The translations under genes were made by a program, and so were the position numbers. From assembly GCA_009693505.1 (NCBI GenBank), contig SHXD01000011.1, forward strand, positions 1-64,000: a stretch of DNA of 64,000 nt, read 5' to 3'. Shown here in pieces: positions 1 through 64,000 of the stretch. The notes beneath the pieces were generated by a model. It was not told the DNA's origin and made no database searches. It saw nothing but the letters and a program-made list of their open reading frames with translations. Numbering within the stretch: position 1 is the first letter of the stretch; the number at the start of each line of letters is the position of its first letter. This stretch comes from Limnohabitans sp. GTDB lineage: Bacteria > Pseudomonadota > Gammaproteobacteria > Burkholderiales > Burkholderiaceae_C.

Positions 1-398
1 AATGCCACAGCAACCGTAGACTCGCTGACAGTTTTGATAGGGCCATTGGGCATGCGGATTTGGGCTTTGGCCAAACCGTAGCCGGCTTTGTTCAACTCTT
101 CAGCAATGTCGTGGTTGGTGACAGAACCAAACAAACGGCCGTCAACGCCGGCCTTTTGAGTGATTTTGACCACAGCACCAGCAAGCTTTTCGCCTTGTGC
201 TTGGGCCTCAGCCAATTTGGCAGCTGCAGCCTTTTCGAGTTGGACGCGGCGCGCTTCGAATTCAGCTTTGTTGGCTTCAGTGGCGCGACGAGCACGTCCG
301 CTGGGAATGAGGAAGTTGCGAGCGTAACCGTCTTTGACTCTAACGATTTCACCCAAATTGCCAAGGTTCACAACCTTATCGAGCAGAATAATTTGCAT
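1..398 (-). CDS. rplI: 50S ribosomal protein L9 (3' end outside window)
   Basis: Minus-strand translation from ATG at 398: [36 protein letters not shown]..., typical L9 N-terminus; follows rpsR. Confidence 0.95.
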
Positions 399-409
399 GG
401 TTGTTCTCC

Positions 410-691
410 TTAAACTTTGTGCTGGTCGCTGTAAGGCAACATGGCCAAGAAGCGCGAACGCTTGATGGCGGTGTTCAATTGGCGCTGATAAATAGCGCGT
501 GTGCCCGTCAAACGTGCGGGAATGATTTTGCCGTTTTCAGCAATGAAGTCGCGCAATGTGTCGACGTCTTTGTAATCAATCTCTTCCACGCCTGTGACTG
601 TAAAGCGGCAGAAACGCTTGCGCTTGAACAGCAACGATTGGGTGTTGCGCTTGGGGCGCTTGTCTTTGTTAAATTTTTTGAAAGTGGCCAT
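410..691 (-). CDS. rpsR: 30S ribosomal protein S18
   Basis: ORF 93 aa with RKRFCRFT...[13 protein letters not shown]...[10 protein letters not shown], typical S18. Confidence 0.97.
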
Positions 692-706
692 GGGGCCTCC
701 TGAAAA

Positions 707-1003
707 TTAAAGTGTCTTAAATTCTTGAATATGCAGAATCACATTTTTTCCGTTTTTGGGAGTGGCCAAAAAACCGCTGAATTTCCAAACACTGCCAATT
801 GGCTGAGTTTGAATTCTCTCTGCAACCGATCCGATGGCAACAGCTTTCACTGTGGCTTTGACCTGTCTGAGAGTTCCCGCTTCTTGAATGCTAGAGGCAT
901 GCTCTAGGACCAAATCAATGACTGGCAAGCCAGCCGGTGTGTATCGAATTGCTTTTTGCTCTGCGATACCAGCGGTTAATTCAAGGTGGTTTTCTTCTGT
1001 CAC
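707..1003 (-). CDS. priB: Primosomal replication protein N (PriB)
   Basis: 98 aa OB-fold-like protein between rpsF and rpsR, the conserved proteobacterial position; GLPVIDLVLEHASSIQEAG. Confidence 0.88.
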   Translation of the reverse strand: MTEENHLELTAGIAEQKAIRYTPAGLPVIDLVLEHASSIQEAGTLRQVKATVKAVAIGSVAERIQTQPIGSVWKFSGFLATPKNGKNVILHIQEFKTL

Positions 1004-1020
1004 TCCGTCAACAAATGTGA

Positions 1021-1386
1021 TTAGTTTGCAAATTCAGCTTGTTGGGCTTTGCGAGCTTCTTCGCGCTCGACTTGTTTCATCATGGAAGATGGGCCTGCAT
1101 CGGCTTTCTTCTTCAGAACAGTCAAGTGACGCAAAACAGCATCGTTGAACTTGAAAGCATGTTCGAGTTCGGCCATCACAGCCTGATCAGCTTCAATGTT
1201 CACGCACAAGTAGTGGGCTTTGCCCAACTTGTTAATTTGGTAGGCCATCTGACGACGACCCCAGTCTTCGACACGGTGAATCTTGCCACCGCCGGCAACG
1301 ATCATGCCTTTGTAACGCTCCAACATGGCTGGAACTTGTTCGCTCTGATCCGGGTGAATCAGCAAAATGATTTCATAATGACGCAT
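1021..1386 (-). CDS. rpsF: 30S ribosomal protein S6
   Basis: [25 protein letters not shown]...[26 protein letters not shown], typical S6. Confidence 0.97.
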
Positions 1387-1405
1387 TGAGACTCCTTTTG
1401 GTTTT

Positions 1406-1458
1406 GAACCCGATGGGTTCTGATAAAAAGCTACCCCCAGCGTCGGATGGGGTGCAGC
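1406..1458 (-). promoter_or_regulatory. Structured rpsF mRNA leader (two hairpins)
   Basis: Minus strand: GCTGCACCCC-ATCCGACGCT-GGGGGTAGC (1430-1458) then perfect GAACCC-ATC-GGGTTC (1406-1420), between -10 and rpsF. Confidence 0.45.
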
Positions 1459-1472
1459 AAGGTAAGCCCGTA

Positions 1473-1478
1473 ATTATA
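1473..1478 (-). promoter_or_regulatory. Candidate -10 box (TATAAT) for the rpsF operon
   Basis: Perfect TATAAT on the minus strand 87 nt upstream of the rpsF start; -35 not convincing. Confidence 0.4.
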
Positions 1479-1487
1479 GCCTAGGAA

Positions 1488-3602
1488 TTAGAGTCCTGGA
1501 TAGGGGTTTTGAGAGGGCGCTTGGGGTTCGGGCGTCATGGGGCGATCTGGCCAGACCCAAGTTCCCAACAGAATGGCCAAAAATCCAACCGGCGCCCCCA
1601 AAATACCCGCTGAGATAGGCTGAATACCTAGAAATAAACCGCTGTCTGCAGGCCAATGAAACGCTGCCCTAACCGAAGGCAGGTTGAGCGTCATGTAAAG
1701 CAGCGTGGTGATCAGGCCCAAAAGCATGCCTAGAACCACGCCCTTGCGACTTGCGCGCTGCCAGAAAATCCCCATGACCATGCCAGGAAAGAAAGCGGAA
1801 GCTGCCAGAGAAAATGAAGCTGAAACCAAAGCCAGGATTTGAGCAGGCTTCCAGGCGGCCACCAAAGCGGCGCACATGGCTACTGCCAACAAAGCAAACT
1901 TGGACAAAATCACACGACCATCTTGAGATTCCACACCATTTTTCATGCCCAAGCGCATGTCATGAACGAAAGCGTTGCTGATGGACAAAAGCAAGCCGTC
2001 TGCCGTAGACAAGGCGGCGGCAAACCCCCCAGCGGCAACCAAGCCTGATATGACATAAGGCAGCCCAGCCAATTCAGGGCTGGCCAACATGATCATGTCT
2101 GCACCCAACTTCAGCTCACCAAATTGCAAGATGCCGTCTAGGTTCACGTCTGTCACTTCGACCAAAGCGCTGTCAACCCGTGACCATTGGGCAAGCCAAT
2201 GGGGCAACTCAGAAAAGGAGCTGCCCACCAAGTTGTTCATGACCTCAAACTTCACTAGCACGGCCAATGCGGGCGCACTGAGATACAAGATGACAATGAA
2301 AAACAAAGACCACGCCACCGAGAGTCGGGCTTCGGCTTCGTTGGGCACGGTGTAAAAGCGGGTTAACAAATGCGGCAGGCCAGCGGTGCCAGCCATAAGG
2401 CAAAAAATAAGCGCGACAAAATTGATGCGCGAGTGCTGGAAAAGTTCTTGCTCTTGAGGTGTGCCATCGGGCTCCCCCTGAAAGGCCTTGCCGTGAAGCG
2501 GCATGCCACCCAAGGGCTTTGAGCGCTCATAGTTTTCAAGCATGGACTTTTGCCAAATCTCCTTTGCCTCGGTGGCATTTTTGGGCAATGCCTGCAGATC
2601 GCGCCGTGCTTTTGTAATCGCTGAAAATTCAGCGTTTTGAAGTTTTAAATCTCGCACGTGCTGCTCTAGCATGTACCGCTCATTTTGCAGAGATGCTTCA
2701 ACATTTTCCAGCTTTGAACGTAGGGCATCAGCTCGGCGCAAATACTCTTTCCTGACGGCCAACTCAGCGGGGTCTGAGATGAGTTTTTGCTCTAAATCTG
2801 CAATCTTAGAAAGCTGCGTACCATAAGCCAGCGGTGCCAATGGCGTTCCCAGTTGTTTGTAGGCAAGCCATGAAACAGGAATTAAAAATGCCATCATCAA
2901 AATAATGTACTGAGCAACTTGGGTCCAAGTAATGGCCCGCATGCCTCCCAAAAAGGAACACAACAAAATACCACCTAAGCCCAGCAAAATACCAATTTCA
3001 AACTGCACCCCCGTGAGGCGGGAAGCAATCAGGCCCACGCCATAAATTTGCGCAACCACATAGGTGAATGAACACAGAATGGCCGACCAAGCTGCCAACA
3101 ATCTTGGCCAACGGCCGCCAAAGCGCTGACTGAAAAAGTCTGGCAAGGTGTACAAAGTCATAGACCGCAAATGGGGTGCAATCAGCAAGGCCACCAAGCA
3201 AAATCCTCCGGTCCATCCCATGACATATGCCAAACCGCCTTCTTAATCGCCACTGCCAGAGAAGCCTTGCAAGTAAAGTGCACCAGACAAACTGATGAAT
3301 GAAGCAGCACTCATCCAATCTGCGGCTGTGGCCATGCCGTTGTAAAAAGCGGGAATGCGCCGGCCGGCTACGTAGTATTCGTCTGCATTGGAGGTTCGAC
3401 CTGCGACACCTATGAAGGCGTAAATCATGACCGTCGAGAACAAAAAGATAGGGCCAATTAAATTTCTAGAAAGGCCTTGATGTTCCGCCCAACCCATGTT
3501 GCCCATCAAGCAAAGCAGCAAAACAACGTAAGCCACAACGTTGCGATCCAGTCGCAATTGGTAGGTGGCATACTTTTGCTGAAATGATGCAGATGGTTTC
3601 AA
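1488..3602 (-). pseudogene. Na+/solute symporter (SSS family) interrupted by one in-frame TAA
   Basis: ORFs 3243..3602 and 1488..3233 lie in the same frame (3602-3233=369) and together give a contiguous symporter: ...[50 protein letters not shown]... Stop TAA at 3243-3245. Starts with TTG overlapping the ppsA stop. Confidence 0.8.
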
Positions 3603-5995
3603 TCGGCTTTTCCAAGTTGCGTCCAGGTTTCAACCACGGTGTCTGGATTTAAAGAGATGGAGCTGATGCCCTGCGCCATGAGCCAGCGCGCAAAGTCTGG
3701 ATGATCGCTTGGGCCTTGGCCACAAATGCCCACATATTTCCCCTGACGCAGGCACGCCTGAATGGCCTGCGATATCAAGGTTTGAACTGCCAAATCGCGC
3801 TCGTCAAAATCGACAGCCAACAACGCCAAGCCGGAGTCGCGGTCTAAGCCCAGGGTGAGTTGTGTCAGGTCGTTAGAGCCGATTGAAAAGCCATCGAAGT
3901 ATTCCAAGAACTTTTCAGCCAAGATGGCGTTGCTGGGCACTTCGCACATCATGATGATTTTCAGTTCATCCTGACCTCGCTTGAGGCCATGTTTGTCTAA
4001 CAACTGGGTGACACGATCGGCTTGACCCAAGGTTCGAACAAACGGAACCATGACTTGCACATTGGTCAGCCCCATCTCGCCGCGAACACGCTTAATGGCT
4101 TCACACTCCATGGCAAAGGCCTCGCTAAAATCTTCGCTGATATAGCGCGCAGCACCCCGAAAACCCAACATCGGATTTTCTTCTTCGGGCTCATAACGGC
4201 TTCCGCCAATGAGTTTGCGGTACTCATTGCTCTTGAAATCTGACAAGCGAACAATGACCGGTTTGGGCCAAAAAGCGGCGGCAATGCTGGCCACGCCTTC
4301 TGTGACTTTGTCGATGTAAAACGCCTTGGGTGAAGCATGGCCACGCGCCACAGACTCCACGGCCTTTTTCAAGTCAGCATCGATGTTGGGGTAATCCAAA
4401 ATGGCTTTGGGGTGAACACCAATGTTGTTGTTGATGATGAACTCTAAGCGCGCCAAGCCAACGCCTTGATTGGGCAACTGCGCAAAGTCAAATGCCAACT
4501 GCGGATTGCCCACGTTCATCATGATTTTGGTGGCAATTTCGGGCATGGTACCTCTGATCACTTCCGTCACTTCCGTTTCAAGCAAGCCATCGTAAATTCG
4601 GCCCGTATCGCCTTCAGCGCAACTGACTGTCACAAGCGTGCCATCTTTCAATTGATCCGTGGCATTGCCACAGCCCACTACCGCCGGAATACCCAGCTCT
4701 CGTGCAATGATGGCTGCGTGACAAGTGCGCCCTCCCCGGTTGGTCACGATGGCGCTGGCGCGCTTCATCACGGGCTCCCAATTGGGGTCTGTCATGTCAG
4801 TCACCAAAACATCGCCGGCTTGCACTTGGTCCATCTCAGAAATGCTATGCACAAAACGAACAGGGCCTGTGCCAATTTTTTGGCCAATGGCACGACCCTC
4901 AGCCAGCACCGTGCCCTTGCCTTTGAGTTTGTAACGAAGCTCTGCAGTGCCTTTAGACTGGCTCTTCACGGTTTCAGGTCGGGCCTGCAAAATATAAATC
5001 AAGCCGTCGGTGCCATCTTTGCCCCATTCGATGTCCATGGGGCGGCCGTAGTGCTTTTCAATCACCATGGCGTAATGCGCCAGCTGCGTAATGTCTGCAT
5101 CGGACAAGGAGTAGCGATTGCGCAACTCCATGGCCACATCCACTGTTTTCACCAGCTTGCCTGAGCTGGCTTTTTCTTCGGGTGTGGAGAAAATCATTTG
5201 CAGGAGCTTAGAGCCCAAATTGCGTCGAATGACGGCTTTGTTGCCAGCGGCCAGCATGGGCTTGTGCACATAAAACTCATCGGGATTCACAGCGCCCTGC
5301 ACCACTGTTTCGCCCAAGCCATAACTGGAAGTGATGAACACCACATCTTCAAAACCTGTTTCGGTGTCAATGGTGAACATCACACCTGCTGCGCCCAGGT
5401 CAGAACGAACCATGCGCTGCACACCTGCTGACAATGCCACTTCTGCGTGTGCAAAACCTTTGTGCACGCGGTAACTGATTGCACGGTCGTTGTACAAGGA
5501 GGCAAACACTTCCTTCATCTTGTGAAGAACATCCTCAACGCCAACGACATTCAAAAATGTTTCTTGCTGGCCTGCAAACGACGCATCTGGCAAATCTTCG
5601 GCAGTGGCCGAGGAACGCACCGCAAAGGAGGCTTGCGCATTGCCAGCGCTCAGAACTGCAAATTGCTCACGAATGGCCTTCTCCAAGTCTGCAGGAAAAG
5701 GCTGCGCCTCCACCAAGCCACGAATTTCTGCACCCACTGCTACCAGGGTTCGAACATCCTCCACATCCAAGTCGTCCAATTTTTGGTTGATGCGATCGAC
5801 CAAGCCGCCGTGCTTTAAAAACGCTCGAAATGCATGCGCTGTGGTAGCAAAGCCTGAAGGGACTCGCACACCGTTGGGCAGTTGCGAAATCATCTCGCCC
5901 AAGCTGGCATTTTTGCCCCCTACAGATTCAACATCCGTCATTCGAAGTAATTCAAAGGGAACGGCCAACGCGTCCTTTGCAAATAGGTTCGGCAT
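3599..5995 (-). CDS. ppsA: Phosphoenolpyruvate synthase
   Basis: 798 aa; [16 protein letters not shown], catalytic [22 protein letters not shown]-terminal [15 protein letters not shown]. Confidence 0.97.
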
Positions 5996-6149
5996 AAAAG
6001 CTCCAATATTAAAAAAACGGCACTTTGAGCCCGAACCAACTCTCAGAATCTTGATTGTTTTTAGACTTGATGACTGAGCGCCAGCAGGCGGTAGATAATG
6101 AAAGAGATTTTAGGTCTCAACTCACTTCCCCCCCATTAAAATTTCTACA

Positions 6150-6971
6150 ATGCCCAACAGAACCGTTTTTTTTATCTCCGACGGCACCGGAATTACGGCC
6201 GAAACCTTTGGCAAAGCCATCTTGGCCCAATTTGAGATGAAAACAAGGCATATCCGGCTTCCATTTATAGACAGTGCAGACAAGGCACACCAAGCCGTCC
6301 GCCAAATCAACCACACTGCAGAGATCGAGAACATCAAGCCCATCGTTTTCACCACTTTGGTGAACATGGAAGTTCTCCAAGTTATTCGGGATGGTTGCAA
6401 GGGCATGTTGCTTGATATGTTTGGCACCTTCGTCAACCCGCTAGAAGAAGAGTTGGGTATCAAATCGCACCACCGGGTGGGCCGATTTTCCGATGTGAGC
6501 AAGAGCAAGGACTACCACGACCGCATTGAGGCCATTAACTTTTCACTGGCACACGATGATGGACAGTCCCACCGAGATTTGGAGTCAGCAGAGGTCATCT
6601 TGGTGGGTGTGAGCCGAAGTGGCAAAACCCCCACCAGCCTGTATCTGGCCATGCAACACGGTTTGAAAGCGGCCAACTACCCCCTCATTCCAGAGGACTT
6701 TGAACGCAAGCAACTTCCGCCGGCTTTGGTGCCACACCGCAAAAAGATCTTTGGGCTCACCATTCACCCAGATCGACTTTCAGAAATACGAACAGAGCGA
6801 CGCCCGAACTCAAAATACGCCAGCATCGAAAACTGCCGTCAAGAAGTGGCAGATGCTGAATCGATGATGCGCCGATCAGGCATTCGGTGGCTCTCTACCA
6901 CCACCAAATCGATTGAAGAAATTGCCACCACCATCCTGCAAGAACTCAAACCCGAGCGTTTGATTTACTAA
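6150..6971 (+). CDS. ppsR: PEP synthase regulatory kinase/phosphorylase (PSRP, DUF299)
   Basis: [21 protein letters not shown]..., [17 protein letters not shown]-loop; divergent to ppsA. Confidence 0.95.
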
Positions 6972-6980
6972 AGAGCTGGT

Positions 6981-8309
6981 TCAGCGCAGGGTGCTGGCCA
7001 ATTTTTCAGCACAGCGCTGCGCCACGCCCAACTCTTGGGCCTCGACCATGACGCGAACCAAGGGCTCGGTACCGCTGGGCCGAATAAGGACGCGGCCCGT
7101 GTCTGCCAATTCTGCTTCGACTTCCTTCATGGCTTGCGCCAGTTGAGGGCTGTCTTTCCAGTTTTGGTCTTTGGTCAGGCGCACGTTGATCAGAACCTGC
7201 GGAAAGAGCACCACATCGACCAATAACTCAGCCATGGTTTTGCCTGTGGCTACACAGGCCTGCAACACCTGCAAAGCGCTGATCAAACCGTCTCCTGTGG
7301 TGTGCTTGTCTAAAGCCAACAAGTGACCTGAGCCCTCTCCGCCCAGCAGCCAAGCATTCTCTTGCAAGGCTTCCAACACATAACGGTCGCCCACCTTGGT
7401 TCGGATGAAGGGAATGTTTTTGTTTTTCAGCGCCACTTCGACGGCCATGTTGGTCATGAGGGTGCCCACCACCCCAGACACCACTTCATCGCGGGCCAAT
7501 CGATCGCAGACCATCAGGTACAGCAACTCATCGCCGTTGTACAAGCGGCCCGATTTGTCGACCAGCTGCAGGCGATCGGCATCACCATCTAGAGCAATGC
7601 CGTAATCGGCTTGATGGGCTTTGACGGCCTCCTTAACCGCTTCAGGGTGCGTGGCACCAACGCCCTTGTTGATGTTCAGGCCATCGGGCGAACACCCAAT
7701 GGCAATGACATCGGCACCCAGTTCATGAAACACCTTGGGTGCAATTTGATAGGCTGCGCCATTGGCAGCATCCACCACAATCTTCATGCCCTTCAATGTG
7801 AAGTCATTGCTGAAAGTGCTTTTGCAAAACTCGATGTACCGGCCCGCAGCATCGTCTAAGCGCTTGGCCTTGCCCAGCTCCGCAGATGAAGCCCAAACTG
7901 GGGGCTGATCGACCAGCGCCTCGACAGAAGTTTCCCAAGCATCACTGAGCTTGGTGCCTTTGGCGCTGAAAAACTTGATGCCATTGTCTTCAAAGGGATT
8001 GTGGCTGGCACTGATGACCACGCCTAAGGAAGCGCGCCTGGCCCGTGTGAGATAGGCCACAGCAGGTGTTGGCACAGGGCCTAACAAAACCACATCGACA
8101 CCCGCCGAATTAAAGCCAGACTCCAGCGCACTCTCTAGCATATAGCCAGAAATTCGCGTGTCTTTGCCAATCAAAACGACAGGATGATCCTCCGTTTGAC
8201 GCAACACACGTCCGACGGCGTGCGCCAAGCGCATGACGAAATCTGGCGTGATGGGCGCTAGGCCAACGGTGCCCCGAATGCCATCGGTTCCAAAGTATTT
8301 TCTGGTCAT
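6981..8309 (-). CDS. glmM: Phosphoglucosamine mutase
   Basis: [16 protein letters not shown]..., [17 protein letters not shown] catalytic serine loop. Confidence 0.97.
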
Positions 8310-8349
8310 GGTTGTTGTTCTTATTGGATCGATTGAGAATGGGTCGATT

Positions 8350-9207
8350 TTAAATCTTCAGAGCCCGCCAAACGCGCAAAGCCTGCACAGTTTCTTTCAC
8401 ATCGTGCACTCGAACCACTGAAGCCCCGTTTTGAACGGCAATGAGGGCCGCAGCCACACTGGCGCCAACCCTGTCCTTTGGCTCAGGTACCTGCCCTTGA
8501 ATGGCAGTCACCTTGCCCAAAGTGCCCTTGCGTGACCAGCCTGCCATCAGCGGATGGCCAAGAGACAACAGTTCTGATTGACGCTGCAGCAAACTTAAAT
8601 TTTGCTCGATCGTTTTACCGAAACCAATACCTGGGTCTAAAACAATGCGGTTGGCCTGAACCCCAATGTCCCTCAATTTCAAAACTTGCATGGATAAAAA
8701 CGCTTTGACCAAGGGCAAGGCATCTCCCGACATGGGCTGCGCCAACATGGTTTGAGGTTGTTGGTGCATGTGCATCAGGCAAACGCCACATTGAGGATGA
8801 CGCGCCACCACCTGCAGAGCACCTGGTTGCCGCAAAGCCCAGATGTCGTTTACAACATCAGCCCCCAGGTCCAAGGCAGCTTGCATCACTTCTGGCTTGT
8901 AGGTATCGACCGAAATAGGTACGTTCCAAGTGAGTGCTTCTTGCAAAAATGGCAACACGCGCTTCAGCTCTTCTTCGACGCTGACGGGCTCCGCACCAGG
9001 TCTAGAAGACTCCCCCCCAATGTCCAAAATGTCGGCCCCCTGAGCCAGCAGGGTTTGAGCATTTTCAATTGCAATGGACAAAGTACTGTGACGCCCCCCA
9101 TCGGAAAAAGAATCGGGTGTGAGGTTCACAATGCCCATGACTTTGGGCTGGGTGAGGTCAATCGCGTACCTGGAGGTCTGCCAAATGGGTTGGGTCATGA
9201 AGTACAA
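8350..9207 (-). CDS. folP: Dihydropteroate synthase
   Basis: [40 protein letters not shown]. Confidence 0.96.
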
Positions 9208-9280
9208 CGGATTTGGAATTTCAGTTCAGCAGCTTAGAAACAATAACGGGGCCGAAGCCCCGTATTGATGATGGATAGGA

Positions 9281-11218
9281 TCAGGCCGCGTTGGGCTCTG
9301 GATCGACTTTGACAGCAGGCGTGCCGCCTGCATCGTCACTGCCAGAGGGTGGAATGCGAGGCGTCCAATCTTTGGGTGCTTTGGGTTCACGACCAGCCAT
9401 GATGTCGTCAAGCTGAGTGACGTCAATGGTTTCCCACTCTAACAAAGCCTTGGCCATGGCGTGCATCTTGTCGCTGTGCTCTTCAATTAAGCTGCGCGCC
9501 AATTTGTACTGCTCATCAATGATGCGACGCACTTCAGCGTCAACCTTTTGCATGGTGGCCTCAGACATGTTGGTGGTCTTGGTGACAGAGCGACCCAAAA
9601 ACACTTCGCCTTCATTTTCAGCATAGACCATGGGGCCCAAAGCAGTGGTCATGCCATAACGCATGACCATGTCGCGGGCAATTTGGGTAGCACGCTCAAA
9701 GTCGTTGCTGGCGCCCGTGGTCATTTGTTTCATGAACACTTCTTCGGCAATGCGGCCGCCAAACAACATGCTGATTTGGTTCAACATGTATTCGCTGTCG
9801 TAGCTGTAGCGATCGCGCTCGGGCAGGCTCATGGTGACACCCAAGGCACGTCCACGAGGAATGATGGTGACCTTGTGCACGGGATCACATTTGGGCAACA
9901 GCTTACCAATGAGCGCGTGACCCGACTCGTGATAAGCCGTGTTGCGACGCTCGTCTTCAGGCATGACCATGCTCTTGCGCTCAGGGCCCATGAGAATTTT
10001 GTCTTTGGCTTTTTCAAAGTCTTGCATTTCCACAACGCGGGCGTTGCGGCGTGCCGCCATGAGGGCCGCTTCGTTGCACAAGTTGGCCAAATCGGCACCA
10101 CTCATGCCAGGCGTACCGCGGGCAATGACGCCGGGGTTCATGTCTTGGCCAATGGGAATTTTGCGCATGTGCACAGCCAAGATTTGTTCGCGGCCACGAA
10201 TGTCGGGCAAGGTGACATAAACCTGGCGGTCAAAACGACCGGGGCGCAAAAGCGCTGAATCCAAGATGTCGGGGCGATTGGTGGCAGCCACCACAATCAC
10301 GCCGAGGTTGGTTTCGAAGCCGTCCATCTCAACCAACATTTGATTGAGGGTTTGCTCGCGTTCGTCGTTGCCACCGCCCAAACCAGCACCACGCTGGCGG
10401 CCGACTGCGTCAATCTCGTCGATAAAAATGATGCAAGGAGCATTTTTCTTAGCATTCTCGAACATGTCGCGAACACGGGCTGCGCCCACACCCACAAACA
10501 TTTCAACAAAGTCTGAACCCGAGATGCTGAAGAAAGGCACCTTGGCCTCGCCTGCAATGCTCTTGGCCAACAAGGTTTTACCGGTGCCGGGAGGGCCAAC
10601 CAACAGCAAGCCACGTGGGATCCGGCCACCGAGTTTTTGAAATCTGGCAGGGTCCTTTAAGAAGTCGACGACTTCTTTCACTTCTTCTTTGGCTTCGTCG
10701 CAACCCGCCACATCGGCAAAAGTAACTAGATTGGCGTTTTCATCGAGCATGCGGGCTTTGCTTTTGCCGAAGCTAAAGGCACCGCCTTTGCCGCCACCTT
10801 GCATTTGGCGCATGAAATAAACCCAAACACCAATGAGCAAAAGCATGGGGCCCCAGCTGACCAGCAAACTCATAAGCAGAGAACCCTCTTCGCGAGGTTT
10901 CACATCAAACTTCACGCCATTGGCAATGAGGTCGCCAACCAAGCCGCGGTCTAAATAGGTGGCAGTGGTTTTGATGCGGCGATCGTCGGTGGTCACGGCT
11001 GAAATTTCGGTGCCGCCTTGGCCCTCTTGAATGGTGGCCGTTTTGATGCGGTTGCCTCTAACCTCCTCTAGGAAGTCTGAGTAACCCAAGTAACCTGAGC
11101 CAACACCCGTTCGGTTGTCGAATTGTTTGAATACAGTGAAGAGCACCATGCCAATCACAAGCCATACGGCGATCTTTGAAAACCAAGGGTTGTTCAAGAA
11201 GAGCTCCCAGTTAAACAT
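9281..11218 (-). CDS. ftsH: ATP-dependent zinc metalloprotease FtsH
   Basis: Walker [19 protein letters not shown] zinc motif, 645 aa. Confidence 0.98.
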
Positions 11219-11317
11219 CTAATGAATGTTCATTCTAGACTTTTGAATGTGCTACGGGGCCAATTTACCTTGACTTAGCCTTAAAAGTAGAAGGAAATTT
11301 GATGTTCTGCGTTGCGA

Positions 11318-11998
11318 TTAAGTCGATTCGGCAGAACTGGGCCTGTTTTTAGGTTCAATTCCCACCAAAAACTGCTCTGAGGATTTGTCTCGGGAAGCCT
11401 TGGGTTTGATCGGTTTGACGATTTTGAAAGAGTCCTTGAACAGCTTCACCAGTTGGCTGTAGCCACTCCCGTGAAAGACCTTTACCACCAAGGCCCCTTG
11501 CGGCTTCAAGTGCATTTGAGAAAATTCAACCGCCAATTCAATCAGGTGTGTAATTCGTGCAGCATCCACAGAATCAATGCCCGACAGATTGGGCGCCATG
11601 TCTGACACCACCACATCGACAGGGCGATCGCCCACAATGGCTTGAACTTGGGCCAGCACATCGGCTTCCGTAAAGTCACCCTGAATGAAGTGGACGCCTT
11701 CAACCGGCTCCATGGGCAACAGGTCCACAGCCAAGATGGTGCCGTTCAAATCACCCACCGCCGCACCTCCTGGCGAAAGCCTGCGCCGAACATATTGGCT
11801 CCAAGCCCCAGGCGCTGAGCCCAAGTCAACCACCAAGTTGCCTGGTTTGATGAGGCCAAAAGTTTCGTCAATTTCTTTCAATTTATAGGCAGCCCGCGCC
11901 CGATAGCCCTCTTTTTTGGCCAACTTGACATAGGGGTCATTGACGTGGTCGTTCAACCACGACTTGTTGACTTTTTTACTTTTGGTTTTTACTTTCAT
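11318..11998 (-). CDS. rlmE: 23S rRNA (uridine-2'-O-)-methyltransferase RlmE/FtsJ
   Basis: [15 protein letters not shown]...[14 protein letters not shown]...[13 protein letters not shown]. Confidence 0.96.
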
Positions 11999-12029
11999 GA
12001 TCTTCCGTTCAAGCAGGGATAATAGCTCT

Positions 12030-12503
12030 ATGCCCCAAATTCAATTGACTCCCGCCCAACGCAAGGTTCACCGAGCCGAAGCGCACCACCTCGATCCCGT
12101 TGTCATGGTTGGCAACGACGGCCTCACGCCTGCTGTTGTCAAAGAAACAGACGCAGCCCTTAAAGCCCATGGCCTGATCAAAATTCGTGTACTGGGTGAC
12201 GACCGTGTTGCACGCGAAGCCATGTACATCCAACTGGCCGATGACTTGAGCGCAGCACCCATTCAACACATCGGTAAATTGCTGGTGCTTTGGCGCCCCT
12301 TGCCGGAAAAGGAAAAATCCGTTTCCGAAGATCGCATGGCCGGACCCCGTGATTTTAAGGTCTTGAAATACAGCAGCCGCGGTGGCCAAAGGCCTGAGGT
12401 TAAAACATTGCGCGTCTTGGGAAACCAACGCCTAACATCGGGCGGCCAAGTCAAGCGCGCCAAAGTGAAACAAAAGTCGATCAAAAAGCGCAATCAAGCC
12501 TAA
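12030..12503 (+). CDS. yhbY: YhbY/CRM-domain RNA-binding protein
   Basis: [39 protein letters not shown]; start chosen at internal ATG of ORF 11940..12503; divergent to rlmE. Confidence 0.85.
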
Positions 12504-12518
12504 GCCAAGGCAGTGTCC

Positions 12519-13253
12519 ATGCAGACCTCCCAACGTCACATCATTTGCATGAAGTGGGGCACCAAGTATGGACCCGAGTATGTCAACCGCTTGTACGCCA
12601 TGGTGCGAAGGCACCTCACGGGCGACTTCAACATGGTCTGCCTCACTGACGATGGCAAGGGCATTCGCAGCGAAGTTCAGTGCTTGCCCATTCCTGCATT
12701 GAATTTACCCCCAGGCATTCCCGAACGAGGCTGGACCAAACTGGCCTCCTTCACCAAAGATCTGCATGGCCTTACCGGCACCGCCTTGTTTCTAGATGTC
12801 GATGTGGTCATTACAGGCAGCCTCGATGGGTTCTTCGAAGTGCCCGGCAAGTTCATGATCATTCACGATTACAAACGACCTTGGCGAATTACCGGTAACT
12901 CCTCGGTTTACAGATATGAGTTGGGCGCACACCCAGAGGTTCTCGAATACTTCCGGAATAATTTCGAAAGCATTCGCCAACAATTCAGAAATGAACAAGC
13001 CTATCTTTCAGACTTCATGAACCGCCTAGGACATCTGGCTTACTGGCCCTCAAAGTGGTGCCCCAGTTTCAAATACCACAGCATTCCAAGTTGGCCCACC
13101 AACTATTGGACGGCCCCACAAATTCCAACCGATGCACGCATTGTGATTTTTCATGGAGAGTGCAATCCGCCCGATGCCTTGGCCGGCAAGCGCAATCGAA
13201 GGTTCAGGTTCATCAAGCCAGCGCTTTGGGTGGCAGAGCATTGGAAAGAATAG
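12519..13253 (+). CDS. Putative glycosyltransferase
   Basis: LFLDVDVVITGSLDGFFE (DxD-like) with WTKLASF, overall GT8-like organisation; ATG at 12519. Confidence 0.5.
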   Translation: MQTSQRHIICMKWGTKYGPEYVNRLYAMVRRHLTGDFNMVCLTDDGKGIRSEVQCLPIPALNLPPGIPERGWTKLASFTKDLHGLTGTALFLDVDVVITGSLDGFFEVPGKFMIIHDYKRPWRITGNSSVYRYELGAHPEVLEYFRNNFESIRQQFRNEQAYLSDFMNRLGHLAYWPSKWCPSFKYHSIPSWPTNYWTAPQIPTDARIVIFHGECNPPDALAGKRNRRFRFIKPALWVAEHWKE

Positions 13254-13257
13254 AACA

Positions 13258-13292
13258 CAAAAAAAGGCGTTGAAATGAACGCCTTTTTTTAA
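13258..13292. terminator. Bidirectional rho-independent terminator between glycosyltransferase gene and greA
   Basis: AAAAAGGCGTT-GAAATG-AACGCCTTTTTTT; A-run and T-run on either side serve both convergent genes. Confidence 0.8.
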
Positions 13293-13307
13293 TGCAGTTG
13301 CGCATTC

Positions 13308-13784
13308 TTAAATGTAAGACACCGCCACAATTTCATAACGCTTCTCGCCACCAGGCGCTTGAAACACCGCCACATCGCCCTCTTCTTTGCCAATGAGTGC
13401 GCGCGCAATGGGACTGCTGATGTTGATCAAGCCCAACTTGAGATCGGCTTCGTCTTCACCCACAATTTGATACTTGACCACCTCACCCGAGCTTTCCTCT
13501 TCCAACTCAACAGTGGCACCAAACACAACACGACCGCCCGCATCCACCGATGCAGGGTCGATGATTTGAGCTGCAGAAAGTTTGCCTTCGACTTCTTGAA
13601 TGCGGCCTTCTACAAAACCTTGACGGTCTTTGGCAGCGTCGTACTCAGCGTTTTCACTCAAATCACCTTGCGCCCGGGCTTCGGCAATGGCGTTGATTAC
13701 CCAAGGACGCTCAACGGTTTTTAATTGGTGCAATTCAGCTTTGAGCTTTTCAGCACCGCGAAGGGTAATGGGAATGGTCGCCAC
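13308..13784 (-). CDS. greA: Transcription elongation factor GreA
   Basis: [27 protein letters not shown]...[22 protein letters not shown]. Confidence 0.97.
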
Positions 13785-13805
13785 TTGGATGTCTCCGTAT
13801 TTCTT

Positions 13806-16800
13806 TTAGACGCTCAACATGGCGTGCATTTCTTGAACAGAAATGACGTCCAAATTGTCGATGTATTTCATGCCTTCAACCGCAGCTTCAGCGCCGGCAA
13901 TTGTAGTGAAGGTAGTGACCCGTGCCAAGAGCGCTGATGTGCGAATGGCCCTGGAATCGGCAATGGCATTGCGGCGCTCTTCCACAGTGTTAATAACCAA
14001 GGCAATTTCCTTGTTCTTGATCATGTCCACAATGTGCGGGCGTCCTTCTGTGACTTTGTTTACGGCCTGAACCGCAACGCCTTCTGCCGCAATGGCTGCC
14101 GCTGTGCCTTTGGTTGCAAAAATTTCAAAGCCCTGCGCCACCAAATCGCGTGCGATCTTCACAGCACGTTGCTTGTCATTGTTCTTCACCGTGAGGAACA
14201 CTTTGCCCTCACGTGGCAGCTTGGTGCCGGCACCCATTTGACTCTTGACAAAAGCTTCGCCAAAGGTTTTGCCAACGCCCATGACTTCACCGGTGGACTT
14301 CATTTCGGGGCCCAGAATAGTGTCTACGCCAGGAAATTTAACAAACGGGAACACCGCTTCCTTGACACTGAAATAAGGGGGCGTGACTTCTTTGGTAATG
14401 CCCTGTGATGCCAAGCTTTGGCCGGCCATGCAGCGTGCCGCCACTTTGGCCAATTGAATGCCAGTGGCTTTGGAAACATAAGGCACCGTGCGTGAAGCAC
14501 GAGGGTTCACTTCCAACACATAAACAACATCTTTGCCTTCAACGTGTTGTATAGCGAACTGAACATTCATCAAGCCCACCACACTTAAGGCACCCGCCAT
14601 GGCAGCGGTTTGTCGCTTCAGTTCGTCCACGGTGGCCGCGCTTAAGCTGTAAGGTGGCAAGGAACAAGCAGAATCACCGCTGTGCACGCCGGCTTGTTCA
14701 ATGTGTTCCATGACGCCCCCAATGAAGGTTTTTCCTTCTGGGTCGCGAATGCAGTCTACATCGCACTCGATGGCATCGTTTAAGAAACGATCGAGCAACA
14801 CGGGAGAATCGTTGCTGACCTTCACCGCTTCGCGCATGTAGCGCTCAAGGTCGCGCTGCTCGTGCACAATTTCCATGGCACGACCACCCAGCACGTAACT
14901 GGGGCGAACCACCAAGGGGTAACCCAAGGCGGCGGCTTTTTCTAAAGCTTCGGGTTCGGTTCGGGCTGTGGCATTGGGGGGCTGACGCAAACCCAACTCT
15001 TGCAACAATTTTTGGAAACGTTCACGGTCTTCAGCCGCGTCAATCATGTCGGGGCTGGTGCCAATGATCGGCACGCCAGCGGCTTCTAAATCCAGCGCCA
15101 ACTTCAAGGGTGTTTGACCACCGTACTGAACGATCACACCCATTGGTTTTTCTTTGTCTACAATTTCAAGCACATCTTCCAAAGTGAGCGGCTCGAAATA
15201 CAAACGGTCAGAGGTGTCGTAGTCGGTTGAAACTGTTTCGGGGTTGCAATTGACCATGATGGTTTCGTAGCCATCTTCGCGCATGGCCAAGGCGGCGTGC
15301 ACGCAGCAATAGTCAAACTCAATGCCCTGGCCAATTCGGTTCGGGCCGCCACCCAAGACCATGATCTTTTTATTGGTGGTGGGTTCTGCTTCGCACTCAT
15401 CTTCATAAGTGGAATACATGTAAGCCGTGTCGGTAGAGAACTCAGCAGCGCAAGTGTCTACCCGCTTGTAAACCGGACGAATGTTCATGGCGTGGCGCTG
15501 AGCGCGCACCTCATGCTCGGTGGTTTTAAGCAACTTGGCCAAGCGGCGGTCGGAGAAACCTTTTTTCTTCAAGGCGCGCAACTCATCAGTGGTGATGGCT
15601 TGCAGGTTGGTAGTTTCCAACTCAAGTTCAATCTTCACGATGTCTTCAATTTGAACCAAGAACCAAGGGTCAATTTTGGTGAGGTTGAATACCTCATCCA
15701 CGCTAAGGCCCATGGCGAAGGCATCGCCCACATACCAAATGCGATCGGGTCCTGGCTCGCCCAATTCTTTTTCAAGCACTTCGCGGTCTTGCGTTTTTTC
15801 GTTCAAACCATCGACGCCCACTTCCAAACCGCGCAAGGCTTTTTGGAACGACTCTTGGAACGTACGGCCCATGGCCATCACCTCGCCCACCGACTTCATC
15901 TGTGTGGTGAGGCGGCTGTCGGCTGTGGGAAATTTTTCGAACGCAAAGCGTGGAATCTTGGTGACCACATAGTCAATGCTAGGCTCAAAACTGGCCGGTG
16001 TGGTACCACCCGTAATTTCGTTTCGCAATTCATCGAGTGTGTAACCCACCGCCAATTTGGCTGCCACTTTGGCAATGGGGAAACCCGTGGCTTTGGAGGC
16101 CAAAGCAGATGAACGCGACACACGCGGATTCATCTCAATGACCACCATGCGTCCGTCTTGAGGGTTGATGGAGAACTGCACGTTAGAGCCACCCGTGTCA
16201 ACACCAATTTCACGCAACACAGCCAAGCTGGCATTGCGCATGATTTGGTATTCTTTGTCGGTGAGGGTTTGAGCAGGCGCTACCGTGATGGAGTCGCCGG
16301 TGTGCACGCCCATGGGGTCTAAGTTTTCGATGGAACAGATGATGATGCAGTTGTCCGCCTTGTCGCGAACCACTTCCATCTCGTATTCTTTCCAGCCTAA
16401 CAATGACTCTTCAATGAGCAATTCGTTGGTGGGAGAGGCTTCTAAACCACGTTTGCAAATGGTCTCGAACTCTTCAGGGTTATAGGCAATGCCGCCACCT
16501 GTGCCGCCCAGCGTAAAGCTAGGACGAATGACTGTGGGGAAGCCAACAGTGCGCTGCACATCCCAAGCTTCTTCCATGCTGTGGGCAATGCCCGAGCGCG
16601 CAGAACCCAAACCAATTTTGGTCATGGCGTCTTTGAACTTCAAGCGATCTTCGGCTTTGTCGATGGCTTCAGGCGTGGCGCCAATGAGTTCGACTTTGTA
16701 TTTGTCGAGCACGCCGTTGTGCCACAAATCGAGCGCACAGTTGAGCGCTGTTTGGCCGCCCATGGTGGGCAAAATGGCGTCGGGGCGTTCTTTGGCAATG

Positions 16801-17030
16801 ATCTTTTCAACCGTTTGCCAAGTGATGGGTTCGATGTAGGTGACGTCTGCAGTTGCAGGGTCGGTCATGATAGTGGCAGGGTTGCTGTTGATCAAAATGA
16901 CTTTGTAACCCTCTTCGCGCAAAGCTTTACAAGCTTGCACGCCAGAGTAGTCGAACTCACAAGCCTGGCCAATGATGATGGGGCCAGCGCCAATGATGAG
17001 AATGCTTTTGAGGTCGGTGCGCTTTGGCAT
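13806..17030 (-). CDS. carB: Carbamoyl-phosphate synthase large subunit
   Basis: 1074 aa; [37 protein letters not shown], duplicated ATP-grasp halves. Confidence 0.98.
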
Positions 17031-17031
17031 G

Positions 17032-18195
17032 TTATTTTTTCTCCATCAGGTTGATGAAGCGATCGAAGAGATAGGCAATGTCGTGAGGGCCTGGGGAGGC
17101 CTCGGGGTGACCTTGGAAACAAAACGCAGGCTTGTCAGTGCGGGCCAAGCCTTGCAAGGTACCGTCAAACAAAGACACGTGCGTAGCGCGCAGGTTAGCA
17201 GGCAATGTTTTTTCGTCCACCGCAAAACCGTGGTTTTGGCTGGTGATGGACACACGACCCGAGTCGAGGTCTTTGACAGGATGATTGGCACCGTGGTGAC
17301 CAAACTTCATTTTGAAAGTTTTGGCACCGCTGGCCAAGGCCATGATTTGGTGACCCAAGCAAATGCCGAAAGTGGGAGTGCCAGTTTCAATGAGTTCTTT
17401 GGTAGCCGCAATGGCGTATTCGCAGGGCTCCGGATCGCCAGGTCCGTTAGACAAGAAGATGCCATCGGGTTTGTGCTTGAGCACTTCGACGGCCAGCGTT
17501 TTGGCAGGTACCACCGTGACTTTGCAGCCGCGTTCGGCCAGCATGCGCAAGATGTTTTTCTTCACGCCAAAGTCATAAGCCACCACATGAAAACGAGGTG
17601 CTGTATGTTGGCCATACCCACTGCCCAGTTGCCACTCGGACTCTGTCCAATCGTATGCATTTGAAACGCTGACTTTTTGGGCCAAATCCAAACCAGCCAT
17701 GGCAGGCGCAGACTGCGCGGCTTTGACAGCATTTGCTTTGAGTTCGGGCGTGACAGCTTGGCCAGCAGCTAGGGCCACAATGGCACCGTTTTGGGCGCCC
17801 TTGCTTCTTAACAGGCGAGTCAGTTGACGGGTGTCAATGTTGGCAATGGCCACTGTGCCACTGCGTGACAGGTAAGCTGAAAGCGTTTCTGTTGAACGGA
17901 AATTGCTGGCAACCATGGGCAGATCTTTGATGATCAAGCCAGCAGCATGGACTTTGTCAGATTCGACATCCTCTGGGTTGACGCCATAGTTGCCGATGTG
18001 CGGGTACGTGAGGGTGACGATCTGCTGGCAGTAGCTAGGGTCAGTGAGGATTTCTTGATAGCCTGTGAGGGAGGTGTTAAACACCACCTCACCAACAGTA
18101 GAGCCTGCGGCTCCGATCGAGTTGCCGACAAAGACCGTGCCGTCTGCAAGCGCCAAAATGGCTAAGGGGAATATTCCCTGAAGAGACAAAAGCAC
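17032..18195 (-). CDS. carA: Carbamoyl-phosphate synthase small subunit
   Basis: [23 protein letters not shown]..., GATase motif [21 protein letters not shown] start at 18195 preferred over the longer ORF start at 18237. Confidence 0.95.
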
Positions 18196-18330
18196 TGGGT
18201 TCTCCGGTATGGTTCGGGTACGCCCCAGCACGCGCAAGATTCACCCTAGAAGGCTCTCTTTTTGGCTGCTTTTGAAGGGAAATGGCTTGTTGTGAGCGGG
18301 TGCGTACAGGTTGATGCGGGAAAGCCTCTC

Positions 18331-18336
18331 ATTATA
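18331..18336 (-). promoter_or_regulatory. Candidate carAB -10 box (TATAAT)
   Basis: Minus strand CACGGCTATAATGAGAGG about 136 nt upstream of the carA start, in the intergenic region. Confidence 0.4.
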
Positions 18337-18395
18337 GCCGTGACTCTCAACTTGACCGAGACGCATGACACTGATTTTTTTCAATGGCCGGCCTT

Positions 18396-19166
18396 TCACA
18401 TTGAAGTGGCACTGGCATGAAGACAAATGGCGGCAGCGGTGGCCACATTCAAAGATTCCTCGCCGCCTGGCTGAGCAATTCTGATTTTTTGGGTCACTAG
18501 GGCCATGATTTCGGCTGAAACGCCCTGCCCTTCATGCCCCATCACCCAAGCACACTTCTGAGTCAACCCACCCTGTTTGAGCAAGTCGTGCAAATACGGG
18601 CCCTCATGCACGTCGGTTCCAAGCAAAGGGATCTTGAGAGATTCAAGATTCTCTGCACTCGCTGACTCAATCAATTGCAAGCCGAAATGCGCTCCCATAC
18701 CGGCACGCAAAACTTTGGTCGACCACAAGCCGGCCGTGCCCTTGATGGCCACCACCTGCTTGAACCCAAAGGCAGAAGCGCAGCGCAAAATGGCGCCCAC
18801 GTTGCCAGCATCTTGAAGCCGGTCTAAAACCACTGTGGCGGCATGCGGGTCTAACTCGGGCGGCTCAGGCAGCGTCAACAAGAAACCCATTTTGGCGGGA
18901 GATTCAAGTGCACTTAAACCTGCAAACAAATCATCAGGCACGGTCCAAACTTCATGCGCACATTGCGACCACTCAAACTCTGAGGCTTGCCAAATGGACT
19001 CTGTGAAAATGGCCAATTCGGGTTTGAAGCCTCGCGCCAGTGCAGCCCGGCACAGATGATCGCCTTCCAACCAGACCCAACCCAGTTTGCGATAAGCCTG
19101 TGGGTCTTGGGCCAAGCGGCGGATGGATTTCAGCCGAGGGTTGTCTTTAGAAGTGATCAGTTTCAT
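18396..19166 (-). CDS. TrmH/SpoU-family RNA 2'-O-methyltransferase
   Basis: [22 protein letters not shown]..., [10 protein letters not shown]..., [14 protein letters not shown]: SpoU motifs 1-3. Confidence 0.93.
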
Positions 19167-19795
19167 GATTTTTGGGCCGCCAAGATGGCCTGCGTCACTG
19201 GCGAAAAGCTTTTACGGTGAAGCGGCGTGGCACCCCAAGTTTGCAAGGCCTTCAGGTGAATTGCCGTGCCATAACCTTTGTGGGCATCAAAGCCATACGC
19301 CGGATATTGCCGATGCATTTCATCGCACATTCGATCGCGGTGCACCTTGGCCAAAATGGAGGCCGCCGAGATTTCTTGAATTTTTTCATCGCCCTTCACA
19401 ATGGCCTCTGCGCGCACATCCAAGATGGGCAAGCGGTTGCCATCGACATACACCAGCGTGGGCTTTAAGCGCAAAGCTTCTACGGCTCTTTGCATGGCCA
19501 GCATTGTGGCTTGCAAAATATTCAAGCGATCGATTTCTTCCACACTGGCTTCTGCAATGGCAAAGCACAAAGCCTTGGCACGAATTTCGTCGAACAAACG
19601 CTCGCGGGTTTTGGCGGTTAATTTTTTAGAGTCTGCCAAACCTTTGATGGGCTTGAGATCGTCCAAGATGACAGCAGCGGCCACCACCGGACCGGCCAGC
19701 GGGCCACGTCCAGCCTCATCCACACCCGCCAGTAAACCAGGCGTGTCCCAGGCCAGGCTGACCTGTTCAGGCGTTGACAAGCGTTTGGATCGCAT
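19163..19795 (-). CDS. rnhB: Ribonuclease HII
   Basis: [24 protein letters not shown]; start placed at internal ATG ([11 protein letters not shown]). Confidence 0.95.
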
Positions 19796-20945
19796 GGGCT
19801 GCCAATGTAGGCGTGTCACGCAGCAAGGACTGGTGCATGGTTTCAAAACGACTGGCCAAGGCTTGCGCTTTATCGGGAGAACGCAGCCAGTCTAAAACAG
19901 CCACAGCCATATTTTCTGGCGTTGCTTGGTCTTGCAAAAGTTCGGGCACGCAAAACTCTTGCGCCAAGATGTTGGGCAGGCCCACCCATGGCTGAAGTTT
20001 TTTGCGCTTCATCATTTGCCAGCTGACCCAGTTCATGTTGTAGGCAATGACCATGGGCTTTTTAAACAGTGCCGCTTCGAGTGTGGCCGTGCCACTGGCA
20101 ATGAGCGTGACATCGCAAGCCGCCAATGCCGCATGCGACTGCCCCTTCAAAATTTGAACGTGTGTGGCGCCCACCTTGTCGCGAATGCGTTCGATGCGCG
20201 ATTGCATGGCAGGCATGGCGGGCAACACAAATTGCAATTTAGGTTGTTGCTGACTTAGCAACATGGACGTTTTCAAAAACCGCTCGGCCAAATAGGTAAT
20301 TTCTGATTCGCGACTGCCCGGCAGCATCGCCACGACGGGCCTGTCAGCATCTAAGTTCAATTCATGCCGCGCTTTGAGCGTATCAACATGCATGGGAATG
20401 GCTTGCGCCAAAGGGTGTCCTACATAGGTTGCCGGAATGCCGTGTGCATGCAGCAATTCAGTTTCAAAGGGGAAAATGCACAACAAATGGTCTACACTTT
20501 GTTTGATTTTCTCAATGCGCTCCGCGCGCCAGGCCCAAATGGAAGGACATACAAAATGCACAGTCGGAATGCCAGCCTGCTTTAAATCGCGCTCCAAGTC
20601 GAGGTTGAAATCGGGTGCGTCTACACCCACAAAAACCTGCGGTGGTTTGGCCAGCAATTGTGCTTTGAGTTGATTGCGAATGCCCACAATTTCTCGGTAG
20701 TGCCCCAATACTTCGACATAGCCGCGCACAGCCAATTTGTCTGAAGGCCATAAAGCGTTGAAGCCTTGGGCTTGCATGCGAGGCCCGCCAATGCCATACA
20801 AATTGGCTTCGGGCCATTGCGCACGAATGCCCTGCATCATCAAACCTGCTAACAAATCGCCTGAAGTTTCACCAGCCACCATGGCCATGGAAAAAGCCCC
20901 ATCAGGGGCTTTAGAAAGCTGAGACATGCCAGGCGCTTGCACCAC
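19767..20945 (-). CDS. lpxB: Lipid-A-disaccharide synthase
   Basis: [21 protein letters not shown]...[13 protein letters not shown]...[10 protein letters not shown]. Confidence 0.97.
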
Positions 20946-21749
20946 TTATCTCACAATGCCGCGGTCTGGCGAAGTGCCTTGCAAGAAGTCGATCATCATG
21001 TCGACATCGCCCTTGGCTTCTGGGTACTTTTGCGTCAGCAACTCAATTTCAGTTTGGGCCTGGGCCAGAGTGAGTTGCTGACGGTACAAACTTTTGTACA
21101 TGGCCTTGACTGCTGAAATTCTTTCTGGCGTGAAGCCACGTCTTCTCAAACCCTCAAAGTTCATCGACCTTGCCTGTGCTGGCTGACCTTGTGCCATGAC
21201 AAAGGGCGGCAAATCGGCAAACAACAAAGAATGCATGGCCGTGAAACTGTGAGCACCCAAGCGGCAGAACTGGTGCACCACCGTGAAGCCGCCCAAAATA
21301 ACCCAGTCGTCTACATGCACATGGCCCGCCAGTTGAGAACTGTTCGCAAAAATAGTGTGGTTGCCCACCTTGCAATCGTGCGCCAAATGGACATAGGCCA
21401 TGATCCAGTTGTCGTTGCCCAACTGGGTGACACCCGTGTCGCCAGGCGAGCCAACGTTGAACGTACAAAACTCGCGGATGGTGTTGCGCTCGCCAATGAC
21501 CAACTCACAGGGCTCACCGGCATATTTTTTATCTTGTGGCACTGCACCTAAAGAGTTGAACTGAAATATTTTGTTGTCTTTGCCAATGGTGGTGTGGCCT
21601 TCAATGACACAGTGGCTGCCCACCGAGGTACCAGCATCAATGCGAACATGAGGACCAATGACTGTGTAAGGCCCCACAGTGACACTGCTGTCCAGTTGAG
21701 CAGCAGAATCAACAAGGGCCGTGGAGTGAATACGAGACTGCGTCGTCAT
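20946..21749 (-). CDS. lpxA: UDP-N-acetylglucosamine acyltransferase
   Basis: Hexapeptide repeats; [26 protein letters not shown]...[24 protein letters not shown]. Confidence 0.97.
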
Positions 21750-21761
21750 AGGCTTGATCGA

Positions 21762-22202
21762 TTAAGCCACTTTGCGCATGGTGCACATGAGTTCGGCTTC
21801 CACCGCAATTTCTTCGCCTACTTTGGCGCGCGCCTTGAACTTGAAAACGCCTGCTTTCATGCGATCAAGTTCAACTTCCAAAATGAGTTGATCACCTGGC
21901 TCTACTGGCCGCTTGAACCTGGCACCGTCAATGCCAGCAAAGTAGTACACGGTGTTTTCGTCGGGTGTCTCGCCCATGGTATCGAAAGCCAACAATGCCG
22001 CCGCCTGCGCCAATGCCTCTAGCATCAACACCCCGGGCATGACCGGACGTGAAGGAAAATGTCCGGAGAAATAAGGCTCATTGACGGATACATTTTTCAG
22101 CGCTTTGATACGCACACCCTTTTCAATTTCAAGCACTCGGTCGACCAATAAAATCGGAAAACGATGTGGCAATTGTTTGAGAATTTGGTAGATGTCCATC
22201 AT
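21762..22202 (-). CDS. fabZ: 3-hydroxyacyl-ACP dehydratase
   Basis: [15 protein letters not shown]...[22 protein letters not shown]. Confidence 0.97.
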
Positions 22203-23194
22203 GATTTTTTTTCCTGAAATGGTGGCTGAAGGAGTTGCGCCTCCAAGGATTTAATTCGATCGCGCAACTTGTGCAGCTGCTTCAAGCTGGCGGCATTTTT
22301 TTCCCATGTACCATTGTCATCGATAGGGAACAGACCCGTGTAATTGCCAGCTTGAGAAATAGAACGCGTGACCACTGAGGCTGCAGAAATATGAACGCCA
22401 TCTGCCAATGTCAAGTGTCCCAACACAATGGCCCCGCCACCGAGCGTGCAATGGGCGCCAATGCGCGCACTGCCCGCCACACCCACACAACCCGCCATGG
22501 CAGTGTGTTTGCCAATGTGCACGTTATGGCCGATTTGAATGAGGTTGTCTAGTTTGACGCCGTCTTCAATGAGGGTGTCTTGCAAGGCGCCTCGGTCGAT
22601 GCATGTGTTGGCGCCAATCTCTACATCGTTGCCAATTTTCACAGCGCCGAGTTGTTCAATTTTTTCCCAAGTGCCTTGGTGCAATGCAAAGCCAAATCCA
22701 TCAGCGCCAATCACGACCCCTGAGTGAACAATGCAGCGCTCACCGATTTCACAAGACTCACCCAATGTCACTCTGGATTTCAGTTGAGAATAGGCGCCCA
22801 CCCTGGCACCCCGCTCGACCACACACAAAGGGCCGATGATGGCTGTGTCGGCAATGTGGGCTTCAGGGTCGACCACGGCACTGGGGTGAATTTGGGCACG
22901 CCCAACAGGTGCGGTTTGCTTTTTCCAAAATTGCGTGAGTTTGGCGAAGTAGTGATAGGGGTCTTCGGTCACGATGCAAGCGCCGCGAGTGAGTGCCAAT
23001 TCTTTGAATTGCGGCGTGACAATGACGCAAGCCGCATGCGATTGCGTTAAGTGCATTTGGTACTTGGGGTGACTGAGAAAACTCAGGTCACCAGGGCCCG
23101 CGGTTTCAAGCGGGGCCAGTTTTCGAATGGGTATTTGTGGACTGCCTTGAAGGCTGCCGCCTAAAGCCTTAACGATGTCGCCAAGCAGCAGCAC
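22199..23194 (-). CDS. lpxD: UDP-3-O-acylglucosamine N-acyltransferase
   Basis: [13 protein letters not shown]..., hexapeptide repeats, [12 protein letters not shown] start at 23194 removes overlap with the upstream ompH gene. Confidence 0.94.
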
Positions 23195-23225
23195 AGCACG
23201 AGTCCATTTCTCTCGGTGCGGGCGC

Positions 23226-23744
23226 TTATTTGCCAGCCGTGGCGTTGAGAGACTTGATGACTTTGTCTGTGATGTCGTGCTTGGGGTTGATGTAGACGGC
23301 TTCTTGGAAAATAACGTCATACTTTTCAGCTTCAGCCACCAGCTTCACTGCACGGTTTGCACGCTCAATGACCACTTGTTGTTCTTCATTTTTGCGCGTG
23401 TTAAGGTCTTCTTGAAATTCACGGCGCTTGCGTTGAAATTCACGGTCTTGGTCCATGAGTTGCTTTTGGCGGGTGTTGCGCTGTGTTTCAGACAATGTGG
23501 GCGCTTCACGTTCAAATTTATCAGACGCAGTTTTGATGGTGTTACCCAAGTCGACCAAATCTTTTTCACGCTTTGAAAATTCTTGCTCCAACTTAGCCTG
23601 TGCTGACTTGGCAGTGCTGGCCTCGCGAAAGATGCGATCTGTATTGACAAAACCGATTTTGAATTCCTGTGCGCTGACCGCGGCCGCACCCAGTGCACCG
23701 AATGCCAACAAACAAACTTGTGAGAAATGACGAAGTGTTTTCAT
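23226..23744 (-). CDS. OmpH/Skp-family periplasmic chaperone
   Basis: Signal peptide, [29 protein letters not shown], coiled-coil; between lpxD and bamA. Confidence 0.93.
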
Positions 23745-26044
23745 TAAAAGGAAGTTCCGATTTGGAATTGCAGTCTTTGGATTTTATCCGCAACCTGACG
23801 CTTCATAGGCAATGCATATGAAAAGCGCAAAGGACCCATGGGTGAAATCCAGCTTAAACCCACACCGATAGAGGAGCGGAGTTCGCCGAGATTGATCTTT
23901 TCGTTCTCGCCAAAGGCACGGCCGACGTCGGTAAAGGCAAAAAGTCGCAAGGTGCGATCGTTGCCAGCGCCTGGAAATGGGGCCATGAGCTCGGCATTCA
24001 AAACAATTTTCTTAGGTCCGCCCAAGTACAGGCTGTTGGTGCTGTCTGAAGGCCCCAAAGTGGATTGCTGGAACCCGCGAACGCTGCCCAAGCCGCCTAC
24101 AAAGTAGTTTTTGAACAGCGGATAGGGCCGATTTGACAAGCCTTGACCCCAACCCAAGTCGGCATTCAAAGCCAGTGTGTACTTTTTAGTTAAAGGCGTG
24201 TATTGCTGAATTTGGTAGTTGGTACGAACGTAACGGGCATCACCACTGGCACTTAAATCAGAGTTGAAGCGCTGCAAAATGCCTCGCGTTGGCACCAAAG
24301 CGCTGTCGCGGCCATCCCTTGCCCAGCCAATGGTGAAAGGCAAAGAGGTGCTGGTGTAGCCAAACTGCTGCATGTATTCGACGTAGGCGTTGGGTAAGTT
24401 GTTGCCGGGTCGGATAGACGTCTGTTCTAAATTGACGCCAAAATAAACCGTGTCAATCTCACTGAAGGGCACGCCAAAACGCGTGCCAGCGCCCGAACTG
24501 ACCAAGCTGTAGGCATTCAAGTCGCCCAAATAAGGCCGCGTGGTGCGATGGAAAACATCGATGGTTCGAGAAATTCCTTCTGGCGTGAAGTACGGATCGG
24601 TGGTGCTGATGACAATGGTTCTGTTGTATTTACTGGTATTGATTTCGGTGGCCAAGTAGTTGCCCGATCCGAACGCATTTTCCTGTCGAATACCGAAGCT
24701 CAACGCCACTTTTTCAGTGGATGAGAATCCAGCACCCAGTGAAACACTGCCCGTTGGCTTTTCGACCACGTTGACGGCGAGGTCAACTTGGTCGGTGGTG
24801 GCTGGTACTTCTTGGGTATCAATGTTGACTTCGGTAAAGAAGCCCAAACGGTCGACACGGTCGCGCGATAACTTGATTTTGTCGCCGTCGTACCAAGCAG
24901 ATTCCAACTGCCGGAATTCGCGCCTGACCACCTCGTCGCGTGTTCGGTTGTTGCCAGCCACATTGATGCGGCGAACATAGGCGCGGCGTGAAGGTTCGGC
25001 AATAAGCACAAAGTTAACACGGTTGGTCAACCGGTCAATTTCGGGACGGGCATCGACACGCGCGAAGGCAAATCCAAACTTGCCAAAATAATCGGTAAAA
25101 GCTTTGTTGGTTTCGGCCACAGTTTCAGCGTTGTAAGGCTGGCCCAGGCCAATTTTGACAAGGGCTTTGAACTCGTCTTCTTTGCCCAAATAGTTGCCTT
25201 CAAGCTTGACACCAGAGACGACGAAACGCTCACCTTCCGTGACATTGATGGCAATCGAGATGTCTTGCTTGTCAGGTGAGATGGCCACTTGGGTAGAGTC
25301 AATTCGGAACTCTAGGAAACCACGGCTTAAATAGTAAGAGCGAAGCGCTTCCAAGTCAGCATTGAGCTTGGTACGGGAATAACGGTCTGATTTGGTGTAC
25401 CAACTTAGCCAGCCGCCCACATCCAAATTGAACTGATCCTTGAGCGTGCCTTCAGAAAAGTTTTGATTGCCTGTGATTCGAATTTCTTTGATTTTGGAAG
25501 GGCCACCTTCAGATACTGTGAAGGTCAACTTCACACGGTTGCGGTCTACTGGCGTGACTGTTGTGACCACCTCGGCACCATACAAGCTGCGAGTAATGTA
25601 TTGACGCTTTAATTCTTGCTCGGCTTTGTCTGCCAAGGCTTTGTCAAAGGGGCGGCCTTCAGAAATACCCACTTCTTTCAATGCCTTCACCAAGACATCT
25701 TTGTCGAACTCTTTCAGACCCACCCATTCAACTTCTGAAATGGAGGGACGCTCTTCCACAATGACCACCAACACATCGCCTTGGGCATCAAGCCTGACAT
25801 CTTTGAACAAACCCAACGCAAACAAAGCGCGAATGGCAGCTGCACCCGATTCATCGTTGTACATATCGCCAACGCGGAAAGGCAAAGAAGCAAAAACCGT
25901 CCCTGACTCAATGCGCTGAAGACCCTCAACGCGAATGTCCTTCAATTTGAAAGGCTCAACGGCCCACGCAGACATGCCGCTGATGGCCGCTGCAAGCAGC
26001 ACGCACAAGTGATGCAAGCGAAATCGATTGGGGAGAAAGTTCAT
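23744..26044 (-). CDS. bamA: Outer membrane assembly factor BamA
   Basis: POTRA repeats (FKLKDIRVEGLQRIESGTVF), C-terminal beta-barrel ending ...QRLQFQIGTSF with terminal F. Confidence 0.97.
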   Translation of the reverse strand: MNFLPNRFRLHHLCVLLAAAISGMSAWAVEPFKLKDIRVEGLQRIESGTVFASLPFRVGDMYNDESGAAAIRALFALGLFKDVRLDAQGDVLVVIVEERPSISEVEWVGLKEFDKDVLVKALKEVGISEGRPFDKALADKAEQELKRQYITRSLYGAEVVTTVTPVDRNRVKLTFTVSEGGPSKIKEIRITGNQNFSEGTLKDQFNLDVGGWLSWYTKSDRYSRTKLNADLEALRSYYLSRGFLEFRIDSTQVAISPDKQDISIAINVTEGERFVVSGVKLEGNYLGKEDEFKALVKIGLGQPYNAETVAETNKAFTDYFGKFGFAFARVDARPEIDRLTNRVNFVLIAEPSRRAYVRRINVAGNNRTRDEVVRREFRQLESAWYDGDKIKLSRDRVDRLGFFTEVNIDTQEVPATTDQVDLAVNVVEKPTGSVSLGAGFSSTEKVALSFGIRQENAFGSGNYLATEINTSKYNRTIVISTTDPYFTPEGISRTIDVFHRTTRPYLGDLNAYSLVSSGAGTRFGVPFSEIDTVYFGVNLEQTSIRPGNNLPNAYVEYMQQFGYTSTSLPFTIGWARDGRDSALVPTRGILQRFNSDLSASGDARYVRTNYQIQQYTPLTKKYTLALNADLGWGQGLSNRPYPLFKNYFVGGLGSVRGFQQSTLGPSDSTNSLYLGGPKKIVLNAELMAPFPGAGNDRTLRLFAFTDVGRAFGENEKINLGELRSSIGVGLSWISPMGPLRFSYALPMKRQVADKIQRLQFQIGTSF

Positions 26045-26053
26045 GCGTTTGAA

Positions 26054-27157
26054 TTAAGTAAAGAGTCGCGTCAGATCATTGAAAAAAGCCAAGGCCATGA
26101 TGAAAATCAACAAAGCCAAACCGACTTTTTGCAAACCCCGCTGCCAAGCAACAGAAACCGGTTTACCTGTCAGAGACTCCCAAAGATAATACATCAGGTG
26201 CCCACCATCCAACATGGGCAATGGCAGGAGATTGAGAAGCCCCAAACTGACACTGATCAGGCCCAGAAAAGTCAAATAAGACGGCAAGCCTCTTTGGGCA
26301 GACTGCCCAGCCTGCTCCGCAATGGTCAAGGGGCCGCTCAGGTGCTTCGAAGAGGCCTCGCCTGTGAGCATTTGGCCAATCAGCTGGCCCGTGAGTAGCG
26401 TAATTTGCTCGACTTGGCCGTAGCCTCGGGCCAAGCCTTCCCAAAAACCAGCACTCACCCATTCTGAGTCGGAGGGCTGCCCCACCACCGCCCCAATTCG
26501 CCTGACAGCACTTGATTCAGGCTGACCTGGCAAAGAAGTGATCAGGGGTTTGACGGCCAGAGATAGGCGCTGGCCTTGTCGGTCAATTTCCCAAACTGCC
26601 GCCTTGTCCGATTCTTCTGCATTGTCTTCAGGGTCTACTTCGCCGCGAATCAAGGCCCTTAAGTGCTGAGCGTCCCTCACCTCTTGAGAGCCTACTTTCA
26701 AAACGCGATCACCTGTTTTCAGACCTGCAAGATCGGCCGCAGCGCCAGCCTCTACGCGGCCAAGGATGGGCAAGATTTTGGGATGACCCCACCAAGCAAC
26801 TGCGCTGAACAAGACAACGGCCAACAACAGGTTGGCCAAAGGACCTGCAGCCACAATGGCCGCGCGAACTTTCAAACTGCGTCGGTCAAAGGCCAGCGGA
26901 AGTTGATCGATGGGCACGGCAGCTTCGCGGCTGTCTAGCATCTGAACATAGCCGCCCAAAGGCAATGCGCTGATCACAAACTCGGTGTTTTGTCCTGCTC
27001 TTGGATGCTTGGAACGCCAACGGTAAAGGGCTTTTCCAAAACCAATGGAAAAAACCAAAACAGGCACCTTACAGGCCACCGCCATTCGGTAGTGACCATA
27101 CTCATGCACCGCAATTAAGAGGGTGAGTGCGAAGAGGAAAGCAAGCAGTGTTAGCAC
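26054..27157 (-). CDS. rseP: Site-2 protease, RseP-family (367 aa, apparently single PDZ)
   Basis: VHEYGHYRMA zinc motif, LPMLDGGHLMYYL; only one PDZ-like segment (aa about 125-205). Confidence 0.93.
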   Translation of the reverse strand: MLTLLAFLFALTLLIAVHEYGHYRMAVACKVPVLVFSIGFGKALYRWRSKHPRAGQNTEFVISALPLGGYVQMLDSREAAVPIDQLPLAFDRRSLKVRAAIVAAGPLANLLLAVVLFSAVAWWGHPKILPILGRVEAGAAADLAGLKTGDRVLKVGSQEVRDAQHLRALIRGEVDPEDNAEESDKAAVWEIDRQGQRLSLAVKPLITSLPGQPESSAVRRIGAVVGQPSDSEWVSAGFWEGLARGYGQVEQITLLTGQLIGQMLTGEASSKHLSGPLTIAEQAGQSAQRGLPSYLTFLGLISVSLGLLNLLPLPMLDGGHLMYYLWESLTGKPVSVAWQRGLQKVGLALLIFIMALAFFNDLTRLFT

Positions 27158-27166
27158 GTTAAAGCG

Positions 27167-28357
27167 TCAAGCACGGCAAGCACGAGCCACTTCGGAAGCT
27201 GTAGCGCGGCTTTGTGCATCAAGCGCCAGCAAGTCAGGCAAACTTTGGGGCGATTGCGGCTGCACCTTGGCCAAAGTTTCGATGTTCACTTGGTGAATTT
27301 GATCAAATCTAATTTGCTTGTTCAAAAAGGCTTCAACCGCAATTTCATTGGCGGCATTGAGCACTGCGCACGTGCCTGAAGCAGCACTCAAAGATTGCCA
27401 AGCCAATTTCAAACCTGGAAATCTATCGGGGTGGCCATGATCGTCAATGGCTTCAAAGGTCATGGGTTTGAGATTGTGAAAATCAAGCGTCTGAGCACCC
27501 GAGGTGATTCGCTCGGGCCAACTTAAGCCATATGCAATGGGCACTCGCATATCGGGGGTGCCCAACTGCGCCACGATGGAGGTGTCTTTGTACTTCACCA
27601 TGGAGTGAATGATGCTTTGGGGATGAATGACCACAGAGAGTTGATTGGGCGACACGCCAAATAAATAGCGCGCCTCAATGACTTCCAAGGCTTTGTTCAT
27701 CATGGTGGCGGAGTCGACTGAAATTTTTCGGCCCATGACCCAATTGGGGTGTGCACAGGCTTCATCTGGCGTGGCGTTTTTCAAGCTGGCTACATCGCGC
27801 GTTCTGAAAGGGCCGCCCGATGCAGTCAAGATAATTTGATCAATGCGATCAGCCCAAGTAGCTGGATTTTCAGGCAAAGACTGAAACACGGCAGAATGTT
27901 CACTGTCGATGGGCAAGAGCACAGCGCCGCCCTTTTTGACCGCACTTAAAAAGACTTCACCACCCACCACCAAGGCTTCTTTATTGGCCAACAACAAACG
28001 CTTGCCTGCATGAGCCGCAGCCAAGCAGGCAGACAAACCCGCGGCGCCCACAATGGCTGCCATCACTGCTTGAACCTCTTCGTGGGCAGACACAAAGTCC
28101 AGAGCCTCAGGACCCCAACGCACCTCGACAGGCAAATCTTCGGCCTTGATGCGCTCAGCCAGCAAACGGCCTGCATCTTCTTGGGCCATCACTGCAAATT
28201 TGGGTTTGAACTGTGCGCATTGCGCCAAGATCACATCGACTTGCTTGGACGCCGTTAAAGCAAACACCTGAAACCGGTCCAAGTGTTTTGACAACACGTC
28301 CAATGTGCTGGTGCCAATGGAACCGGTAGAACCCAGAATGGTTATGTTTTGTTTCAT
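27167..28357 (-). CDS. dxr: 1-deoxy-D-xylulose 5-phosphate reductoisomerase
   Basis: ITILGSTGSIGTSTLDVL..., LLANKEALVVGG, SVDSATMMNKALEVIEA. Confidence 0.97.
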   Translation of the reverse strand: MKQNITILGSTGSIGTSTLDVLSKHLDRFQVFALTASKQVDVILAQCAQFKPKFAVMAQEDAGRLLAERIKAEDLPVEVRWGPEALDFVSAHEEVQAVMAAIVGAAGLSACLAAAHAGKRLLLANKEALVVGGEVFLSAVKKGGAVLLPIDSEHSAVFQSLPENPATWADRIDQIILTASGGPFRTRDVASLKNATPDEACAHPNWVMGRKISVDSATMMNKALEVIEARYLFGVSPNQLSVVIHPQSIIHSMVKYKDTSIVAQLGTPDMRVPIAYGLSWPERITSGAQTLDFHNLKPMTFEAIDDHGHPDRFPGLKLAWQSLSAASGTCAVLNAANEIAVEAFLNKQIRFDQIHQVNIETLAKVQPQSPQSLPDLLALDAQSRATASEVARACRA

Positions 28358-28373
28358 AAGGAAAGCAAGCTGT

Positions 28374-29246
28374 TTAAACTTTGGGCCAATGCAGCAACAT
28401 CATGGCGATGGGCAAAGCTGGCAGCAAGGCATCCAAACGGTCAAGCACGCCACCATGACCGGGCAATAGGTTGGAACTGTCTTTGACACCCGCACTTCGT
28501 TTGACCAAGGATTCAACCAAGTCACCCACAACGCTCATGGTGGTTAAAAAAATCAAACTCAAGCCCCACAAAAAATAACCATGTTGAAGCATGGCTGTGA
28601 ACAAACTGGTGCCCGGCCATTGGTAGATTAATTCAAGGTGCATCCAACCAAAGGCAGTCAGAAACACACCCAACAAACCGCCAATCGCACCTTCCCAACT
28701 TTTGCCGGGACTGACAGTAGCCGCCAATTTTTGATGAATGATTTTGCCACCCAGGGCCCTGCCAAAGAAATAGGCAAACACATCGGCCGCCCACACCACA
28801 CAAAATATGGAGAGTAACAATTGCACGCTAGAAGTTCGCGCTTGCGCCATGGCCAACCATGCCAACCACAACATGAGTACACCCAAAGCCCAGCGAACAT
28901 TTTGACGCCATAAGGCCCAGCCCTGAACGCCACGCAACAGCATCCAAGCCGTTAAACCAACCCAAGTTGCGCCTGCCAACCACCAAAGCCATGTTTCGGT
29001 TTGAGAGGTCCAACCCGCCCACCATGCAACGGCACACATGCCGGCACACAAAACACCCGATAAAACAGACTGCACGCTGGCCATGCCGTTCATGCGGGCC
29101 CACTCCCAAGCGCCAGCAGCAATGAGAAGCGCAGACAAAATGAGAAAGGCTTGAGGGGTTTCTGCAAAAAGAGCTGGCAATAAAACGGCCAACAAAGCCA
29201 ATGCAGTGATGATGCGTTGCTTGAGCATCAAATCAATGACCATCAA
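28374..29246 (-). CDS. cdsA: Phosphatidate cytidylyltransferase
   Basis: Multi-TM protein with [12 protein letters not shown] and [32 protein letters not shown] signature. Confidence 0.95.
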
Positions 29247-29803
29247 ACGGCCATGATCTCTTGTTCTTTGCCAGCCACCAGCTGGTCAATTTCTGCAATG
29301 TGTTTGTCGGTCACTTTTTGAACTTCTGCCTCTGAGCGTTTTTGCTCATCTTCGGAAGCCAGTTTGTCTTTGACCAATTTTTTCACAGCCTCATTGGCAT
29401 CACGGCGCAAATTGCGAACGGCAATTTTGGCGTTCTCACCTTCAGTGCGAACCAGCTTGGTCATTTCTTTGCGGCGCTCTTCGCTCATGGGCGGCATGGG
29501 CACACGAATGATGTCGCCCATTGAAGCGGGGTTCAAACCTAAATCGCTTTCGCGAATGGCTTTTTCAATTTTGGCGCCCATGCCTTTTTCCCAAGGCTGA
29601 ACGCTGATGGTGCGTGAATCGATGAGCGACACGTTGGCCACCTGCGACAAGGGCACGAAAGAGCCGTAGTAATCCACCTGAATGGTGTCCAAAATGGCAG
29701 GATTGGCCCGGCCTGTGCGAATCTTGGTCAGGTTATTTTTGAAAGCCGCAATGGACTGATCCATTTTGGTTTGCGATGTTTTCTTGATGTCTTCTAAGCT
29801 CAT
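29243..29803 (-). CDS. frr: Ribosome recycling factor
   Basis: [39 protein letters not shown]; internal ATG start at 29803. Confidence 0.97.
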
Positions 29804-29861
29804 GAAATACTCCGGGGCCAGATTTGGCGGGTTCAAGAATTAAGCGAAATGAAGGTCTGAT

Positions 29862-30584
29862 TCAGGCATACACCAAAGTGCCCTCGTCTTCTCCCATGAC
29901 CACTCGCTTGAAGGCACCATGCTTGAAGATTGAGAACACTTTAACAGGCAACTTTTGGTCGCGGCACAGCGCAAAGGCCGTGGCGTCCATGATGCCCAAA
30001 TTTTTAGAAATGGCTTCGTCAAACGAAAGTTTGCTGTAGCGGGTTGCGGCAGGATCTAATTTAGGATCGGCCGAGTAAACGCCATCGACCTTGGTGGCTT
30101 TGAGAACCAACTCGGCCCCAATTTCTGCACCGCGCAAAGCGGCAGCGGTGTCGGTTGTGAAGAAGGGGTTGCCCGTACCGGCTGCGAAGATGACCACTTT
30201 GCCTTCTTCAAGGTACTGAAGTGCCTTGGGACGAACATAAGGCTCGACCACCTGCTCAATGGCTATGGCCGACATGACGCGAGCCGTGAGCCCCGCTTTT
30301 TCCATGGTATCGGCCAGCGCCAAAGAGTTCATGACGGTGGCCAACATGCCCATGTAGTCGGCTGTGGCACGGTCCATTCCCACAGCGCCACCAGCAACAC
30401 CCCTGAAGATGTTGCCGCCGCCAATGACCACGGCCACTTGAACACCCAAACGGGTGACTTCGGCGATCTCGTTCACCATTCGAACAATAGTGGCTCGGTT
30501 GATACCGAACTGATCGTCACCCATCAACGCCTCGCCTGACAGCTTGAGCAAAATACGCTTGTGGGCTGGTTTGGCAATGGTCAT
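29862..30584 (-). CDS. pyrH: Uridylate kinase
   Basis: [19 protein letters not shown]...[10 protein letters not shown]. Confidence 0.97.
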
Positions 30585-30679
30585 GACGGGCTCCTCATAA
30601 AGACAGATTCAAGTTTAGCGTTGAATCGCCCTGTTGGGCGACCCTGTTTACCCGGGTTTTAACCCTGATAGCGGCAGCT

Positions 30680-31570
30680 TTAAGCTGCGTTTTGAGCGGC
30701 AGCAACTTGTGCGGCCACTTCGGCCACAAAGTCGTCAACCTTCTTCTCAATGCCCTCGCCTACTACGAACATCGTGAAGGCTTTGACTTGGGTGGCTTCG
30801 GCTTTGAGCATTTGCTCAACGGTTTGTTTGTCGTTTTTCACGAAAGCTTGGTTGTTCAAGGACACTTCTTTGAGGTACTTTTGAACGGAGCCTTCGATCA
30901 TTTTGGCAGCGATGTCAGCGGGCTTGCCGGACTCAGCAGCCTTGGCGGTGGCCACTGAACGCTCTTTTTCAATCAGGTCAGCGGGTACATCGTTACTGGT
31001 CAAAGCCACAGGCTTCATGGCGGCCACGTGCATGGCAACGTCTTTGGCGGCAGTGTCTTTGCCTTCGTACTCGACCAACACACCAATGCGGGTGCCGTGC
31101 AAGTAAGTAGCGATTTGGGCGCCACCGGCCACGCGCTTGAAGCGGCGAAAGCTCATGTTCTCACCGATCTTGCCGATCAGGCCTTTGCGAACTTCTTCCA
31201 ATGTTGGACCGAAGCCGTCTTGGGTGTAGGGCAATTCGCCCAATGCAGCCACGTCGGCTGGGTTGTGCAAAGCAGCCAATTTGGCGGCCGCATTGGCAAA
31301 GGCCAAGAAGCTGTCGTTTTTGGTCACAAAGTCTGTTTCGCAGTTGACTTCGAGCATGGCGCCTGTGTTGCCTTCTGTGTAGGCAACGATCACGCCTTCG
31401 GCGGTGACGCGGGAAGCGGCTTTGCCTGCTTTTGTTCCCAATTTAACGCGCAACAACTCTTCTGCTTTGGCCATGTCGCCATCGGCTTCAGTCAAAGCTT
31501 TTTTGCATTCCATCATGGGGGCATCTGTTTTGGCGCGCAGTTCAGCGACCATGCTTGCGGTAATAGCCAT
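30680..31570 (-). CDS. tsf: Elongation factor Ts
   Basis: [41 protein letters not shown]. Confidence 0.98.
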
Positions 31571-31645
31571 TTGATTTCTCCGTTTCGTCTTCGAATTAAG
31601 ATTCGAGCTAAATAAAAATTGATAAAAAGTCAGTGCGACTCAGAT

Positions 31646-31676
31646 TAAAAAAAAGGGGCAAGAAGCCCCTTTTCTC
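31646..31676. terminator. Intercistronic hairpin between rpsB and tsf (terminator/attenuator-like)
   Basis: AAAAGGGGC-AAGAA-GCCCCTTTT with flanking A/T runs. Confidence 0.6.
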
Positions 31677-31690
31677 TGGTTGAGAGGGCA

Positions 31691-32443
31691 TTAAGCAGCA
31701 GCTTCTTGCACTTCAACGAATTCGTCAACGCCTTCGGCGGCTACTGCATTGACCACGTCTTGAACGGCGTTGGCACGACCTTCAATAATGGCGTCGGCAA
31801 TGCCGCGAGCGTACAAAGTAACGGCTTTGGAAGAGTCGTCGTTACCAGGAATGATGTAGTCGATGCCTTCGGGTGAGTGGTTAGAGTCCACCACGCCGAT
31901 CAGGGGAATGCCCAATTTTTTGGCTTCCAAGATGGCAATCTTGTGGTAACCCACGTCGATCACGAAAATGGCATCTGGCAAAGTGGCCATGTCTTGAATG
32001 CCGCCGATGTCTTTTTCAAGCTTATCGATTTCGCGCTTGAACATGAGTTGTTCTTTTTTGCTCAAGGTGTCGAGGCCGACTTCTTGTTGAGCTTTCATGT
32101 CCTTCAAGCGCTTGATGGAAGTCTTGACGGTTTTGAAGTTGGTGAGCATGCCGCCCAACCAGCGTTGGTCAACATAAGGCACGCCGGCGCGCTGAGCTTC
32201 AGCAGCCACGGTGTCACGGGCTTGACGCTTGGTGCCCACCATGAGGATGTTGCCGCGGTTTGCAGAGAGTTGTTTGACAAACTTCAATGCGTCTTGGAAC
32301 ATCGGTAAAGATTTTTCCAAGTTGATGATGTGGATTTTGTTGCGGTGACCGAAAATGAAGGGGGACATCTTGGGGTTCCAGAAGCGTGTTTGGTGACCAA
32401 AGTGGACACCGGCTTCCAGCATTTCGCGCATGGTAACTGACAT
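31691..32443 (-). CDS. rpsB: 30S ribosomal protein S2
   Basis: [32 protein letters not shown]; internal ATG at 32443. Confidence 0.98.
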
Positions 32444-32486
32444 AGATTTTCTCCGAAGGTTGGGTCTAAAATCCGGCTCACACATC

Positions 32487-32527
32487 GGCTGTTTGAGGAA
32501 GCCCTTTCGGGTTTAATCTGAACAGCC
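32487..32527 (-). promoter_or_regulatory. Structured rpsB 5' leader hairpin
   Basis: Minus strand GGCTGTT-CAGATTAAA-CCCGAAAGGG-CTTCCTCA-AACAGCC; candidate -10 TATACT upstream at 32588-32593. Confidence 0.4.
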
Positions 32528-32655
32528 AACACCTTGAAGGAGCCGGTTTGCGATTTACTCGCAGGGAAATTCCTGCTAAGCCAGTCGAGTATAGCATCCA
32601 AAATGTCCGTTTTCCAGCCCTTTTCAAGCCTCCTTACCTCTAGGAATCCATCACC

Positions 32656-34008
32656 ATGCGCCCTGACCTGATTGCCACCCTGCAAGCCATTGCCCAGCAA
32701 CAAACCAGCCCGCAAGCTGAATGGGAAAAGAGCCATGAAATTGCCCGCAGTGCAGCCTGCGACAAGGTCTTTATGGACATGGCCCCTGCGACTGGCCCGT
32801 CTGTCTTGCAGGAAAAAAGCTTGGTGAACTCAGCTCTCAAGGGCTTGGCCTTCTCTGTCAAAGACCTGTTTGACGTGGCTGGGCAAGCCACTTTGGCAGG
32901 CTCCAAAGTGCTGAAAGGCGTTCCTGCAGCCCATGCAGACTGCCCTGTCGTGGCCAGGCTCAAGTCTGCTGGCGGTAGCAATTTGGGCCGAACCAACATG
33001 GTGGAGTTTGCGTTTTCTGGCATTGGCAACAACCCGCACTACGGCACACCGGCGGCTTGGGATGCCAAAACAGGCCAAGCTGTGATGAGCCATGGCAAAG
33101 GCCATGTACCTGGTGGCTCGTCTTCGGGCGCGGCAGTTTCCGTGGCCACGGGTGCGGCTTTCATCGGCATGGGCTCCGACACCGGCGGCTCCATTCGTAT
33201 TCCGGCTGCCCTCAATGGTTTGGTTGGATTTAAAAACACGGCGCGCCATGTACCCACCTTGGGCGCAGTGCCTTTGTCGACCACCATGGACACCATCTGC
33301 GCCATGACGCGCAGTGTGCGGGATGCCGTTTTGGCACACGAAATTTTGGCGGCACGAACGGTAGCCCGCTCAAGCAGGGCTCTGTCCAGTTATCGACTGG
33401 CCGTGCCTACACACTTCATGCTAGATGGCATGGAGGCTGGCGTACAAAAGGCTTGGGAACGAAGCCTATCGCGCTTGTCGCAAGCGGGTGCTCGCATAGT
33501 GGAGGTGCCACTTTCTGAAATCAAAGAGCTTGCGGGACTGCTAGCCACAGGTGGTTTTAGCGCTGCTGAAAGTTACACCTGGCATCGCCATCTTCTAGAA
33601 AAGGATGCAGCTGGCTACGACCCTCGCGTTTCGGCGCGCATTTTACGGGGGGCCAATATGAAAGCTTTTGAATATTTGGATTTACAAGCTGGCCGCTCAG
33701 CCTGGATTGCTCGGATGCAATCGGCATTGAATGCTTGCGATGCGGCCCTCTCCCCCACTGTGCCTATTTATGGTCCTACTTTGGAAAGCGTGGCACCTGG
33801 CCCAGAAAGAGACGATGCATTTTTTGCGGCCAATGCTTTGTTGCTGCGCAATACCAGCGTGATCAACATGCTAGACGGTTGTGCGTTGTCATTGCCCATT
33901 CATGAGGCAGGCGAATTGCCCAGTAGCATGATGATTTGGCAAGGCCCCATGAAGGACGATGCCATTTTAAATGTTTCAATGGCCATCGAAAGTGCTTTAA
34001 ACGCTTAA
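32656..34008 (+). CDS. Amidase-signature family amidase
   Basis: GLAFSVKDLFDVAG..., GGSSSGAAVSVATGAAFIGMGSDTGGSIRIPAALNGLVGFKNT amidase signature. Confidence 0.93.
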   Translation: MRPDLIATLQAIAQQQTSPQAEWEKSHEIARSAACDKVFMDMAPATGPSVLQEKSLVNSALKGLAFSVKDLFDVAGQATLAGSKVLKGVPAAHADCPVVARLKSAGGSNLGRTNMVEFAFSGIGNNPHYGTPAAWDAKTGQAVMSHGKGHVPGGSSSGAAVSVATGAAFIGMGSDTGGSIRIPAALNGLVGFKNTARHVPTLGAVPLSTTMDTICAMTRSVRDAVLAHEILAARTVARSSRALSSYRLAVPTHFMLDGMEAGVQKAWERSLSRLSQAGARIVEVPLSEIKELAGLLATGGFSAAESYTWHRHLLEKDAAGYDPRVSARILRGANMKAFEYLDLQAGRSAWIARMQSALNACDAALSPTVPIYGPTLESVAPGPERDDAFFAANALLLRNTSVINMLDGCALSLPIHEAGELPSSMMIWQGPMKDDAILNVSMAIESALNA

Positions 34009-34023
34009 GTGCCGTGACACAAC

Positions 34024-34788
34024 TTATCCGCGGCCCGCAAATGGCATCTTTGTAGCCATCACCGTGTGGAACATCACGTTGGCTTCAAGGGGCAAGCTGG
34101 CCATGTAAACCACCGACTTGCCGACAATGGCCACATCCATCAAAGGCTCGGCTTTGATTTCAAGGTTGGCTTGGGGCACACCCTTTGCCATTCTCATGGC
34201 CATGGGTGTGGCGGCATTGCCCACATCAATTTGACCTACCGCAATGTCGTACTGACGACCATCCAATGAAGCTGTTTTGGTCAGGCCAGACACCGCATGT
34301 TTGGTGGACGTGTAGGCAATGGAAAAGGGCCTTGGCGTGGTGGCTGAAATAGAGCCGTTGTTAATAATCCGGCCACCCATGGGCTTCTGGTCTTTCATGA
34401 CGCGAAAGGCTTCGCGAATGCATAAGAACATGCCTGTTAAATTGGTATCGACCACGCCCTTCCACATTTCCAAACTCAGTTCGGGCAAGGGAATAGCGGG
34501 TGTACTCACACCCGCATTGTTGAACAACAAATCGACACGGCCAAATGTTTTGACACATTGCGCAAACAAGTTGGCGACTGAGTCTTCTTGCGTCACGTCG
34601 GTGGGCACGGCCAAAACACGCGCGCCAGCGTTCAAGGCCTTGGCTTCTTCAACCACCTCTTCCAAATTGGCCTGCCTTCGACCAGCCAACACAACGCACC
34701 AGCCATCATGCAACAAAGCCATGGCTGTGGCTTTGCCAATGCCAGAACCTGCGCCGGTCACAATGGCAATTTTTGAATTTTGTGTCAT
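34024..34788 (-). CDS. SDR-family oxidoreductase
   Basis: [32 protein letters not shown] (YxxxK). Confidence 0.93.
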
Positions 34789-34857
34789 GGCTTTTTTCTC
34801 CTGCTGATATTGAGATGAATAAACTTAACTGAAATTTGCTTGTCTTGAAAAAAAGCT

Positions 34858-37173
34858 TCAGCGTCGATTCTTACGCGCTTGACTGGATTTTTTTTGACCT
34901 ACTGACTTTGAAGCTGCGCCTTTTGCAGATGCTTTGGCTTGACGATTGGGTGAGCTCAAGCCCTCCGCCTTTCGACCTTGCAAAGGCCGCGACTGATTGG
35001 CCTTGGCTTTGACGCCATCGGCACTCAATTCAGATCCCCTTGAGGCGCCGCGAGAGCCAGATTTGTGATTGCCCTTGTCACGCAATTGTCGAGGGCTGAA
35101 CTCTTCAGCAGGATTGACCAAACGGAAATCAATTTTCCTGCCGTCCAAGTCAACTCGGCTGACCTGAATTTGAACACGCGTGCCTATGGCATAACGAATG
35201 CCTGTTCGCTCACCCCGCAATTCTTGGCGTGCTTCATCAAAGCGGAAGTACTCTCCGCCGAGTTCAGTGATGTGCACCAAGCCCTCAACATACAAAGTGT
35301 CCAAAGTGACGAAAATTCCGAAGCTGGTGGCCGATGTAACCAACCCGGAATACTCCTCGCCCAAATGCTCACGCATGTATTTGCATTTAAGCCAAGCTTC
35401 AACATCGCGGCTGGCTTCATCGGCACGGCGCTCATTGGCACTGCAATGCAGACCTGCTGCTTCCCAAGCTTGCTGTTCGGCGGGCGACATTTTGATGCGC
35501 GGTGCATCGTCCATTTGAGCGCCTGCTTTGTTTTTCTGCAAACGCTTGGCCAGCTTGGCCTGCGCTTCACCGGGCAACGGCAAGGCAGGCAACTGGTATT
35601 TCTTGTTTGCCAATATGGCCTTGATCACGCGATGCACCAGCAAGTCGGGATAGCGGCGAATGGGGCTGGTGAAGTGTGTATAGGCTTCGTATGCCAAGCC
35701 AAAGTGGCCGCTGTTGATGGGCGTGTAAATGGCTTGCTGCATAGAGCGCAACAGCATGGTGTGAATTTGCTGTGCGTCTGGCCTTTCCTTGGTGGCCTGT
35801 GCAATGTGTTGAAACTCACTTGGCTTAGGCTCATCACTGACGGTATAGGGCAAGCCCAAGGCCTTCAAGTAATTGCGCAGCAAATCTTTCTTTTCGGGCG
35901 TGGGGCCTTCGTGAACACGGAACAAACCAGGATGCTTGCTGTTCTGAATAAAGTCGGCACTGCACACGTTGGCTGCCAACATGGCTTCTTCAATGAGACG
36001 GTGCGCTTCAGTGCGAACACGCGGCACAATTTTGTCAATGCGGCCGTTGTCATCGCAAATGATTTGTGTTTCAGTGGTCTCAAAATCGACAGCGCCACGA
36101 ACCGCACGCGATGCCAACAAGGCTCGGTAGACATCGTGCAAATTGAGCAAGTCGTTGACCCGCGCTTTGCGCTTGATAGCCTCAGGACCTCGTGTGTTGG
36201 CTAAGATGGCAGCGACTTCGGTGTAGGTGAACCGCGCGTGGCTGTACATTACTGCGGGATAAAACTGATAGGCGTGAACATCGCCTTTGGCCGTAATGAG
36301 CATGTCGCAAACCATGCACAAACGCTCTACTTCAGGATTCAATGAACACAAACCATTGGAGAGTTTTTCCGGCAGCATGGGAATGACACGGCGCGGGAAA
36401 TACACACTGGTGGCGCGGTCGTAGGCATCGATGTCAATGGCACTGCCCGTGGCCACATAGTTGCTGACATCGGCAATGGCCACCAACAAACGCCAGCCTT
36501 TGGTCTTGCCAATTTTGGCCGGCTCGCAATACACTGCATCGTCAAAGTCGCGTGCATCTTCACCGTCAATGGTGACCAAAGGAATATCGATTAAATCAAT
36601 TCGGTCTTTGGAATCTTGCGGACGAACTTTGTCGGGCAACTCTCTCGCCAATTCTAAACATGCTGCAGAGAATTCATGCGGCACACTGTACTTGCGCACG
36701 GCAATGTCAATCTCCATACCAGGGTCGTCAATTTCGCCCAGTACTTCTGTCACACGGCCTACAGGTTGGCCAAACAATGCAGGCGGTTCGGTGAGTTCAA
36801 CCACCACCACTTGACCGGGCTTGCCTGTGCCAATGCCTACTTTGGGAATGAGAATATCTTGGCCATAACGCTTGTCTTCAGGCGCCACAATCCAGATGCC
36901 GCCTTCGTTGAGCAAGCGGCCAATGATGGGGTGTGCAGGTCGCTCCATGATTTCAACCACACGACCTTCAGGCCTGCCTTTTCGATCTTGTCGAACGATG
37001 CGAACCTTCACACGATCTTTGTGCAACACTGCACGCATTTCGTTGGGTGGCAGAAAAATATCACCGTCACCATCATCACGGATTAAGAAGCCGTGACCAT
37101 CGCGATGTCCTTGCACACTGCCCTCGATTTCATCGAGGAGTCCAGAGGGGTGGCTAATTTTTTTGATATACAA
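34858..37173 (-). CDS. rnr: Ribonuclease R
   Basis: RNB domain DGEDARDFDDAVYCE, HFGLAYEAYTHFTSPIRRYPDLLVHR, S1 domain, basic C-terminal tail. Confidence 0.96.
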   Translation of the reverse strand: MYIKKISHPSGLLDEIEGSVQGHRDGHGFLIRDDGDGDIFLPPNEMRAVLHKDRVKVRIVRQDRKGRPEGRVVEIMERPAHPIIGRLLNEGGIWIVAPEDKRYGQDILIPKVGIGTGKPGQVVVVELTEPPALFGQPVGRVTEVLGEIDDPGMEIDIAVRKYSVPHEFSAACLELARELPDKVRPQDSKDRIDLIDIPLVTIDGEDARDFDDAVYCEPAKIGKTKGWRLLVAIADVSNYVATGSAIDIDAYDRATSVYFPRRVIPMLPEKLSNGLCSLNPEVERLCMVCDMLITAKGDVHAYQFYPAVMYSHARFTYTEVAAILANTRGPEAIKRKARVNDLLNLHDVYRALLASRAVRGAVDFETTETQIICDDNGRIDKIVPRVRTEAHRLIEEAMLAANVCSADFIQNSKHPGLFRVHEGPTPEKKDLLRNYLKALGLPYTVSDEPKPSEFQHIAQATKERPDAQQIHTMLLRSMQQAIYTPINSGHFGLAYEAYTHFTSPIRRYPDLLVHRVIKAILANKKYQLPALPLPGEAQAKLAKRLQKNKAGAQMDDAPRIKMSPAEQQAWEAAGLHCSANERRADEASRDVEAWLKCKYMREHLGEEYSGLVTSATSFGIFVTLDTLYVEGLVHITELGGEYFRFDEARQELRGERTGIRYAIGTRVQIQVSRVDLDGRKIDFRLVNPAEEFSPRQLRDKGNHKSGSRGASRGSELSADGVKAKANQSRPLQGRKAEGLSSPNRQAKASAKGAASKSVGQKKSSQARKNRR

Positions 37174-37194
37174 TCCTTCGTTCTTGTCCTGAGA

Positions 37195-37279
<85 letters not shown>

Positions 37280-37288
37280 AGTTTAATC

Positions 37289-37316
37289 AAAGCTGCACAC
37301 ATGGCAGCTTTTTTTT
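37289..37316 (+). terminator. Rho-independent terminator after tRNA-Leu
   Basis: AAAGCTGC-ACACATG-GCAGCTTT followed by further T residues. Confidence 0.8.
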
Positions 37317-37357
37317 CGAGTCTGTTTTTCAAATTTGAGTGCATTTCAAAATGCATT

Positions 37358-38767
37358 TTAGACAGGCAAAGCTACAAGATCGTGACCATCCACACCCACA
37401 ATTCGTGCACGTGTGAATTCACCTACCTTGTAGGTCTTGCTAATCTTCTCGGGTGGCAGCAACTTCACCACGCCATCAATTTCAGGCGCATCGGCATAAG
37501 TCCTGCCAATGCCACCTTTTTTGCCCATGGCTGTGGCCGAATCGACCAGCACCTGCATGGTGGCGCCGATGCGCTGCTGTAAACGTTGGATGGACACTTC
37601 CTCGACCACTTCCATGAATCGTGAGCGGCGCTCCTCCCTGACTGCTTGAGGCAACATGCCTGGCAATTCATTGGCTACGGCGCCCTTCACAGGGCTGTAT
37701 GCAAAACAGCCCGCTCTGTCAATTTGTGCTTCCCGAACAAAGTTGAGCAGGTGCTCAAACTCAGTTTCGGTCTCACCAGGAAAGCCCGCAATGAAAGTGC
37801 TGCGAATGACCAACTGCGGACACACTTCGCGCCACTTTTGAATGCGCTCTAAATTCTTTTCGCCACTTGCAGGACGCTTCATGCGCTTGAGCACATCGGG
37901 ATGGCTGTGCTGCAATGGCACATCCAAATAAGGCAAGATGGAACCGGTGGCCATGAGCGGCAGAACGTCATCCACCGCAGGGTACGGATAGACGTAATGC
38001 AATCGAACCCACGCGCCATACTTCTGCGCAATTTCACCCAGCGCTTGCACCAACTCAAGCATGCGCGTTTTCACAGGACGACCTTCCCAGAAGCCCATGC
38101 GGTATTTCACATCGACGCCATAAGCGGAAGTGTCTTGGCTGATGACCAACAACTCTTTTACGCCCCCTTCAAACAAAGCCTCTGCTTCTTTGAGCACGTC
38201 GCCAATCGGCCTTGACACCAAATCGCCGCGCATCGATGGAATGATGCAAAAAGTGCAGCGGTGGTTGCAACCTTCGCTGATTTTCAAATACGCGTAATGC
38301 CGAGGTGTGAGTTTGAGCCCTGCCACGCCAAATGAGTTGGGCATCAAGTCGATGAATGGATCGTGTGGTTTGGGCAAATGCGCGTGCACCGCGTCCATGA
38401 CTTCTTGGGTGGCATGCGGTCCGGTAACGGCCAGCACGCTGGGGTGTATTTCACGGACCAAGTTGCCACCACCTTCTGCCTCTTTGGCGCCCAGACAGCC
38501 AGTGACAATGACTTTGCCATTCACGTTCAATGCTTCAGCGATGGTGTCCAAGCTTTCCTTGACGGCATCGTCAATGAAGCCGCAGGTGTTGACGATGACC
38601 AGATCGGCGCCTTCAAAAGTCTTGGAAGTTTGATAGCCCTCGGCGCTGAGTTGCGTGAGGATGAGTTCGGAGTCAGTGAGGGCTTTGGGACATCCCAGAC
38701 TGACAAAACCCACTTTAGGGGCAGAAGTAGGACTGCTATCAGTCACTGCGGTAGCAATTTCGTTCAT
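37358..38767 (-). CDS. rimO: Ribosomal protein S12 methylthiotransferase
   Basis: [16 protein letters not shown], radical-SAM [15 protein letters not shown]; start at [10 protein letters not shown]. Confidence 0.95.
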
Positions 38768-38836
38768 TCCCCTATTGTCCCAGTAATTTGGGGACGAAGC
38801 GCCAAGCATTCCATTTGCCCATCGATGACGCCAAAT

Positions 38837-39331
38837 TCAGGGTTTGAGGCCAAAAGCATTCAAGAATTGAGCGGTTTGTTTCTGCATTTGCTCTTGCATT
38901 TGACTCACGATGTTTTCGGACTGATACCCCATTTTGGACTGCATCAGCATGAGTGATTGCAAATTGCTCTCTAAATAAGCCCCCATGTGGCCCTGCATGG
39001 CATGCCCATAAAAGCGAATGATGTTGGCCAAAACGGCTTCTGTAAACATGGGCGCACCCGCAGATTCTTCCTCCAAAATGATTTGAAGCAGAAGGTTGCG
39101 GGTAAGGTCTTCGCCCGTTTTGGCGTCCCTGACGACAAAGACTTGGCCTTGCATGACCAATTGCTTGATTTCAGTCAAAGTGACATAACTGGACGTTTTG
39201 GTGTCGTACAGCCTGCGATTAGGGTATTTTTTAATCACCCTCTGAGGCTGACTTGCAACGTTATCAGAGGCCGAGTCGGCATGTGCTTCGCTGGCAGCAG
39301 GAGTCGATTTGGAGGCGGATTTTCTGACCAT
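38837..39331 (-). CDS. phaR: Polyhydroxyalkanoate synthesis repressor PhaR
   Basis: RVIKKYPNRRLYDTKTSSYVTLTEIKQLVMQGQVFVV. Confidence 0.93.
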   Translation of the reverse strand: MVRKSASKSTPAASEAHADSASDNVASQPQRVIKKYPNRRLYDTKTSSYVTLTEIKQLVMQGQVFVVRDAKTGEDLTRNLLLQIILEEESAGAPMFTEAVLANIIRFYGHAMQGHMGAYLESNLQSLMLMQSKMGYQSENIVSQMQEQMQKQTAQFLNAFGLKP

Positions 39332-39469
39332 GATTTACACACTTCTCTAAATGAATAACAATCTGTAACGGTAAAAAGCAATGAGCGACAGCATGCTGCA
39401 CTGCAACAGATTTTAAAGTTACCCACTGAGCCACTTCTACGGGGAGTTACCCTCAATTTCGCCAAACAT

Positions 39470-39646
39470 TTAATTAGGGTGAAAATAAATGGGGTCAGAG
39501 CAACATTAATTTCCAATAAGTGGGGGTAGAGGCTAATGAGGGCTTCCTCATATGGAGTACCAGAAATCGTCAGCCCCCATTAGCCTCTACCCCCACTTAT
39601 TGGAAATTAATGTTGCTCTGACCCCATTTATTTTCACCCCAATTAA
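39470..39646. repeat. Long inverted-repeat (hairpin) element, copy 1: two 75-bp arms and a 27-nt loop
   Basis: Left arm 39470-39544 and right arm 39572-39646 are reverse complements except for 2 mismatches; loop TCCTCATATGGAGTACCAGAAATCGTC; contains TGGGGTCAGAGCAACATTAATTT. Confidence 0.95.
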
Positions 39647-39650
39647 CCTT

Positions 39651-40301
39651 ATGCACATGCGAATTTTCTACACTTTCATTCTTCTGCTGATTGGACAAAA
39701 TGCCATGGCCATTGAAGAACCTGCTTTCAAGATTGTTCTTAAATATGAGGCGTTTGAAGTTCGGCAATATGCGCCCATGTTGGTGGCCGAAACGCTGATA
39801 GATGGCAATATGGATGAGGCTTCCAACAAAGGCTTTCGAAAAATAGCAGACTATATTTTTGGCAACAATCGCGCTAATCAAACGGGCACCTCTGCAAAGA
39901 TCGCCATGACAGCCCCAGTTACTCTTGAGCCTGTTTCTGAAAAAATTGCCATGACTGCGCCTGTAACCCTAAGTGCAACACAACAAGGCGGTGACATGGC
40001 TTCCGCCGTCAAGTGGCGCGTGCACTTTGTCATGCCCGCCAAATACACCTTGAGCAACATTCCTTTGCCCAACAATACAGAAGTGAAGTTGCGTGAAATT
40101 CCTGGAAAGTTTTTTGCTGTTCACAGCTATACGGGCTTTAATTCTGTATCGCAGGTTCAAACCAAGTCGGATGAACTCTTAGCTTGGCTCCAAAGTAAAA
40201 ACTTCAAACCATTGAGTAGCGTACAGCTTTCGCGATATGACCCGCCTTGGACCTTGCCGATGTTTCGGCGCAATGAAATCATGGTGGAGATAGAGCAATG
40301 A
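39651..40301 (+). CDS. SOUL-family heme-binding protein with signal peptide
   Basis: MHMRIFYTFILLLIGQNAMA signal peptide; YEAFEVRQYAPMLVAET..., KIAMTAPV repeats, ARYDPPWTLPMFRRNEI-like C-terminus (SRYDPPWTLPMFRRNEIMVEI). Confidence 0.9.
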   Translation: MHMRIFYTFILLLIGQNAMAIEEPAFKIVLKYEAFEVRQYAPMLVAETLIDGNMDEASNKGFRKIADYIFGNNRANQTGTSAKIAMTAPVTLEPVSEKIAMTAPVTLSATQQGGDMASAVKWRVHFVMPAKYTLSNIPLPNNTEVKLREIPGKFFAVHSYTGFNSVSQVQTKSDELLAWLQSKNFKPLSSVQLSRYDPPWTLPMFRRNEIMVEIEQ

Positions 40302-41983
40302 ACAAGGTTGACACACTCATTCAAAATGCACTGGTGTTTGACGGCTCAGGCGCCCAGCCACTCGTACAAGATTTGGCGGTTCATCAGGGAAAAATTGTAG
40401 GCATCGGCCAAAACTTAGCCTTCACTGCCGACCATTGTGTCAACGCAGCTGGCCTTGCTCTCATGCCCGGCATCATTGACTCGCACACACACTATGATGC
40501 TCAAATTACTTGGGACACTCGCGTTCGCCCCTCGCCCACTTTAGGCGTGACCACGGCGGTCATTGGCAACTGCGGCTTTACCATTGCACCTTGCAGACCC
40601 AAAGATCGCGAACTCACCATGCGCAACTTAACCCAGGTTGAGGGCATGTCTTTGCAAGTCTTGCAACACGGCATTGATTGGGACTTTGAAACATTTCCAG
40701 AATATTTGGCCATGCTTAGGAAAAAGCAATGCGCCATCAATGTGGCGGCCTACATCGGACACTCTTCTGTGCGTACATGGGTCATGGGAGAAGACGCCAA
40801 CAAACGCGAAGCCACTGCCTCTGAAATTTCCGAGATGGCCACATTGGTTCGCGAAGCCATGGCGGCAGGTGCCATCGGTTTTGCAACAAGCACCAGCCCG
40901 GCCCACAACGGTGAAGGCGGCTTTCCCATGCCATCGCGTTTGGCATCCGATGAAGAAATGATGCAACTGACTTTGGCCATGAGCAGCCAAGGTGGGGGCG
41001 TTTACATGGTGACCAAAGGTGGGCAAATGCCTGTGTCATTTTTAGAGTCGCTTGCTGCGGCCAGCCATCGGCCCGTCATGGTGGCAGCCTTGCTGCACAA
41101 CTCAACCAACCCGAGTGGTGTGTTCAATGATTTAAAAGCTATTACAGAAGCCAACCAACGCGGCCACAAGCTCACGGGCCAAGTTTCATGCTGCCCCTTA
41201 AGCATGGATTTCACGTTTGCTTCGGCCTACCCCGTTGAAGGCCTGAGCAGTTGGAAACCCGCTTTGGGTTTGCAGCACGCCGAGCTCAAAACTTGCTTGG
41301 CAAGCTCTGAATTTAGAGCCAAAGTCAAAGAAGAACTTTCACAAGCCGCCACCTTCCGCTTGTTCAACAACGAATGGGAAAAGGTTCACGTGGTTGAAAC
41401 TTTCAAGTCCGAGAACCTAGTTTATGAGCAGCAAAGCATTGCTGCCTCAGCATCGCAAGCAGGCTTAGACCCTCTCGACTTTGCATTGAATCTGGCGCTT
41501 GAAGAAGACTTGCGCACCGTGTTCACAGCCATGTTGCTGAACAGCGATACAGAAGCTGTGGTCAAGATGTTGAACCATCCGCACAGTTTGGTTTCACTGA
41601 GTGATGCAGGCGCTCACCTGACTTTTTTCAATGACGCTGGTTTCGGCTTGCATCTTTTGGGCTATTGGTCGCGTGAAATGGGCGCCATGAGCTTGAGCCA
41701 AGCTGTGCATCAACTCACTGCCCAACCTGCAGAAATTTTAGGTTTGAAAAACAGAGGTTTATTGCGCGAAGGCTATGCTGCAGACCTGCTGCTGTTTGAC
41801 CCCAAAACTGTGGGCCGCGGCCCTAAGAAGCGTGTGTTCGATTTGCCGCTGGGAGCACCAAGACTGCACACAGATGCCATGGGTGTTCACGGCGTGTGGG
41901 TGAATGGCCAACTCATTGCTGATCAAAATGGCATGCTAGAAAACACCAAGCTGGCTGGGGAACTGATTACTGATTTTTGCTAA
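40298..41983 (+). CDS. N-acyl-D-amino-acid deacylase / amidohydrolase
   Basis: MPGIIDSHTHYDAQITWD...TTAVIGNCGFTIAPCRP; SDAGAHLTFFNDAGF; overlaps the SOUL gene by 4 nt (ATGA). Confidence 0.9.
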   Translation: MNKVDTLIQNALVFDGSGAQPLVQDLAVHQGKIVGIGQNLAFTADHCVNAAGLALMPGIIDSHTHYDAQITWDTRVRPSPTLGVTTAVIGNCGFTIAPCRPKDRELTMRNLTQVEGMSLQVLQHGIDWDFETFPEYLAMLRKKQCAINVAAYIGHSSVRTWVMGEDANKREATASEISEMATLVREAMAAGAIGFATSTSPAHNGEGGFPMPSRLASDEEMMQLTLAMSSQGGGVYMVTKGGQMPVSFLESLAAASHRPVMVAALLHNSTNPSGVFNDLKAITEANQRGHKLTGQVSCCPLSMDFTFASAYPVEGLSSWKPALGLQHAELKTCLASSEFRAKVKEELSQAATFRLFNNEWEKVHVVETFKSENLVYEQQSIAASASQAGLDPLDFALNLALEEDLRTVFTAMLLNSDTEAVVKMLNHPHSLVSLSDAGAHLTFFNDAGFGLHLLGYWSREMGAMSLSQAVHQLTAQPAEILGLKNRGLLREGYAADLLLFDPKTVGRGPKKRVFDLPLGAPRLHTDAMGVHGVWVNGQLIADQNGMLENTKLAGELITDFC

Positions 41984-41991
41984 TGGGGAAG

Positions 41992-42148
41992 AAATTTAAT
42001 TGGGGTCAGAGCAACATTAATTTGGTCAATAAGAGGGGGCAGAGACTAAGGGGGGCTTCCTCATATGGAGTACCAGAAATCGTCAGCCCCCCTTAGCCTC
42101 TGCCCCCTCTTATTGGAAATTAATGTTGCTCTGACCTCAATTAAATTT
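41992..42148. repeat. Long inverted-repeat element, copy 2
   Basis: Left arm 41992-42057, loop 42058-42084 identical to copy 1, right arm 42085-42148; arms nearly complementary, related to copy 1. Confidence 0.94.
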
Positions 42149-43031
42149 TTGTTGGCGTGTTGAACTCTCGCCACAGGAGGTACAAACCGCTGCAAACCAC
42201 AATGACGGCTCCTAGCACCACGGCTGCATCGGGTATTTGACCGAATACTAGCCAGCCCCCAATGGCCATGTAAATGATTTGTTGGTACAAAAATGGGCCC
42301 AACACAGCGGCTGTGGCGAAGCGATGCGCAAGGGCCGAAGCGGTGTGGCCTAAGCCCCCTGTTAAGCCGGTGAGCAAAATCAGACTCCACATGAACCAAC
42401 CTTCTGGCGCTTGCCAAAACCAAATGGCAAACGGCGCCAATAACAGGGATGGCACAGCCGCTGAGGCCAGTTGCGTTGAAATAGGGTTATCACTGCTTGC
42501 CAAACGGCGCGTCATTAAATTGAAGACCGCATACAACAAAGCATTGCAGATGCTGAGAAAAATAGCAGGATGAAAACCGTTGCTGCCGGGCCGAATGATG
42601 ACCAACACACCCACAAAACCTATGCAGATGGCAGCCCACCGCTTAGAGTCAAGTCTTTCGTGAAGCAGCCAAGCTGAAATGAGCGCAATCAATATCGGAA
42701 CAGAAAACTGAACAGCACCCGTTTCGGCCAGCTGCAAATATTGCAGTGCAAAAAAGTTAAGCCCCGTCATTAGGGCTAACATCACACCACGCAACAATTG
42801 CAAGCGAGGGTTGTTGATCTTGAACAAGCTCACACCCATCGAGGGCATGAAAATAGCGGTGGTTAAGAAAGTGTGAAATACAAACCGCAACCAGACCACT
42901 TGCAAAACAGGCAAGCTTTGCACCAGCCACTTGGCACTGATGTCTAACACGGCAAACATCAGGGTGGTGACCGTGACCAAGGCAATGCCGATTTGACGAT
43001 GGCGAGCCGTATCGGAGAAAAGTTGGGACAT
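42141..43031 (-). CDS. EamA/DMT-family transporter
   Basis: About 10 hydrophobic segments, GVLVIIRPGSNGFHPA..., two EamA halves. Confidence 0.9.
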   Translation of the reverse strand: MSQLFSDTARHRQIGIALVTVTTLMFAVLDISAKWLVQSLPVLQVVWLRFVFHTFLTTAIFMPSMGVSLFKINNPRLQLLRGVMLALMTGLNFFALQYLQLAETGAVQFSVPILIALISAWLLHERLDSKRWAAICIGFVGVLVIIRPGSNGFHPAIFLSICNALLYAVFNLMTRRLASSDNPISTQLASAAVPSLLLAPFAIWFWQAPEGWFMWSLILLTGLTGGLGHTASALAHRFATAAVLGPFLYQQIIYMAIGGWLVFGQIPDAAVVLGAVIVVCSGLYLLWREFNTPTKI

Positions 43032-43178
43032 TGCAAATTGGATCGCAAGAAAGACAATATCTAATGTAAAGCATATGCCATTTCAATTAGAGGGCATTCA
43101 ATCGGAGTCACAATTGTTTTGACCGCTCAAAAATGCTGTAATTACCACCACCAGCACCCCACTCATCCGCTTTAGACC

Positions 43179-43784
43179 GTGCACCACACCATCCCCCTCT
43201 TCCCCCTCTCACAAGGCTTATTTCCCGATGGCATGCTGTCACTTCAAATTTTTGAAGTGCGCTACCTCGACCTGATCAAGCGATGCCAACAACAGCAACT
43301 GCCTTTTGGCGTGGCCTGGATCAAAGAAGGCAGTGAAGTTCAAGTGCCCGGCCAAGTGCCTTCTCTTCATTCAGTGGGGTGCATGGCGCACATCAGAGAA
43401 TTTGAGCAATTGCAGCCCACTTTTTACCGCGTTGTGTGCCAAGGCGGTTTGCGCTTTGAATTGCATGACGTACAACCCGGCCCTTATGGCGTGTGGCAAG
43501 GAAGCGTGTCTTATTTGCCGCAAGATCCAGAAGTTGAATTGCCCGCCAGCCTTCAAGCTCATGCAGACCGACTTGGCAAAGTGATTGCGTCTGCACAGAA
43601 ACAAGGCGTGATCGATAAGCTGCCTATTTTTGCGCCATACCTCCTGGATCAATGCGGTTGGTTGGCCAATCGATATGCCGAGGCCTTGCCCATCACTGCT
43701 GAACCTAAGCTGAAACTACTTAGCGAGCAAGACCCCTTGAAGCGAATGCAAGAAGTATCTCTCTTGTTGCAAGAATTGGAATAA
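43179..43784 (+). CDS. Lon N-terminal (substrate-binding) domain protein
   Basis: IPLFPLSQGLFPDGMLSLQIFEVRYLDLIKRCQQQQLPFGVAWI, 201 aa, no protease domain. Confidence 0.88.
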   Translation: MHHTIPLFPLSQGLFPDGMLSLQIFEVRYLDLIKRCQQQQLPFGVAWIKEGSEVQVPGQVPSLHSVGCMAHIREFEQLQPTFYRVVCQGGLRFELHDVQPGPYGVWQGSVSYLPQDPEVELPASLQAHADRLGKVIASAQKQGVIDKLPIFAPYLLDQCGWLANRYAEALPITAEPKLKLLSEQDPLKRMQEVSLLLQELE

Positions 43785-43813
43785 ACAATTGGGGTCAGAT
43801 CACAATTGTTTTT
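43783..43813. repeat. Short inverted repeat carrying AATTGGGGTCAGA (possible relic of the hairpin element, or a terminator)
   Basis: AAACAATTG-GGGTCAGATCA-CAATTGTTT followed by TT; shares AATTGGGGTCAGA with copy 2. Confidence 0.6.
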
Positions 43814-43853
43814 AATCGACTCTATTGCAACTAGTTTGCAATACTTTGACGGC

Positions 43854-43882
43854 GAAAAAAAAGCACCTTCAACGAGGTGCTT
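43854..43882 (-). terminator. Rho-independent terminator of tRNA-Val
   Basis: Minus strand AAGCACCT-CGTTGA-AGGTGCTTTTTTTTT. Confidence 0.8.
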
Positions 43883-43899
43883 GATTTAATTGAAGATGT

Positions 43900-43976
43900 T
43901 GGTAGGCGCGATTGGACTCGAACCAACGACCCCCACCATGTCAAGGTGGTGCTCTAACCAGCTGAGCTACGCGCCT
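43900..43976 (-). tRNA. tRNA-Val (anticodon GAC)
   Basis: Minus strand AGGCGCGTAGCTCAGCTGGTTAGAGCACCACCTTGACATGGTGGGGGTCGTTGGTTCGAGTCCAATCGCGCCTACCA. Confidence 0.95.
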
Positions 43977-44035
43977 ACAAATTCAGCGTGCATTGTAGCA
44001 TCAAAAAATGACCTCTTTGTGCGTACCCAAGCCCC

Positions 44036-46198
44036 CTAATTTCGCTTCACCCTACCCACGCCGGCCACCGATTTCACGGTCTGCATCACCTTCTTTAAGA
44101 CTGAAGCATCAGACACTTCCACCGTAAAGGTCATCCAAGCCGTACCCTTGGCCGACTGGGTCTGAACTCCCACCACATTCATTTTTTCTTTGGCAAACAC
44201 TTCAGAAATATCTCTGAGTAAGCCCTGCCTGTCGGAGGCTTCTATGGAGACTTCCACCGGATACAACAATGTTTGACCAGGTTTTTGAATGCCCCAACGC
44301 ACTTCAATGACTCGCTCGCCATTTCTGGTGACCAGAGACTGAAAGTTTCGGCAGTCGTCTCTGTGAATGCTCACACCTTTGCCCCGGGTTACATAACCGC
44401 TGATAGGGTCTGGCGGTGCTGGTCGGCAGCACTTGGACAATTGAGTGAGTAAAGAATCGACGCCCACCACCAAAACTCCTGACTGCGATTTGGGTGGTAC
44501 CACGCGAGATTTTTTGAGCAGCACAAAATCATCGGGCTGCATAACAGGTTCAGGCGGGCGCAAAAACACTTCAATGTTACGAAGCGAATATTCGTCTTTG
44601 CCCACAATTTCAAAAAGTGCGTCTGAAGATTTAAAGCCTAAATCAGAGGCCAAGTCTTCTAACTTAACGGCGGTTTTGCCTTCGCGCTGCAAAAGTTTTT
44701 CTACAGCCTCTCGGCCTTTGGCAATGCTCTCATGGGTAATTTGCGCATTGAACCAAGCCTTGACTTTGGAGCGTGCACGATGGCTGACCAAGAAGCCCAA
44801 TTCAGCGTTCATCCAATCGCGTGAGGGGGCTCCTTCTTTCACGCTTGTAATTTCTATGGTCTGTCCATTTTGCAAAGGAGTGTTCAAAGGAACCATCACA
44901 CCATCGGCTTTGGCACCGCGGCATCTGTGTCCCAAATTGGTGTGAACCGTGTAGGCAAAATCGATGGGGGTAGCTCCTTTCGGCAATTCCACAATAGCTG
45001 CATTGGGGGTGAGCACGTAAATGCAATCTTCAAACAAGGCGTCAGCGCCCGCCTGATTTAAAACGCCAGAAGCCTCTGTCGACATCTCTCTTTCCCAAGC
45101 CAGCAACTGGCGCAGCACGGCAATCTTGGCGTCGTAGTCGCTGTTGGCACTCACGCCCACATAGCCTTTGGCGCCCGCTTCTTTGTATGCCCAGTGAGCG
45201 GCAACACCATGCTCTGCATGGTCGTGCATAGCTTGCGTGCGAATTTGAATTTCGATGGGCCTAGACTGACCGTCTCGAACCACAGTGTGCAAGGACTGAT
45301 AGCCATTGGACTTGGGTTTGGCGATGTAGTCGTCAAACTCAGAGGTAATGGGCACATAGCGCGAGTGAACCCAACTGAGCGCCTCATAACAATCGGCCAC
45401 GTTGGACACAATGACGCGCATGGCACGAATGTCAAATACTTGAGAAAAATCTAGCGACTTGCCGCGCATTTTTTTCACAATACTGTAGATGTGTTTAGGC
45501 CGACCCTGCACAGAAGCATGCACTTTTTGTGCGGCCAGTTCAGTTTGCAGTTGCTGCCGCAAATCATGCATGTTGTGTTCGCGCTCGGCACGCTTTTCAT
45601 GCAGCAGTTTGGCAATTTGTTTGTAGGTATCGGGCTCTAAATAACGGAAAGATAAATCTTCCAATTCCCATTTAATTTCCCAAATACCCAAGCGATTGGC
45701 CAAGGGCGCAAAAACCTGCAAGGACTCTTTGGCCAGCACAGCAGGCACTTCTTTTTTAACACTTGCAAAATAACGAAGTGTTTGCAAACGCGAGGCTAAA
45801 CGCAACATGATGACGCGCAAATCTTTGCTGAATGCCAAAAGCATTTTGCGCACGTTCTCTGTCTGCGCACGTGGATCGTCTTGAAGTTGTGCAGACGATA
45901 CGGCCGTGCGAGAGATACGTTGCACTTCCACCAACTTGTTAGTCTCAACCGCCAGCGATGCAAACTCATCGCCAAATGTTTTGGCAATCACTTCTCGGGG
46001 CCTGCTTAAGTGAGGGCATGCATACGCCAAATAACTGGCCGCCTTCACATCATTGCCGCTGCTCATGGTGTCCAAAATAGAGGCCACGGCATCGGCATGC
46101 TCGAGCATGTTCTCGCCGGTGTCTAGATATTCACTTGACAAGAAGGGCTCGGCAAACGCTCTTGCGCGAACCAACACATCTTCAAGCTCAGCGCTCAT
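44036..46198 (-). CDS. RelA/SpoT-family (p)ppGpp synthetase/hydrolase
   Basis: 720 aa; KLLHEKRAEREH, DIRAMRVIV...YIAKPKSNGYQSLHTVV, TGS and ACT domains. The HD site appears degenerate (SYLAYACPHLSRPREVIAKTFGDE without a clear HD motif), which resembles RelA. Confidence 0.9.
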   Translation of the reverse strand: MSAELEDVLVRARAFAEPFLSSEYLDTGENMLEHADAVASILDTMSSGNDVKAASYLAYACPHLSRPREVIAKTFGDEFASLAVETNKLVEVQRISRTAVSSAQLQDDPRAQTENVRKMLLAFSKDLRVIMLRLASRLQTLRYFASVKKEVPAVLAKESLQVFAPLANRLGIWEIKWELEDLSFRYLEPDTYKQIAKLLHEKRAEREHNMHDLRQQLQTELAAQKVHASVQGRPKHIYSIVKKMRGKSLDFSQVFDIRAMRVIVSNVADCYEALSWVHSRYVPITSEFDDYIAKPKSNGYQSLHTVVRDGQSRPIEIQIRTQAMHDHAEHGVAAHWAYKEAGAKGYVGVSANSDYDAKIAVLRQLLAWEREMSTEASGVLNQAGADALFEDCIYVLTPNAAIVELPKGATPIDFAYTVHTNLGHRCRGAKADGVMVPLNTPLQNGQTIEITSVKEGAPSRDWMNAELGFLVSHRARSKVKAWFNAQITHESIAKGREAVEKLLQREGKTAVKLEDLASDLGFKSSDALFEIVGKDEYSLRNIEVFLRPPEPVMQPDDFVLLKKSRVVPPKSQSGVLVVGVDSLLTQLSKCCRPAPPDPISGYVTRGKGVSIHRDDCRNFQSLVTRNGERVIEVRWGIQKPGQTLLYPVEVSIEASDRQGLLRDISEVFAKEKMNVVGVQTQSAKGTAWMTFTVEVSDASVLKKVMQTVKSVAGVGRVKRN

Positions 46199-47106
46199 GC
46201 AAGCAAGCCTAAAAACTGCCGAACGATGTCAATTTGATCTTGGTGCGTCAGGGTGGGCGCATGGCCCACACCTGGCAAAGTGGCCACCTGAGCGTGGGCA
46301 CCGCGCTGGGTCATTTCCAGCGCAGAGGCAGCACTTAGCAACTCCGATTCAGCACCGCGAATGAGCAATGTTGGACACTGAATCAAATCGTAGACCTGCC
46401 ACAAAGTGGCTTCACCGGCCTTGGCTTGTTCTTCTGTGACTGCGCGAATGGGCACTCTGAGTTGTGGGTCGTAATGCAAACAATAAGTGCCGTCTTCCAA
46501 ACGCCGCACCATGTTTTGAGACAAAGCCAGCCACTCGGAAGCTGTATGCGGCCCAAAAGATTTAGAGATTTCCCAGATGGCATTGGCCGCGTCTTGCACC
46601 GTTTGAAACTTGCCCACCTCGCCCACATAAGTCTTCATGTTCAAAATGGACTTCCACGATACGGGCGGGCCAATATCGTTCAAAACCAGATGGCGAACGG
46701 GCACTGATAATTCACTTGCTGCCATCAACATGCCAATCACACCGCCCATGCTGGTGCCCACCCAATCGAGGCGTTCTATAACTCGCTCTGAGTTCAAGCT
46801 TTTCAGCAGCACAGCCATGTCAGCTGCATATTGAGGAAATTGGTAACCCAAGGGGTCTTGCAGCCAATCGCTTTTGCCACGCCCCACCACATCTGGACAA
46901 ATGACCCTGAGGCTTGGCAAACCAGCAGCTTTGGCAGATGCGGTCAGGGCTTGGGCAAGCAAATCAAAATCACGGCCTTGGCGGGTTAAACCATGCACGC
47001 AAAACATCACATGCGAAGCCGATTTTTCACCCCAAGACCAGTAGGCCATGCGGTGGGTGCCCTGAGGGTCGGGGCAAGCAACAAAATCAAGGATGGGCTC
47101 GAACAT
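46195..47106 (-). CDS. Alpha/beta hydrolase
   Basis: FCVHGLTRQGRDFD, VGTSMGG nucleophile elbow, GVGHAPTL. Confidence 0.88.
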   Translation of the reverse strand: MFEPILDFVACPDPQGTHRMAYWSWGEKSASHVMFCVHGLTRQGRDFDLLAQALTASAKAAGLPSLRVICPDVVGRGKSDWLQDPLGYQFPQYAADMAVLLKSLNSERVIERLDWVGTSMGGVIGMLMAASELSVPVRHLVLNDIGPPVSWKSILNMKTYVGEVGKFQTVQDAANAIWEISKSFGPHTASEWLALSQNMVRRLEDGTYCLHYDPQLRVPIRAVTEEQAKAGEATLWQVYDLIQCPTLLIRGAESELLSAASALEMTQRGAHAQVATLPGVGHAPTLTHQDQIDIVRQFLGLLA

Positions 47107-47208
47107 AAGTTGATTCAATTCTAAATTTAGAGTGAGGTCGTCAGTTCTCTGTGGCATTGACGCGCCATAATTCACTTTTCCACATCGTAATTCATTCGGA
47201 GAACCGCC

Positions 47209-47979
47209 ATGCTGAAAGGCAAAACTGCACTCGTGACCGGCTCTACCAGCGGCATTGGCTTAGGTATTGCCAAGGCCTTGGCCCAGCAAGGCGCCAACAT
47301 TGTTTTGAATGGCTTTGGCGACCATGCCGGACCCGAGGCTGAAATTGCGGCATTAGGCGCTAAAGTGGCCTATCACGGTGCCGACATGAGCAAGCCTCCC
47401 GAAATTGAAGCCATGGTGAAGTTTGCCCAAGAGAAATTTGGCAGCGTCGATATTTTGGTCAACAACGCTGGCATTCAGCATGTGGCCCGCGTTGAAAATT
47501 TTCCAATTGAGCGCTGGGATGCCATCATTGCCATCAATCTGTCCAGCGCTTTCCATGCTTCACGTGCTGTGCTGCCTGCCATGCAAAAGGCCAACTGGGG
47601 CCGCATCATCAATGTGGCATCGGTTCATGGTTTGGTGGGCTCTGCCGAAAAGTCAGCCTATGTGGCGGCCAAGCACGGCATTGTGGGCCTGACCAAAGTG
47701 ACTGCATTGGAAAACGCCAAGTCGGGCATTACGTGCAACGCCATTTGCCCAGGCTGGGTGCTTACACCTTTGGTGCAAAAACAAGTGGACGCCAAAGCAG
47801 AAACTTTGGGCTTGACCAACCAAGCGGCCACTGAATTGTTGTTGGGTGAAAAAGAGCCTTCCATGCAATTCACCACGCCTGAAGAGTTGGGTGAATTGGC
47901 TGCGTTCTTCTGCTCTGCCGCAGGCAACAACATTCGCGGCGTGGCTTGGAATATGGACGGCGGCTGGGCCGCTCAGTAA
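47209..47979 (+). CDS. bdhA: 3-hydroxybutyrate dehydrogenase (SDR family)
   Basis: LKGKTALVTGSTSGIGLGIAKALAQQGANIVLNGFG, YVAAKHG, CPGWVLTPLVQKQ. Confidence 0.88.
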   Translation: MLKGKTALVTGSTSGIGLGIAKALAQQGANIVLNGFGDHAGPEAEIAALGAKVAYHGADMSKPPEIEAMVKFAQEKFGSVDILVNNAGIQHVARVENFPIERWDAIIAINLSSAFHASRAVLPAMQKANWGRIINVASVHGLVGSAEKSAYVAAKHGIVGLTKVTALENAKSGITCNAICPGWVLTPLVQKQVDAKAETLGLTNQAATELLLGEKEPSMQFTTPEELGELAAFFCSAAGNNIRGVAWNMDGGWAAQ

Positions 47980-47983
47980 AAAA

Positions 47984-48463
47984 TCAGGGCTTGTGAATGA
48001 GCACCACAGCCCTGGCTTCCATGCTAAGGCCCTCACCCACTGGGCCCATTTTTTCAGCCGTTTTGGCTTTCACATTCACAAAAGATTCTGGCACGCCCAA
48101 AGCTTTGGCAATTGAGGACCGAATGTCTGACCGATGCGGCGAAAGCTTGGGCGCTTGCGCAATGATGGTGCAATCGACATTGCCCAAGTGCCAGCCTAAA
48201 TGTTTGACATGCTCATAAGCTTTTTTCAAAAGCATGACTGAGTCAGCACCTAAGTAAGTGGCATCGGTGTCTGGAAAGTGCTGGCCAATGTCGCCCAAGC
48301 CAGCAGCACCGAGCAATGCATCGGTGATGGCATGCAAGAGCACATCTGCGTCGGAGTGACCTAACAATCCTTTGTCGTGGGGAATATGCACGCCGCCCAA
48401 CATCAAAGGACGGCCTTCTACCAAGGCATGTGTATCCCAACCTTCGCCTACTCGAATGTTCAT
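47984..48463 (-). CDS. ispF: 2-C-methyl-D-erythritol 2,4-cyclodiphosphate synthase
   Basis: [53 protein letters not shown]. Confidence 0.97.
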
Positions 48464-49230
48464 GTTCTGCTCCTAAGCAAATCTTCAGCCAGTGCAAAAT
48501 CTGACGGATAGGTAACTTTGAAATTGTGTGGGCTACCCACCACCAACTTAGGCGCAAACCCAGCCATCTCCATGGCACTGGCTTCATCGGTAATGCCATC
48601 GAAATTTTCAGAAACTTTGGAAGACAGTGCCGCATGCAAAGCCCCAGCTCTGAACATTTGCGGTGTTTGCGCCAACCATTTATTTTGCCTTGGCAATGTT
48701 TCACTGATGCGACCATTGACCGCAACCTTCAATGTATCTGGCAAAGGCAGGGCCAACAAGCCCCCTACCTCGTCGTCCAAGCACGCATCAATTAAGCGGT
48801 TAATTTCTAAGTCAGTAATGAGACAACGCGCTGCATCGTGCACCAAAATCCAGTCTCTCGATTGAACGCCTTCAGGGTTTTTTTCACCCTCAGCCAGCAA
48901 TTGGGTTAAGCAGTTGAACACCGACTCGGCACGGGTGGCACCCCCGCATTTGATGGGGTGAATGGTTTCAACGGGCCACACATGCGAATCGGTGGGCGAC
49001 ACCACCACCACAATTTTTTCAAGCCTGCTCACAGATTGCAGGGCATTCAAGGTGTGCATCACCATGCTTTGGCCGGCAATCAACTCGTACTGTTTGGGCA
49101 TGACCGTACCAGCACGCGAACCCGAACCCGCGCAAGGCACCAACGCAAAACACCTGGCCGCAGGTGCTGTGTTTTCAGCGTCTTGAAGGCTGACTGATTC
49201 GAAAAGGTCAGAAAGGTCAGTGGGGTTCAC
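48460..49230 (-). CDS. ispD: 2-C-methyl-D-erythritol 4-phosphate cytidylyltransferase
   Basis: [27 protein letters not shown]..., VHDAARCLI; overlaps ispF. Confidence 0.96.
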
Positions 49231-49278
49231 AGTGAATTGCTTTGGAGTGCCAATACGCCAACTATACTATTGGAGTTC

Positions 49279-52200
49279 ATGCAATTACCCGCGCTTAGCT
49301 TAGGAAAACGCTTTACCCTGCCCCGTCCCATGGGATCGGCAGACGCTGTGCTATTGGCCCAACTGGCCGAACGCGAAAAAACACAAGGCCGCCTAACGGC
49401 CGTGGTCACCTCTGACGCCGCCGACACCCAGCGCCTGATGGACGAGGTGGCTTTCTTTGCACCGGGCCTGCGATGTGCCATTTTTCCCGATTGGGAAACA
49501 CTGCCTTACGACACTTTTTCGCCCCACCAAGACCTGATCAGCGAACGCTTGGCAACTCTGTGGCGCATTAGCCAGCGAGACAAAGCAGAAGGCGCCGACT
49601 TGGTGTTCATTCCAGCCACCACCGCTTTGTACCGTTTGGCCCCACCCTCATTTTTAGCAGGCTACACCTTTCAATTCAAGACCAATCAAAAACTGGACGA
49701 AGCCAAACTCAAAGCCCAACTGACTCTGGCCGGCTACAGCCATGTGAGCCAAGTGGTCAGCCCTGGCGAATATGCGGTGCGCGGCGGCCTGATTGATCTG
49801 TTTCCCATGGGCTCGCAAGTACCCTTTCGCGTTGATTTGTTTGACAACGAAATTGACTCCATTCGCACCTTCGACCCCGACACCCAGCGCAGTTTGTATC
49901 CCGTGCCCGAAGTGCGTTTGTTGCCAGGTCGCGAATTTCCCATGGACGAAGCGGCGCGAGCCAAATTTCGCAGTCGGTGGCGAGAACTGCTAGATGGCGA
50001 CCCCACCAAAAGCCGCATTTACAAAGACATCGGCAACGGTGTGGCAACGGCCGGCATTGAATATTATTTGCCGCTGTTCTTTGAGGAAACCGCCACAGTA
50101 TTTGACTATTTGGGCGCCGGCAGTGACAAGCCAGCCACGCTGGTGTTGCATGGCGATTTAGAGCCCGCGTTTCAACGTTTTTGGCAAGACACCAAAGACC
50201 GCTATCGCTTGGTGCAAGGCGACCCTGAGCGACCTGCTCTGCCGCCTGAAGCATTGTTCTTATCTGCCGAGCAGTTTTATACCGGCACGAATCAGCATGC
50301 GCAATTGGCGCTCAGGCAAGTTGCAACAGACAGCTCAGAAACCCATGCAGACAACACGCTGGCTCAAGGACTGCCCGACCTCACGGTGGTGCGTGGTGCA
50401 GAAGAGCCATTGGCCAAACTGCAAGCGCACATTCGCAGCACGCCAAATCGTGTTTTGATATTGGCCGAGAGTGCGGGCCGCCGAGAAAGCCTGTTAGACT
50501 TTTTGCGTGCCGGTGGTGTCAACCCGCCTGCATTTCATAACTTGCACGAGTTTCAAACCAGCGATGAAAAAATTGGCATTGCCACAGCTGCTTTAAATTC
50601 TGGCTTCCATTGGTTTGAAACCGGCATTGATTTGGTCACAGAGACTGAATTATTTGCTGCAGGTGTGACCACACGCAGACGCAAGAAACAAGAGCAAGTG
50701 AGCGATGTTGAAGCGCTCATCAAAGATTTATCAGAGCTCAACGTAGGCGACCCCGTGGTGCACAACGCGCACGGCATTGGCCGCTACCGTGGGTTGGTGA
50801 ACATGGATTTGGGCGAGAAAAATCCAGATGGCACCCCGGCGCTGCAAGAGTTTTTACATTTGGAATATGCCGACAAGGCCACGCTGTATGTGCCCGTGAG
50901 TCAGTTGCAACTGATTGGCCGCTACACCGGCGTGAGTGCCGATGAAGCGCCGCTGCACCGCTTGGGCAGTGGCCAATGGGAAAAAGCCAAACGCAAAGCC
51001 GCAGAACAAGTGCGTGATTCAGCGGCAGAGTTGCTGAACATTTATGCCAGGCGCGCTGCCCGCAAAGGCCATGCCTTTAGATACAGTCCGCAAGACTACG
51101 AAGTGTTTGCCAACGACTTTGGTTTCAGCGAAACAGCCGACCAAAACGCAGCCATCCATGCCGTCATTCAAGACATGATCAGCCCACGCCCTATGGACCG
51201 CTTGGTGTGTGGCGATGTGGGTTTTGGCAAAACCGAAGTGGCATTGCGTGCTGCATTTGTTGCGGTCACAGGTGGCAAACAAGTGGCCATCTTGGCACCC
51301 ACTACGCTGTTGGCTGAGCAACACTTTCAAACTTTGAAAGACCGGTTTTCAAAGTGGCCCGTGAAGGTGGCTGAAGTATCGCGTTTTCGTTCTACCAAAG
51401 AAGTGAATGAAGCCCTCAAAGGTTTGGCCGATGGCACTGTGGACATTGTGGTGGGCACACACAAATTGCTCAGTGAATCAACCAAATTTAAAAACTTGGG
51501 CTTGTTGGTGATTGACGAAGAACACCGCTTTGGTGTGCGCCACAAAGAAGCCATGAAAGCCATGCGCGCCGAAGTGGATGTACTCACCTTGACCGCCACT
51601 CCCATTCCTCGCACATTGGGCATGGCACTGGAAGGCATTCGCGATTTAAGCGTGATAGCTACCGCACCGCAGCGCCGCTTGGCCATTAAAACCTTTGTGC
51701 GCAACGAAGGCATCGGCGTGATTCGCGAAGCGGTGCTGCGCGAACTCAAGCGCGGCGGCCAGGTTTACTTCTTGCACAACGAAGTGGACACCATTGAAAA
51801 CCGCCGCCAAAAGCTGGAAGAACTATTGCCTGAGGCGCGCATTGCAGTGGCTCACGGTCAAATGCCCGAGCGCGATTTGGAAAAAGTGATGCGTGATTTT
51901 GTAGCTCAGCGTTACAACATTTTGCTGTGCTCCACTATCATTGAAACTGGCATTGATGTGGCCACTGCCAACACCATTGTGATTTCTCGCGCCGACAAAT
52001 TTGGCTTAGCGCAACTGCACCAATTGCGCGGCCGTGTGGGTCGAAGCCATCACCAAGCCTATGCTTATTTGATGGTGCCAGAAATTGACGCCCTCACCAA
52101 AAATGCCGCACAGCGCTTGGATGCCATTCAGCAAATGGAAGAATTGGGCAGTGGCTTTTATTTGGCCATGCACGATTTGGAAATTCGCGGCGCCGGTGAA

Positions 52201-52785
52201 GTACTGGGCGAAAACCAAAGCGGCAACATGCTGGAAGTGGGCTTCCAGCTGTACAACGAAATGTTGAACGAAGCTGTGCGCTGTTTGAAATTGGGCAAAG
52301 AACCTGATTTGCTAAGCCCACTTTCAGCTGCAACCGATATCAATTTGCACGCCCCTGCCCTGCTGCCCAGCGACTACTGCGGCGATGTGCATTTGCGTTT
52401 ATCTTTCTACAAGAAATTGGCAACCGCCAAAACATCCGATCAGATTGACGGCTTGCTGGAAGAAATTGTAGACCGCTTTGGCAAACTGCCACCGCAGGCG
52501 CAAACCCTCATGGATGTGCATCGCTTAAGGGTTTTAAGCTTTCCTTATGGTGTGGTGAAGGTAGATGCTGCGCCCGGCATGATTCAAATTAGCTTCAAGC
52601 CCAACCCACCCATTGAGCCCATGCGCATCATTGAGCTGATTCAAAAGAACAAACACATTCAATTGGCTGGCAACGATAAACTGCGCATAGAGCGTGAATT
52701 GCCCGACCCCAAAGCTCGGGCGCAAATGGTGCGCGACATCTTGCGCTCTTTGGGTCAGCCTAAAATTGAGACAGTGGAAGGATAA
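49279..52785 (+). CDS. mfd: Transcription-repair coupling factor
   Basis: 1168 aa; RLVCGDVGFGKTEVALRAAF, DEEHRFGVRHKE, TATPIPRTL; start at MQLPALSLGKRF. Confidence 0.97.
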   Translation: MQLPALSLGKRFTLPRPMGSADAVLLAQLAEREKTQGRLTAVVTSDAADTQRLMDEVAFFAPGLRCAIFPDWETLPYDTFSPHQDLISERLATLWRISQRDKAEGADLVFIPATTALYRLAPPSFLAGYTFQFKTNQKLDEAKLKAQLTLAGYSHVSQVVSPGEYAVRGGLIDLFPMGSQVPFRVDLFDNEIDSIRTFDPDTQRSLYPVPEVRLLPGREFPMDEAARAKFRSRWRELLDGDPTKSRIYKDIGNGVATAGIEYYLPLFFEETATVFDYLGAGSDKPATLVLHGDLEPAFQRFWQDTKDRYRLVQGDPERPALPPEALFLSAEQFYTGTNQHAQLALRQVATDSSETHADNTLAQGLPDLTVVRGAEEPLAKLQAHIRSTPNRVLILAESAGRRESLLDFLRAGGVNPPAFHNLHEFQTSDEKIGIATAALNSGFHWFETGIDLVTETELFAAGVTTRRRKKQEQVSDVEALIKDLSELNVGDPVVHNAHGIGRYRGLVNMDLGEKNPDGTPALQEFLHLEYADKATLYVPVSQLQLIGRYTGVSADEAPLHRLGSGQWEKAKRKAAEQVRDSAAELLNIYARRAARKGHAFRYSPQDYEVFANDFGFSETADQNAAIHAVIQDMISPRPMDRLVCGDVGFGKTEVALRAAFVAVTGGKQVAILAPTTLLAEQHFQTLKDRFSKWPVKVAEVSRFRSTKEVNEALKGLADGTVDIVVGTHKLLSESTKFKNLGLLVIDEEHRFGVRHKEAMKAMRAEVDVLTLTATPIPRTLGMALEGIRDLSVIATAPQRRLAIKTFVRNEGIGVIREAVLRELKRGGQVYFLHNEVDTIENRRQKLEELLPEARIAVAHGQMPERDLEKVMRDFVAQRYNILLCSTIIETGIDVATANTIVISRADKFGLAQLHQLRGRVGRSHHQAYAYLMVPEIDALTKNAAQRLDAIQQMEELGSGFYLAMHDLEIRGAGEVLGENQSGNMLEVGFQLYNEMLNEAVRCLKLGKEPDLLSPLSAATDINLHAPALLPSDYCGDVHLRLSFYKKLATAKTSDQIDGLLEEIVDRFGKLPPQAQTLMDVHRLRVLSFPYGVVKVDAAPGMIQISFKPNPPIEPMRIIELIQKNKHIQLAGNDKLRIERELPDPKARAQMVRDILRSLGQPKIETVEG

Positions 52786-52791
52786 ACAAGC

Positions 52792-53511
52792 ATGAGCAAC
52801 GAGCCCAGCGCCCCTACTTTCCAAGGCATGACCGTGAAGGGCTTTACGCCACCTTTGAAATTAAGCGATTTCAAACTCATTGCCTTTGACATGGACTCCA
52901 CTCTCATCAACATTGAGTGTGTCGACGAAATTGCCGATGCAGCAGGACGCAAAGCCGAAGTGGCCGCCATTACAGAAGCAGCCATGCGCGGTGAAATTAC
53001 CGATTACAAAGACAGCTTGCGCAAACGCGTGGCACTTTTAAAGGGTGTCACTGTGGCGCACATGGAAGAGGTTTTGAGCCATCGCCTGCAACTCAACCCA
53101 GGCGCAGAAACTTTGGTGAAGGCCTGTCAAGCTGCCGGTATGAAAGTGCTATTGGTCTCTGGCGGTTTTACTTTTTTCACAGACCATGTGCGCGACAGGC
53201 TCAGTATCAATTGGACCCGCTCCAATGTGTTGGAGGTCGTGAATGGTGAACTGACAGGCCGCATGGTGGACCAAAACTGGGGCGACATTTGCGATGGTGA
53301 AGAAAAGCGCAAGATGCTTTTGCAAACTTGCGAGCAAATGGGTATAGCACCCTCGCAAGCCATCGCCATGGGCGATGGCGCCAACGATTTGCCCATGATG
53401 GGCGTGGCAGGTTTGTCTGTGGCCTATCACGCGAAGCCCAAGGTACGCGAGCAGGCCATGGTGGCCATTGAAGAAGGTGGGCTTGACCGCTTGCTGGAAT
53501 TACTCAACTGA
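52792..53511 (+). CDS. serB: Phosphoserine phosphatase
   Basis: IAFDMDSTLINIECVDEIAD, GDGANDLPMMGVAGLSVAYHAKPKVR. Confidence 0.95.
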   Translation: MSNEPSAPTFQGMTVKGFTPPLKLSDFKLIAFDMDSTLINIECVDEIADAAGRKAEVAAITEAAMRGEITDYKDSLRKRVALLKGVTVAHMEEVLSHRLQLNPGAETLVKACQAAGMKVLLVSGGFTFFTDHVRDRLSINWTRSNVLEVVNGELTGRMVDQNWGDICDGEEKRKMLLQTCEQMGIAPSQAIAMGDGANDLPMMGVAGLSVAYHAKPKVREQAMVAIEEGGLDRLLELLN

Positions 53512-53534
53512 GCCTGGCTTGAAGCTCTGAAAGC

Positions 53535-55169
53535 TCAGGCCGTCCTTTGCACCTGCGGTACACCCGCTTCGACTGTAAACTTGGCTAAGGTTTCTATTTT
53601 GGTTTGCGTTTGTCGCACATCGTCAACCACCCTTAGCTCAGTTTGAATTTGCTTGGCCGTGAACTCCACCACGCCATAACCTTTGCGCTCGCTGTCTGCG
53701 AATATAAAGTGTGGGTTTTCAGCCAAACGAGCAGCCAACCTTGAATTGCCAGCAGAGCGCGCCGTAATGCCAGCGCCACAAAACTCCACCCCAATTTTGG
53801 CGCTGTCGTCTTTGTAGGCATCGGCCATGACATGGCCCACCCAGTTTTCATGCGTATCACCGCCTAACAAAACTGGATTTTTTAACACATGCCCCTGCAT
53901 TGAAGCAGCCATGCGCTGACGGGCTGATGAATAGCCATCCCAGCCATCATTCCAAAGGAAGCGTCCTTCGCCTAGTTTGTAATCACGTCTGCCAAAGATG
54001 GTTTGCTGCGCCACCACATTCCAAGGACGAAGGTCTTTGCGTGCGTTCGAAAAGGCTTGATCCAGCCATTGCTCTTGGGCAGTACCCAACAATGAGCGTT
54101 GGGGGTCCAACCAAGCTTCACACTGATCGGGGTCAACCCAGCCAGAGCCAAAACCAAATCCTTTGTTGCAGACTTGACGGTCACGGTATTGGCGATCGTC
54201 TAACAAGTAAATGTTGGCCAATTTGCCGTAAGCCACTTGCCCATAGATTCGCATTTCAGCACCTTTTGCCAAGCCGTCGATAGCGCGCGTCAAGGCGCTG
54301 GCTCGCAGTGGCATGTGTTCGTAAAAGGCTTGGTAGGCTCTGGCACGTTGCGCTGGAAAATCAAATCCGATGTTGCCACTCTGACCACGCTCTAAAGCTG
54401 CGTAGTCATTGGACACTTCATGATCGTCCCACGTGATCAGCCAAGGGCATTGCGCATGCATGGCCTGCAAGCTTTTTTCACTTTTGTGCAGTGCGTATCG
54501 GTCGCGGTAATCAGACAGGCTACTCACCCAGCCGCCCGAAGGCAAGCGCACTGCATTGGCAGCACCGGCATATTCATAAATGTAATCGCCCAAGAACAGC
54601 ACCATGTCTAAGTTTTCTTGGCCCATGTGATCGTAGGCGCTGAAGTAGCCATGCTCCCAGCGCTGGCAAGAGGCATAGGCTACGCGAAGTTTTTGCACCA
54701 TGGCCTCAGGGTGTGGCAGGGTTCTGGTTCTGCCCACCGTGCTTTGAGCATCGCCCATTTGAAAGCGATAGTAGTACCACCGATCGCTTTGCAATTGATC
54801 AAGCTCTAAGTGCACCGAATGTGCCAACGCGGACAAAGCTACGACTTGTCCCGCGCGGCGATTGACTTTGAAGGCCTCATCGTCAGCCACTTCCCATTGG
54901 ACCGACACATCGCTTGTAGCAAATTGCGAGTGACCGCTGGCTGCATCTGGCATGAGTCGGGTCCACAACACCACCGAATGGTGATTGGGCGATCCACTGG
55001 CCACGCCCAATGTAAAAGGGTTGTGCCTTAAAGGTGTTTGCGCCATCGACAGACTGAACGAGACAGGTGCTGAAGCCAACGCCGCCCATTTCAAAATATC
55101 TCGGCGGGTATTGGAAGCTGGCGTCAGTTGCGATTCATGGTGTGGTGGTGTCATGGTGCTGCCAACCAT
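53535..55169 (-). CDS. phoD: PhoD-like alkaline phosphatase / phosphodiesterase, Tat-exported
   Basis: NTRRDILKWAALASAPVSFS Tat-like signal, FTLGVASGSPNHHSVVLWTRL, FLGDYIYEY, ITWDDHEVSNDYA. Confidence 0.93.
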   Translation of the reverse strand: MVGSTMTPPHHESQLTPASNTRRDILKWAALASAPVSFSLSMAQTPLRHNPFTLGVASGSPNHHSVVLWTRLMPDAASGHSQFATSDVSVQWEVADDEAFKVNRRAGQVVALSALAHSVHLELDQLQSDRWYYYRFQMGDAQSTVGRTRTLPHPEAMVQKLRVAYASCQRWEHGYFSAYDHMGQENLDMVLFLGDYIYEYAGAANAVRLPSGGWVSSLSDYRDRYALHKSEKSLQAMHAQCPWLITWDDHEVSNDYAALERGQSGNIGFDFPAQRARAYQAFYEHMPLRASALTRAIDGLAKGAEMRIYGQVAYGKLANIYLLDDRQYRDRQVCNKGFGFGSGWVDPDQCEAWLDPQRSLLGTAQEQWLDQAFSNARKDLRPWNVVAQQTIFGRRDYKLGEGRFLWNDGWDGYSSARQRMAASMQGHVLKNPVLLGGDTHENWVGHVMADAYKDDSAKIGVEFCGAGITARSAGNSRLAARLAENPHFIFADSERKGYGVVEFTAKQIQTELRVVDDVRQTQTKIETLAKFTVEAGVPQVQRTA

Positions 55170-55975
55170 TCTTTGAGCAATGCTGTAAACATTTCAGGTT
55201 TGGCACTCATCACCCAATGGCCTGTGTCAAATTCTTCTACGCGCGAACCAGGATGGGCTGCAATTTTTTCAAGCCATTCTGGAGAATGAAACATAAACGG
55301 CTTGCGACGACCATAGACATACAGCATGGGGCGGGCCGTAGGCAATAGCTTGAGCACATTGGCTGCTTTGTCAAAGCCGCCTAAAGCGCCCATCCACTTC
55401 ATGGCATAGGGAAAGTTCATGCAGCTGTGCATATCTGCAAGCGGACTGGGGCATCTTAAAGCTTGCGCCATGTAACGCGTCATGCGGTTGGCCAAGGCCC
55501 TGCCAGGCGGTGCAAACCAGCGCGCTATTTGCCAAGCCACTGCCAACCAAATTTGATAACTGAACACACCCCATTTGGCCTTGGCAGTCCAAGACGAAAG
55601 AAGCGCGTGAGAGTTGTGATCGCCCACATCAACGGCCACCATGCGCATCACGCGCTCTGGATGTTGTGCTGCATATTCATAACCAAAAACACAACCCCAA
55701 TCGTGCAAAACCAAGGTGACTGGTTTTTGCAGGCTGACAGCATTGACCACTTCATGGATGAAGCTCACCATTTCAATCAAAGATTTGGGTTGCATGGGCG
55801 CTTGAGCATTAAATGCGGGCAATGTAAATCGCACGCATTGGTGAGTTTCACTCAGGGCTTCAACGGTGTCGTTCCAAAGGGCCAAGGTATCGGGCCAGCC
55901 ATGCAACATGACCAAGATTTCGGAGCCGTTGCCTTCAATTTGAATGTCAACGCCTTGAATGTTCATCGAGTTCAA
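55151..55975 (-). CDS. Alpha/beta hydrolase (epoxide hydrolase-like)
   Basis: VMLHGWPDTLALWND, LVLHDWGCVFGYEYA nucleophile elbow, DTGHWVMSAKPEMF. Confidence 0.88.
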   Translation of the reverse strand: MNSMNIQGVDIQIEGNGSEILVMLHGWPDTLALWNDTVEALSETHQCVRFTLPAFNAQAPMQPKSLIEMVSFIHEVVNAVSLQKPVTLVLHDWGCVFGYEYAAQHPERVMRMVAVDVGDHNSHALLSSWTAKAKWGVFSYQIWLAVAWQIARWFAPPGRALANRMTRYMAQALRCPSPLADMHSCMNFPYAMKWMGALGGFDKAANVLKLLPTARPMLYVYGRRKPFMFHSPEWLEKIAAHPGSRVEEFDTGHWVMSAKPEMFTALLKEWLAAP

Positions 55976-57192
55976 GCCGATGCAGACAGAGATGCATCCA
56001 TGGCTTGTTTCAAACGATCAACGCCTTCTAAAATTTTGTCTTCACCTACGGTGGCAAAGCTAAAGCGCAATGTGCTGTGATCGGGATTTTGGCAAAAGAA
56101 AGGTTCACCCGGTACAAAGGCCACGCCTTTGTCGATGGCCATTTTGGCAAACGCATTGCCGTCTTTCACTTTGCCGCCTGCACCCGTGAGGCTGGCCCAC
56201 ACAAACAAGCCGCCTTGGGGTTGTACAAATGAAATGGCATCGCCTAAATTTTGACGAAGCGCATTGCACATGGTTTGCGCGCGCAATGCATAAACCTGGC
56301 GCACTTTGTCTAAGGTGGCCGGCATGCGCCCTGCCTTGAGGTATTGCGCGGCTGTGGCTTGCGCAAAGGTGCTGGTGTGCGCATCACTGAATTGCTTGCA
56401 CATGACAGCACGGCTTAAAAGTTCGGACGGTGCAATCATCCAACCCACACGCAAACCTGGGCTCAAGACTTTTGACAAAGAGCCGCAGTGCACCAACCAA
56501 TCGCGACTGCCAGGCACTTGCGCACTCAAGGCCAGCAAACTGGGGGGTGGTGCGTCATTGAAATACAAATCACCATAGGGATCGTCTTCCACCATCAGGG
56601 TTTTATATTTGACGGCAAGCTCAAGTAGCTTTTTTCGGCGCTCTAAGTTAAGCAGCGCACCTGTGGGGTTGCCAAAGGTTGGAATGACGTACACAAACTT
56701 AGGACGATGCTCAGTAATCAATTTTTCTAAGCTGTCGGTGTCAACCCCATTGCCATCGACTGGCGCAGAAATGAGCTCTGCACCATAGAGTCTGAAACAC
56801 TGGATGGTGGCTAAAAAAGTGGGGCCTTCCACAATGACTTTGTCACCGGGGCTGATCATGGTTTTGCCAATGAGGTCCAGAGCTTGCTGGCTGCCTGTGG
56901 TCACAATCAGTTGCTCTGAACTTAATTCTGTGACGCCCTTCTGCCCCATAAAGTGTGCCAACTGCTCGCGCAATGGGCCGTAGCCTTCTGTGGCGCCATA
57001 CTGAAGTGCGGCACCGGGTTCTTGGGACAAGGCCAAAGAAGAGGCCTCGCGAATGCCTTCAACGTCAAACATGGCGCTGTCGGGGAAGCCACCGGCAAAA
57101 CTAATAATGCCGGGCTTGCCCAGAAGTTTGAACAACTCCCGAATGGCTGAAGTTTCGACATTGTTCAAACGATCGGCAAATTGCAAGGACAT
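55972..57192 (-). CDS. PLP-dependent aminotransferase (2-aminoadipate/MocR-like class I)
   Basis: ISFAGGFPDSAMFDVEGIREA, LVHCGSLSKVLSPGLRVGWMIAP lysine motif. Confidence 0.92.
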   Translation of the reverse strand: MSLQFADRLNNVETSAIRELFKLLGKPGIISFAGGFPDSAMFDVEGIREASSLALSQEPGAALQYGATEGYGPLREQLAHFMGQKGVTELSSEQLIVTTGSQQALDLIGKTMISPGDKVIVEGPTFLATIQCFRLYGAELISAPVDGNGVDTDSLEKLITEHRPKFVYVIPTFGNPTGALLNLERRKKLLELAVKYKTLMVEDDPYGDLYFNDAPPPSLLALSAQVPGSRDWLVHCGSLSKVLSPGLRVGWMIAPSELLSRAVMCKQFSDAHTSTFAQATAAQYLKAGRMPATLDKVRQVYALRAQTMCNALRQNLGDAISFVQPQGGLFVWASLTGAGGKVKDGNAFAKMAIDKGVAFVPGEPFFCQNPDHSTLRFSFATVGEDKILEGVDRLKQAMDASLSASA

Positions 57193-57240
57193 GGTGTATC
57201 TTCTCTCAAATACGGTTGATCAATTCTCACATTTTCTCTC

Positions 57241-57894
57241 ATGAACGCACACAACATCGAACTCTTTTTTCATACCCTGAAAGAAGCCAACCCCTTGCCC
57301 ACCACCGAGTTGGCCTACACCTCGGTGTTTGAGCTTGTGACGGCGGTGCTGCTGTCGGCCCAGGCCACCGATGTGAGTGTGAACAAAGCCACCCGCAAAC
57401 TCTTTCCAGTGGCAAATACCCCAGCGGCCATCTTGGCTTTAGGGCAAGAAGGACTTGAAAAATACCTCAAGACCATTGGGCTGTACCGAAACAAGGCCAG
57501 CAATTTGCTGAAAACATGTGAAATTTTGATAGGCCAATACCAAGGTGTGGTGCCCCGCTCAAGGGAATCACTTGAGTCATTGCCGGGGGTCGGTCGAAAA
57601 ACGGCCAATGTGGTCTTGAATGTGGCCTTTGGCGAACCCACCATGGCAGTCGACACGCACATCTTCCGATTAGGCAACCGCACGGGCCTTGGACCCGGCA
57701 AAAATCCGCTTGAAGTAGAGTTGAAACTTTTAAAGAGAATTCCAGAAAAGTACTTGGTCGACGCACACCACTGGCTCATATTGCATGGTCGCTATGTGTG
57801 CCAAGCCCGCAAACCTTTGTGCCATCAATGCGCTGTTTCGGCTTATTGCGATTTCAAGCCTAAAACTCAGGAACTTAAGGCACTGGCTGAATGA
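57241..57894 (+). CDS. nth: Endonuclease III
   Basis: HhH motif LESLPGVGRKTANVVLNVAFG, C-terminal Fe-S cysteines CQARKPLCHQCAVSAYC. Confidence 0.97.
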   Translation: MNAHNIELFFHTLKEANPLPTTELAYTSVFELVTAVLLSAQATDVSVNKATRKLFPVANTPAAILALGQEGLEKYLKTIGLYRNKASNLLKTCEILIGQYQGVVPRSRESLESLPGVGRKTANVVLNVAFGEPTMAVDTHIFRLGNRTGLGPGKNPLEVELKLLKRIPEKYLVDAHHWLILHGRYVCQARKPLCHQCAVSAYCDFKPKTQELKALAE

Positions 57895-59398
57895 GACTTT
57901 GTAATGTGGCAATACCCATGTGTTGCTCCAAGTAATCGGCCAAGCCTTCGAAAACTGTTTCCATAGTGACGGTTTGCATGCCAAACATAGCTTGTAGTAC
58001 CGCCGGATCTTCAAACAAACCGTGCAGATAAGTTCCCAACACATTACCGGCCTTGTTTTGCCATGTCAAACCCCGCATCACTTCTTGCGCTAAATCTCCA
58101 GGGAAAGTCATTGCTGAATGGACTTTCGTATGGCCATGATGAATCTCGTAGCCGCTCACTTTGACCCCAGACAAAGCTGACCAAGTACCGTGCAAATTTA
58201 AAAATTCGGCTCGCGTGCGTTGGACCGTTTTTTGTGCTGCAAATTGTGTCGCGATGGGCAACAAGCCGAGGCCCAGTGCATTGCCATCAATCCCATATTC
58301 GTCGATCAAGGCTTCACCTAACATTTTCAAGCCACCGCAAATTCCTAACACTGCACCACCCTTTCGCGCATGCTGCAAAATAGTCGAATCCAGCCCCTGT
58401 TGCCGAAGCCACTCCAGATCGCTGCTAGTGTGTTTTGAACCCGGAAGAATCACACAATCGCTCGTCTGCAAACCCGCTAAGTCTGCAGGACTGCGAGCCC
58501 ACAGTAATCGAACGCCAAGAACATTTTTGAGCGCTTGAAACTCATCTAAATTGCTTATACGTGGATAGGCTATAACTGCCATGGTATGCGTCACAACCCC
58601 AGTTGATCGACTTCGGTCGTCAAATACACCATCCTCTTCGGGTAAGCCGTGCTGCCACCACATTGGTAAAACCGCCAGTGTTGGTATCCCTGTCAACTCT
58701 TGTAGCATCTCGGGTGCAGGCGACAACAAAGCGACATCACCGCGAAATTTGTTCAATACAAAACCCTTGATGCGCGCTTGATCTTTAGGGGGTAACAAGG
58801 CCTAAGTGCCATACAGGTGTGCAAAGGCACCGCCCCTATCGATATCAGTAACCAATAAACACGTCGCATCGGCATGTCGCGCCACGCGCAAGTTGACGAT
58901 GTCGTTAGCCATCAAGTTAATCTCTGCAGGTGAGCCAGCGCCCTCAATCACCAGAACATCGTTTTCAGCACGCAGCGCATCCAGTGATGCTGCAATTTGT
59001 GGCCACACTTTTTCGCTGCGATCGCGCCAGGGTGTGTTCGTCAACTCATCGTTCACCTCGCCCAGCAACACCACTTGGCTGCGTGTGTCAGCCTCCGGTT
59101 TAAGTAGCAGGGGGTTCATGCGCACATCGGGTTCGGCTTTCGCTGCCAGCGCTTGAAAGTATTGGGCAGAGCCGACTTCACCGAGACCATTGTGTGAAGC
59201 GACAACTCTTGCGTTGTTGCTCATGTTCTGCGCTTTGAACGGAGCCACCTTTAAACCTTGACGTGCATACCAACGGCACAGCGCCGTAGTAAGCCAACTC
59301 TTGCCAGCGCCACTGGTAGTACCCAATACCATTACACACTTGGCCGGCATGGCGAGTCCTTTAATCTTCAATGCCGCGTTGAGCGGGAATGCCTGCAT
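57875..59398 (-). pseudogene. cobQ: Cobyric acid synthase interrupted by one in-frame TAG
   Basis: ORFs 58802..59398 and 57875..58798 are in one frame: ...[37 protein letters not shown]...; glutaminase motif GAVLGICGGLKMLG intact downstream. Confidence 0.85.
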
Positions 59399-59930
59399 TG
59401 AAGGCGTGTTTGATTTTGGTCATTTCAGTCACAGTGTCGGCAAGCTCAATCAACTCCGGCGGACAACGTCTTCCGGTAATGCAGACATGTACGTCTTTGG
59501 GTCGTGCTTGTAATGTGGTCAACACATCTGCCAAAGACAACCAACCATAAATCAATGGGTAAGTAATTTCATCCAGAATCACCAAGAAAAATTCGCCACT
59601 CAAGATAGCCGCCTCGGCTTTTTGCCAGCCGTTTTTTGCCAGCTGAGCCGAGTGTTCAAGGTCTTTGCTCTTCCAGCTAAAGCCGTCGCCAAAACCCTCT
59701 ATTGAAATGCCGATTTTTTCAAATATACGGTGCTCGCCAAAACGAGCGGTGGGCACTTTCATGAACTGGTAAATCTTCACGGCTTTACCACGTCCGTGAG
59801 CACGCAATGCCAAGCCAAACGCTGCGGTGCTTTTGCCTTTGCCGTCTCCCGTGTTGACAATGATCAAGCCACGCCGTTCAACCTGAGGGGTTGAACGCGT
59901 GTAATTTACAGGAGGCTGTTCGATGATCAT
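59361..59930 (-). CDS. cobO: Cob(I)yrinic acid a,c-diamide adenosyltransferase
   Basis: [39 protein letters not shown]..., [10 protein letters not shown]; start at [10 protein letters not shown]. Confidence 0.95.
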
Positions 59931-59955
59931 TGTTTCGCGTTCACTTTTTACAGCG

Positions 59956-60729
59956 TTAAAGCTTAGGCACAGCAACCCACTGACCATTCAGCGAATGGAC
60001 TGCAATGCGCTTATCAAATACGGTTTCTACGGCACGGTGCGTATCTTCGTCGATACATGCACCTTGATGTACCACACGGCCTGCTTGCATAACCGCCATA
60101 TCGTCGGCATGCAAAGCCATTCCTACTTCGTGCAACACACTGATCACTGTGGTGTTTTGCGATGTGAGGCAGCGCACTTGCTCCAACCAATCCACTTGGT
60201 GTGGTGGGTCAAGGTTTGCGAGTGGCTCATCCATCAACATCACTTTGGCTTGCACAGCCATCGCGCGTCCTAACAACACACGCTGACGCTCACCGCCCGA
60301 AAGTTGACTTAAAGAACGCTCGCGCCAGTCCCAAGCTTGCGTGGCTTTCAAAGCACTTTCGACAACCGAATAATCATTTGCACTGGGCGCCGCCAGCCAA
60401 TCTTGATGCGGCATACGCCCAAGCATGACCACATCCCACACTCGCAGATCATCTGATGCTGATTCATTTTGGCCAAGCCAAGACAGCTGTTGCGCGCGTC
60501 GTTTGCGATCGATTGACATCAACTCATGGTCAAACAAAAAAATGCTGCCTGTCACTGGTAGTAAGCCAGCCAAAGCTTTGAGCAACGTGGACTTACCTGC
60601 CCCATTAGGGCCAACAATACTTGTCCAACGCCCAGCCACAAAAGACATATCGATGCCATGCAACACCTCTTGCCCAGCAAGTGACACATGCAGATCTCGC
60701 ACACTTAAAGCCATTTTGGGTAAATTCAT
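59956..60729 (-). CDS. btuD: ABC transporter ATP-binding protein (cobalamin/siderophore type)
   Basis: GPNGAGKSTLLKALAG, LSGGERQRVLLGRAMA, MDEPLANLDP. Confidence 0.9.
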   Translation of the reverse strand: MNLPKMALSVRDLHVSLAGQEVLHGIDMSFVAGRWTSIVGPNGAGKSTLLKALAGLLPVTGSIFLFDHELMSIDRKRRAQQLSWLGQNESASDDLRVWDVVMLGRMPHQDWLAAPSANDYSVVESALKATQAWDWRERSLSQLSGGERQRVLLGRAMAVQAKVMLMDEPLANLDPPHQVDWLEQVRCLTSQNTTVISVLHEVGMALHADDMAVMQAGRVVHQGACIDEDTHRAVETVFDKRIAVHSLNGQWVAVPKL

Positions 60730-61739
60730 TGCAACGCCCTGGTTGTTTGACTGCGGTACATCAGCCACAGCAAATAGCCACCACCCAAAACCGCTGTAAG
60801 CACGCCCACCGGCATTTCTTGGGGCGACAACAACATGCGTGCCATCAAATCAGCCACCAGCAGCAAAACACCGCCCATCAAGGATGAGAGCAACACAATC
60901 CAGTTGTTTTTGGTCTTTACCAACGAGCGAACTAAGTGCGGTGCAGCCAAACCAACAAAGGCTACCAACCCTGTTTGCGCCACCGCTGTGCCCGTGGCCA
61001 AAGCCAACACACAGATCAGCGCTACGCGGACAGAGGCAAGCGGTACGCCCAAACTCAATGCCGTCGCTTCTCCCAAACTCAAAGCATCCAATACGCGGCT
61101 CAGAACAAAGGCAAACACCACACACACCAGCAACACGCCAAGCAACAAAGCGCACGACGTCCAACCAATAAAGCTGGTCGAGCCCAACAAAAATCCTTGC
61201 ATGCCTTGCAAAACGTCCGGACGAAAAAGAGTGATTAGGGATACCAACGCCCCCAAGACCACGCCCACAATAACCCCCGCCAATAACAAGCGCAAGGTGT
61301 GATGCACGCCACGCGCCAACACCAGCGTGAGCAGCACAGCCAGCAAAGCACCCACAAATGCAGCGCCTGTCAAACCCATACGCACTAACAACTCGGTAGC
61401 AAAAGGATTGCCGCCAAACAGTGCCAAGGCCACAGCCACACCTAACGAGGCACCCGATGCGCTGCCCAACAAATACGGATCAGCCAATGGGTTACGAAAC
61501 AAGCCTTGCGCCAGCGCACCCGCGAGCCCGAGCAAAGCACCTGCTGCGCAAGCACCCAAGCTGCGAGGCAAACGAATGTTCCAGACAATTTGCCAAGCGG
61601 TGTCGTCTCGCAGCGCGGTGAACCAGCTTTCAAAACCAGTGCTGCCTGAAGCGCTGCCTAGCGCAATTCCAAACAAACAAAATGCCAACAAACTCAAAGC
61701 AATCACCAGTGGCGACCTACGAGCAGCGTCATGGGTCAT
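60726..61739 (-). CDS. btuC: FecCD/BtuC-family permease
   Basis: LRDDTAWQIVWNIRLPRSLGACAAGALLGLAGALAQGLFRNPLADPYLLGSASGA. Confidence 0.92.
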   Translation of the reverse strand: MTHDAARRSPLVIALSLLAFCLFGIALGSASGSTGFESWFTALRDDTAWQIVWNIRLPRSLGACAAGALLGLAGALAQGLFRNPLADPYLLGSASGASLGVAVALALFGGNPFATELLVRMGLTGAAFVGALLAVLLTLVLARGVHHTLRLLLAGVIVGVVLGALVSLITLFRPDVLQGMQGFLLGSTSFIGWTSCALLLGVLLVCVVFAFVLSRVLDALSLGEATALSLGVPLASVRVALICVLALATGTAVAQTGLVAFVGLAAPHLVRSLVKTKNNWIVLLSSLMGGVLLLVADLMARMLLSPQEMPVGVLTAVLGGGYLLWLMYRSQTTRALQ

Positions 61740-62641
61740 GGCTGAACTTTCGCTTTGTCGATCAGTTCAGCTTTGCTTCCTTCAGATTTGTCAATCAAAC
61801 ACTTGGCAATTATGCGAGCAGCTTCTGCCATGCGCGGACCTGGACGCCCTAAAAGTTCAGACTCCTCTGGCTTAAAATAGCACACTTGTTGCATGCGTAT
61901 GGCTCGGATATTTTCCCAACCAGGTCGAGTTGCCATGTCCGCAAAGCTGCTTTCGCCCACCATGATGATGTTGGGCTGCGCACGCACCACAAACTCGGGG
62001 TTGATTTTGGGAAATGGACCCAGCGATGCAGGCAAGATGTTACGCACACCTAAGCGATGTAATGTTTCGCCAATAAACGACGACTCGCTTGCACCATAAG
62101 GTGCGCGATTGACTTCAAAGTACACGCTCTGCCCTTTGACCTGCGCAGGAATAGATTGGGCAGCCGTATCGATTGCAGCATCGATGTTGCGCCAAATGCG
62201 ATCACTTTCCTGTGTTGGAACATGTAGGGCCTGTGCAACTGTGCGAATGACGCGCCGCACATCGGCATGAGAGCGTGGTTCTAGCGATAAAACCGTCAAA
62301 CCTAAAGCAGTAAAGCGCTCAGCACCGCGAGCAGAGGCCGCCATCAACACCAAGTCTGGCTTTGCAGCCACAACACTTTCAATACTCGGGTCAATTCCAC
62401 CGCCCATACGTGGCAACTTGGCAATGCTCTCAGGCCAGTTGGAATAACGATCCACGCCAACCAGCTTTTGACATTGACCTAAAGCACACACAGTTTCGGT
62501 GAGAGAAGGTAATAAGCTAACGATGCGTTGTGGCGGTTTACCAATGATCACTTCCAATTGACGATCGTCGCGCAACACAACAGCTTGCACGATACTGGTG
62601 GCAAACAAAAAGATTGATAGCGCAACGGTACTTTTAAGCAT
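61736..62641 (-). CDS. btuF: Periplasmic cobalamin-binding (BtuF-like) protein with signal peptide
   Basis: LKSTVALSIFLFATSIVQA signal; RIVSLLPSLTETVCALGQCQKLVGVDRYSNWP. Confidence 0.88.
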   Translation of the reverse strand: MLKSTVALSIFLFATSIVQAVVLRDDRQLEVIIGKPPQRIVSLLPSLTETVCALGQCQKLVGVDRYSNWPESIAKLPRMGGGIDPSIESVVAAKPDLVLMAASARGAERFTALGLTVLSLEPRSHADVRRVIRTVAQALHVPTQESDRIWRNIDAAIDTAAQSIPAQVKGQSVYFEVNRAPYGASESSFIGETLHRLGVRNILPASLGPFPKINPEFVVRAQPNIIMVGESSFADMATRPGWENIRAIRMQQVCYFKPEESELLGRPGPRMAEAARIIAKCLIDKSEGSKAELIDKAKVQP

Positions 62642-63437
62642 AGCTGGCCTCCCATTGCTTAACTATTTGGTGTAACTGAGCAACACCATCAGTTAACGCG
62701 GCAGGACCAGGCTGCAATATATTGGCCGACTTGATTTCAAAAATTTGGTTATTGCGAACAGCTGGCACTTCTTGCCAGCCTTTTCGTGTCGCCACTTTTT
62801 CAGAACGAAACTTCTTGCCACAAAGCGAGCCAATGATGATGTCGGGCGCACGGTCCACAATGGTTTGACCATCGGCAATGATTCGGTCTTTGCCCATGGG
62901 CATTTGCGCCAACTCGGGAAAACAATCGTCGCCCCCAGCGATACCAATTAGCTCTGACACCCAACGAATGCAGCTGATGTGTGGCTCATCCCATTCTTCA
63001 AAATAGACAATGGGTCGTCTCTTGAATTTGGCTGCTGTTTGTTGAATGGCATCCAACTGCGCACGCATCTGTTTCAAATGCAGCATTCCCTGCTCAACTT
63101 GGTCGACCATTGCAGCAACTTGGTAGAGCATTGAAAAAATCTCGTCCACACTACGCTGGTTAAACACAGTGACCTGAACACCCGCACGGATGAGCAAGGC
63201 TGCAATGTCGGCCTGCAAGTCTGAAAAGCCGAACACACAATCAGGCTTGAGCGTAAGAATTTTGTCAATCTTAGCGCTCAAGAACGCACTGACTTTTGGT
63301 TTTTCATCGCGTGCACGACGGGGACGCACGGTGTAACCAGAGATACCCACAATGCGGTGATCCTGTCCGAGCAGGTACAACCATTCAGTAGTTTCTTCGG
63401 TAAGGCAGACAATCCGCTGAGGGCCAAAAATCATCAT
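62634..63437 (-). CDS. BtuF-like cobalamin-binding protein without recognisable signal peptide
   Basis: RIVCLTEETTEWLYLLGQDHRIVGISGYTVRP...LKPDCVFGFSDLQADIAALLIRAGVQVTVFNQRSVDEI. Confidence 0.85.
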   Translation of the reverse strand: MMIFGPQRIVCLTEETTEWLYLLGQDHRIVGISGYTVRPRRARDEKPKVSAFLSAKIDKILTLKPDCVFGFSDLQADIAALLIRAGVQVTVFNQRSVDEIFSMLYQVAAMVDQVEQGMLHLKQMRAQLDAIQQTAAKFKRRPIVYFEEWDEPHISCIRWVSELIGIAGGDDCFPELAQMPMGKDRIIADGQTIVDRAPDIIIGSLCGKKFRSEKVATRKGWQEVPAVRNNQIFEIKSANILQPGPAALTDGVAQLHQIVKQWEASYA

Positions 63438-63742
63438 TTTAATAATTCGTATTGACTTGACACCGGTTGCTTTGTCATATTGCGATTAGGCAGAACCAGT
63501 GTGTGCCCTTCGCCAAACTCCAACATAGCATCAACACCCGCGCGTTGTAGGCGCTCTACCAAAGCTTTGTCATAAGTTGTACCAATTGGCAAAACAGCAT
63601 TGGGCAATTGAACCTCAGTCGACAAGTGAATAGAAACATCGTACTGACTTGTGGACTTCCACAATAGTTCCAATAACTCTTGATATGGCCGGCCGAACAA
63701 AGGCGTGAAAACACGCCGACCCAAAGATTTAGAAAATGTCAT
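63434..63742 (-). CDS. Hypothetical protein, first ORF after the cobalamin riboswitch
   Basis: 102-aa ORF; ATGA overlap with the next gene; no family recognised with confidence. Confidence 0.6.
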   Translation of the reverse strand: MTFSKSLGRRVFTPLFGRPYQELLELLWKSTSQYDVSIHLSTEVQLPNAVLPIGTTYDKALVERLQRAGVDAMLEFGEGHTLVLPNRNMTKQPVSSQYELLK

Positions 63743-63764
63743 GATTTATCAACAAATGTGTTCT

Positions 63765-64000
63765 CACCGCCTTCCCCGACAGTGCACGAACGATAGACCC
63801 CTCTTTCGAGGGACCGCCTTGTTGGCCGGTATCCGGGCTAAGCAGAGCAACCTTCATCACCTTCCCAAGCACCTGTTTAAGAGCACTCAGTGGCAATCAA
63901 TGAAAGCGGGGCAAAAATGCCCGTCTGCTGACCGTTGCGGGGGCAGCGCAGGTCAAGTTCACCCCGTAGGGGCTTCCTCTCCTGCTTCCCGTTGAACTGA
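63765..64000 (-). promoter_or_regulatory. Cobalamin (AdoCbl) riboswitch, 5' end may extend beyond window
   Basis: Minus strand: CTGCGCTGCCCCCGCAACGGT..., GCCACTGAG, GGGAAGGTGATGAAGG, B12 box AGCCCGGATACCGGCC (63824-63839). Confidence 0.93.

Follow-up and report, generated by a model that had tools for sequence, protein, structure and literature searches.

Long palindromes of Limnohabitans as a putative nested repeat of RAYT-type ends and a hairpin family with an apparently selected strand

Results

Two palindromes in the window

The window, by which we mean the whole 64-kb stretch of DNA analysed here, holds two long palindromes, copies a and b (Table 1). Copy a is flanked by a phaR-like gene for a PHB regulator on the minus strand and by a SOUL-domain gene on the plus strand; the neighbours of copy b are an amidohydrolase gene on the plus strand and, on the minus strand, an EamA transporter gene. 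A first-pass annotation had described both as very stable hairpins with an invariant 27-nt loop and an arm core shared between them. The palindromes are at the positions it gave, and their 27-nt loops are identical. In copy a the arms are 97% complementary; in copy b a short asymmetric bulge divides the stem into helices of 32 and 31 nt. The arm core, GGGGTCAGAGCAACATTAATTT, occurs four times over the two copies, one of these with a single mismatch. Stability is reflected in RNA folding z-scores of -13.8 (copy a) and -11.6 (copy b) for the minus strand. Two points of the description needed amendment: the loop, invariant as it is in both copies, is structured and holds an apical helix of 3-4 bp, and the strand that was written out is the complement of the one that bears the signature of selection described below. 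Searched with a covariance model built for module B, the inner hairpin, the window gave matches at copies a and b and nowhere else.

Both copies touch neighbouring reading frames. The longest ORF of the SOUL-domain gene has its ATG at 39552, within the loop of copy a, which sits just upstream of a second, downstream ATG with a signal-peptide-like start. As this downstream ATG is also present in relatives with an empty site, the annotated ORF start may be wrong. Copy a may influence expression of the SOUL-domain gene. The EamA transporter ORF (42141-43031, minus strand) has its stop codon within the end of copy b (42141-42148), and the element may therefore have changed the C-terminus of the transporter.

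Table 1. Coordinates of the two composite elements and their modules in the window
Feature	Position	Strand	Remarks
Composite copy a, A-B-A palindrome, 177 bp	39470..39646	.	Without counterpart at the site in G057 and G019
Arms of copy a, 75 nt	39470..39544 and 39572..39646
Module A, left end of copy a	39486..39512	+	The same ends border the RAYT gene at C38
Module A, right inverted end of copy a	39604..39630	-
Module B hairpin, copy a	39527..39589	- (strand with the apparently selected fold)	Covariance model E 6e-14; selected-strand apex 5'-CGATTTCTGGTACTCCATATGAGG-3', strand from mismatch asymmetry
27-nt conserved apex, copy a, strand of the first-pass annotation	39545..39571	+
Composite copy b, 157 bp	41992..42148	.
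Arms of copy b, about 65 nt	41992..42057 and 42085..42148
Module A, left end of copy b	41997..42023	+
Module A, right inverted end of copy b	42117..42143	-	One substitution: GAGGTCAG
Module B hairpin, copy b	42040..42102	- (strand with the apparently selected fold)	Covariance model E 2.5e-14
27-nt conserved apex, copy b	42058..42084	+

Copies and modular build in the genome

The genome to which the window belongs (2.84 Mb in 107 contigs, 97% complete) yielded 19 matches to the loop at up to two mismatches and 43 to the arm core at up to three, while both patterns read backwards as controls gave none. A loop version one base longer added 14 matches, making 33 for both lengths together. This confirms that the observation is real and far beyond chance, and that the palindromes belong to a multi-copy family, as had been supposed.

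Each copy is made up of an outer module A (TTAATTGGGGTCAGAGCAACATTAATTT) and an inner module B hairpin. Among the copies read from this genome are 15 A-B-A composites, one of them truncated by a contig end. The two modules are separable: some A copies stand alone, some B copies lack A, and some B pairs are accompanied by A on just one side. The A cores of copy a start at 39491 and 39604, a REPIN-like spacing of 113 nt.

At three contig-end copies (C11:110, C43:33 and C27:16487) the palindrome runs to or near the last base, and unique flanks prolong it (C11:1-355, C43:1-199, C27:16412-16698), likely as an assembly fold-back artefact. These three copies are what could be cited in favour of explaining the palindromes generally as assembly fold-backs, contig-end or amplification artefacts, an explanation whose probability we regard as negligible. 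The copies in the window are internal and bordered by unlike sequence, and homologous copies occur in complete genomes of a single contig (G006 and G180). For the window copies, their internal position and the relatives refute it.

Distribution of module B

The loop was found in 51 of 60 genomes of the same genus (relatives sample, own genome counted); 40 genomes from other families gave no match. A stricter loop pattern was present in 31 of 351 genomes of the family, representing 17 of 141 genera, and one genome, G164, held 61 copies of B. A covariance-model scan of 200 genomes of the order found no B outside the family. Among the matches listed, the named sources are mostly Limnohabitans (including Limnohabitans sp. 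Rim11 and MMS-10A-178), Rhodoferax (including Rhodoferax lacus), Polaromonas, Curvibacter and Comamonadaceae, with a few records labelled, as deposited, Cryomorphaceae, Akkermansia and Singulisphaera. Collections of phages, plasmids and viral contigs gave no match, and hence no phage or plasmid link. Rfam gave nothing above the gathering score at the elements, and its sub-threshold matches to miRNA-type hairpins are of a kind that any long hairpin produces. The loop sequence does not occur in the literature that was searched. B is apparently a separate, uncatalogued family, although it is set apart from the Beta-proteobacterial repeat element (BRE) by description only.

With genes predicted by a self-trained codon model rather than a published gene finder, 200 of 206 classifiable B copies lie between predicted genes. 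Neighbouring loops less than 400 nt apart are mostly inverted (+/-) pairs at 100-300 nt, typically 100-160 nt (overlapping loci counted). Genes enclosed by B+...B- at 0.4-4.5 kb are ordinary, with one restriction-modification pair and no transposase.

Several features of individual loci may be recorded here, with gene names assigned by eye. A few B copies stand at the same places across species in Rhodoferax-type genomes (L101, L102, L103, L104): beside sodB-like/xseA-like genes, beside box-type benzoate genes, and between acyl-CoA dehydrogenase-like and CoA-transferase-like genes. In L186 (5517-7381), a DNA methyltransferase-like gene and a small restriction-enzyme-like gene lie between B elements of opposite orientation. 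Around B pairs (L111, 5401-8745; L118, 5121-6989), a photolyase-like gene and a gene of 173-207 aa have swapped places between G001 and G030, and a block consisting of a B pair, a DUF1778-like gene and a second B pair is present in G001 only. Antitoxin- or toxin-antitoxin-like genes (MazEF-like, Phd-like, BrnA-like) directly adjoin B or A-B-A at L052 (6481-7387), L118 (955-1417) and L214 (3015-4096), which may be chance.

Fold of module B

A long complementary stem surrounds the apex in 242 of 250 collected B contexts. The stem is 18-30 bp long and free in sequence (mean arm identity between stem clusters 0.34), and the structured apex measures 25-27 nt. Covariation, checked by shuffle and slide controls, was 1.003 against 0.199 shuffled in 46 diverse B sequences; 97.4% of their cells pair, a figure biased upwards because only sequences with 16 or more of the 18 positions paired were admitted, and 389 cells carry double-sided changes. 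All 18 stem pairs vary on both sides in this set. The apical helix covaries as well (CG/GC, UA/CG/GC), while 18 apex positions and the internal loop are invariant. The apex sequence of the selected strand is CGAUUU-[NNGG]-UACY-[CCNN]-NAUGAGG.

In all pairwise comparisons of 50 composites, differences were two-sided in 11049 cases and one-sided in 1187, the pairs being non-independent. Arm-to-arm copying in folded DNA is known from quasipalindromes, and the two-sided excess, which is greater than would be expected from compensatory evolution alone, suggests such copying in the folded state here. Taken to its extreme, this would make the arms purely a product of replication, through hairpin template switching with an unselected fold, and the repeats inert RAYT debris. 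The great predominance of two-sided differences, beyond the usual symmetry of compensatory change, fits that idea. However, arm copying alone leaves unexplained the roughly 6:1 strand asymmetry reported below, as well as the 18 invariant apex positions and the covarying apical helix; a purely replicative origin of the arms is disfavoured, and we consider it improbable.

Strand asymmetry of module B

Stem mismatches are distributed unequally between the strands. On the loop strand, A.C outnumbers G.T by 215 to 38, and the same lean is seen in G.A versus C.T (59:8) and G.G versus C.C (21:6). Counted by stem cluster, 44 point in this direction, 2 in the opposite one and 14 are ties (sign test, 3e-11). 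An A.C mismatch on one strand is a G.T mismatch on the other, so it is the strand opposite the loop strand that keeps the tolerable mismatches, and this excess of G.T/G.U means that the fold of that strand appears to be selected, either as single-stranded DNA (ssDNA) or as an RNA independent of the adjoining genes.

The asymmetry does not follow the neighbouring genes. Single B copies are randomly oriented towards them (31 sense, 25 antisense), and a rerun with symmetric scoring gave 74:10 for gene-sense and 81:8 for gene-antisense copies, with no difference between the two (Fisher p 0.62), and 48:7 and 16:2 at convergent and divergent sites. Such independence from local transcription favours ssDNA over a UTR element, while the asymmetry by itself fits both ssDNA and an RNA with its own promoter.

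Module B could alternatively be a structured RNA. Transcription would then yield CGAUUU-CUGG-UACY-CCAG-YAUGAGG, and the long, dsRNA-like hairpin would act at mRNA 3' ends, in processing or in protein binding, having spread as a passenger. Selected-strand stem mismatches that are mainly G.U (215 vs 38), a covarying apical helix with an invariant internal loop, a stable RNA fold and the intergenic position of 200 of 206 classifiable copies are all consistent with it. However, single copies show no orientation to genes (31 sense vs 25 antisense), the wobble asymmetry is as strong in antisense copies, unlike what a cis-acting UTR element would give, and no Rfam family exceeds its threshold at the elements. 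Moreover, copies mostly form inverted pairs, so any transcript would hold one copy in the unselected orientation. We consider a structured RNA unlikely overall. For an mRNA 3'-UTR element in particular, the orientation counts and the equal asymmetry of antisense copies count against it.

A folded site that is strand-specific could also be a recombination site, attC-like or a substrate of some other site-specific recombinase, serving an enzyme that has no relation to the RAYT. B pairs do bound small cargo, namely restriction-modification genes (L186) and a DUF1778-like protein (L111), and G001 and G030 differ in how genes are ordered around these pairs. However, no integrase, recombinase or cassette array stood beside B in the inspected loci, flanking genes are mostly ordinary chromosomal ones, and homologous recombination between B pairs would rearrange genes too. 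We give a recombination site little credence. An integron-like cassette array was looked for specifically at C77 and in G001, and inspection did not support one.

Module A and the RAYT gene

The first-pass annotation had proposed looking for a Y1 or RAYT transposase bearing the same ends. One such gene exists in the same genome: the sole Y1_Tnp match, at C38:13235-13561, encodes an intact 232-aa RAYT protein that scores 79.4 bits against NCBIfam REP_Tyr_transpos (cut-off 80) and whose closest solved relative is TnpA_REP 4er8 (E 0.0015). Inverted copies of GGGGTCAGATCAACATTAATTT border the gene, at C38:12796(+) and C38:13622(-). Of 60 genomes sampled in the genus, 58 have a Y1_Tnp gene, usually in single copy, and inverted GGGGTCAGA ends stand on both sides in most of the inspected RAYT loci of the genus. 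The ends follow the transposase lineage, being ATCAACATTAATTT in the Limnohabitans lineage and ATCCCAATTAA in its sister lineage.

Because the outer A matches the inverted ends of the sole Y1_Tnp gene, putative mobilisation of A units in trans by the RAYT is well supported, as judged from shared ends and from presence and absence in relatives. The earlier proposal of a non-autonomous, REP/RAYT-type element mobilised in trans is thus the best reading of the outer A ends, but it misses the two-module build, with the invariant loop being part of B, a hairpin family in its own right. The A ends also contain the motif GGGGWSAS (GGGGTCAG). TIRtrons, which are tyrosine-transposase (Y1/HUH) genes with inverted ends carrying GGGGWSAS, were described in 2013 (Di Nocera et al. 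2013, PMC3733652), and by sequence module A is a further member of these TIRtron/TIRYT ends, a kind already known. A match to a catalogued end, which the first-pass annotation had named as grounds for withdrawing its idea, was therefore found in part, for A with the TIRtron GGGG(W)(S)A(S) ends.

Module B relates to the RAYT differently. No B was found beside the RAYT gene at the loci inspected in 30 genomes of the genus and about 20 wider genomes, B-rich ones included. The RAYT is the sole Y1 gene detected in G164, G180 and G283, all rich in B, so any Y1 enzyme moving B there would be the RAYT. Nearly all genomes of the family (326 of 351) encode a RAYT homologue but B is patchy (31 of 351), which limits the link between B and the RAYT to the composite. 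B presence was also considered as a marker of the RAYT, and is uninformative given that the RAYT is nearly universal in the family. The B loop strand (TGGGGTacCAGAaaTC) holds the A motif TGGGGTCAGATC plus two dinucleotide insertions, a post hoc observation that serves as a lead only.

Presence and absence in relatives

Comparison with relatives, also proposed in the first-pass annotation, revealed two sites at which close relatives lack the element. At site a in G057 and G019, both flanks lie close together and the element is missing. At C77, a block of 313 nt (an A end and a B pair) is missing in G057, where the flanks are directly adjacent, and G041 has a lone A end and no B pair at this site. 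At site b, the element is present in G005. The palindrome of copy a extends about 16-20 bp beyond the core; the right part of this extension resembles the site sequence in G019, and the left part is an inverted copy thereof. The extension could be an older, decayed A end or the result of fold-back copying of the flank.

Discussion

Proposed mechanism

We think it probable that the palindromes are a nested non-autonomous repeat of freshwater bacteria, in which A ends moved by a RAYT in trans have captured B, a strand-specific hairpin. The outer unit would be REPIN-like, with inverted A ends about 113 nt apart, and the single-copy HUH enzyme (the C38 RAYT/TIRYT) would most likely move it in trans as single-stranded DNA. 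B would belong to a family of strand-specific hairpins that is spread more widely in the Comamonadaceae, built of a fixed apex, an internal loop and a 4-bp apical helix atop a long stem of free sequence. It may also spread, usually as inverted pairs, and would have been captured between A ends in Limnohabitans. Arm symmetry could be kept both by quasipalindrome correction, by which a change in either arm is transferred to its partner in the folded DNA, and by selection on the fold of one strand. Copy number, the ends held in common with the RAYT, presence and absence in relatives, covariation and strand asymmetry are observed here; from them we infer that the RAYT would act on A-B-A units, that the selected strand would be ssDNA rather than a separately transcribed RNA, and that the arms probably stay symmetric in this manner.

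A rather unlikely variant is that B is a single-strand-specific hairpin site used or moved by another cellular enzyme and capturable as RAYT cargo. Such an enzyme, acting on one DNA strand, would recognise the apex and the fold alone, which would leave the stem free to vary.

Hundreds of natural hairpins that have one apex and free stems part apex recognition from stem recognition without design. The mismatch asymmetry is a computational readout of the selected strand of a palindromic repeat, independent of gene orientation, which could be extended to REPs, attC sites and MITEs. With the family present in single-contig genomes and in named sources, the mechanism may be testable at the bench.

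Comparison with known repeats

REP-type repeats are known by conserved stems that RAYT enzymes recognise. Module B has the reverse design, a conserved loop on a variable stem, and by the stem conservation that marks classic GTAG REPs it falls outside them (arm identity between clusters about 34%). In the copies inspected by eye, neither the A nor the B stems had a GTAG tetranucleotide next to them. The composite nonetheless resembles REP/REPIN-RAYT systems (PMC3116915, PMC2817692) in having a pair of inverted short palindromes, spaced by about 113 nt, on either side of a hairpin, in being a non-autonomous unit and in sharing its genome with a single-copy RAYT; it differs from them in that B was not found beside the RAYT gene.

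Other repeats share some properties of B. CGTC REPs are likewise palindromic, occur mostly as head-to-head dimers and have no dedicated transposase known (PMC3733652). However, they have a stem of 8-9 bp, a loop of 4-5 nt and a CCA tail (PMC3733652), whereas B has a free stem of 18-30 bp and a structured apex of 25-27 nt, and the CGTC at the edge of its loop varies (CGGC, CGTT), which places B outside their definition. The BRE is about 75-91 bp long and mostly intergenic (Hot et al. 2011, PMC3110155); it has been reported in Rhodoferax, Polaromonas and other Comamonadaceae, is abundant in Bordetella, is alignable over its length and forms close tandem copies (PMC3110155). In contrast, B is a hairpin in inverted pairs with an unalignable stem, a distinction made by description only, so that the two may be the same sequence. 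The 200-genome scan of the order found no B outside its family, which counts indirectly against identity with the BRE.

The closest parallel for the outer module is the TIRtron/TIRYT, a Y1/HUH gene between inverted GGGGWSAS ends that are also dispersed singly or as dimers (PMC3733652). Here, unlike in TIRtrons, the end dimer encloses a second, unrelated hairpin family, B, and within the bacterial family the ends differ from one RAYT lineage to another. Module B itself is apparently a REP-like repeat with new features: a fixed apex, a free stem and strand specificity.
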